From assembly GCA_023264635.1 (NCBI GenBank), contig JAHFLT010000016.1, forward strand, positions 1 to 33,130: DNA of 33,130 nucleotides, read 5' to 3'. The notes beneath the pieces are model-generated. The model saw only the letters and a list, made by a program, of their open reading frames with translations. It ran no database searches and was not told the origin of the DNA. The DNA comes from Candidatus Woesearchaeota archaeon (GTDB lineage: Archaea; Nanobdellota; Nanobdellia; Woesearchaeales; JAGVYF01). Numbering within the stretch: the first letter of the stretch is position 1; each line of letters begins with the position of its first letter. Of this stretch, positions 1 through 33,130 are shown in pieces. Both the position numbers and the translations under genes were made by a program.

Positions 1-84
1 AAACAACAAGTTTTACGCTATTTAGGAACGGCAAACAACATCTATGAACATTATCTAGAATCTGACAGCAAAGCAAAGGGATAA
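1..84 (+). CDS. C-terminal end of an unidentified protein (cut by window edge)
   Basis: Frame 1 is open from the window edge for 27 codons and ends at TAA 82-84. The visible tail contains VLRYLGTANNIYEHYL followed by a polar end. It reads like genuine protein, with a YLGT turn and an amphipathic helix. A YLG-x-x-x-x-I pattern is seen in some transposase and DNA-binding proteins, but this is too little to assign a family. No function is proposed. Confidence 0.5.
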   Translation, partial: KQQVLRYLGTANNIYEHYLESDSKAKG

Positions 85-207
85 CTTATTCTATCTTGTG
101 TCAATTTCCGCGCAAAGCCGGATATCTAACACCCATCGAAAAGTGGAATAAGCTAAAGTGTGCAAATAATGCGGTTTAAGTCAGTCAGTCCCGCGAGTTC
201 CGCAACC

Positions 208-217
208 TTTTAATATT
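208..217 (+). promoter_or_regulatory. Probable TATA box for the small exported protein gene
   Basis: TTTTAATATT lies about 30 nt upstream of a GAGGTGGT ribosome-binding site at 240-247, which precedes the ATG at 253. The rest of the 85-237 gap shows no gene. Confidence 0.4.
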
Positions 218-252
218 AGTAACGTATAGGTGATAACTTGAGGTGGTTATAC

Positions 253-606
253 ATGAATACCATAAAAACAGTTGGTTTGGTTGCAGTCCTTGCAGCAGGC
301 ATGGGGGCAACAGATGCTACTGCAGACCATAGGGATCGCGGACATCATAGACCGCGCATAAATATAATCTTGGGCGGGCCAGATGGGCTGTGCATTAACC
401 CATATGCACCGTACTATATTCAGGATCCGTATGCACCGTATGGAGGATATCCCGGTTATGGCTACCCACCCTACGGACCTTATGGACAATATGGAGTAGA
501 AATCCCATTAGGAAGGGATATGAGGATACACATCAATGATGGAAGGCATCATAACCCACCGTATTATGGTCCGTATTACCCGTATGGTAATCCATACTGT
601 TATTGA
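253..606 (+). CDS. Small exported Tyr/Pro/Gly-rich protein
   Basis: This is a 117-residue protein. The ATG at 253 is preferred over the in-frame TTG at 238 because GAGGTGGT (240-247) sits 5 nt before it. Residues 1 to about 24 form a signal peptide (short basic start, hydrophobic VGLVAVLAAGMGA, then a small-residue cleavage region near ATADH). The mature part opens with a His/Arg/Asp-rich patch and then has repeated aromatic blocks such as PYAPYY, PYAPYGGYPGYG and PPYYGPYYPYG. These blocks are low-complexity Tyr-Pro-Gly repeats, with two Cys residues (one near the start of the repeats, one next to last). It is likely a disordered surface or matrix protein; no catalytic motif is visible. An 11-T tract follows the stop. 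The family is not recognised. Confidence 0.75.
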   Translation: MNTIKTVGLVAVLAAGMGATDATADHRDRGHHRPRINIILGGPDGLCINPYAPYYIQDPYAPYGGYPGYGYPPYGPYGQYGVEIPLGRDMRIHINDGRHHNPPYYGPYYPYGNPYCY

Positions 607-621
607 GGAGTATTGAGATTA

Positions 622-632
622 TTTTTTTTTTT
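622..632 (+). terminator. Oligo-T transcription terminator after the small exported protein gene
   Basis: A run of eleven T residues lies 15 nt after the stop codon of the plus-strand gene. Archaeal RNA polymerase terminates at such tracts without needing a hairpin. Confidence 0.55.
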
Positions 633-762
633 GTAAATACAGTATGAATGTACTCTTTCTTCTCCTGGAACGTCTGAATAAATGCAGCAAGTAGCTGTGT
701 TGCTCCTGTAATAAACAGAGCATTAGCAAGTTCTCTTTTTGATATCGCTTTAGTATCCTTTT

Positions 763-2988
763 TTATTTTCTCTCCAATCCCGACAGAAGAATAAGCGCAA
801 AAAGATTGAACGTCACCATCAGCACAAATGACAGCGCAACATACATCGTCGTGCTCTTTAGGAGATTCTTTCCAAGCTGATAGCGCTCATTAACTTTGTC
901 TGTGCCATTTTGCACACCATTAACCAGAATCGTTAGGATATACACAATCTGCACAACATACAAACCCACGATGAGCTGGAAATAGAACGTTGGTGCTCCA
1001 TCCCCAATAATATCTGAGAAGTTTGAAAGTGCCGTCGTGGTTCCAGCCTCTTGTCCTTTTGATACCCCTTCAATAAGCCCCCTTAATCTATTGAGGATTG
1101 TTGTGACCATGGCCGTTATGCCGATGACAATGCCAGCTATCGATGGCACAAGAAACTTAATCTGCGAGTCCATAGAAGATGTTGTTTCTGCCAATAAGTC
1201 TTTAAGTCGCTCATCAACCTTGTGAATCTCCTTGATGTATTGGGATACGGATATCAGCGCCTGTGCTGCAATGAGTGGTCCTTTCCGAACAGACTGAATC
1301 AAGACCTTCATCGAAGAACTGATGAGATTAGAAGGGAAATAAACCAATGCACCCACTTTGCGGTCAAAGATTGCATTCTCTACGTTCATTCCTAAGCGAG
1401 TGATATTCTGTGAAACAAGCTCCATAAATTGACCAGAAACAGTACCTTGCATAGAGCCTGCAACCTTGCCAAATGCTATCTCTGTCGGCAAGCCGTCACC
1501 AAGTCTGTTACCAAGCTGGAACAATGCAGAGGCAAACTCAAGTTCAAGTTGCTTTGTCTTTTCGCGTATTGTGATAAGTCTCTGCGAACGTAACTTGTAG
1601 TATATTCCTATAGAGAATGCCAGTCCTAATATTCCCAATAAGCTAAGGATGGCAGCTCCCATGCCATAAGGTCCGATAAGAGTTCCTTGCAGTGGAGGAG
1701 TTCTTGACGCACTCACGTGATAATCAAGAAGACACACATCACGTTCGCCTGCAACGCTTGTACATAAATCAAAATCTGGATTGCCATGAATAGCCATAAA
1801 TTGATGGATGAGTATGGGTGATGCGCCAATAAGGAGTGAGAGAATACCAATTCCCATAGCGATGAACAACGGGGCGATAACATATTCCTTACCACTAAGT
1901 TTAAGGACCATATTGCCATATTTCGCTAGCTCGGGATTGCTCTCTTCCATTTCTGTTTGACCATACCCCGTAGGACGCGTAGAAAGGATATATCTCCCAA
2001 AGAAAGCGACGCAGACTGGTAATAAAATATTATAAAGCGAAGAAATAATCATAATCAACAATAATGGTGATGCCTTCTCTGTCAAGAAGCTCACAACCAG
2101 TGGTAATATCACAAGCCCAAGTACAGGCAGAATGATACCCAGCATATTCAGCGTCGTGAATGGACTGCGAAGCGCCTGTGCAAAATGCAACATCTTTTCA
2201 TATGTTCCATCAAGAATGACCTCGAGCGATTTCTCAAGCATCGCAAGCCTTCTTGTTTCTGTCCCCTCATAAAGTGACCCTTCCACAAGATGCATTGCCT
2301 CGATGAATTCGGTATTATATTTTCTCCATATCTCCAGATAATCGTCCAGAGATTCCTTTAGCGTTGAGAATGTATTTGTCTCGATGTTCCACAACACACG
2401 CTTGAAATCCAATGATAATGGTGGTGCAAGGTGGTCAGCTGCAAACCTGATGGCTCCCTCGAGATTAGACGTGTGGCGCATAAAGGTCACCACATAAAAT
2501 ACAGACAAGACCATCTGATTGCTTGCCTTTAGTCGCCAACCATTTGCTATGAATTCAGGGACTTTCATCAGGAGAAAGAACATGATAACGCCAAATATCA
2601 ATGAGAAGAAGACGGGGAACAAATTAGGTTCAGGAAGGACGAAGAGGGTGATGAAATAACCAACGATAGAACCTATAAGCCATGTAATAAGCATAGCTAC
2701 TAACGCAAAACTCAATACTCCTGAGGGTGTAGTCTCTATATGCGCCACTTTTAATGATTCTTCATAAATAGCCTGTTTTTTTTGATTGGGTGCAACCTTA
2801 ACGAATTTCTCGCTGAACTGGCACGCCTTTTCATAGAATGACAAATGCTTTGGCATATATTCGCGCTTGAATGCAAGGTATTCTTCTGAGAAGAGTTTGC
2901 CCTTAGGGGTTTCTACAGCTATCTGAAACTCTTCATTTAACCGTTGCTTATAGCGCTCAAGCAGGGAGCGCACCTCTTTTTTCTCCAC
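763..2988 (-). CDS. Type II secretion system F-domain membrane protein (TadC/ArlJ-like)
   Basis: This 741-residue protein starts at GTG 2986-2988; an ATG two bases upstream is in another frame. It has a soluble, charged N-terminus (1-85), then hydrophobic segments near 90-145, 283-335, 373-395, 435-460, 625-645, 675-695 and 715-737. Cytoplasmic regions near 155-280 and 480-620 both look like T2SSF domains, which makes this a tandem form longer than the usual ArlJ of about 560 residues. The family forms the inner-membrane platform of archaella and type IV pili, on which a GspE/ArlI-type ATPase acts. No such ATPase or pilin gene lies beside it here. The gene shares a divergent promoter region with the lamin-tail surface protein. 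The family call rests on topology and general similarity. Confidence 0.72.
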   Translation of the reverse strand: MEKKEVRSLLERYKQRLNEEFQIAVETPKGKLFSEEYLAFKREYMPKHLSFYEKACQFSEKFVKVAPNQKKQAIYEESLKVAHIETTPSGVLSFALVAMLITWLIGSIVGYFITLFVLPEPNLFPVFFSLIFGVIMFFLLMKVPEFIANGWRLKASNQMVLSVFYVVTFMRHTSNLEGAIRFAADHLAPPLSLDFKRVLWNIETNTFSTLKESLDDYLEIWRKYNTEFIEAMHLVEGSLYEGTETRRLAMLEKSLEVILDGTYEKMLHFAQALRSPFTTLNMLGIILPVLGLVILPLVVSFLTEKASPLLLIMIISSLYNILLPVCVAFFGRYILSTRPTGYGQTEMEESNPELAKYGNMVLKLSGKEYVIAPLFIAMGIGILSLLIGASPILIHQFMAIHGNPDFDLCTSVAGERDVCLLDYHVSASRTPPLQGTLIGPYGMGAAILSLLGILGLAFSIGIYYKLRSQRLITIREKTKQLELEFASALFQLGNRLGDGLPTEIAFGKVAGSMQGTVSGQFMELVSQNITRLGMNVENAIFDRKVGALVYFPSNLISSSMKVLIQSVRKGPLIAAQALISVSQYIKEIHKVDERLKDLLAETTSSMDSQIKFLVPSIAGIVIGITAMVTTILNRLRGLIEGVSKGQEAGTTTALSNFSDIIGDGAPTFYFQLIVGLYVVQIVYILTILVNGVQNGTDKVNERYQLGKNLLKSTTMYVALSFVLMVTFNLFALILLSGLERK

Positions 2989-3009
2989 ATTATGTCAATG
3001 CTTACAGTT

Positions 3010-3044
3010 CTTATAAATCTTTTTAGGCGTAAGCTTTAAATAAA
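3010..3044. promoter_or_regulatory. Divergent promoter pair between the T2SSF gene and the lamin-tail gene
   Basis: On the minus strand AGATTTATAAG (3010-3020) sits about 25 nt from the GTG start at 2988. On the plus strand GCTTTAAATAAAC (3033-3045) sits about 27 nt before the ATG at 3071. Both spacings predict leaderless or nearly leaderless mRNAs. Confidence 0.55.
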
Positions 3045-3070
3045 CAGTATAATCACCACGCGGTAACAAA

Positions 3071-5509
3071 ATGAAACCATTGCTTACGTTCATTGTACTT
3101 TTTTTGCTTGTACTGCCTGCAATTCATGCCAAAGTGGTCATCAATGAGATAATGTATAGTCCAGTTGGCAATGATGAGAACCTTGAATGGATTGAGCTGT
3201 ATAATGATGGTGACTCTCCTGTTGGTGTCGCCAGCTATAAGATAGATGGGAATGACTTTGATGATGCTACCATGCAGCCGAGAGCTTTCCTTGTTGTTGC
3301 ACGACAACTCAACGGCAATGAGAGCTTTGCCAGCGTCTATGGTAACAAAGATGGCACATGGAATACCAGTGACGACTTTGCTGCTGTCGATGGTAATTTC
3401 GTGCTGACGAACACGGGAAAAACAATTAACCTAACCGATAATACGGGAATGGTTATCGATTCCATTACTTATACTGGAGATTTGGCTAATGATAATGGCA
3501 AGACGCTTGAGAGAACAAATCCCCTCACTATCCTTTTCAGGGAAAGTACAACACCAGGCGGAACTCCGGGCACTAAGAATAGCATCTTTAATTCAGCACC
3601 ATCAATTACTGTTTCTCCAGACAAGGCAAGTCTCATTCTTGGTGAAGATAAGACGCAACTGTTCACTGTTGCTGCAACTGATGCAGAGAATAATACTCTT
3701 ACTTATCTGTGGACAGCAAACGGTACACCTGTTGGAACGACAAGTACATTTACACTTAATACAGCTCAATTACCTGTAGGCAAGTATATTATAGCAGTCG
3801 CAGTTTCTGATGGTGAATTCACCGCAAGGTATTCATGGAATGTGACCATCAGCAATGTACCTGTCTCAGCATACTTTAGTATTACCTATAATGCAAGCAA
3901 TGGCATTGATAAGGCAACGAACGTTGTGTTTTCAAACTCTGCAGGCAGGATTGATTTCGGACAGCAACAGCTTGACTTGCGGGATGTCGTTGATGGTGAT
4001 GCTGGTATCAAGATAATTCAAGATACTGTAGGAGTAGATTCCTCTTTGTTCCCTCACCTTTCGAAAGCAGCTACAGTGACATTATCGCTGGGCTTACAGA
4101 ACCCGGTTATTGTAACGCATCTAAACTTTACTGGAACGCCCACTACACCATGCACACCATGCAGCATTGTGAACAAGACAGCAAATTCCATAACATTCAC
4201 TGTTCCGTCATTTTCACAATATAAGGCAGTGGAATTCTCGACGATTTATGATTTATCTGTTCCATTAAGCATAACGCTTGAAGGAAGAAAAGGGCAGCAG
4301 GCTTCAACAAATTTTACCCTGAAAAATACAGGAGTGCAGCCGCAGACCAATGTCATGCTCACATTCACACCAGAAGGAGGGTATGATGGGAATCTATCTG
4401 CAGACAGCACAGGAAAGCAATTAGGACCATATACGCTGGCAAGTGGAGAAAGCAAGCAAGTGACACTAGCAACACAAATCACCTTCTCCCAGGACGTAAG
4501 GAGCACCAAGCTCGGCACGCTAACTGTAACCACGAATGAGCTTCCGAACAAGACAATACCTGTTATACTTTCGTTGCCATCAAAGCTCCAGCTATCAAAA
4601 CTTGCCATAAAGGTTGATGATGAAACAAAGCGAACTATTTTTGATAGCAGCATTCTCAGCAGAGTCCATCCAGGATCTACACTTTCATTGGAGATGACAC
4701 TCACAAATACCTATACCAGAAGTGAGAGTATAGATATCAGCGACATTTCTTTGGAAGGAGTCATCAAAGGCCTTGGAAAAGATGGCGATGATTTGGATGA
4801 GCATACGACCATAAACTCATTGCAAGCAGCGGATAATCTTAAAAAAAAATTCACCCTAACTATTCCTATTGATGCTGAAGACAAAACATATCAGCTGCTT
4901 ATACAAGCAAAAGGAGTGGATGAATTTAATCAAGTCCATGTCGCAAAAGTTGTGTTGTCCATCGTTGTTGAGAAAGACCTGCATGATCTTCGTATCATGA
5001 AGTCTGAGGTAAGCCCTCAGCAAACATCATGCGGCCAGACAGCCTTGCTCGAGGTGCAAATCAAGAATGTAGGCAGGCATGATGAAGACAATGTGCGGCT
5101 CGAGGTTTCGAATCCTGACCTTGGACTGGCATTCGCAAAGGAACTCAAACTTACAGATGACAGCTCAAAAGAAAGCAGCGAGTACCTGTACAGCACGTCG
5201 CTTGAGCTACTCAATAAGCAAGGAAACTATCCCATTACAGTACGTATCTATCGCAATAATGTTCTCGATAAAGAGAACGTTGTTCAGCTCGGTGCAAAAA
5301 GGTGTGAAACTAAAACAGAGAAACATGGAGAAAGTGATCGTATCATGGTGAGCGAACCATTTGTCAAGAAAGGTGCTTTGTTGCCTAAGACACCACCAGC
5401 TAAACCAGTAGAATTACCATTAGAATATTACTATCTGCTCATTGGAGCGATAGCATTCGCATTCCTTGTTTACCTTCTTACAGAAGCGATGAAGCAAGAT
5501 AAGTATTAA
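3071..5509 (+). CDS. Secreted, membrane-anchored lamin-tail domain protein
   Basis: This 812-residue protein starts with a signal peptide (residues 1-20, ending AIHA). A lamin-tail (LTD) domain covers about 21-135, recognisable by KVVINEIMYSP, an EWIELYN strand and a later TGKTINL strand. It is followed by an Ig-like/PKD-like segment (about 178-260), a region with a CTPC pair near 360, and several beta-rich CARDB/NEW1-like repeats up to about 740 containing phrases such as FTLKNTGVQ and VQIKNVGRHDEDNV. A single transmembrane helix (about 787-806) and a short charged tail close the protein. The layout is that of a cell-surface protein with an extracellular beta-domain stalk and a C-terminal anchor. 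LTD domains in prokaryotes often accompany envelope or extracellular enzymes; no catalytic residues are evident here. Confidence 0.75.
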   Translation: MKPLLTFIVLFLLVLPAIHAKVVINEIMYSPVGNDENLEWIELYNDGDSPVGVASYKIDGNDFDDATMQPRAFLVVARQLNGNESFASVYGNKDGTWNTSDDFAAVDGNFVLTNTGKTINLTDNTGMVIDSITYTGDLANDNGKTLERTNPLTILFRESTTPGGTPGTKNSIFNSAPSITVSPDKASLILGEDKTQLFTVAATDAENNTLTYLWTANGTPVGTTSTFTLNTAQLPVGKYIIAVAVSDGEFTARYSWNVTISNVPVSAYFSITYNASNGIDKATNVVFSNSAGRIDFGQQQLDLRDVVDGDAGIKIIQDTVGVDSSLFPHLSKAATVTLSLGLQNPVIVTHLNFTGTPTTPCTPCSIVNKTANSITFTVPSFSQYKAVEFSTIYDLSVPLSITLEGRKGQQASTNFTLKNTGVQPQTNVMLTFTPEGGYDGNLSADSTGKQLGPYTLASGESKQVTLATQITFSQDVRSTKLGTLTVTTNELPNKTIPVILSLPSKLQLSKLAIKVDDETKRTIFDSSILSRVHPGSTLSLEMTLTNTYTRSESIDISDISLEGVIKGLGKDGDDLDEHTTINSLQAADNLKKKFTLTIPIDAEDKTYQLLIQAKGVDEFNQVHVAKVVLSIVVEKDLHDLRIMKSEVSPQQTSCGQTALLEVQIKNVGRHDEDNVRLEVSNPDLGLAFAKELKLTDDSSKESSEYLYSTSLELLNKQGNYPITVRIYRNNVLDKENVVQLGAKRCETKTEKHGESDRIMVSEPFVKKGALLPKTPPAKPVELPLEYYYLLIGAIAFAFLVYLLTEAMKQDKY

Positions 5510-5530
5510 GACGTTAAGATAGGTATTAAG

Positions 5531-5640
5531 GTACTCTCCTCTTTCTATGTAGAACTCTCCTACCCTCTATTCAGAAAACTCTCCTACTCTCTACTCTGAA
5601 TATTCAGTAGAAAATAGTCAGTATTCTCTATGAGGAATAT
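5531..5640. repeat. Short degenerate direct repeats between convergent genes
   Basis: ACTCTCCT occurs at 5533-5540, 5554-5561 and 5578-5585, the last two inside longer matching runs AACTCTCCTAC. The region then gives GAATATTCAG at 5598-5607. It lies between the convergent ends of the lamin-tail gene and rpoL. No gene is visible in this gap. Confidence 0.4.
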
Positions 5641-5901
5641 TCAAAACTCGTCGCGAACCTTATCGAGGTTCTTCTTAAGACGTTTTGCAGCAGCCTGCAT
5701 TGCTTTTGCTGGCTCGCCTTTCTTCATCTCAACAAAGAGCTGTGGCATTCCCAAAAGGGGATGATTTATTTTGTATGAAGCGAATTTGACATTTTCATCT
5801 TGTGCCAGTTCATCCTTTAGTGCATTACAGAATGTATGATTTTCACCAACGACATCAACAACCAATTTCTTATCTGTTTGTTCGACGATCTTCAGTTCCA
5901 T
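5641..5901 (-). CDS. rpoL: DNA-directed RNA polymerase subunit Rpo11/L
   Basis: This is an 86-residue Rpb11/RpoL homologue, of normal length for archaea. The family core is present: ENHTFCNALKDEL, then a strand leading to YKINHPLLGMPQLFVE and a C-terminal helix. The subunit dimerises with RpoD to form the alpha-like assembly platform of RNA polymerase. The ATG at 5899-5901 is chosen because AGGGTGGTT lies just upstream; the GTG at 5908-5910 would place the start inside that ribosome-binding site. A TATA box, TTTATAAA, lies at 5935-5942 on the same strand. Confidence 0.93.
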   Translation of the reverse strand: MELKIVEQTDKKLVVDVVGENHTFCNALKDELAQDENVKFASYKINHPLLGMPQLFVEMKKGEPAKAMQAAAKRLKKNLDKVRDEF

Positions 5902-5934
5902 GATAACCACCCTTGGTCTTGGGATTGTGTTTTG

Positions 5935-5942
5935 TTTATAAA
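5935..5942 (-). promoter_or_regulatory. TATA box of rpoL
   Basis: TTTATAAA lies 34-41 nt upstream of the rpoL ATG, leaving room for a leader of about 10-15 nt that carries the AGGGTGGTT ribosome-binding site. Confidence 0.55.
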
Positions 5943-6032
5943 TGTTTATGACAAGTTAGGTCAGAAAAGTTCAGCTATTCTTTACCGCTTCGATTAGTTT
6001 TGTTTCATAATTCACTTTTAGTTCATTTAGTA

Positions 6033-6665
6033 TTATTCATCATCTTTACCTTTCTTCTCTTTGCTTGCAAACCTGTGTGCAAGGTGTAATGGCTCTGGCA
6101 GCTTGTGCGGCGGGATACAGTTGTTTTTTACTAGTTCAACAGCAGCTTTCAGGTTGATTCTATAGCCGGGAGAGATAATAATGGGCTTGCTGAACTCGCG
6201 TGTCTGCACTACTGCGCCAACACGTGCATCATCAAAATAAACGTAGCCGTTTCTCGCTTCACCGCACAGCAGTTTATGGGCAATGCCTATTGTAGGAACA
6301 TCTAGTACTAATCCAAGATGAGATGCAATGCCAATGCCTCTTGGGTGGCATATCCCGTGTCCTTTAACGAACATGATATCAGGACGCACAGTGAGTTTGT
6401 GATACGCCTCAATAGCTGCCGGTCCTTCTCTATAGAAAATGAAAGAAGGGATATAAGGTAATTCTTCAGGTAGAGAAACTGTCTGCTGATCTACTATTTT
6501 CTCCTCTTTGGTATCATACACAACAATGCTGCAAATGATGTACTTGTCTCCATTGACAAAGTCGCAGCCGCCAAGTATGTCAGCTCTCTCAAATTCGGGT
6601 TTTGTGTTAATGCCCCTCGCGAGCTTCAATTGCTCTTTTTTCAGCTTTTCTGCATCAAAATACAT
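6033..6665 (-). CDS. nfi: Endonuclease V homologue with a changed metal-site residue
   Basis: This 210-residue protein has the usual endonuclease V length. The family initiates repair of deaminated adenine (inosine) by nicking the second phosphodiester bond 3' to the lesion. Visible motifs are GGCDFVNGD with the first metal Asp (D35), PYIPSFIFYREGP with the wedge PYIP and metal Glu (E80), GHGICHPRGIGIASHLG, and LPEPLHLAHR with H197 near the C-terminus. The third metal ligand of characterised enzymes is the Asp in D-G-H-G-I-x-H-P; here that position is Lys (K101, codon AAA at 6363-6365). The protein may be catalytically altered or use another ligand. The start is supported by AAGGAGGACACA directly before the ATG and a TATA-like CATTTAAATACT about 40 nt upstream. 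Confidence 0.88.
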   Translation of the reverse strand: MYFDAEKLKKEQLKLARGINTKPEFERADILGGCDFVNGDKYIICSIVVYDTKEEKIVDQQTVSLPEELPYIPSFIFYREGPAAIEAYHKLTVRPDIMFVKGHGICHPRGIGIASHLGLVLDVPTIGIAHKLLCGEARNGYVYFDDARVGAVVQTREFSKPIIISPGYRINLKAAVELVKNNCIPPHKLPEPLHLAHRFASKEKKGKDDE

Positions 6666-6751
6666 TGTGTCCTCCTTTTCACTGGTTGGAAAATAGTGAC
6701 CAGTATTTAAATGTTTTTATTTGTAACTACTGTTTAGTAATTAAGAAAAAG

Positions 6752-6759
6752 TTTATAAG
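6752..6759 (+). promoter_or_regulatory. TATA box of the small membrane protein gene
   Basis: GTTTATAAGA is centred about 26 nt upstream of the ATG at 6782, predicting a leaderless mRNA and supporting that start. Confidence 0.5.
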
Positions 6760-6781
6760 ACGGGGTCCCTCTTTTTGTATA

Positions 6782-7081
6782 ATGAACCGTTTACATAAGG
6801 CAATCGCGCTTTCAGTCGCATTCTCTACGCTGTTGAGCTTCCTTTCGTTTCTTGTCCAAAGCAGGGCAAATAAAAGTGTCAACCACTGCAGTTATCTCGA
6901 TCCGGTGACTATTGATGTTTTTGCATTTGCAGCTGCTCTCTTTCTTGTTGTAGAAGGTTTCTACAGCATCGTGGCATCTAAAGGGGACTCACTAAAAAAA
7001 CACATGCTGAGAGCAATAAGAATCTCCTTTGGATGCGCTATCATCACATTGCATATCATGCAGGTGCTGCACAAGATTTAG
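6782..7081 (+). CDS. Small three-helix membrane protein, unknown function
   Basis: This is a 99-residue protein with hydrophobic segments at about 6-24, 44-66 and 80-97, separated by short charged loops. The ATG at 6782 is chosen because a TATA box lies about 26 nt upstream; the same frame is open further 5' but overlaps the endonuclease V promoter. The stop codon overlaps that of the convergent glycosyltransferase gene by 4 nt. The family is not recognised. Its size and topology would fit a small accessory or anchor membrane protein, but nothing more specific can be supported. Confidence 0.62.
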   Translation: MNRLHKAIALSVAFSTLLSFLSFLVQSRANKSVNHCSYLDPVTIDVFAFAAALFLVVEGFYSIVASKGDSLKKHMLRAIRISFGCAIITLHIMQVLHKI

Positions 7082-8328
7082 GTCATGCGTGTGACAGCGT
7101 CAAATGCAGGTGCATTTGGAAAATATTTTTTTGCTTTTCTGCATAACTCAGTAGATTTTACTTTGTCTTGTTGATATACAGCCACCATTGCAAGCCACAA
7201 ATAGGCTGTTTCATTAGGTCCATATGAAAGCAGTCGTTTCGCTTCGCCAGTAATATGGTGTTCCAATTGTTGCCTTTTTTCAAGAAAGAGGGAGTTATTA
7301 GTATTCGCACATGCATCATAGAGCAATGCCAATGCAGGGAGCAGTTCCTGCTGTGCAAGGTGGAGTTGGACCAATGTATCAAAATATCGTATGCTTCTGT
7401 TGTTCATCTGAAGCGCTTTCGTGAGAATTTTTTTTGCACTATTAGTATCTCCCGATTTAGCTGCAGTAACCCCCAACGCATAATGTGTCTCTGCGTGTTC
7501 TGGATGCATCTTTATACTTTTCTCGAATAGTGCACGCGCCTGCTGCAGGTTATTCTCACCTAAAGCAATTTCCCCAAGATAATGATAGGGCATGAAACAG
7601 CGTTCATCATTTTTTGCAGCGCGTTCCAAAGCATCTTTTGCCTCTTTCAACATTCTTTTTTCGAAGTAAGCCACACCAGCTTCATAGAAAGGTTTCGGAT
7701 GGTCTGGATATCGTGCACAGTCTTTTAGCGACAAAGAGAGATAATAATCATGTTTGCCTGCTCTCGACTCTTTCCCCCTTAGTGACCCATAGTGATGCAA
7801 TACAAATGGTGCATCATTGATTGCCCCTTTATGTTCTTCAATAGAGTACCTGACACTCTCGTGCACTGCGAAGCGGTAGTGTATTTCCTTCCTGTTTTGG
7901 AACAGTTTGATTGCCTTTGTCAGGAGAAATCCAGAAAACCCCTTGATGGGCTGTTTCATTGCATGCCAGTTTGGTGCCTTTGAGTCATTCGAGTAATGCA
8001 CTACAGGAATTCTATACCCCCATGCAGACTTGTCTTCAATGCACTGTCGTACAGCATCATGAGCAGAACTATCAAGCACATCATCAGCATCAGGCATGAA
8101 AATCCAGTCTCCTTTGGCAAGAGATATCGCAAAATTCCTCGCTTCTGAAAAGTCATCTATCCATTTGAAATTAAAAATGCTTGCGCCATTAGTCAGTGCA
8201 ACTTCCGCAGTGTTATCACTGCTCCCAGTGTCTACAATAATGATTTCATCAACTATGCCTTTGAAAGATTGTAGGCATTCCACAAGAAAGCCTTCTTCAT
8301 TTTTTACTATCATGCACAAGCTGAGCAT
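7078..8328 (-). CDS. Family 2 glycosyltransferase with C-terminal TPR repeats
   Basis: This 416-residue protein opens with a GT-A domain (about 1-200): LSLCMIVKNEE, EIIIVDTGSSDNT and the DADD metal/nucleotide-sugar motif near residue 84, the pattern of SPT-like/WaaE-like GT2 enzymes. From about 205 onward come tandem helical pairs of TPR type (for example YEAGVAYFEKRMLKEAKDAL and YHYLGEIALGENNLQQARAL), likely binding a protein or glycan partner. The ATG at 8328 is preferred over the longer open frame because the domain starts at once there and a TTTTTAAATAATAG box lies 20-30 nt upstream. The sugar and acceptor are unknown. It diverges from the HAD gene and converges on the small membrane gene. 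Confidence 0.85.
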   Translation of the reverse strand: MLSLCMIVKNEEGFLVECLQSFKGIVDEIIIVDTGSSDNTAEVALTNGASIFNFKWIDDFSEARNFAISLAKGDWIFMPDADDVLDSSAHDAVRQCIEDKSAWGYRIPVVHYSNDSKAPNWHAMKQPIKGFSGFLLTKAIKLFQNRKEIHYRFAVHESVRYSIEEHKGAINDAPFVLHHYGSLRGKESRAGKHDYYLSLSLKDCARYPDHPKPFYEAGVAYFEKRMLKEAKDALERAAKNDERCFMPYHYLGEIALGENNLQQARALFEKSIKMHPEHAETHYALGVTAAKSGDTNSAKKILTKALQMNNRSIRYFDTLVQLHLAQQELLPALALLYDACANTNNSLFLEKRQQLEHHITGEAKRLLSYGPNETAYLWLAMVAVYQQDKVKSTELCRKAKKYFPNAPAFDAVTRMT

Positions 8329-8346
8329 AGAACGAGTAATTTCACT

Positions 8347-8381
8347 ATTATTTAAAAACTGTTTGCTGGAGAATATAAAAC
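8347..8381. promoter_or_regulatory. Divergent TATA boxes for glycosyltransferase and HAD genes
   Basis: On the minus strand a TTTAAATAATAG-type box (about 8347-8358) serves the ATG at 8328. On the plus strand GAATATAAAAC (about 8371-8381) lies about 30 nt before the ATG at 8411. The genes are separated by only 82 nt. Confidence 0.45.
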
Positions 8382-8410
8382 AATTAAAATAGATAACAGC
8401 TGTCCATGAT

Positions 8411-9160
8411 ATGCAAGGCAAGAAACTGATTGTATTTGATCTGGATGGTACGTTGGCTGTGAGCAAATCACCAATGGATTTAGATATGTCCGGTTTGGTC
8501 AGTGAGTTGTTGAAGGCAAAAATGGTTGCAGTGATATCTGGTGGCTCATATATTCAATTTCAAACCCAGTTCCTGCAAAGCCTGCATTGCCCGGAACAAT
8601 ACTTACGGAATCTTTACTTGTTTCCGACATGCTCAACTAGCTTCTATCGCTATAATGACACATGGCAAAAAGTATATGCTGATTACCTTACCGTTGGTGA
8701 AAAAGAAAAGATTAAGACTGCATTTCAAAAAGCATTCATTGATAGTAACTATCACCACCCACAACAAACTTATGGGGATGTTTTGGAAGACCGAGAAACG
8801 CAGATGACTTTTTCTGCGTTAGGCCAAAGTGCACCTCTTGAGTTAAAACAGAAATGGGATCATGACAGAAAAAAAAGATTGGAACTGAAGATCGCTCTGG
8901 AGAAATACCTCCCCCAATTTGAGATTAGGATTGGAGGAACAACATCCTTAGACATTACAAGGAAAGGTATTGACAAAGGGTATGGAATTCAGGAGATCAG
9001 GAAACATCTTAATGTTATGATTAGTGATATTCTCTTTATTGGTGATGCACTGTTCGAAGGTGGAAATGATTACCCGGTGAAATTGGTTGGGGTTGATTGT
9101 ATTAGTGTTTCTGGCCCAGAGGAAACAAAAGGCATCATCAGGAAAATAATTGGGTTATGA
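8411..9160 (+). CDS. HAD-IIB hydrolase, phosphomannomutase-like
   Basis: This is a 249-residue HAD protein. Motif I is FDLDGTLA (residues 8-15) with the nucleophile and acid/base aspartates, motif II is VISGGS (about 41-46), and motif IV is FIGDALFEGGNDYPVK (about 212-227) followed by a conserved VSGPEET end. The GGNDYP signature and the cap region match the eukaryotic-type phosphomannomutase/HAD-IIB group more than simple phosphatases, so mannose-phosphate chemistry is possible and would fit the neighbouring glycosyltransferase. A plain sugar phosphatase cannot be excluded. The start is the ATG at 8411, near a TATA box; an out-of-frame ATG lies 5 nt upstream. Confidence 0.82.
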   Translation: MQGKKLIVFDLDGTLAVSKSPMDLDMSGLVSELLKAKMVAVISGGSYIQFQTQFLQSLHCPEQYLRNLYLFPTCSTSFYRYNDTWQKVYADYLTVGEKEKIKTAFQKAFIDSNYHHPQQTYGDVLEDRETQMTFSALGQSAPLELKQKWDHDRKKRLELKIALEKYLPQFEIRIGGTTSLDITRKGIDKGYGIQEIRKHLNVMISDILFIGDALFEGGNDYPVKLVGVDCISVSGPEETKGIIRKIIGL

Positions 9161-9181
9161 GTTGGTGATGAATAAAAAATA

Positions 9182-9312
9182 AGCCCCTGGGGAGACTTTC
9201 TCATTGGCGTTCGAAGGTATTATCTCCTTGAGCGCCAATATTTGAACTCCCGACCTGCGGTTCTTTCGATTGTGTTTACGAAACCGCCGCTCCGCCGCTA
9301 AGCTACAGGGGC
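9182..9312 (-). tRNA. tRNA-Thr(CGU) with an anticodon-loop intron and a probable T-loop intron
   Basis: The minus strand gives a perfect 7-bp acceptor stem GCCCCTG/CAGGGGC (9312-9306 and 9189-9183), D arm GCTT-AGCGGCG-GAGC, anticodon stem GCGGT/ACCGC, variable loop AGGTC and T stem GGGAG/CTCCC. The spliced anticodon loop reads TTCGTAA, anticodon CGU. Discriminator T73 and base pairs G1-C72 and C2-G71 fit archaeal threonine identity. Two stretches must be removed to give a normal 72-nt tRNA: 14 nt at 9276-9263 after position 37, bounded by a bulge-helix-bulge (TTCG/CGAA), and 45 nt at about 9240-9196 in the T-loop, itself a hairpin with 7-bp stem ATTGGCG/CGCCAAT. CCA is not encoded. A T-rich terminator follows at 9180-9173. 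Confidence 0.9.
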
Positions 9313-9320
9313 ATAAAATA

Positions 9321-9479
9321 CTATGCCAATTTGGATATGATTTCTTTTTTTGTTGTGAAATGTTTCTGGCATTCGAAACAGATGCAGTGTATTTTTCCGT
9401 TTTCATCTTTCACATAAGTGCCCTTTATCTTCTTCAAAAATAATTCTGTAATGTTCTTCTTGCACAGCTCGCATTTCAT
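9321..9479 (-). CDS. 52-residue zinc-ribbon protein upstream of the tRNA
   Basis: The minus-strand ATG at 9479 opens a 52-residue frame ending TAG at 9321-9323, only 8 nt before the tRNA. It starts MKCELCKKN and later has a CICFECQKHF block, giving two Cys-x2-Cys knuckles (C3/C6 and about C34/C37) around a Lys-rich centre. This is the pattern of a small treble-clef or zinc-ribbon protein, probably nucleic-acid or ribosome associated. CTTTAAAAATC, about 25 nt upstream of the ATG, is a plausible TATA box. The close spacing suggests co-transcription with the tRNA. The family is not recognised. The zinc-binding pattern and start support a real gene despite its size. Confidence 0.68.
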   Translation of the reverse strand: MKCELCKKNITELFLKKIKGTYVKDENGKIHCICFECQKHFTTKKEIISKLA

Positions 9480-9539
9480 GAGAATCAACAAAAGATATCC
9501 GATTTTTAAAGATGTCTGTTCCTCTATCCAACAGATATT

Positions 9540-10103
9540 CTATCCAACAAACAGATTATGTTTTTCCAACCCAGTTAATTCAGCCATAATGCGTTTTACA
9601 ATCGCTTTCTTCGGGTCTGGTAATAGTTTTACGCGGTTCTTCATATCATCTAATGAATCGAATAACTTTTCTTCCCGTGCAGTCAGCACTTCCAGCGTAT
9701 GTTTCTTGCCAAAGCCTGGAATCAGCTCGAGGGAATGCATTCTCATCGTCAATGGCTGCGCCTGGTTAAAGAAATTGATAAATTGCTTTTCATTCTTTTC
9801 TACAATTGTTGTTAAGATGAACTCAAGCTCCTTGCGTGCTGTCTCAGTAAGCCTATCTATTGTCAGCCTGCCTGCAATGTGGTGTATCTTCTCCCGTTTG
9901 CCCTCTCCTATATAGACTTCCTCATACGGTTGCAGAAATATATCCCCTTTGGGGATAAGTTCCAGAAGCAAGAAATACTCTTTTCCGACAGCCTGCGCTA
10001 TTGCTGTTTTCTTATGTGATGGCCTTGTATCAAAAGGGTATCCATTAGGTAAGAAGTCCAAGATAATTGCAAGTTCCTCTTTAACTGGTTTCTTTTGATC
10101 CAT
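9540..10103 (-). CDS. DUF655 family protein (putative nucleic-acid-binding)
   Basis: This is a 187-residue protein of the archaeal DUF655 family, which commonly lies next to rpoF and L21e, as here. The N-terminal part (about 8-75) is OB-like, with ILDFLPNGYPF and LLLELIPKGDIFLQPYE. The C-terminal half contains helix-hairpin-helix-like segments around LELIPGFGKKHTLEVLTAREE, typical of DNA/RNA backbone binding. The ATG at 10103 is preferred over a longer frame because the conserved domain begins right after it and TTTTTATATATC lies about 40-50 nt upstream. The biochemical role is not known; conserved linkage to transcription and translation genes suggests a part in RNA or ribosome metabolism. 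Confidence 0.85.
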   Translation of the reverse strand: MDQKKPVKEELAIILDFLPNGYPFDTRPSHKKTAIAQAVGKEYFLLLELIPKGDIFLQPYEEVYIGEGKREKIHHIAGRLTIDRLTETARKELEFILTTIVEKNEKQFINFFNQAQPLTMRMHSLELIPGFGKKHTLEVLTAREEKLFDSLDDMKNRVKLLPDPKKAIVKRIMAELTGLEKHNLFVG

Positions 10104-10155
10104 CTTTCCATTATCATCATTATTATCAGTGTTCAGAACAAAGATATATAAAAAC

Positions 10156-10509
10156 TTATTGCTTTGGGTAAAACTCATCAACCAAATCAATAATTTTCTT
10201 GAGGTTTTCTGCTGTGACAACTAACCCACTATTTTGCAAAAGTAGTTTGCAGTCGTTTGCGCTGCGTGGGAGAAGGTCAACAATCTTGACAATATGCTCA
10301 GGCTTCAATCGAGAAACACCTAAATCCGTAATCTTCTGCATTAACTCCTTTACATCCTTACTAGATAAAATGGTAATCGACTGAAGATACTCTTCGGTCT
10401 TATTCGCCCGGAAATTGAGTTCAGTTTCCTTTTCCTTGACGCACTGCAGCTTATGCTTAAGCTCTGCTAGGCAAAGTGGTCGTTCTTCAAGCAGCTGTGG
10501 TCTGACCAT
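10156..10509 (-). CDS. rpoF: DNA-directed RNA polymerase subunit Rpo4/F
   Basis: This is a 117-residue Rpb4/RpoF homologue, the helical partner of RpoE in the RNA polymerase stalk. The conserved C-terminal HRDC-like part is recognisable: ELMQKITDLGVSRLKPEHIVKIVDLLPRS, then KKIIDLVDEFYPKQ. The gene overlaps the 3' end of rpl21e by 23 nt, so the two are translationally linked. Gene order rpl21e-rpoF-DUF655 is the widely conserved archaeal arrangement and supports the call. Confidence 0.92.
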   Translation of the reverse strand: MVRPQLLEERPLCLAELKHKLQCVKEKETELNFRANKTEEYLQSITILSSKDVKELMQKITDLGVSRLKPEHIVKIVDLLPRSANDCKLLLQNSGLVVTAENLKKIIDLVDEFYPKQ

Positions 10510-10801
10510 GAGTCACCTTCCGTAGATGGATGGGGTGCACTAAAAGATTTTTTTCTTTTCCGCCATCCCTTGTTTTGACATAGTAACATGATCCTTGTTT
10601 TCCGACTATTTCCCCATGCTTTCCATGGAAACGCGGATGATAAAGTCCTTTGTGAACAGAAGATTCTGCATTGAGAGTCACATTGTCTCCTGGAGTGAAC
10701 TCCTGCATATACCTTGTGACAGACACTTTACCGCGCCTTCTGATATCCTTCATAAATTTATTTCGGGTCTTCCTTCTCGTGCCACCTTTTCGTGCTGACA
10801 T
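10487..10801 (-). CDS. rpl21e: 50S ribosomal protein L21e
   Basis: This 104-residue protein is basic from the start (SARKGGTRRKTRNKF) and carries the L21e SH3-like core: FTPGDNVTL, KGLYHPRFHGKHGEIVGKQG and a C-terminal LLVHPIHLRKV. It binds the large subunit rRNA. It is the first gene of the minus-strand cluster and has a clear promoter, CTTTATATAAAG at 10822-10833, about 25-30 nt upstream of the ATG. Confidence 0.95.
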   Translation of the reverse strand: MSARKGGTRRKTRNKFMKDIRRRGKVSVTRYMQEFTPGDNVTLNAESSVHKGLYHPRFHGKHGEIVGKQGSCYYVKTRDGGKEKNLLVHPIHLRKVTHGQTTAA

Positions 10802-10821
10802 AGTATGTTTGGGGAAAGCCC

Positions 10822-10833
10822 CTTTATATAAAG
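10822..10833 (-). promoter_or_regulatory. TATA box of the rpl21e-rpoF cluster
   Basis: The perfect palindrome CTTTATATAAAG lies 21-32 nt upstream of the L21e start codon, giving a short or absent leader. Confidence 0.65.
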
Positions 10834-10930
10834 CTTTGCGCTACAAGAGACAATCTGGTTAGTCCGTGATTTCTGATTTTTCCTGAGCAATTATTTCCAG
10901 TGGACTTGCTGCTTCTGGCGGCACGATGAC

Positions 10931-11127
10931 CACAAAGAAATGCCACAGCATTCCAAAGAAATTCGTTAAGAGTTTCTTGGACCAAAAAACGCAAAATCAT
11001 TTTTTTGTTCTTGTGCAGGAAGCCTATGGCTTCTTTGCATTTCCCGTAGGGAGCACAAAGAAATCATTGTCAAATGATTTCTTGCGCAAGAAATGCTCCA
11101 AGCATTTCTTTGCTTCCCCTTTATCAG
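10931..11127. repeat. Paired-hairpin array, copy A
   Basis: Successive hairpins are: AATGC/GCATT (10939-10952); CCAAAGAAATTC/GAGTTTCTTGG (10953-10980, one bulged A); a decayed unit; GAAGCC-tat-GGCTTC (11019-11033); the constant spacer ATTTCCCGTAGGGAG (11039-11053); AAATCATT/AATGATTT flanked by GCACAAAG and CTTGCGC (11053-11087); AAATGCT-cca-AGCATTT flanked by GCAAG and CTTTGC (11086-11113); and the tail TTCCCCTTTATCAG. Units alternate between CAAAG...CTTG and CAAG...CTTTG. Another hairpin, CTAAGG/CCTTAG (11145-11161), follows. The open frame through this array is an artefact of the repeats; no gene is seen in 10802-11237. The array lies just upstream of the nreA promoter. Confidence 0.75.
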
Positions 11128-11202
11128 CACAAAATGGGCTACGGCTAAGGCTCGACCTTAGGCTGCTGAGCGCTTTTTTGGATGGAGTCTAAATACACGT
11201 TA

Positions 11203-11212
11203 GTTATTTAAA
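11203..11212 (+). promoter_or_regulatory. TATA box of nreA
   Basis: TTATTTAAAA lies 26-35 nt before the ATG at 11238 and predicts a leaderless mRNA, so no further N-terminal coding sequence is expected. Confidence 0.5.
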
Positions 11213-11237
11213 ACAGGATCACCTGTTTGAGTGTGCT

Positions 11238-12404
11238 ATGCGTGTAGATTACACTTCCTCATTCTGGCGTACAAGGCAACTGAGTGAACACATAAAGGGC
11301 AGTGCACCATCTGTTTTTGTTGGGAGGATGGGATATCCAAAAGTGTTAGTGGGCATTCTCACTCCCCCTGATGTCACGGGAGATGCATGGCTCTATGATG
11401 CACCAAGACATTGGGCTGTGCAAAATTATGCTATTCCTTCACTTTTAGAGTTGCGTGGGTCACTAGTAAATAGCCGCTTCTCATGTGGTGTGATGGAACA
11501 GAATATGTTTAGCGAGGTGTGCCAGGAAGTAGGGCTTGCGAGTAAGCCAGTGGGAGTTGAACTTGAGATGGAGCAGGCGCCGAAGCAAGCAATGTCCTTC
11601 TTCAAAGAAGCTGCGCCTTTCGGTCCTGTTGGTCAGCTAAAGAGCGCGATACTGACGGAAAACCCCCATATAGCTAGACCAGTAGACAAAGTATATTCAG
11701 ATTCTGACTTGAAGGCTACAGAGGCCATTGTATACCTGTACAAAAAAGGATTTGATGAGGCTTTCCTGACAAAGCTGTTCAGTATCGGAGGTATGGGATT
11801 AGCGTATCAGCGCAAGCTTGTGCCTACTAGATGGACGATAACCGCAGTAGATGATACTTTAGGGAAATCAATTATTGAGGAAATAAAAAACTATCCTGAC
11901 CATGATTGTACTGCATTTTACGGTAGCTATCTGGGTAATTATTATCTTATCCTCTTTTTGTCAGGCATCTGGAGTTATGAGTTGTTTGAATGTCCCGTCT
12001 CTGATGGCAAAATAATACACGTCAGTACAGATTACGAAGGCTATGATGGCAGAAAGTCGTATGCACAGGAATGTGCAGGAGGCTATTACACTGTACGACT
12101 GGCTGCTGCAGAAAAGCTATATGCTGCAAAGAGGCAGGCGAAAGTATTGGCAATACGCTTAGTTACTCACGAATACACTCATCCGATGGGTGTCTGGGTG
12201 ACGAGAGAAGCCACAAGAAAAGCGCTTGCATCACAACCAGTTACATTCTCTTCCCCCGAGCTCGCGTTACGCTATGCTGAAGCAAAAATAAAAAAATATT
12301 TTGGTGTTGATGTGACGCCATTACTCAAGAAGAGTTCATTGGTAAGGGAACAAAAAGAGCAGAAAACGCTGGGAAGTTATTTTTCACAGGTTAAAATCCA
12401 ATGA
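11238..12404 (+). CDS. nreA: Nre-family DNA repair protein with C-terminal PIP box
   Basis: This 388-residue protein belongs to the archaeal Nre family (DUF650/DUF651), which acts in DNA damage tolerance together with PCNA. The conserved N-terminal core PSVFVGRMGYPKVLVG (about 25-39) is followed by the PPDVTGDAWLYDAP block, and further family motifs include FGPVGQLKSA and a C-terminal TREATRKAL helix. The last residues contain QKTLGSYF (Q375, L378, Y381, F382), a textbook PCNA-interacting peptide. Typical family members begin with a Cys-rich zinc finger; this one starts directly with the core and has no such finger, and the TATA spacing argues that the start is right. Its 3' end overlaps the convergent AAA+ gene by 14 nt. 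Confidence 0.88.
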   Translation: MRVDYTSSFWRTRQLSEHIKGSAPSVFVGRMGYPKVLVGILTPPDVTGDAWLYDAPRHWAVQNYAIPSLLELRGSLVNSRFSCGVMEQNMFSEVCQEVGLASKPVGVELEMEQAPKQAMSFFKEAAPFGPVGQLKSAILTENPHIARPVDKVYSDSDLKATEAIVYLYKKGFDEAFLTKLFSIGGMGLAYQRKLVPTRWTITAVDDTLGKSIIEEIKNYPDHDCTAFYGSYLGNYYLILFLSGIWSYELFECPVSDGKIIHVSTDYEGYDGRKSYAQECAGGYYTVRLAAAEKLYAAKRQAKVLAIRLVTHEYTHPMGVWVTREATRKALASQPVTFSSPELALRYAEAKIKKYFGVDVTPLLKKSSLVREQKEQKTLGSYFSQVKIQ

Positions 12405-13893
12405 CGTTATTTCTTTTCTGACGAGGTACTAATTGGATTATGGCATCAAGCAGCTCTTGTTGTGAGAGCAGTGGTTGATCTTGTCCAGATAATCGTATCT
12501 TGTCTATTCTCTTTTGGAGCACATCCTGAATGATATAGTTGATGTCCGCTCCGGTTTTCCCTTCACTTTTCCTTGCAAGTTCTTCCAGGTCTATACCTGA
12601 AAACAGTTTTTTTCCTGCACGCTCTTCTCGCTGCTGTAGGTGGATAAAAAAAATTTCTTTACGCCCCGGTAGATCTGGTGGTGACACACAGATAAGTTTA
12701 TCAAAACGTCCTGGACGAAGCATTGCCTCATCAATTCCGTATTTTCCTTCTGATGGATTATATAAGTTTGTCGAACCCATAATAATCATATCCTTCTTGC
12801 TTGTCATGCCATCCATCTCTGTTAAAAAAATTGAAACAATCCTATTATCTTCTAAATCACTCCATTGTTTACCCTCCCGACGAGGAGGAGTCAATGTATC
12901 AATCTCATCAAAATACAAAATGACAGGGCCATCCACCTTTTTGCATTCCGTAAACAATTCCTTAAGAGCTTTTGGTGTTCCCATATGATAGCTTGAAAAA
13001 AAATCTCCGCAATCAACATTACGGAAATATGCTTTTGCTTCAGTCGCTAGAGCTCGAGCAATAAGTGTTTTGCCACATCCAGAAGAGCCATACAGGAGAA
13101 TACCTCTCCCTAATTCCCCTCCTTCTTCATAGACCTTCGCGCTGTTTTGTAAGGCCCAGATAAGATACTCCAGCTCTTTCTTGATTTTTGGCAGACCACC
13201 GATATCACAAAGTCGAACACCTGATAAAATCTTTGCAGGCTCGACTATTTTACTTTCTTTTTTCGCTTCAGGAGGAGTTTCTTTATTTTGATATTTCTTT
13301 GCTCTTTCTATAACTTCTCCCGCAGCGATAGCAGGAAGTTTACCAGGTATTGTTTTTTTCGGGAAATAAAGTTTACGTGTATCCCACACCTTGACACTTT
13401 CTCCCTTCAGTGAAGCTGCTAGTCTTGTTTGTGCTAGTAATATCTGCAGCGATTGTCTGTTATCGGTAGTGCTACCTTTTTCATCCAAACATGCACCATA
13501 TTCTATAACTGTTCTTGTCAGAGCAACTTCCAGTGCAGCCGATGCAGGTATTCCGAAACAATGAGAAAAAAGATACGTCTTCTCTTCGTCTATTGGACTT
13601 AGGAGTATTCCTGTCTCATACACACCCGTAGAAAACTGGAGTCGAACGCTATAACTTCCTTCGGCTTCTGCTGATGACACTATTGCATATGTTGTTGTAT
13701 CCAATCCTTCTGCTTTTATCTGATCAATAACCTTTTCAAGAAACGATAAAATGAATGTATTCTCTGATGGTTGTTCTGCTTCTCGGATTGTTTGTTCCTC
13801 TCCTTTGCTTATGGACACTTCTACCCGCGCTTTTTTACTTTCCTCAGTTAATTTATTTTTCCTGGTGAACAAATCTAAAAGTTTCTCAAGCAT
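12391..13893 (-). CDS. AAA+ ATPase with an unrecognised N-terminal domain
   Basis: This is a 500-residue protein. The C-terminal half is a classic AAA domain: Walker A GSSGCGKT (269-276), Walker B VILYFDEID (324-332), sensor 1 STN (374-376), arginine fingers in LRPGRFDK (392-399) and sensor 2 TGAD (447-450). It opens with a DIGGLPKIKKEL segment (230-241) as in CDC48/PAN/spastin-like ATPases. There is one AAA module only. The N-terminal part, about residues 40-200, is alpha/beta and matches no family I recognise; it ends in a charged linker (195-218). It probably forms a hexameric unfoldase or remodeller whose substrate is set by the N-domain. An AT-rich TATA box, CTTTTTAAAAAGG, lies about 22-34 nt upstream. 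There is no proteasome gene nearby. Confidence 0.82.
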   Translation of the reverse strand: MLEKLLDLFTRKNKLTEESKKARVEVSISKGEEQTIREAEQPSENTFILSFLEKVIDQIKAEGLDTTTYAIVSSAEAEGSYSVRLQFSTGVYETGILLSPIDEEKTYLFSHCFGIPASAALEVALTRTVIEYGACLDEKGSTTDNRQSLQILLAQTRLAASLKGESVKVWDTRKLYFPKKTIPGKLPAIAAGEVIERAKKYQNKETPPEAKKESKIVEPAKILSGVRLCDIGGLPKIKKELEYLIWALQNSAKVYEEGGELGRGILLYGSSGCGKTLIARALATEAKAYFRNVDCGDFFSSYHMGTPKALKELFTECKKVDGPVILYFDEIDTLTPPRREGKQWSDLEDNRIVSIFLTEMDGMTSKKDMIIMGSTNLYNPSEGKYGIDEAMLRPGRFDKLICVSPPDLPGRKEIFFIHLQQREERAGKKLFSGIDLEELARKSEGKTGADINYIIQDVLQKRIDKIRLSGQDQPLLSQQELLDAIIQLVPRQKRNNVIGF

Positions 13894-13939
13894 GATAAAT
13901 GAAGATTTATTCTCCTTTTTAAAAAGCTTTTTCCTGCTA

Positions 13940-13969
13940 TTCTAATGCAGTGAATTTCTAATACAGTGA
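13940..13969. repeat. Short tandem direct repeat
   Basis: TTCTAATGCAGTGA (13940-13953) is followed 2 nt later by TTCTAATACAGTGA (13956-13969), a 16-nt period with one mismatch. It lies in the 81-nt gap between the AAA+ gene start and the pth2 stop codon. Confidence 0.45.
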
Positions 13970-13974
13970 GTATA

Positions 13975-14319
13975 TCATACCAGCTTCAGTTTTCCCGTTA
14001 TAGTATCGAGTTTTTCTTCTTTATCAGGTCCAATTCCAACGCATGTCTTTGTACCAGGCGCTATAGTGGTCAAACCAGCATCACTGATCAATGCAACTGT
14101 CAGCTTTGCATCTTTTGCCTGCTGCAGAATAACAAGAAGCTCTTTTTCGTCTTTTACTTTGACAACAACCTTTTTCTGGCCTTCGAGATGCCAGTGCTTC
14201 ACTTTATCCTGCTCGCTGCGCAAGACAGCTTCAACTGCAGCATGCGCTACCTGCCCAGAGAGTTTTCCCTTCGGCAGCTTGAGGTCATTCCTCACCACGA
14301 TGACTTGTTTGTATGGCAT
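13975..14319 (-). CDS. pth2: Peptidyl-tRNA hydrolase, Pth2 type
   Basis: This 114-residue protein has normal Pth2 length. Family motifs are KQVIVVRNDLKLPKGKLSGQ with the catalytic Lys/Gln neighbourhood, VAHAAVEA, then VALISDAGLTTIAPGTKTCVGIGP. The enzyme releases tRNA from peptidyl-tRNA that drops off ribosomes and is the archaeal/eukaryotic type. The promoter CTATATAAAAA lies about 50 nt upstream. A MITE-like element sits between this promoter and that of the divergent gene at 14721. Confidence 0.94.
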   Translation of the reverse strand: MPYKQVIVVRNDLKLPKGKLSGQVAHAAVEAVLRSEQDKVKHWHLEGQKKVVVKVKDEKELLVILQQAKDAKLTVALISDAGLTTIAPGTKTCVGIGPDKEEKLDTITGKLKLV

Positions 14320-14401
14320 ACTCCTCTTCAGCTATTCTTTTATTCAGTTCTTCTTCTGCTTTTGTTTTTTATATAGTTACCGTTCTTAGATACCACTCTT
14401 C

Positions 14402-14665
14402 GGCTCTGTAGAAAGTCTCGCTCTCGCTCTCCATTGCACCTCAGCTCGCATGTGCTGTTAATCTGCAGAGTGACACAAAGGAGAACCGCTGTTCTCCTTG
14501 TGCAAGAAGCCTATGGCTTCTTTGCATTTCCCGGATGGAGCACAAAGAAATCTCGCAGATTTCTTGTGCAAGTTGCTTCGCAACTTTGCATCCCCTTTGT
14601 CACTTTTCCTGACTCTTGAAGGTGCTCGCCCTTAAGAGTGGCAATGGTACACTTTCTACAGAGCC
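14402..14665. mobile_element. 264-bp MITE-like element with 15-bp terminal inverted repeats
   Basis: The left end GGCTCTGTAGAAAGT (14402-14416) is the exact reverse complement of the right end ACTTTCTACAGAGCC (14651-14665). Directly outside, CCACTCTTC occurs on both sides (14393-14401 and 14666-14674), which is a 9-bp target-site duplication (10 bp if the next G, which overlaps the left TIR, is counted). Subterminal CCATTGC/GCAATGG also match in inverted orientation. There is no transposase gene; the interior is almost entirely the hairpin array at 14474-14603. The structure is that of a non-autonomous DNA transposon mobilised in trans. It lies between two divergent promoters, close to the TATA box of the gene at 14721. 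Confidence 0.85.
14474..14603. repeat. Paired-hairpin array, copy B (best preserved)
   Basis: There are four units in two pairs. CACAAAG-GAGAAC-cgct-GTTCTC-CTTGTGC (14474-14503) runs straight into GCAAGAAGCC-tat-GGCTTCTTTGC (14502-14525). After the spacer ATTTCCCGGATGGAG (14526-14540) comes CACAAAG-AAATCT-cgc-AGATTT-CTTGTGC (14541-14569), running into GCAAGTTGC-ttc-GCAACTTTGC (14568-14589). The tail is ATCCCCTTTGTCAC. Each first-type hairpin has one extra A in its left arm and each second-type one an extra T in its right arm, so the two types are reverse complements in layout. Confidence 0.85.
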
Positions 14666-14679
14666 CCACTCTTCGATAC

Positions 14680-14690
14680 ATTTAAATAAT
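14680..14690 (+). promoter_or_regulatory. TATA box for the gene cluster starting at 14721
   Basis: CATTTAAATAAT lies about 30-40 nt upstream of the ATG at 14721 and immediately outside the right target duplication of the MITE-like element. Confidence 0.45.
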
Positions 14691-14720
14691 TTTGAGCTCT
14701 GACATTTTCGGTGAAGTGAT

Positions 14721-14996
14721 ATGGAGACAGCGATAAAATTAGGAGAACAGATAGAATTGTATGGGTTTGCATCCGTAGATAGGGGTGCGATGGCTATCCT
14801 GAGAAAAGTTATCGGCAATGCCGCACGAGGTTTTTCTGAGAAATACCCAACATTTCAGAAACTGACTATTACCTTACAGCAGGATAATCCATTGATGTTA
14901 TCCGTGAAATTGGCGACTGCAGAAGAGACTAAACAAGCAACAGCAGATGGTCCTAACCTTTTTTTCACGCTGGACAAAGCGTTGAAACAGCTCTGA
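14721..14996 (+). CDS. Small alpha/beta protein, unknown (possibly HPF-like)
   Basis: This is a 91-residue protein. Its predicted order is a helix (about 20-42), a strand LTITLQQD, a strand MLSVKLAT and a C-terminal helix in LFFTLDKALKQL. The same order appears in the protein at 21414, and both start with ME and a short beta hairpin, so the two could be distant paralogues. The layout resembles small ribosome-hibernation or RNA-binding folds, but no diagnostic motif is visible and no function is assigned. The stop codon overlaps the next start (TGATG), so it is translationally coupled to the phospholipase D-like gene. Confidence 0.65.
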   Translation: METAIKLGEQIELYGFASVDRGAMAILRKVIGNAARGFSEKYPTFQKLTITLQQDNPLMLSVKLATAEETKQATADGPNLFFTLDKALKQL

Positions 14997-15955
14997 TGCG
15001 CCTGTTTCTTTCCCTGGTCGTCATACTGCTTTTTTTGTACTCAATCCTCCCACCAATTTGGCCAAAGACGGATGATCATGTGTCTGCGCTTGTTTTTTTC
15101 TGCCCTGAAACAGATTGCATGGCGCTCTTCGAGGCAGCTGTGCATCAGGCAAAGAAAAGCATTCACTGTGCATTGTATGACTTATCTGACCAGCTGTTGC
15201 CGTCTTTTGATGGTCGTTCAATCGATATCTCTATTATCTATGACGTGAAAAATAAAGTATTGCCACGGCAATACCTTCATCCACGAAAAATCAGTGCTCT
15301 GAGCCATAACAAGTTTTGTGTTTTTGATGGGCAATATGTGTGGACAGGCAGCTTTAATCCAACAGGTAACAGGAACAGGAACGATGTGCTTCTCATCTCT
15401 TCACGCTATCTTGCTGCAAATTATGAGGCAGAATTCCAAGAGTTACGTGGTGGGAAACCAAGGCAAACTCCATATCCACACATAGTCTCAGATGTCATGT
15501 CGATGCAAAATGCATTCTGCCCGGAAGACCAATGTGAACAGAAAGTGCTTGATGCACTAAGTGAAGCGCAAAAATCAATAGACGTGATGGCGTACAGCTT
15601 CACTGACCCGACCATAGCCATGCTACTGTTGGCAAAAAAAGAGCAGGGAGTTAATGTCCGTGTTTTGCTTGAGGCAAGACAGGTTGGTGAGCGGTCTGTT
15701 TATACCATGTTGCGGCAACATGTTCCTGTGCAGGCAAGCAATCAGGAAGGATTATTGCACTATAAAGTATTCGTCATTGATAACGAGACGGTTATAACAG
15801 GCAGCGCTAACCCGACGAAGAACGGTTATGGTAATAACGATGAAAATATTCTTATACTTCATAATCCTCAGATAGCTTTACAGTACAGCCATCGTTTTGT
15901 AGAGGAAAGTCAGGAGAATCATGTCTCACTATTACGACAAAAAACAGGAGAGTAA
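14996..15955 (+). CDS. Phospholipase D-like protein with two HKD motifs
   Basis: This is a 319-residue protein. Residues 4-20 form a signal peptide or membrane anchor. Two HKD half-sites are intact: HNKFCVFD (H104, K106, D111) followed by GSFNPTGNRNRND, and HYKVFVID (H255, K257, D262) followed by GSANPTKNGYGNNDEN. Two Cys pairs (CPETDC and CPEDQC), one before each half, support an extracytoplasmic, disulfide-bonded protein with internal duplication. The family hydrolyses phosphodiesters of lipids or nucleic acids; secreted Nuc-like nucleases share this build. The start overlaps the preceding stop, and the end overlaps the methyltransferase gene by 35 nt. Confidence 0.85.
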   Translation: MRLFLSLVVILLFLYSILPPIWPKTDDHVSALVFFCPETDCMALFEAAVHQAKKSIHCALYDLSDQLLPSFDGRSIDISIIYDVKNKVLPRQYLHPRKISALSHNKFCVFDGQYVWTGSFNPTGNRNRNDVLLISSRYLAANYEAEFQELRGGKPRQTPYPHIVSDVMSMQNAFCPEDQCEQKVLDALSEAQKSIDVMAYSFTDPTIAMLLLAKKEQGVNVRVLLEARQVGERSVYTMLRQHVPVQASNQEGLLHYKVFVIDNETVITGSANPTKNGYGNNDENILILHNPQIALQYSHRFVEESQENHVSLLRQKTGE

Positions 15956-16511
15956 AGAAAAAATAAAAGAAATACGAGCAGTGCTGCGCAACGCACTTTT
16001 CTCATTCCGCACAAGCAGCGGCGTTTTCTCAGGCAGGCGTGTCGATGCTGGCACAAGACTACTTATCAATACTTGCATTGTGCAGGATGGGTGGAGCGTG
16101 CTGGATCTTGGTTGCGGATATGGTGCAGTAGGAATTGTGCTGAAGAAACTGTATCCAACGCTTGATGTATTCATGATAGACATCAATGAGCGCGCTGTTG
16201 CCATCGCAGAAAAGAATGCTGTTCTCAATGGGGTAGCACCGCACATTGCGCAGGGACACATGTATGAGCCCGTGAAAGAGATGCTGTTTGATGCAATTAT
16301 GCTTAATCCACCATATGTTGCTGGCAGAAAACTGATTGGTGATATGCTGGAAGGTGCTACAACCCATCTCAAAAAAGGTGGCTTATTGCACGTTGTTGCC
16401 CGGCATCAAAAAGGCGGCAAAACAATCAAACAAAAAATGCTTCATCTCTTCAGCAATGTCATTGATCATGCACGAGGTGGCGGGTATCATGTGTATGTGA
16501 GCAAACGATAA
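15921..16511 (+). CDS. Class I SAM-dependent methyltransferase, RsmC-like
   Basis: This is a 196-residue protein. The SAM-binding motif is VLDLGCGYGAVG (60-71), with the acidic strand end MIDIN (85-89) and the catalytic NPPY (129-132) typical of N-methyltransferases on guanine or adenine amino groups. The N-terminal FSFRTSSGVFSGRRVDAGTRLL matches the single-domain archaeal RsmC/MTS group, whose bacterial relatives make m2G in 16S rRNA. The exact substrate is unproven. The frame begins inside the end of the phospholipase D-like gene. Confidence 0.85.
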   Translation: MSHYYDKKQESKEKIKEIRAVLRNALFSFRTSSGVFSGRRVDAGTRLLINTCIVQDGWSVLDLGCGYGAVGIVLKKLYPTLDVFMIDINERAVAIAEKNAVLNGVAPHIAQGHMYEPVKEMLFDAIMLNPPYVAGRKLIGDMLEGATTHLKKGGLLHVVARHQKGGKTIKQKMLHLFSNVIDHARGGGYHVYVSKR

Positions 16512-16554
16512 AATCACAATATATTTAAAGAGTTTTGATTAGGTTTTCAGCAGA

Positions 16555-17127
16555 ATGAGAGTGTATACAAAAGAGGAGGTAGAATGGAATGGAGCTGATG
16601 TGCTCGAGGGCGTGATTGGTGGCTCTCTTTTTATTTATCCAACAGATACTATCTATGGAATTGGCTGCAATGCGATGGATAACAAGGCAGTAGCCAGGCT
16701 CAAACATCTCAAGCAGAAACCAAGAGAAAGCTTTCTTTCGGTGGTTGTTCCTAGCAAGGACTGGATTTATGAAAATTGTTCTGTCTCCAAAGAAGCAGAG
16801 ACATGGCTGGATAGATTACCTGGTGCGTATACGTTGATCCTGCCTTTGAAGAATCCTAAGGCTGTATGTAAAGAAGTTAGTCCTGATGGAAAGTCATTGG
16901 GTGTGAGAATTCCGAATCACTGGATAAGGGGATTTGTACGAGAACTCGGGTTGCCTTTGGTTACCACGAGCGCAAATATCCATGGCAAGATGGCGATGAC
17001 ATCATTGGATTCACTTGATCCTGAATTAAAGAAAGGACTGCATTTTGCTGTGTATGAAGGGGAAAAAAATGGACAACCTTCACAAGTTATCGATCTCACT
17101 GGGAAGAGTGTAGTGAAGATAAGATAG
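16555..17127 (+). CDS. Threonylcarbamoyl-AMP synthase (YrdC/Sua5 domain)
   Basis: This 190-residue protein is a stand-alone YrdC-type enzyme without the C-terminal Sua5 extension. Motifs are FIYPTDTIYGIGCNAMD near the N-terminus, KQKPRESFLSVVV, GAYTLILP, LGVRIPNH and LPLVTTSANIHG. It makes threonylcarbamoyl-adenylate from Thr, bicarbonate and ATP, the first step of t6A37 formation in ANN-decoding tRNAs, which include the tRNA-Thr in this window. ATATATTTAAAG, about 25-35 nt upstream, is the likely TATA box. Confidence 0.92.
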   Translation: MRVYTKEEVEWNGADVLEGVIGGSLFIYPTDTIYGIGCNAMDNKAVARLKHLKQKPRESFLSVVVPSKDWIYENCSVSKEAETWLDRLPGAYTLILPLKNPKAVCKEVSPDGKSLGVRIPNHWIRGFVRELGLPLVTTSANIHGKMAMTSLDSLDPELKKGLHFAVYEGEKNGQPSQVIDLTGKSVVKIR

Positions 17128-17217
17128 GAGACAAGCATTCTCAATTATGTGGTTCCATCCAAAAATTCACCAACAAGGTCAAACATTTAATATAACAGTA
17201 CATCATTTCTGGTGGTC

Positions 17218-17523
17218 ATGACACAAGATACAATACAAACCTTGCCATCGAACAGATGGAGAAAAATAAAACGTGCAACGATTGACTTCCTTGTGGGCGG
17301 CATTGTCGGCAGCATGGGCGAAGTAGCCGGCCGCATCGCAGGCCAACACGGCATTTTTGAGAAGCTTGGCTATGCCACTATTTTTCCTTCCTTTGGTTAT
17401 GCTGCAGGGCGGTTAGCGCATCCTGAGGACACTATCGATGAAGTAGGCATGGACACGCTCTTCTTTGCTACCGGGACCGTCATGGGCGCATATGCCATGA
17501 GCTACCTGAGACAGGGGCAATAA
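17218..17523 (+). CDS. Small glycine-rich membrane protein, unknown
   Basis: This is a 101-residue protein from the ATG at 17218; a GTG two codons earlier is possible. After a basic N-terminus (RWRKIKRATI) comes a Gly-zipper-like hydrophobic stretch (FLVGGIVGSMGEVAGRIAG) and further hydrophobic helices at about 42-60 and 74-94. The TATA-like ATTTAATATAAC, about 25-35 nt upstream, supports the start. The family is not recognised. Confidence 0.6.
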   Translation: MTQDTIQTLPSNRWRKIKRATIDFLVGGIVGSMGEVAGRIAGQHGIFEKLGYATIFPSFGYAAGRLAHPEDTIDEVGMDTLFFATGTVMGAYAMSYLRQGQ

Positions 17524-17784
17524 CTATTGACTAAAAAAAAGCAGAACTAAGTAGAAAAGTGAAACAGAGTGACTATTGCGATGCTGTTGTAGAGTAGGAT
17601 TGACTTTAGTATCAGATGTGTCCCCTCTGTCATGCTCTGTTAGGGATGGTAATAATCCTTATGCCGCCGGGCATTGTGAGTGTTACCACCAGCTCCTCTC
17701 TCGGTGGTTATCGAAAATTACCTGTTTAATACCTATGAATATAGTCTGACAATTGTAGATAATTTCTTTTTGGGTGGAGTCCAA
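17524..17784. other. 261-nt gene-free gap with possible structured RNA
   Basis: It lies between the convergent ends of the 17218 gene and smc. There is no convincing open frame. On the minus strand GGTGGTAA pairs with TTACCATC around an inner ATGCC-cggc-GGCAT hairpin, and the same GGTGGT can instead pair with an ACCACC copy nearby, so two alternative folds exist. An A8 run at 17534-17541 would terminate minus-strand transcripts, and T-rich 17762-17770 plus-strand ones. No known RNA family was recognised. Confidence 0.35.
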
Positions 17785-20700
17785 TCACAGCTTCAGGCTT
17801 GTCACGCTTGAAACACCATGCTCATCCATGCTTACACCATAGAGATAGTCCCCTTCCGAGATAACTGAGTCATTATGTGACACGACAATATACTGCGCCT
17901 TGTCACAATATTGTCTTACCAGCTTAGCAAGTTTCTCTGAGTTGTGCTTGTCAAGCGCAGCATCAACTTCGTCAAAGATATAGAATGAATGCGGTTGGTA
18001 CTCCTGTATGGCAAAGATGAATGCCAGTGCAGTAAGGGTCTTCTCTCCACCAGACAGGCTCCGGATGTCAAGGAACTTTGTCCCAGTCAACCTTACTTTT
18101 ATCAGGACACCTTCATCGAAAATGGTCTCTGGATTTTCGAGCGCCAATGAGGCTTCTCCTTTTGTTGAAAGAGAAGAGAAAATCAGTTTAAACTGTTCAT
18201 TCAGGACATCAAACGATTTCGTAAATATATCCTTCTTCTTTGTCTCTATCTCCCCAATAAGGGACAGCACATCTCCCTTCTCGATTTTCAGCTTGTCTTT
18301 CTTCTCATGCAGGGCATTGTATTCTTTCTCAATCGCTTCATAGACTTCGAGTGCGCGCATGTTGACAGCTCCTAAATTTTGAGCTGTCTTTTCATATTTT
18401 TCAATCTCCTGACGCAGCACATGTTCTGGCTTGTCATTAAGCTGTGCTCCTTTGTATTGTTCAAATTCAGTCATCAAGCCAGCAAGTTCTCCTTTGGTAT
18501 GTGCGCTTTCCAGAGAATAGGTATTCATTTCAATCTCCACCTTGCGTGCCTGATCGCGATGTTCATCTGCCTTGCGCTCATGTTCACTTATTTCATCATT
18601 AACTCCCTGCCTCTTCCCGAACAATTCTTTGTACTTCTGATAGAATGCCTGAGTCTGCACTTCCTTCTCTTTTAGCAATAATTCATCCTTCTGCACAGTC
18701 TCATGCAAGATTTTTGTCTCTTTTGTGAAATCTCCTATTTCCTTGTCGTGCTGTTTCAGGATACTCACTATTTTTTCATGTTCGGGATAAGCCAGTTCTC
18801 TATGCACATCTGCATTTTTTAGTTCTGTAACCAGAGTAATAATGGATTCGCGCGCAGCATTACGCATGTCTTCAAATGTCTTGAGCTCTGCAACAAGCGA
18901 TGGATTGTGCATCTGGGAGATTCTCGTCCTGAGTTCCTGCCGTTTTATCTTGATGCCCGCAAGCTGTAAATTAACACTTCTTATTCTTTCCTGCACTGTA
19001 TTCAGCTCATTCTCTACGCGTGACAGCTCTTCCTTCAGCACATCCTGTCCTTTCCGCGTTGCTTCCAAATCGTTGGATTCAAGATGAAGTGACTTTTCCA
19101 TTACCGTAATCTCTCCCTCAAGCTCAGCTTTAGTCTTTCGCAGTACTATTATCTTATCCTCATTCTCTTTGCGTCTTCTCTCGAGAACCTCAATAAGCCC
19201 CTGACTCTCAGCTTCCTCTTTCTCAAGGTCGTGCATCTCTTTCATCAGTTCTTTCTGCTGGAAACCAAATCCAGTTCTCTCTTTTTTTCTAAAGCCACCG
19301 CGCATTGCTCCGGAAATATCTGCCATATCTCCATCAAGCGTGACCATCTTTGCTCTCCCTACTCCTATGCGTCTGGCAGTATCAATATCATCCACTACGA
19401 TAGTATTTCCAAAAACATGGGAAAAAACGTTCTTGAATTTCTGATCATAAGTAACCAGATCCAGAGCAAGACCATGAGTTCCTCTTGAATCAAGGCACGT
19501 TTTCGCCTCGGCATCCATTCTAATTGGTTTAATCTTATTCAAAGGAAGAAATGTCGCAATACCATACTTGTTTTCCTTTAGGAACGTAATGCAGTCAGCA
19601 GCTATCTTGTCATTATCCACTATAATGTGCGTGAGCTTGTTGCCTGCTGCAACCTCGAGAGCCACAGCATATTTGCTGTTCACCTCTCCCAGTTCTGCCA
19701 CTGTCCCATAAATGCCATGATTCTGATTTCGCATCTCTATTATTTTCTTTATCGCAAGCTCGCCAGCAACAGCATCCTGTACCGCATGCGTCCGTGCCCG
19801 CACCTTCGCAAGATATTCACTCGCTTCTGCATAGCGTCTGCGAGCATCGCCTAATCTCGCTGCGAATGTGGAATCCTCAGAAAGGCATGTATTAAGCTCA
19901 AGTGTTGTTTTCTTGAATGTGTCTTTCCTGCTCTTGAGAGCCTGCATCTGCACAGTATTTTCCTGTTCCACTTGCTTCACTTTCTCTAGTTTTGCATCCA
20001 GCGTCTTTAGCTCATATTCAAGCTGGTCCTTGCGGCGTAAGAGGTCCTGCTGTCGTTGCCTGACTTCCTGTATATTCTTCTCATGCATCTCGGCCTGCTT
20101 GTCCAATCCTTCAATCTCCTTTTCAATAAGCTGTGCATTATCGATGCCGTGCTTTGAACGAAAATCATTAAGCGATGACTCTATCTTCACAAGTTCTTGC
20201 TGACGTTCTTCCTGTTTTCTTGCGAGTTCATGTTTAGACGTTTCCAATGATTTTATCCGATTACCTGCATCATCCAAGTCGTGCTTAAGTTGTTCCTTCC
20301 GCTGCTTGACCTTACTGATTTCTTGCTGGCAGTGATCTATCCTTGTTTTACTCGTAGCTAGCGTTACTTTGAGTTGTTCAACCTCCCTATGGAGAAGCAC
20401 CTGTTCCTTTTCCCCTTTCTCTTCTATCTCTTTTGTTATTTTCTCCACTTCCCGGCGCTTCTCCTCGTTCTTCTCTTTCAGCCCGCGTACCAATTCCTCC
20501 CTTTGTTCAAGCCTCTGTTTTGCATGGGTAATCTTTTCCTGATAGTCATTATTTATCTTTTGCTTCTTATCGATCTGCAGTTTCAGATATGTTGCTTTGT
20601 TTTCATTAATCTTGTCACGTAACTCCTTGAACTTCAGCGCATGGTCTCGTTCTTTGCGAAGCTCGTCAAGGTGCGTCTTGCGCTCATGCAGTATAATTTC

Positions 20701-21276
20701 CGCATCTTTCAGTCTCAGCTCTACATTCTCCAGTTCGTGCACAGCTTTTTCTTTTTTCTCCTCATAGACAGAGATACCTGCGATTTCCTCAATTATCTTA
20801 CGGCGCTCGACAGATGGCATCTCTATGAAACGGACAATGTCACCCTGCTGGATGATATTGAATCCATCCGGGTTTATGCGTGCATGTGCAAGCAGGTTCA
20901 ATATCTCTTGGCGCGTATGCTTCTTATTGTTAATTCTATAGATGCTGTTTCCATTATGACTGACAAGGCGGGTAATCTTGATTTCCTTCTCTTCAAGAGG
21001 AAATATCTTCTTCTCGTTGGTAAAGACGATGCTGACCTCTGCGACCTTTGCAGGTGTTTTTAGTTTTCCCCCGTTGTAGATGAGGTTAGCCGATTTCTCA
21101 GCGCGAAGCGACTTACTCGATCCTCTGCCGAGAACAAAGCACAATGCATCTCCCACATTACTCTTCCCCGAGCCATTGGGACCAAGGATTACATTAAACT
21201 GGTCGCCAAACAGTATCTCTGTCCGCTTGGCAAAACTCTTGAATCCATGCATCACAATTTTACTTATCTTTGTCAT
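17785..21276 (-). CDS. smc: Chromosome segregation ATPase SMC
   Basis: This 1163-residue protein has the full SMC layout. The N-terminal head has Walker A GPNGSGKSN (32-40). A long coiled coil (about 165-480) leads to a hinge (about 510-640, with GIYGTVAELGEV and NTIVVDDIDTARRI), then a return coiled coil (about 660-1000), the ABC signature LSGGEK (1074-1079) and Walker B FYIFDEVDAALD (1098-1109). SMC dimers with kleisin compact and segregate the chromosome; no scpA/scpB homologue is in the window. The start ATG at 21276 is followed by the standard KISKIVMHGFKSFA strand, and the TATA box CTTTTATATAC lies at 21328-21338. Confidence 0.96.
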   Translation of the reverse strand: MTKISKIVMHGFKSFAKRTEILFGDQFNVILGPNGSGKSNVGDALCFVLGRGSSKSLRAEKSANLIYNGGKLKTPAKVAEVSIVFTNEKKIFPLEEKEIKITRLVSHNGNSIYRINNKKHTRQEILNLLAHARINPDGFNIIQQGDIVRFIEMPSVERRKIIEEIAGISVYEEKKEKAVHELENVELRLKDAEIILHERKTHLDELRKERDHALKFKELRDKINENKATYLKLQIDKKQKINNDYQEKITHAKQRLEQREELVRGLKEKNEEKRREVEKITKEIEEKGEKEQVLLHREVEQLKVTLATSKTRIDHCQQEISKVKQRKEQLKHDLDDAGNRIKSLETSKHELARKQEERQQELVKIESSLNDFRSKHGIDNAQLIEKEIEGLDKQAEMHEKNIQEVRQRQQDLLRRKDQLEYELKTLDAKLEKVKQVEQENTVQMQALKSRKDTFKKTTLELNTCLSEDSTFAARLGDARRRYAEASEYLAKVRARTHAVQDAVAGELAIKKIIEMRNQNHGIYGTVAELGEVNSKYAVALEVAAGNKLTHIIVDNDKIAADCITFLKENKYGIATFLPLNKIKPIRMDAEAKTCLDSRGTHGLALDLVTYDQKFKNVFSHVFGNTIVVDDIDTARRIGVGRAKMVTLDGDMADISGAMRGGFRKKERTGFGFQQKELMKEMHDLEKEEAESQGLIEVLERRRKENEDKIIVLRKTKAELEGEITVMEKSLHLESNDLEATRKGQDVLKEELSRVENELNTVQERIRSVNLQLAGIKIKRQELRTRISQMHNPSLVAELKTFEDMRNAARESIITLVTELKNADVHRELAYPEHEKIVSILKQHDKEIGDFTKETKILHETVQKDELLLKEKEVQTQAFYQKYKELFGKRQGVNDEISEHERKADEHRDQARKVEIEMNTYSLESAHTKGELAGLMTEFEQYKGAQLNDKPEHVLRQEIEKYEKTAQNLGAVNMRALEVYEAIEKEYNALHEKKDKLKIEKGDVLSLIGEIETKKKDIFTKSFDVLNEQFKLIFSSLSTKGEASLALENPETIFDEGVLIKVRLTGTKFLDIRSLSGGEKTLTALAFIFAIQEYQPHSFYIFDEVDAALDKHNSEKLAKLVRQYCDKAQYIVVSHNDSVISEGDYLYGVSMDEHGVSSVTSLKL

Positions 21277-21327
21277 TTGGGATTGAACCTTACGTGAGCC
21301 TTACTCTTGTAGTTTTATCTCCTTTGG

Positions 21328-21338
21328 CTTTTATATAC
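21328..21338 (-). promoter_or_regulatory. TATA box of smc
   Basis: The minus strand reads GTATATAAAAG, 52-62 nt upstream of the ATG, which allows a leader of about 25-35 nt. Confidence 0.5.
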
Positions 21339-21413
21339 TTTATCGATAAAAATCAATTCTCCACTCCAAAGTGAAAAAGAAATATTATATAATCACCACC
21401 ATCAAAATGCTGC

Positions 21414-21749
21414 ATGGAAGCAATCCAGTATAAAGGGCTGGAAGAGATTAATGCTGAGCAGCGCGCTGTGCTTGACAAGCTTTCTGCAGAATATTATGAT
21501 AAAATCAAGCGGGCTTTGCGCAATGAAAATTGTTCAATCAGTATCCATATAAAAAAATATGAGTCTAAAGGAGGCGGTGAAGGCAAAGAGAAAAAGCATG
21601 CAAAGTTCAGCATCAATCTCCTTGCTATGGCGCCGACTAAGACATTTGAGAGCAGCGCAGCAGACTGGGACTTCGCACGCACGCTCCATAAAGTATTCAA
21701 GGATATGGAAACAGAGATAAGCCATCATTTTAAAAAAATGTTTCCATAA
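21414..21749 (+). CDS. Small charged alpha/beta protein, unknown (possibly HPF-like)
   Basis: This is a 111-residue protein. The predicted order is a helix from about 12-38 (NAEQRAVLDKLSAEYYDKIK), a strand SISIHIKKY, a Lys/Gly-rich loop, a strand KFSINLLAMA, and a long amphipathic C-terminal helix from about 82 (DWDFARTLHKVFKDMETEI). The arrangement parallels the 91-residue protein at 14721. The fold would suit RNA or ribosome binding, but that is inference. TATTATATAATC lies about 25 nt upstream, giving a leaderless mRNA from the ATG at 21414; an out-of-frame ATG lies 7 nt earlier. The next gene follows after 21 nt. Confidence 0.68.
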   Translation: MEAIQYKGLEEINAEQRAVLDKLSAEYYDKIKRALRNENCSISIHIKKYESKGGGEGKEKKHAKFSINLLAMAPTKTFESSAADWDFARTLHKVFKDMETEISHHFKKMFP

Positions 21750-21770
21750 TGGCATAAAGGGGGGATAAAA

Positions 21771-22022
21771 ATGTATAAGACAGGACGTGTTATCCGCACA
21801 GCATCGCAGGACGAGTTGGGTGAGATAAAGTTGGATGATGGGGGGCAAATAATCCCATTTGGGATAGATGACCTCAATGAGGCAGGCATGAAGAAATGGA
21901 GGAAGAAACACCTTAATGAAGAAGATACAGTATCTTGCAAGATTAGTAAGGATGGTTTCGCAGTGGACATAGCACCTACAGGAATTCGCGGGCTGCGCAG
22001 GTCTCCGGGAAAGTCAATCTAA
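21771..22022 (+). CDS. Small OB/cold-shock-like protein
   Basis: This is an 83-residue basic protein preceded by a purine-rich AAGGGGGGAT ribosome-binding site. The first half reads TGRVIRT...GEIKLDDGGQIIPFGIDDLNE, a beta-strand pattern like a cold-shock or S1-type OB fold in which a strand ends in Asp-Asp-Gly before an Ile-Pro-Phe strand. The end is Arg/Gly-rich (GIRGLRRSPG). Binding of RNA or DNA is likely but the family call is tentative. It is probably cotranscribed with the preceding gene. Confidence 0.6.
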   Translation: MYKTGRVIRTASQDELGEIKLDDGGQIIPFGIDDLNEAGMKKWRKKHLNEEDTVSCKISKDGFAVDIAPTGIRGLRRSPGKSI

Positions 22023-22067
22023 ACGCAAGCTGAGCATAATCATTCCAACGAACGTAAATTCCAATAG

Positions 22068-22880
22068 TTATTCAAATATTGCTTTCACGTTCTTAAAGTG
22101 GAGCTTTACGAAGTTTTTTGGTTCTTTCCCGCTTTTCTTTAAGAATTCTAAAGCCTCCTGGACATGCGTGCTTCCCTTCGGCACTGGATAGCATAATTCT
22201 TTCGAGAGATAGGCGAGTTGCTTCAATGCTTCATTGCGTGCTAAGATAGAAGCAGCTGCCACTTCAAGATATTTTTCTTCAGCATGCGTTGTTCTGATAT
22301 CTCCCACAGTGCAGCCTGGATACCTATCCACCACATGCATTGCTTTTCGTTTTACTCTTACCTTCTCTGCACAAAGCGCATGCATCCTATTAAGGAGCTG
22401 TGTCTGTGTATGGTGATTGTATTCCTCTGGATAAAGCGATTCTATCGCATGGTCTGTGCACCTTTCAATTGCTTTGGCTAGCCAGAGAATATCCTCATCA
22501 TCTATCTTCTTTGAATCCTGTACTCCAAGTGCCAGAAGGTCTTGTCTCACGTTGTCATCTGCCATGACAGCAGCTACAACAATGCCACCAAATGTATCCC
22601 CCTTCAAAGACTCGTCAGTGCCTATGATGATACCCTCTTCTTTGACAAATGGTGGCTTCTTTTCTTCTTTGAATCCTTCTCCCACCAGAAATTTTCTGTA
22701 TTTTTCTATAGCATCATCCCTGCCCTGCAGAAGGAGCTTGCCTGACGTGAACAATATTGCTGTAGCCGGACCCTTCATCCTGAGCACTTCCCAAGGCGTT
22801 TTGATATCCCACAGCGCAAATCCTTGTTCGAAAAGCAGTGGTTGTATCTTTTCTTTTTTTACGTCAAGAAATGTGACCAT
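22068..22880 (-). CDS. rnhC: Ribonuclease HIII
   Basis: This is a 270-residue protein. The N-terminal ~80 residues (YRKFL helix near 61) resemble the TBP-like substrate-binding domain that distinguishes HIII from HII. The catalytic domain has IIIGTDESLKGDTFGG (D89, E90), HVVDRY (D185) and HAEEKYLEVAAASILAR (E206 region). The family cuts RNA in RNA-DNA hybrids. The usual DESGKGD reads DESLKGD here, so the first Gly of the GKG substrate-recognition motif is Leu. ATG 22880 is chosen because GAGGTGATT directly precedes it, though the spacing is tight; GTG 22886 is an alternative. HIII is common in bacteria and scattered in archaea, which mostly use HII. Confidence 0.88.
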   Translation of the reverse strand: MVTFLDVKKEKIQPLLFEQGFALWDIKTPWEVLRMKGPATAILFTSGKLLLQGRDDAIEKYRKFLVGEGFKEEKKPPFVKEEGIIIGTDESLKGDTFGGIVVAAVMADDNVRQDLLALGVQDSKKIDDEDILWLAKAIERCTDHAIESLYPEEYNHHTQTQLLNRMHALCAEKVRVKRKAMHVVDRYPGCTVGDIRTTHAEEKYLEVAAASILARNEALKQLAYLSKELCYPVPKGSTHVQEALEFLKKSGKEPKNFVKLHFKNVKAIFE

Positions 22881-22919
22881 AATCACCTCATGCTGCGTGG
22901 GTATAAAAAACTCACTCAA

Positions 22920-23636
22920 TCAACTATAGTATGTATTCATCTGTTCTATTTTTAGTTTTGCTTTCACAAGATGGCGCATGGTTTTCTGCATTGCAAAGAC
23001 AGCGGAATCTGCATTGCGCTCTTCTTCATCCAGTACAGTTGACGAGGAAAATGCTACGATGGGAGAAAACCATCGCATTGCGTTTAATGTTATCTTAAGG
23101 GAGGAGTGTCTGTGCCGGATGTGGAATAGCTCATGAAGCAAAACAGCTTCTCTCTCTTTTTTGCTCAAAAGATCACAGAGACCTACTGAAAGGAATATGC
23201 TTTTTTTCCACGACGCAGAGAATGCAGCAGGCTTTGCGCTGTTGATGTAATACAGTGTGATGTCATGTGCATGCTGCGAAATAAAATCTTTCAGTGAGTC
23301 GTTTGCAATGCTCGCCTTTTGTATGATGCTGTGTACGAATACCCTTGGAATACTATAAATGGCTATCATGCTTACGCTCAGCAAAGCCAGTCCTGTTACA
23401 TAGAGTAAACGGTGGCCGGCGCATTGCATGAAGATAGTCTCGCACGTCATGAAAAAGAAATACCAAAAGAGTGGAAACAAAAGAAAAAAAAGATGCGCCT
23501 GTGCCCAGAAGAGGCGTGTCTTTGTGTCTTTTGCCTTCATTAAGGGAATGAGTGATAATGCACTCACCACAAATGAAATGAGAAATAGTCCTGCTCCCCC
23601 AGTGAGATACGGCATAAAGCTTTGTACGCAGATCAT
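22920..23636 (-). CDS. M56/BlaR1-like membrane metalloprotease
   Basis: This is a 238-residue protein. Hydrophobic helices lie at about 12-32, 45-66 and 78-100, then a cytoplasmic zinc-protease segment with VLLHELFHIRHRH (HELFH 168-172) and the downstream Glu in LDEEERNAD. That is the M56 pattern of BlaR1/MecR1. No extracellular penicillin-binding sensor domain follows, so the ligand, if any, is sensed by the membrane part. It starts within the stop of the BlaI-like gene (ATGA overlap), so the two form a regulatory pair, as in bacteria where the protease inactivates the repressor. Confidence 0.8.
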   Translation of the reverse strand: MICVQSFMPYLTGGAGLFLISFVVSALSLIPLMKAKDTKTRLFWAQAHLFFLLFPLFWYFFFMTCETIFMQCAGHRLLYVTGLALLSVSMIAIYSIPRVFVHSIIQKASIANDSLKDFISQHAHDITLYYINSAKPAAFSASWKKSIFLSVGLCDLLSKKEREAVLLHELFHIRHRHSSLKITLNAMRWFSPIVAFSSSTVLDEEERNADSAVFAMQKTMRHLVKAKLKIEQMNTYYS

Positions 23637-23989
23637 TTCTTGAACCTCTCAGTGAAATAGGAAAGTGCATTTTCCCCAAAAGTAGCTATGAGCTTGTTGA
23701 CAGTACTTTCGACAACAGACTGTTCGAATGCTTTTTTGTCCTGTTTTTGAAAATAGATATAACGCGGGCCCCCACGTGCTGTCTCCACGCGTCTATCAAC
23801 AATCCCTCTGGTGTACAATCTATCTAGCAGGACTGCTACACTGCTGAGCGCCAGCTTGCGTTTCTGTTTTAGTGTAATATAAATCTCCCTGACACGCGCC
23901 TGCTGCTTTTTCCAAAGTACAGTAAGTATGTCTTCTTCTAACGGACTAAGAACAGTGACTGTTTCCTTCTCAAGGTGTCTTCCTCTCAT
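23633..23989 (-). CDS. BlaI/MecI/CopY-type winged-helix repressor
   Basis: This is a 118-residue protein. The N-terminal winged helix (about 13-85) has LSPLEEDILTVLWKKQQARVREIY, then the recognition-helix stretch ALSSVAVLLDRLYTRGIVDRR and a wing GGPRYIYF. The C-terminal helices (KAFEQSVVESTVNKLIATFGENALSYF) form the dimerisation part typical of penicillinase repressors. It probably controls its own operon with the M56 protease; further targets are unknown. The TATA box AGATATAAAAA (24040-24050) lies upstream, with a weak dyad TAC-n7-GTA at 24016-24028 between it and the start. Confidence 0.88.
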   Translation of the reverse strand: MRGRHLEKETVTVLSPLEEDILTVLWKKQQARVREIYITLKQKRKLALSSVAVLLDRLYTRGIVDRRVETARGGPRYIYFQKQDKKAFEQSVVESTVNKLIATFGENALSYFTERFKK

Positions 23990-24015
23990 ACAGTTATTCT
24001 CCAGATAAAGATGGA

Positions 24016-24050
24016 TACCTAATTTGTAAAGCTTTTGAGTTTTTATATCT
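24016..24050 (-). promoter_or_regulatory. Promoter and candidate operator of the BlaI-M56 pair
   Basis: AGATATAAAAA (24040-24050) is a good TATA box. Downstream, TACCTAATTTGTA (24016-24028 on the plus strand) has TAC/GTA half sites. Bacterial BlaI operators carry TACA/TGTA dyads, so this could be autoregulatory, but the match is weak. Confidence 0.35.
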
Positions 24051-24081
24051 TCCTAAGAACAGATTATGCACCTACCTCTGG

Positions 24082-24990
24082 TTATGCACTCATATGCAGC
24101 GTAGATATAACTGGTGTAGATATCCCACGTCCAAGCCAAAAGCCGAACGTTGTGGACAATTTTTGCACAACATCAAGCAGGCTACGCTTGCGCTTGTATT
24201 CCACATAATGCACTTCGTCCAGTTTCATGTCATGCTTAATTATTTCACTGACAGTGTCTATGTCTCCAACGATGTCCACCAAGCCCATATCCTTTGCTTC
24301 TGAACCAAGATAAAACATCCCTGTTGCTAATTCTTTGACTTTTTCTTTTGGCAAGTGTCTGTTCTCAGCCACAGCGGAGATGAAACGGTCATGGATGACA
24401 TCAAGTCGTTTCTGTAGCATCGCCTCTTCTTCTGGAGACAGCTTGCGGTATGGCGTGCCGATGTCCTTGTATTTTCCCGCAACCAGACGTTGATAGGTCA
24501 CATTGTAATCCTGAAGAAGTCCTGAGAAATCCAGATAAGAGGAAATGACTCCGATACTTCCTGTAAGCGCCAACTCATTTGCTATTATTGTGTGTGCAGC
24601 TGATGCCAACCAGTATGCGCCACTAGTTCCCTGCTCGTGAATAAATGCATATACGGTTTTGTTGGCATGTTTCACAGCGTTTGTTGCTTCCATACTGGCA
24701 ACAGCGCTTCCTCCGGGACTATTTATGTCCAGAAGGATTGCCTTTATTTCCTCATTGCCATCTGCCTGCTTAATCGCATTCACAATATCTTTCGCATTTG
24801 CAACCGACTCTGTGAAGTAGGATGCATCGTCATTGAACAAGATGATACCATTAACTGGGATGACAGCAATGTTTCCACTTTCATAAGTACTTTCAGATAC
24901 CAATGAAAAAAGCCCGGCTACAGCGTAACTAATAAATGATAGCAAAAGCAAGAGCATAATTATCCACGGCCATTTTCTTATACCTTCCAT
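24082..24990 (-). CDS. sppA: Signal peptide peptidase SppA (S49 serine-lysine protease)
   Basis: This is a 302-residue protein. One N-terminal membrane helix (about 8-30) is followed by the S49 core: LLDINSPGGSA (oxyanion region), GTSGAYWLAS with the catalytic Ser (about S123), LTGSIGVI, and AGKYKDIGTPYR with the catalytic Lys (about K175). This is the single-domain archaeal/Bacillus type. It degrades cleaved signal peptides and membrane peptides. The start is backed by GAGGTGACT about 6 nt upstream, inside the end of the RDD gene, with which it overlaps by 13 nt. Confidence 0.93.
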   Translation of the reverse strand: MEGIRKWPWIIMLLLLLSFISYAVAGLFSLVSESTYESGNIAVIPVNGIILFNDDASYFTESVANAKDIVNAIKQADGNEEIKAILLDINSPGGSAVASMEATNAVKHANKTVYAFIHEQGTSGAYWLASAAHTIIANELALTGSIGVISSYLDFSGLLQDYNVTYQRLVAGKYKDIGTPYRKLSPEEEAMLQKRLDVIHDRFISAVAENRHLPKEKVKELATGMFYLGSEAKDMGLVDIVGDIDTVSEIIKHDMKLDEVHYVEYKRKRSLLDVVQKLSTTFGFWLGRGISTPVISTLHMSA

Positions 24991-25454
24991 TGGGTAGTCA
25001 CCTCATCAAGAGCATATAATTCCACCACATTAATTCCTAAAATAGTATGCATAAAGCGCTGGTGATTGTTTGAGATGAGCAATGTCAGAGGATCTATAAT
25101 CCAGAGCATGATGAATGGAAAAAAGGGAAGGAATGTCACGTTGCTTAATGCTATTCTCCAGAGAGAACTATCCGGAGCAACTATTACGATATTTGCGGCC
25201 ATATATCCCAGCGTCTGTCCAAAAGAATACTCAAGCACTGTGACGTAAATGAAAACGAGGATGCCGAGTGCTCCACCAACAAATGAAAGCTGTGCTAATG
25301 CAGCTGCGCTCAGTGTCCTGCCAGGGAGCATTGTGCGTATGACATGCTCAAAATGGGAGAACACAAAGAACTCCAGCACCAGTAAGTCTATAGTGAGTGC
25401 CAGGAAACGCTTCCACAGCGGCGCAGGTCTCCACAATTCTTTCTTTTTTCTCAT
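24978..25454 (-). CDS. RDD-family membrane protein
   Basis: This is a 158-residue protein from the ATG at 25454; a TTG five codons upstream is possible but weaker. The RDD pattern is clear: [12 protein letters not shown] with Arg and Asp in the first helix, a central [10 protein letters not shown], and a final [23 protein letters not shown]. Three to four hydrophobic segments are present. The function of the family is largely unknown; some members are linked to transport. It is coupled to sppA by overlap, which suggests a shared role in membrane quality control, but that is inference. Confidence 0.8.
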
Positions 25455-25494
25455 CGCTATTTTTCTCAAATGTAAAGAAATACATAAAACGCAA

Positions 25495-25506
25495 GATATA
25501 TAAACG
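25495..25506. promoter_or_regulatory. Shared palindromic TATA box for RDD-sppA and aIF1A
   Basis: GATATATAAACG reads as a TATA box on both strands. It lies about 25-30 nt from the ATG at 25529 (plus strand) and about 40-50 nt from the ATG at 25454 (minus strand). Confidence 0.5.
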
Positions 25507-25528
25507 TTTTTGTCCCCATGCGGTAAAG

Positions 25529-25867
25529 ATGGGCAAAAAGGAACGCGAAGCAGAAGCAGAACAGCTTCAAGAGGAACTCAGGAGAACAAAGATTCCACGA
25601 GGGAAAGAAGTATTCGGGATTGTGGAACAGCGTCTTGGCGGGAGCAGGATGACCATAAGATGCCTTGACGGAAAGAAGCGTATCTGTCGTATTCCAGGAC
25701 GTTTGAAGCGTAAACTCTGGGTACGTGAAGGGGACGTTGTTATTGTTGAGCCTTGGGAATTAGGTGGCGATGCGCGGGGAGATCTTGTCTATAAGTATAA
25801 GCATACGCAGGTTGATTATCTCAAAAGGAGAGGACTATTAAAAGAATTGGAAGCAGAGGAATTTTGA
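25529..25867 (+). CDS. eif1A: Translation initiation factor aIF1A
   Basis: This is a 112-residue protein. The S1-like OB domain is evident: [51 protein letters not shown], with a basic/acidic N-terminus and a short charged C-terminus, as in all aIF1A proteins. It stabilises initiator tRNA on the small subunit with aIF1 and aIF2. The ATG at 25529 is chosen by the family N-terminus; the same frame is open upstream but lies in the promoter. Confidence 0.95.
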
Positions 25868-25892
25868 ACCGATAGAGGTGGAGGTGGTTTGT

Positions 25893-26321
25893 ATGTCGAA
25901 AACACCAAAGCAAACTGATAAGGAGATAAGTAAAGCCCTTGAGGAGATTCTGAAAAAAGAAAAGGGGACGGAAATAACAAAAGTAATTGTTGAATTGGGA
26001 ATAAATAAGATTTGCGATGCAGACGGAACATTGGAATTGAAAATCAACATCACTGAAAAATCCCTTTATCTTTCTGAGTTCAAAATCCATCATAAAATCC
26101 CTGGATATGGCAAGCCCATTAAGAATGAATGGAAGAATATTGGAAAAATTATCGAGTATGGCCAGGTCACAATGATACCTGCAGAATGGGGAAATGATAT
26201 GCTTGGTATATTGCCATACTCTGTTCAGTCACCTGACAGAAAAGAGTTGCGTGCATTTGTCGCATCGTTTGACGAATTGGATGCTTTCATGAAATTATAT
26301 GAAGAAGTAAAGACACGCTAA
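25893..26321 (+). CDS. Conserved-looking soluble protein, unknown
   Basis: This is a 142-residue protein. The ATG at 25893 follows GGAGGTGG (25880-25887) at ideal spacing; the GTG at 25878 would put the ribosome-binding site inside the gene. It has an N-terminal charged helix, then beta-rich segments (LELKINITEKSLYLSEFKIHH), a PAEWGNDMLGILPYSV segment and a C-terminal helix (FDELDAFMKLYEEV). There are no membrane segments, cysteine knuckles or nucleotide-binding motifs. It follows aIF1A by 25 nt and is probably cotranscribed. The family is not recognised. Confidence 0.65.
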   Translation: MSKTPKQTDKEISKALEEILKKEKGTEITKVIVELGINKICDADGTLELKINITEKSLYLSEFKIHHKIPGYGKPIKNEWKNIGKIIEYGQVTMIPAEWGNDMLGILPYSVQSPDRKELRAFVASFDELDAFMKLYEEVKTR

Positions 26322-26362
26322 ATAATAAAGACATGCTAAATGTCTAAACGCGTTCTTCACGA

Positions 26363-26800
26363 TTAAACGTGTTCTTCACGATAAAGCCAAAACAGCAGCA
26401 AAGCGCCACCAACAGTAACTGCGCTGTCTGCAATATTGAAGACTGGCCAGATATGGAAGTCGAGGAAATCTATCACGTAGCCAAAAACACTTCTGTCAAT
26501 AAGATTTCCCACACTCCCCCCGAGAAGGAGTGCGAATGAGAGGGTAACTAATGGCGTTTCTGGCATATTTCTGAGATAATAACACAATCCCATAATGATA
26601 AATATCGTCGCTGCTATGACAAACGGAACAAGCCCCTGCAACAGTCCAAAGCCAATGCCATAGTTGGTGACGGGAGTAATGTGGAAGGCGCCCGGAATAA
26701 TCTTTATTGTTTCTTTGCCAAGCGTGCGGATGTACATCTTCGTCGCTTGGTCTAAGAATAGGATAGCAAGCGCTCCCCAAAAAATGCTTCGTCTCATCAT
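26363..26800 (-). CDS. lspA: Lipoprotein signal peptidase (signal peptidase II)
   Basis: This is a 145-residue protein with four membrane helices. Family motifs are FLDQATK (D17), TNYGIGFGLLQG, LLLGGSVGNLIDR with N99 and D102, VIDFLDF with catalytic D111, and WPVFNIADSAVTVG with catalytic D125. The enzyme cuts the signal peptide of diacylglyceryl-modified prolipoproteins. It is universal in bacteria but rare in archaea, and no lgt homologue is in this window. It is the last of three coupled genes; its ATG overlaps the preceding stop (TAATG). Confidence 0.93.
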   Translation of the reverse strand: MMRRSIFWGALAILFLDQATKMYIRTLGKETIKIIPGAFHITPVTNYGIGFGLLQGLVPFVIAATIFIIMGLCYYLRNMPETPLVTLSFALLLGGSVGNLIDRSVFGYVIDFLDFHIWPVFNIADSAVTVGGALLLFWLYREEHV

Positions 26801-27141
26801 TATTCTCGTGCAATGCGCTCTAGATTAGCAAGGCGTTGGTTGATATTGTCTAGCAGAGCCTTAATGGTGTCAAGTTTTGCTGATAAGACCTCAACGTCTT
26901 TTGCGGTTATTGATGCAGTAATCGACAAAGGTTGAGACTGGATTGGGGGTATGATTGGTTGTAGTGGTTGAAACTGCTGTGGAGATTGAAATTGTTGCGG
27001 AGATTGATATTGTTGTTGAAAGGGTTGTGATTGCTGGGGGTACACTACTTCTTCTTTCCATTCAGGAGAATATTGGGATGAGTAAGGCGATGCATCCTCC
27101 TTTGGTTCCTCTTTTTTCTTTAGCCAGTCCCAGAATGCCAT
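26800..27141 (-). CDS. Gln/Pro-rich linker protein with C-terminal coiled coil
   Basis: This is a 113-residue protein from the ATG at 27141, seven codons inside a longer frame. It starts MAFWDWLKKKEE, an amphipathic basic/aromatic segment that could touch the membrane. It continues with a Gln/Pro/Ser-rich middle (repeats of SPQQFQ) and ends in a helix with heptads (VLSAKLDTIKALLDNINQRLANLERI). The family is not recognised. It lies 4 nt after the membrane protein gene and overlaps lspA by 1 nt, so the three are translated together. Confidence 0.68.
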   Translation of the reverse strand: MAFWDWLKKKEEPKEDASPYSSQYSPEWKEEVVYPQQSQPFQQQYQSPQQFQSPQQFQPLQPIIPPIQSQPLSITASITAKDVEVLSAKLDTIKALLDNINQRLANLERIARE

Positions 27142-27145
27142 GCTA

Positions 27146-27838
27146 TCACTTTCCCTGCACAACCACTGTGCTCTTTAGCTGTTCATAAAACGTGTCTGGT
27201 GCATTTTTCAGCAATGAGAAAAGGAATCTCTCTGGAATAATCGTAATTGTGCCTTTTCGATATTCGTTCATGAAGAAGAAAGGATCATTACGAACACCTT
27301 CTTCAAACAGCAGCGCGAACAATAATCCTTTGAGTTCATCATCAGTTGTGATTGGTAATGGTGTAGCAATCCCTCTGTTCTGCATGATAGTGGTCAACGT
27401 CTGACGTGGTTGCGCATCCACTAACAGGCTTTTCACCTGCTCAGCAGGCAGCCTAAGGCTGCTGTACGTTATTTCTCCAGTCACTCCCTCAAATGCGTTG
27501 CGTGTGAATATAATAACCATATAATTGTTCTGCAGGAGGAGATCATCATTCTTTTCTTGGAGTGCCTTAATCACACGTACTTTCTCGCTCTCTGTGAGCA
27601 CGTGTGGTTGTTTTCCATCCATGAATGTGCCTGACACGCCAAGGTGTAATTGTAATGTACCTGTGTCCTTCAGCAGGAGAAGTTTCTCTTCCCTTGCCCA
27701 TCTCTCCTGGAAACCGCTCATCTCTTTGGTGATGTAAAATCCAAAGACGAGAAGCGCAATGCCCATAATGAATGACAAGAGAAAGAAGGTTTTTATGAGC
27801 CGTCGCATCAGCGAGCTGAAAAATTCAGGTTGGACCAT
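27146..27838 (-). CDS. Membrane-anchored extracytoplasmic protein, unknown
   Basis: This is a 230-residue protein. One helix (about 15-35, KTFFLLSFIMGIALLVFGFYI) follows a short basic N-terminus. The remainder is a soluble alpha/beta domain without recognised motifs, placed outside the cell by the positive-inside rule. First gene of the operon ending in lspA. GTTAAATAATTC near 27858-27868 is the probable TATA box, directly beside the left border of hairpin array C. Confidence 0.65.
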   Translation of the reverse strand: MVQPEFFSSLMRRLIKTFFLLSFIMGIALLVFGFYITKEMSGFQERWAREEKLLLLKDTGTLQLHLGVSGTFMDGKQPHVLTESEKVRVIKALQEKNDDLLLQNNYMVIIFTRNAFEGVTGEITYSSLRLPAEQVKSLLVDAQPRQTLTTIMQNRGIATPLPITTDDELKGLLFALLFEEGVRNDPFFFMNEYRKGTITIIPERFLFSLLKNAPDTFYEQLKSTVVVQGK

Positions 27839-27866
27839 AGCTTCTCATACGACGGTGAATTATTTA

Positions 27867-28037
27867 ACTCTTTCGGCCAGCTTTTTGTCCGTTCGCCTTC
27901 GGCTCACTCCCAAAACCAAAGACGAGCAAAGCTCGTCTTGGTCCAAGAAATTCCAAAAGAATTTCTTTGAAACAAAGAAATGCTCTCGAGCATTTCTTGT
28001 TCACGTTGCTTTGCAACTTTGAACCTGGGAAAAGAGT
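27867..28037. repeat. Paired-hairpin array, copy C, with imperfect terminal inverted repeats
   Basis: The units are ACCAAA-GACGAGC-aaa-GCTCGTC-TTGGT (about 27915-27942), CCAAG-AAATTC-caaaa-GAATTT-CTTTG (27943-27969), ACAAAG-AAATGCT-ctcg-AGCATTT-CTTGT (27972-28000) and GTTGC-ttt-GCAAC-TTTG (28005-28021). The same grammar as copies A and B applies, in two pairs, but with a 2-nt link instead of the TTTCCC spacer. The outer ACTCTTTCGGCCAG (27867-27880) and CTGGGAAAAGAGT (28025-28037) are imperfect inverted repeats. No flanking duplication is apparent. Confidence 0.72.
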
Positions 28038-28364
28038 AGACAATTCCGTCGCGGTTTACTATAAAACATATTTACTATAGAACTTCTTGGGATAGGACTC
28101 TTATGAAATCCTTCTGCTTCGCAGTCTACTAACAGTTTCACTAATGTACTATTTCTAGTCAAAGGTCGGATTCCCCATAAGCACAAGTAAGTACAAGAAG
28201 ACTTCGTCTTTGATCGTTAGCTTCACTACGTTAGCCAACTGACTTCCCCCTTCTGACTATAACATTTATTTTTCCGACGCTCAGAAAAAAGTTGGTAGGT
28301 TAGAATTTCACAAGAGCTTCAGAATAGTAAGTCTTTAAATAGTGGTTTTGCGTGGAAAAGTCTC
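28038..28364. other. Gene-free region with a decayed hairpin-array copy D
   Basis: No open frame is convincing. TTTACTATA is repeated at 28055-28063 and 28071-28079. From about 28170 to 28262 the spacer-like ATTCCCCATAAGCACAAG, a hairpin CAAGAAGAC-ttc-GTCTTTG (28194-28212) and a tail ACTTCCCCCTTCTGAC match the order spacer, hairpin, tail of copies A and B. Further on, GTCTTTAAATAG (about 28331-28342) is the TATA box for the gene at 28365. Confidence 0.5.
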
Positions 28365-28715
28365 ATGGCTTGGAATCCATCACAGACAGTCATCGGTACA
28401 TTATGGAGCTCGGTTTTTTTGCTTCGGACGTTAGCTGCACTTATTGTCTGGAAGAAGGCGCCACGCAACCGTCTGTTCTGGTGCATCATCGGTGTCTTCT
28501 TGGCGAACTGGTTATTGAATGTGACGTGGAGCTACTTTTTTTTCACACATCAGACACCTGCGTTCTGGGAAGCGGGACTTCTTGACGTTTCAGTGTTAGC
28601 ACTGATTTTCCTTGTCTGGCCCATTTCCCGTCTGGCATCTGGTCTCCTTGTCCCGGGCGCAGCATGGGTACTCATTGCAACGTATTTGACATATCTCAGT
28701 TGGATGCTCAAATAG
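28365..28715 (+). CDS. Short TspO/MBR-family membrane protein
   Basis: This is a 116-residue, Trp-rich protein. Matches to the TspO family are WNPSQTVIGTLWSSVFLL (family: W-PP-x-VFG-x-VW), LFWCIIGVFLANWLLNVTWSYFFF (family: Q-L-x-LN-x-x-WS-x-x-FF), and LLVPGAAWVLIATYLTYLSWML (family: LL-x-PY-x-x-W). Four hydrophobic helices are visible. The usual protein has five helices in about 150-160 residues, so the first helix is absent here; the TATA spacing supports this start. The family binds tetrapyrroles and other ligands; what this version does is unknown. Confidence 0.75.
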   Translation: MAWNPSQTVIGTLWSSVFLLRTLAALIVWKKAPRNRLFWCIIGVFLANWLLNVTWSYFFFTHQTPAFWEAGLLDVSVLALIFLVWPISRLASGLLVPGAAWVLIATYLTYLSWMLK

Positions 28716-28767
28716 ATTATATGTAAAAAGCAAATAGGTTTATCAACCGAAGGCTACCTTTTATTTT

Positions 28768-29898
28768 ATGGGTCCGCTTTGTCCGTATTTTGGAACGTGC
28801 GGAGGCTGCTCAGCGCAACACATTCCTTATGAGCTTCAGCTGGAGAACAAACAAAAGGTTGTACTGAATGAACTCAGAAAAAATCATGTTATTTATGATG
28901 GAGAAATACCTCTCTTCTTTGGTGAATCATACTCCTATAGGAATCGGATGGATTTTGTTTTTAGTCAGATGGGGCCTGGATTACGGCAGAAAGAGAGATT
29001 TAATCATATCGTACCTATCGAGCAGTGCGTGATAGCAAATAAAAAAATAAATCAGCTGTTGAGTGACGTGCGTTCATGGTTTGCAGCCAATAGGAATGAG
29101 ATAGATATTTTCAACTTACAGAGAATGACAGGCACGCTGAAATATGCAGTGACTCGGGCAGCAGAGCATACTGATTCGTCAACAGTATCCTTTGTTCTTA
29201 ATGAAGATTCTCCAAAGTTTGGTCATCATATAGAATTGATTCGGCGCTTTTCAACGACTGCGAAAAACATTGTCATTGCACGAGTCCCCTCAAAGAGCGA
29301 CCTCAGCACATCTACGGATTGTTTTGCAGTAAAAGGAGATGTCTTCATGGATGAACTGTTATGTGACAGGCAATTTCATTTTTCCAGCCAAGGATTTTTC
29401 CAGAATAATACGAAGATGACAGAGAAGATGATCTCTTATAGTAAGGACGTGTTACACAAATATGACACTCATGCGCCGCTCATCGACTTGTATGGTGGTG
29501 CAGGGACGTTTGGTGTTTCACTTGGCAGCATATTCGAAAAGACTACTATCATTGACATAGAAGGTCCTAATATAACGATGGCGAACAAGAACATGATTGG
29601 GAATAAAGTCAAAGGAGAGGCATTAGCTGGAGATGCATCTTTGCTGGCAAAAATCAATTTACCAAAAAGATGGTTCCTTATAACAGATCCTCCGAGAACG
29701 GGAATGCACCCAAAAGTAATAAAGCTCATTCAATCGCTTGCACCATCAGTTATTCTCTATGTCTCATGCAACCCGCAGCAGCTGGCAAAGGAGCTGAAAC
29801 ACTTCACATCGTATGCGATTAAGTCTGTAGCTGTTTTTGATCTCTTTCCGCAGACACCGCATGAAGAAGTCATTGCTGAATTGTGCATGAATGAATAG
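28768..29898 (+). CDS. TrmA/RlmD-type RNA (uracil-5-)-methyltransferase with iron-sulfur motif
   Basis: This is a 376-residue protein. The N-terminal CPYFGTCGGCSAQH (C5, C11, C14) with a later Cys (C87, IEQCVIA) forms the 4Fe-4S site of RumA-like enzymes. No TRAM domain precedes it, as in Pyrococcus TrmU54. The C-terminal Rossmann domain has LIDLYGGAGTFGVSL for SAM, TDPPRTGMHP, and YVSCNPQQLAKEL with the catalytic Cys. Archaeal relatives make m5U54 in the tRNA T-loop. GTTTATCAAC, about 25-30 nt upstream, is a likely TATA box. Confidence 0.9.
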   Translation: MGPLCPYFGTCGGCSAQHIPYELQLENKQKVVLNELRKNHVIYDGEIPLFFGESYSYRNRMDFVFSQMGPGLRQKERFNHIVPIEQCVIANKKINQLLSDVRSWFAANRNEIDIFNLQRMTGTLKYAVTRAAEHTDSSTVSFVLNEDSPKFGHHIELIRRFSTTAKNIVIARVPSKSDLSTSTDCFAVKGDVFMDELLCDRQFHFSSQGFFQNNTKMTEKMISYSKDVLHKYDTHAPLIDLYGGAGTFGVSLGSIFEKTTIIDIEGPNITMANKNMIGNKVKGEALAGDASLLAKINLPKRWFLITDPPRTGMHPKVIKLIQSLAPSVILYVSCNPQQLAKELKHFTSYAIKSVAVFDLFPQTPHEEVIAELCMNE

Positions 29899-29975
29899 TC
29901 ATTGCAGGGAGAGTGATATTCAGAAGAGGATGATAGGGAATGTACCAAAAACATGATTCAACAAACGTATAATCA

Positions 29976-30563
29976 TTATCCTTTCAGAGAAACGTATACC
30001 TCCAGCACCCGCTGCCGTGTCTCATCCAGGGTTCCGGATGTATCAATAATGTAATCAGCATAGTGGCATTTCTCTTTAGAAGAAAGCTGAGCTGCAATGC
30101 GTCTTTCTGCTTCCTCTCTTGTCAGCTTGTTGCGCTCAATGATGCGCTTAATTTGCATTTCATGATTACAATGCACGACAACAAGCTTATCAAACCGCTT
30201 CTGGGAACCAGCCTCTATCATCAAAGCTGCTTCAATAATGACTATCGCATCTGAGGGTAAGGCACTGAACAGTTTGTCTTGCTCTTCCAGTACTCGTGGA
30301 TGAACGATGGCATTGAGGCATTTTCTTTTGTTTTGGTCACTAAATACTATAGCACCAAGTTTTGCTCTGTCAATGCTTTTGTTAGTAAGCAGAATTGATG
30401 AACCGAATTCCTTTACGACCTCATTGTATGCAATCATCTGGGGTTCCATTACCTTTTGTGCTATTTTGTCAGCATCAAAGACAATGCATCCCTGCTCACG
30501 CAGGAAATTAGCCACCACAGTCTTGCCCACACCGATACTTCCCGTAAGACCTATTTTGAGCAT
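29976..30563 (-). CDS. coaE: Dephospho-CoA kinase, bacterial type
   Basis: This 195-residue protein has normal CoaE length. It begins MLKIGLTGSIGVGKT (P-loop 8-15), then GCIVFDADKIAQKV, LNAIVHPRV, and the late motif IIERNKLTREEAERRIAAQ. It phosphorylates dephospho-CoA in the last step of CoA synthesis. Most archaea use an unrelated GTP-dependent enzyme, so this is a bacterial-type replacement. It follows the adenosyltransferase gene by 12 nt. Confidence 0.95.
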   Translation of the reverse strand: MLKIGLTGSIGVGKTVVANFLREQGCIVFDADKIAQKVMEPQMIAYNEVVKEFGSSILLTNKSIDRAKLGAIVFSDQNKRKCLNAIVHPRVLEEQDKLFSALPSDAIVIIEAALMIEAGSQKRFDKLVVVHCNHEMQIKRIIERNKLTREEAERRIAAQLSSKEKCHYADYIIDTSGTLDETRQRVLEVYVSLKG

Positions 30564-30575
30564 GGTATCCTTATC

Positions 30576-31103
30576 CTATTTGTACGTTGGTTCTTTCTCC
30601 GGGCATCCTTCTTTGACATTGACATACCGTGCCATTGCATAGAGCGTGGAAGAGAGACGATTCATGTATGTCAGAATAAACTCGTTGACAGGCTGTTCTT
30701 TATTGTATGCCACAACGCTTCTTTCAGCTCGTCGTGCAACAGTGCGTGCATAGTCGAGGTATGCTGATATATCAGTGCCACCGGGGATGCAGAAAACATG
30801 TTGCTTTGGCACCACTGCATCGATGGTTGTGATAATCTCTTCTAGTCTATCCACCTTCTCTTTTTTCAACGATACCTTTGCTCCACCTACTTCTGCCTGG
30901 ATGATGAACAAATCCTGTTGCATTCCCAGAAGGTATTCAGTAAGTGCTGTATCATTTGTCTTTGTTTTGCACACACCAAGCCAAGAATTTACCTCATCCA
31001 ATGAGCCAAGTGCTTCAATAACGAGCGCATCTTTTTGTACTCTTTTACCCAGAATGCTCGTTTCCCCTTTGTCTCCCGCGTGTCTTTTATCTCTCGCATG
31101 CAT
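30576..31103 (-). CDS. ATP:cob(I)alamin adenosyltransferase, PduO type
   Basis: This is a 175-residue protein. Diagnostic motifs are GDKGETSILGKRVQKD, VIEALGSLDEVNSWLG, CIPGGTDISAYLDYARTVARRAER with the conserved Arg-rich active-site stretch, and YMNRLSSTLYAMAR near the end. It makes adenosylcobalamin. No cobalamin synthesis gene or B12-dependent enzyme is present in the window, so its client is unknown. It has a divergent promoter with the MFS gene and is in tandem with coaE. Confidence 0.93.
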   Translation of the reverse strand: MHARDKRHAGDKGETSILGKRVQKDALVIEALGSLDEVNSWLGVCKTKTNDTALTEYLLGMQQDLFIIQAEVGGAKVSLKKEKVDRLEEIITTIDAVVPKQHVFCIPGGTDISAYLDYARTVARRAERSVVAYNKEQPVNEFILTYMNRLSSTLYAMARYVNVKEGCPEKEPTYK

Positions 31104-31121
31104 GAAGGAGTGAAGACTAGT

Positions 31122-31133
31122 GGATATAAATAC
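31122..31133. promoter_or_regulatory. Shared TATA region for the adenosyltransferase-coaE operon and the MFS gene
   Basis: GGATATAAATAC reads as a TATA box on both strands, 21-32 nt from the ATG at 31154 and 19-30 nt from the ATG at 31103, predicting short or leaderless mRNAs in both directions. Confidence 0.5.
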
Positions 31134-31153
31134 TCTCCTGCTATGAAAATCCC

Positions 31154-32383
31154 ATGGACAAAAGATTCTTTCCCCTCTTTTTCACCGTGTTTCTGGATCT
31201 CTTGGGACTAGGAATTGTTATTCCGATATTTGCCCAGCTATTCCTCGCACAGAATGGGTTGCTGCCTGTTTCATACCCTCTCTGGGTGAGAACGCTCTTG
31301 TATGGTATTTTTATTTCATCGTATCCGTTTGCCCAGTTCTTCGGAGCACCAGTGCTTGGCGCATTATCAGACACCTATGGCCGGAAGAAATTGTTACTCC
31401 TATCACTTGCTGGAACAGTCATTGGATACATATTGATAGGCATTGCCGTGACAATGCAAACACTCCTCCTTGCGTATATCGGCAGGTTGCTTGATGGCTT
31501 TACCGGCGGTAACATCTCTCTTGTGATGTCTTCTATGGCTGACCTTTCTGATAAAAGCAATAAGGCAAAGAATTTTGGTCTCATTGGAATGGCTTTTGGA
31601 CTTGGATTCATCATGGGACCATACGTAGGAGGCAGGCTGGCAGACCCTTCTGTTGTGCGTTGGTTTACATTCGCTACGCCGTTCTGGTTTACAGCATTTC
31701 TCTGTATGATCAATATTATTCTCGTAATCTGGAGCTTTCAGGAGACGCTGGGTGCACGAGTATCCCAGCAATTACCCCAGCGAGTATTCCACTCTAGCAT
31801 TATTTTTAGCAGCATACTTCATCTCAAGAAAGCGTATGCACTGGCTGAGCTCAGAAACATGTTCTTGGTCGTTTTCCTGTTCACATTCGGCTTTACCTTT
31901 TTCACACAGTTCTTTCAAGTCTTTCTTATCCAGAGATTTTCTTTTGATCAAACGCATATCGGTGAGCTATATGCCTATATGGGGGTTTGGATCGTGTTGG
32001 CGCAGGGAGGGGTAATGCGTATCACCGCCAAGCTATGGAAACCGCAACAGATACTTGTTGTAGCCCCATTGGTACTCTCGTTTGTGCTCCCCGTTCTCCT
32101 GTGGCCTCACGTTCCGTATTACCTGTGGCTTATCCTGCCGTTCGTCTCTTTATCCCATGGATTAACGCATCCCAATGCAGTTGCACTAGTTTCTAATCTG
32201 GCAAGCAAAGATAAGCAAGGAGAAATATTGGGCATTAACCAGTCAATAGTGTCTGCAGCGCAGGCAGTACCGCCACTCATTGCTGGTGTTGCAGTATCCA
32301 TTAACATTAATCTTCCCATTCTATTTGCAGGGCTTTCAACGCTTGTGGGCTGGATCATTTTTCTGTTATTTGTCAGGGTTTAA
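31154..32383 (+). CDS. Major facilitator superfamily transporter, TetA-like
   Basis: This 409-residue protein has about 12 membrane helices. The signature loop between helices 2 and 3, GALSDTYGRKKLLLLSLAG, and the motif DLLGLGIVIPIF in helix 1 place it in the DHA1 drug:proton antiporter group. Later sequences VGGRLAD and FVSLSHGLTHPNAVALVS are also typical. The substrate is unknown; drug or metabolite efflux is likely. Its end overlaps the convergent coaD by 11 nt. The ATG at 31154 is used; an ATG at 31143 is out of frame. Confidence 0.88.
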   Translation: MDKRFFPLFFTVFLDLLGLGIVIPIFAQLFLAQNGLLPVSYPLWVRTLLYGIFISSYPFAQFFGAPVLGALSDTYGRKKLLLLSLAGTVIGYILIGIAVTMQTLLLAYIGRLLDGFTGGNISLVMSSMADLSDKSNKAKNFGLIGMAFGLGFIMGPYVGGRLADPSVVRWFTFATPFWFTAFLCMINIILVIWSFQETLGARVSQQLPQRVFHSSIIFSSILHLKKAYALAELRNMFLVVFLFTFGFTFFTQFFQVFLIQRFSFDQTHIGELYAYMGVWIVLAQGGVMRITAKLWKPQQILVVAPLVLSFVLPVLLWPHVPYYLWLILPFVSLSHGLTHPNAVALVSNLASKDKQGEILGINQSIVSAAQAVPPLIAGVAVSININLPILFAGLSTLVGWIIFLLFVRV

Positions 32384-32864
32384 ATCTTTCAGTAACTTTT
32401 TTTAAGATAGAAGCAGGGATGTATTTGCTAACAACAGATTCCCAGCCAGCAGGACCGATGAGACTTTTAACAAAACTAGAAGAAACTTCTGCGATCTCTC
32501 GCGGTGGCATTAAAAAAACAGTTTCTATCTGTTGATTGATGTCTGCATTGATATAACACATACTCCGCTCATATTCATAATCTGTTTGTGTTCTGATGCC
32601 TCGCAAGATATAACTCGCACCAGCAGTTTGTGCATACATCACGAGATACTGATTCTCAAAAGAGTCCACTGTAACATTATGAAAGGGGGTTATCATCTCC
32701 TGAAGCATCGCAAGTCTCTCCTCAAGAGAAAAAGAGTATGCTTTTATGGGATTAAGACCAATAGCAACCACAAGTGAATCAAACAGTTTTGCACCTTTCT
32801 CAATCATCCATAAATGACCATTAGTGGGTGGGTCAAAACTTCCTGCATAGACTGCTGTGATCAT
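32373..32864 (-). CDS. coaD: Pantetheine-phosphate adenylyltransferase, bacterial type
   Basis: This 163-residue protein has normal bacterial CoaD length. Motifs are AVYAGSFDPPTNGHL (nucleotidyltransferase T/N-x-G-H), SLEERLAMLQEM, LRGIRTQTDYEYE and REIAEVSSSFVKSL. It adds AMP to 4'-phosphopantetheine, the step before CoaE, which lies 1.8 kb away. Archaea normally have a shorter eukaryotic-like enzyme, so both final CoA steps here are of bacterial type. TATAAATCTC (about 32881-32890 on the minus strand) is the likely promoter. Confidence 0.95.
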   Translation of the reverse strand: MITAVYAGSFDPPTNGHLWMIEKGAKLFDSLVVAIGLNPIKAYSFSLEERLAMLQEMITPFHNVTVDSFENQYLVMYAQTAGASYILRGIRTQTDYEYERSMCYINADINQQIETVFLMPPREIAEVSSSFVKSLIGPAGWESVVSKYIPASILKKVTERFKP

Positions 32865-32888
32865 ATTGCTGAATATTAATGAGATTTA

Positions 32889-32933
32889 TATTGATGATAT
32901 ATATGATTCATATTGATGATGTTTATTGATGAT
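32889..32933. repeat. Direct repeats of TATTGATGAT
   Basis: TATTGATGAT occurs at 32889-32898, 32911-32920 and 32924-32933 within AT-rich DNA upstream of coaD. It could be a regulator site or simple-sequence drift. Confidence 0.45.
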
Positions 32934-33014
32934 ATAAATAGTGGTGATATAATTGGCTGCTGCATGTCTTTATTTAATTCTTTCTTTCAGTTTACTTCTT
33001 TGGGCTCCAATGAA

Positions 33015-33039
33015 ATAAGGGGCTCCAGCGGCCCCTTAT
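33015..33039. terminator. Perfect 9-bp stem-loop, terminator-like
   Basis: ATAAGGGGC (33015-33023), a 7-nt loop, and GCCCCTTAT (33031-33039). On the minus strand it is followed by TTTC. It could end a minus-strand transcript entering from the right edge, where one frame is open for 22 codons to a TGA near 33065. Confidence 0.45.
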
Positions 33040-33040
33040 A

Positions 33041-33130
33041 ATCCCCAGCAACCTTTCGCCTCCCTCACTCGGTAACTCCTTCGGAGATTACCGTATCTCG
33101 GTCGGCGACGAAACTACCAATGCTTTTCTG
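33041..33130. other. Window-edge region with a second hairpin, possible gene end
   Basis: CGGTAACTCC-ttc-GGAGATTACCG (33070-33093) is a stem with one unpaired A, the same one-bulge style as the hairpin arrays, though the CAAAG/CTTG ends are missing. On the minus strand one frame is open from the edge to a TGA near 33065. I cannot tell whether this is a gene end or the edge of another repeat element. Nothing else is visible in 32934-33130 apart from the stem-loop at 33015-33039. Confidence 0.25.

Follow-up and report, generated by a model that had tools for sequence, protein, structure and literature searches.

The locus at positions 9182 to 9312 of the window (the whole 33,130-nt stretch of woesearchaeotal DNA analyzed here) raises the question of whether a tRNA gene interrupted in both its anticodon loop and its T-loop is genuine and, if so, where the T-loop insertion came from and which enzyme would remove it. 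The initial annotation, made from the sequence alone, had proposed a tRNA-Thr(CGU) gene with two introns, one of them in the T-loop. The source genome (G000) comprises 1.316 Mb in 46 contigs and is 96% complete. The features of the locus are as follows.

9182..9312, minus strand: tRNA-Thr(CGT) gene with two introns, mature form 72 nt including discriminator U (sequence, ARAGORN on the spliced form, orthologues)
9277..9312, minus strand: exon 1, positions 1-37, with the anticodon CGT at 9280-9278 (sequence; ARAGORN on the spliced form)
9263..9276, minus strand: intron 1, 14 nt, site 37/38 after A37, AACACAATCGAAAG (fold and comparison with G001)
9241..9262, minus strand: exon 2, positions 38-59, whose 3' end is T-stem/T-loop GGGAG TTCAAA (sequence)
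9196..9240, minus strand: intron 2, 45 nt, T-loop site 59/60, TATTGGCGCTCAAGGAGATAATACCTTCGAACGCCAATGAGAAAG, a member of the R1 family (75.9 bits)
9182..9195, minus strand: exon 3, position 60 to the discriminator, TCTCCCCAGGGGCT (sequence, orthologue comparison)
about 9312..9479, minus strand: zinc-ribbon-like small ORF with CxxC..CxxC, 52 aa (translation)

RESULTS

Removal of two introns restores a tRNA-Thr(CGT)

The stems of the tRNA were read directly from the sequence: acceptor GCCCCTG/CAGGGGC, anticodon stem GCGGT/ACCGC, and T-stem GGGAG/CTCCC. The intact locus scored only 15.6 bits against the Rfam tRNA model, and ARAGORN called no tRNA genes in the whole window with the introns in place. 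Deletion of the T-loop intron in silico resulted in a call of tRNA-Thr(cgt) with a 14-nt anticodon-loop intron. The 45-nt T-loop insertion is read as an intron because its removal restores a clean tRNA and because orthologues show empty sites. Thus, sequence, spliced ARAGORN call, and orthologues agree with the gene that the initial annotation had proposed; its sizes (14 nt at 37/38, 45 nt at 59/60, and a 72-nt mature tRNA) were exact, and the strand, left unstated there, is minus. A search for another tRNA-Thr(CGT) gene, which had been suggested as a check, found none in the 96%-complete genome.

A 52-aa small protein with a CxxC...CxxC pattern, encoded at window 9479-9321 on the minus strand, ends just upstream of the tRNA gene, and this zinc-ribbon-like ORF and the tRNA are possibly carried in one transcript; in G001, a genome of the same genus, a similar coding end also precedes tRNA-Thr(CGT). 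The relatives of the neighboring protein (window 9540-10100, minus strand) are almost all from Woesearchaeota, the best being 81% identical (MAG NC_groundwater_1391).

Structures at the splice junctions

The T-loop intron contains a 7-bp hairpin, ATTGGCG/CGCCAAT, and a 3-bp central helix, TTC/GAA. The fold of the T-arm with this intron had an energy of -23.3 kcal/mol (z = -4.98), and none of 200 shuffles was equally stable. The junction is near the canonical bulge-helix-bulge, with 3-nt bulges and a four-position central helix in which the fourth position is an A.A mismatch; the centroid fold leaves the 3-bp central helix open. The 14-nt intron at 37/38 has the central helix TTCG/CGAA, a 3-nt 3' bulge, and a 10-nt loop, without an inner helix, and is, as modeled, a bulge-helix-loop variant rather than a canonical bulge-helix-bulge. 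All three helices had been described correctly from the sequence. The accompanying suggestion that a relaxed endonuclease would be needed is supported only in part, as the T-loop junction is near-canonical and the bulge-helix-loop occurs at 37/38. When the short T-loop introns of the Met, Ala, and Val tRNAs were folded one sequence at a time, the fold did not by itself show the central helix; the case for this helix is made by comparative alignment.

T-loop introns across the host genome

At least 13 of the 35 tRNA genes located in the source genome carry an insertion at 59/60, a lower bound because several expected isoacceptors are among those not located. The carriers are Thr(CGT), Gly(GCC), Pro(TGG), Arg(TCG), Lys(TTT), Glu(TTC), Pro(CGG), Met(CAT), Ala(TGC), Val(CAC), Ile(TAT), Asp(GTC), and Leu(CAA); ARAGORN isotypes are unreliable for genes that also have an anticodon-loop intron, and the isotypes of multi-intron genes were read by hand. 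The introns range from 21 to 383 nt, and several of those outside Thr(CGT) have unrelated sequences. Their boundaries are TTCRAA on the 5' side and mostly (T)GAAAG|T on the 3' side, so that exon TTCR and intron YGAA pair as a central helix between two 3-nt bulges. The host had been taken to be DPANN-like, which holds (Woesearchaeota); the further expectation that T-loop introns would be exceptional there does not, given at least 13 tRNA genes interrupted at 59/60 and a transposing family that extends across the order.

Several other interruptions were observed. The T-loop introns of tRNA-Pro(TGG) (C42:21237-21571, minus strand) and tRNA-Glu(TTC) (C3:18501-18883, plus strand) are 336 and 383 nt long and 77% mutually identical, and they hold repeats dispersed at approximately 22 places in the genome, one of which is window 27907-28033. 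tRNA-Lys(TTT) (C10:6573-6640 region) has an apparent D-loop intron as well as its T-loop intron, and a D-loop intron is apparent in tRNA-Arg(CCT) (C16:50795 region). Apparent T-stem introns occur in Gly(TCC) and Arg(CCG), and an apparent variable-loop intron occurs in Phe(GAA), all with provisional boundaries. The initiator tRNA-Met (C23, minus strand) has an apparent long, complex insertion in the anticodon region and is called SeC by ARAGORN.

The T-loop intron belongs to a family, R1

A whole-gene search of 145 relatives returned Thr genes together with many matches at other loci to the T-loop intron part alone. Homologues of the 45-nt intron were found in T-loops of many isoacceptors in at least 20 other genomes, and they share the consensus TATTGGCGCC(C/T)GAAG...CTTCGAACGCCAGTGAGAAAG, here called R1, in the T-loops of many different tRNAs. 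In a 10-row MAFFT alignment (A1), the inner helix is conserved, and the conserved letters of R1 reach the apical stem CGAAG/CTTCGAA, beyond what a bulge-helix-bulge requires.

A covariance model of R1 matched 61 of 288 relatives (E<=0.01; this count includes the weakest matches, taken by E-value alone, and tRNA hosts were assigned from strong matches). At E<=1e-5, 28 of 371 genomes sampled from the phylum matched, including 5 from other orders of the class. The strong matches inspected lie in the T-loops of Ala, Arg, Asn, Cys, Gln, His, Ile, Leu, Lys, Phe, Pro, Ser, Thr, Trp, and Val tRNAs, all at 59/60, a site toward which the model is biased by the T-stem that it contains. Standard pairs make up 97.8% of the pair cells in an alignment of 56 copies, both sides change in 14 of 21 pairs, and covariation is 0.428, versus 0.191 in shuffled alignments and at most 0.113 with a slid partner; this alignment was fitted to the model and hence favors it, and the unfitted alignment A1 behaves alike. 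R1 introns are mostly 29 to 96 nt long, with the apical part shortened (introns of 29 to 36 nt) or enlarged (91 to 96 nt). The T-loop introns at two loci of G218 and in G245 have apical-loop inserts of approximately 50 nt that leave the splice motif undisturbed.

Rfam searches of the tRNA-Thr(CGT) locus and its relatives matched no known RNA family to the intron. A group I or other catalytic intron was rejected on the basis of the length of only 45 nt and the lack of a match to Rfam catalytic introns.

Recent gain and precise copying

Comparison with related genomes showed that occupancy of the T-loop site varies. The tRNA-Thr(CGT) gene of G001 has the 37/38 intron at the conserved position and lacks the T-loop intron, and the gene of G002 (same family) has the exact empty site GTCGGGAGTTCAAATCTCCCC. 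For tRNA-Ala(GGC) the situation is reversed, with the site filled in G001 and empty in the source genome between near-identical exons. Parsimony favors a gain of the Thr T-loop intron in the lineage of the source genome. Two further differences were seen within these genomes. A T-loop intron interrupts tRNA-Val(CAC) in the source genome and in G001 alike, and only the G001 copy is recognizably R1; the non-R1 intron of the source genome may represent replacement or fast decay. In G002 (C2:20700-21250), the 5' part of tRNA-Thr(CGT) is present a second time, as an incomplete copy upstream of the intronless gene.

Nearest relatives were determined for 50 introns from 23 genomes after chance locus matches had been filtered out. 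For 18 of the 40 introns from multi-copy genomes, the nearest relative is in another tRNA of the same genome, compared to a mean of 2.3 and a maximum of 9 in 1000 label shuffles. In G168, G218, and G221, different tRNAs share near-identical introns. A Ser tRNA and a Gln-like tRNA of G168 contain an identical 46-nt intron, and two tRNAs of G218 carry a 91-nt intron with 95% identity between the copies. In each of these two pairs, exon identity extends over only 2 nt per side. Near-identity of introns with so little common exon indicates precise copying or insertion and speaks against ordinary gene conversion, with its long tracts. Some of the within-genome similarity could nevertheless have arisen by ancient duplication or by gene conversion instead of transposition.

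We therefore conclude with high confidence that the locus is a tRNA-Thr(CGT) gene with two splicing-endonuclease introns, the T-loop one being a copy of a site-specific transposing bulge-helix-bulge family.

Splicing enzymes of the source genome

Searches with PF01974, PF02778, and a 16-row Woesearchaeota EndA profile (E<=10) each found one EndA gene in the source genome. It encodes 176 aa with both the N and C domains, and its active-site residues Y112, H122, and K153 are invariant. The closest structures are the Nanoarchaeum equitans catalytic chain 3iey_A and Methanocaldococcus jannaschii 1a79. The protein has neither a crenarchaeal nor an ARMAN-specific loop and is not a three-unit polypeptide. 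The initial annotation had pointed to a heterotetrameric or epsilon2 enzyme; what was found is a single gene for an EndA apparently of the alpha type, an alpha4-like single-subunit enzyme that, judging from gene content, would form a homotetramer. No beta subunit was found in the source genome or in single-contig relatives. EndA matches occurred in 129 of 140 relatives, nearly always as one gene; second matches include a few fragments and some full-length proteins (e.g., G036 and G127). G011 (single contig, 100% complete) combines one EndA with the R1 intron family. An RtcB gene is present in the source genome. A search of viral contigs for EndA found nothing.

According to published reviews, alpha4 and alpha2 EndA are strict for the canonical bulge-helix-bulge, and lineages rich in introns or with noncanonical introns have alpha-beta or epsilon2 enzymes (PMC4033280, PMC4090602). 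The source genome does not fit this pattern, unless a diverged partner was missed. The T-loop junctions, being near-canonical, take some of the force out of this conflict; the 14-nt intron at 37/38 has a noncanonical junction.

A heterotetramer with a highly diverged beta subunit would resolve the conflict; it would change the enzyme and leave the identity of the introns as it is. N. equitans has split tRNAs and a heteromeric EndA built of two proteins, the catalytic chain of which is the closest solved relative of the woesearchaeotal enzyme. Alpha-beta enzymes are also usual in intron-rich archaea (PMC4090602). However, each of the three profiles found one gene even at E<=10, and the 16-row profile also found one gene in relatives assembled in one to three contigs, including the intron-carrying G011. 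Furthermore, the beta subunit of N. equitans is detectable from the source EndA at 1.7e-13, so that a comparable beta should have been seen. We regard a hidden beta subunit as unlikely, if still worth reckoning with.

Other explanations of the T-loop insertions

The insertions might instead persist by shielding the 3' halves of tRNAs from integrating elements through loss of the attachment site, or they might be remnants of integration. tRNA genes are the usual targets of integration, and a protective role has been proposed for archaeal tRNA introns (PMC3293823). However, neither an integrase nor an element end was seen in or beside the tRNA-Thr(CGT) gene, and the copies are small, structured, and precisely placed; on these grounds an integration remnant was rejected. 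The intron 3' consensus, searched as one exact 20-nt pattern, had no match in viral contigs, and with this pattern and the EndA search no viral carrier of the intron emerged. Protection would also account for why the introns are retained without altering what they are, and we give this explanation a low probability.

Old, vertically inherited introns at a permissive site could resemble each other through the constraint of the bulge-helix-bulge, which fixes UUC/GAA and the bulges, and not through movement. That all T-loop introns occupy one site, and that several in the source genome are unrelated in sequence, would agree with such a history. It is strongly disfavored by the conservation through the apical stem, which the bulge-helix-bulge does not need; by the clustering of copies by genome and their varying presence inside one genus; and by the identical 46-nt intron in two different tRNAs of G168.

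Sequence conservation in excess of the splice motif could also be expected if the excised or circular intron functioned as a small RNA, but the apical part is freely shortened or enlarged and Rfam returned no match, and we consider such a function very improbable. Finally, a pseudogene or an assembly error, which a tRNA interrupted twice might bring to mind, was rejected as exceedingly improbable because all arms pair, many genomes show this same architecture, and the search for a further Thr(CGT) gene came up empty.

DISCUSSION

A proposed path for intron insertion and removal

For the transposing R1 family, the gene architecture, the family itself, its covariation, the precise copying, and the enzyme genes were observed directly; we infer that cleavage and ligation occur and that the family is active today, and the route by which it transposes is likewise inferred. 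In the proposed mechanism, a small noncoding R1 intron would insert precisely between T-loop positions 59 and 60 (TTCRAA|...GARAAG|T), within a stretch common to nearly all tRNAs. Intron and exon would then rebuild the splice motif, consisting of the T-stem, the 3-nt bulge AG|U60, the central helix UUC(R)/(N)GAA, the bulge A58 A59|U, and the intron helix UAUUGGCG/CGCCAGUG. Cutting of both bulges by EndA and joining of the exons by RtcB would then yield an ordinary tRNA. Copying is precise to approximately 2 exon nt, and candidate routes are reverse splicing into a tRNA with subsequent conversion back to DNA, or an event at the level of DNA.

Since any UUCRAAU T-loop would supply one half of the motif from the exon side and the intron would bring its counterpart, R1 should be excisable from almost any tRNA, which would explain its spread through most isoacceptors. 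The T-loop is the best-conserved stretch of tRNAs; an intron that is splice-competent nearly everywhere would do limited harm on insertion, and its spread would be favored. We lean toward a broader view, in which site-specific, minimal mobile tRNA introns are still active in Woesearchaeota, with the universal T-loop providing one half of the splice motif and a homotetrameric, single-subunit EndA processing the introns. If a single-subunit EndA does handle mobile T-loop introns, the rule that limits intron spread to heteromeric or epsilon2 enzymes would be wrong.

Relation to known intron systems

A close parallel exists in Thermoproteales, whose tRNAs carry transposing introns (Fujishima et al. 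2010, MBE 27:2233, via PMC4033280 and PMC4090602); there, introns of similar sequence occur in diverse tRNAs at noncanonical positions. Several introns per tRNA and bulge-helix-bulge junctions are further common features. The present system differs in its woesearchaeotal (DPANN) host, in the location of R1 at 59/60 in every copy examined, and in the EndA, which is (alpha-beta)2 in Thermoproteales and apparently of the single-subunit alpha type here. ARMAN (Micrarchaeota), likewise ultrasmall archaea, have tRNA introns at varied positions and an epsilon2 EndA, a three-unit protein of roughly 395 aa (PMC12397907), in contrast to the 176-aa single unit without the ARMAN-specific loop. In Asgard archaea, Atabeyarchaeia and Freyarchaeia share with Woesearchaeota many noncanonical and multiple tRNA introns outside Thermoproteota; the available portion of that report describes no conserved transposing T-loop family and no EndA type (PMC11291895). 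Within the broad DPANN branch, comparison with N. equitans is instructive in view of 3iey_A. Its catalytic chain has a KGKRSER insertion, in the loop before the catalytic histidine, that is absent from the woesearchaeotal EndA; no beta was found here, and the tRNAs examined are interrupted in cis, not split.

Noncanonical tRNA introns were already known from ARMAN, Thaumarchaeota, and Asgard archaea. The literature searched, which was mostly open access, yielded no account of either T-loop introns or transposing introns in Woesearchaeota. What is apparently new is intron transposition in a DPANN lineage, at one fixed site and with an apparently single-subunit enzyme. These introns extend transposing tRNA introns to DPANN archaea and open the accepted association of EndA subunit type with intron position to a direct test. 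Recent intron gain is clear from empty and filled sites in one genus and from near-identical copies with 2-nt exon overlap, and copying of that precision constrains how tRNA introns move. Because ARAGORN misses genes with T-loop introns, as in the window, some DPANN genomes have probably been scored as lacking tRNAs that they have.
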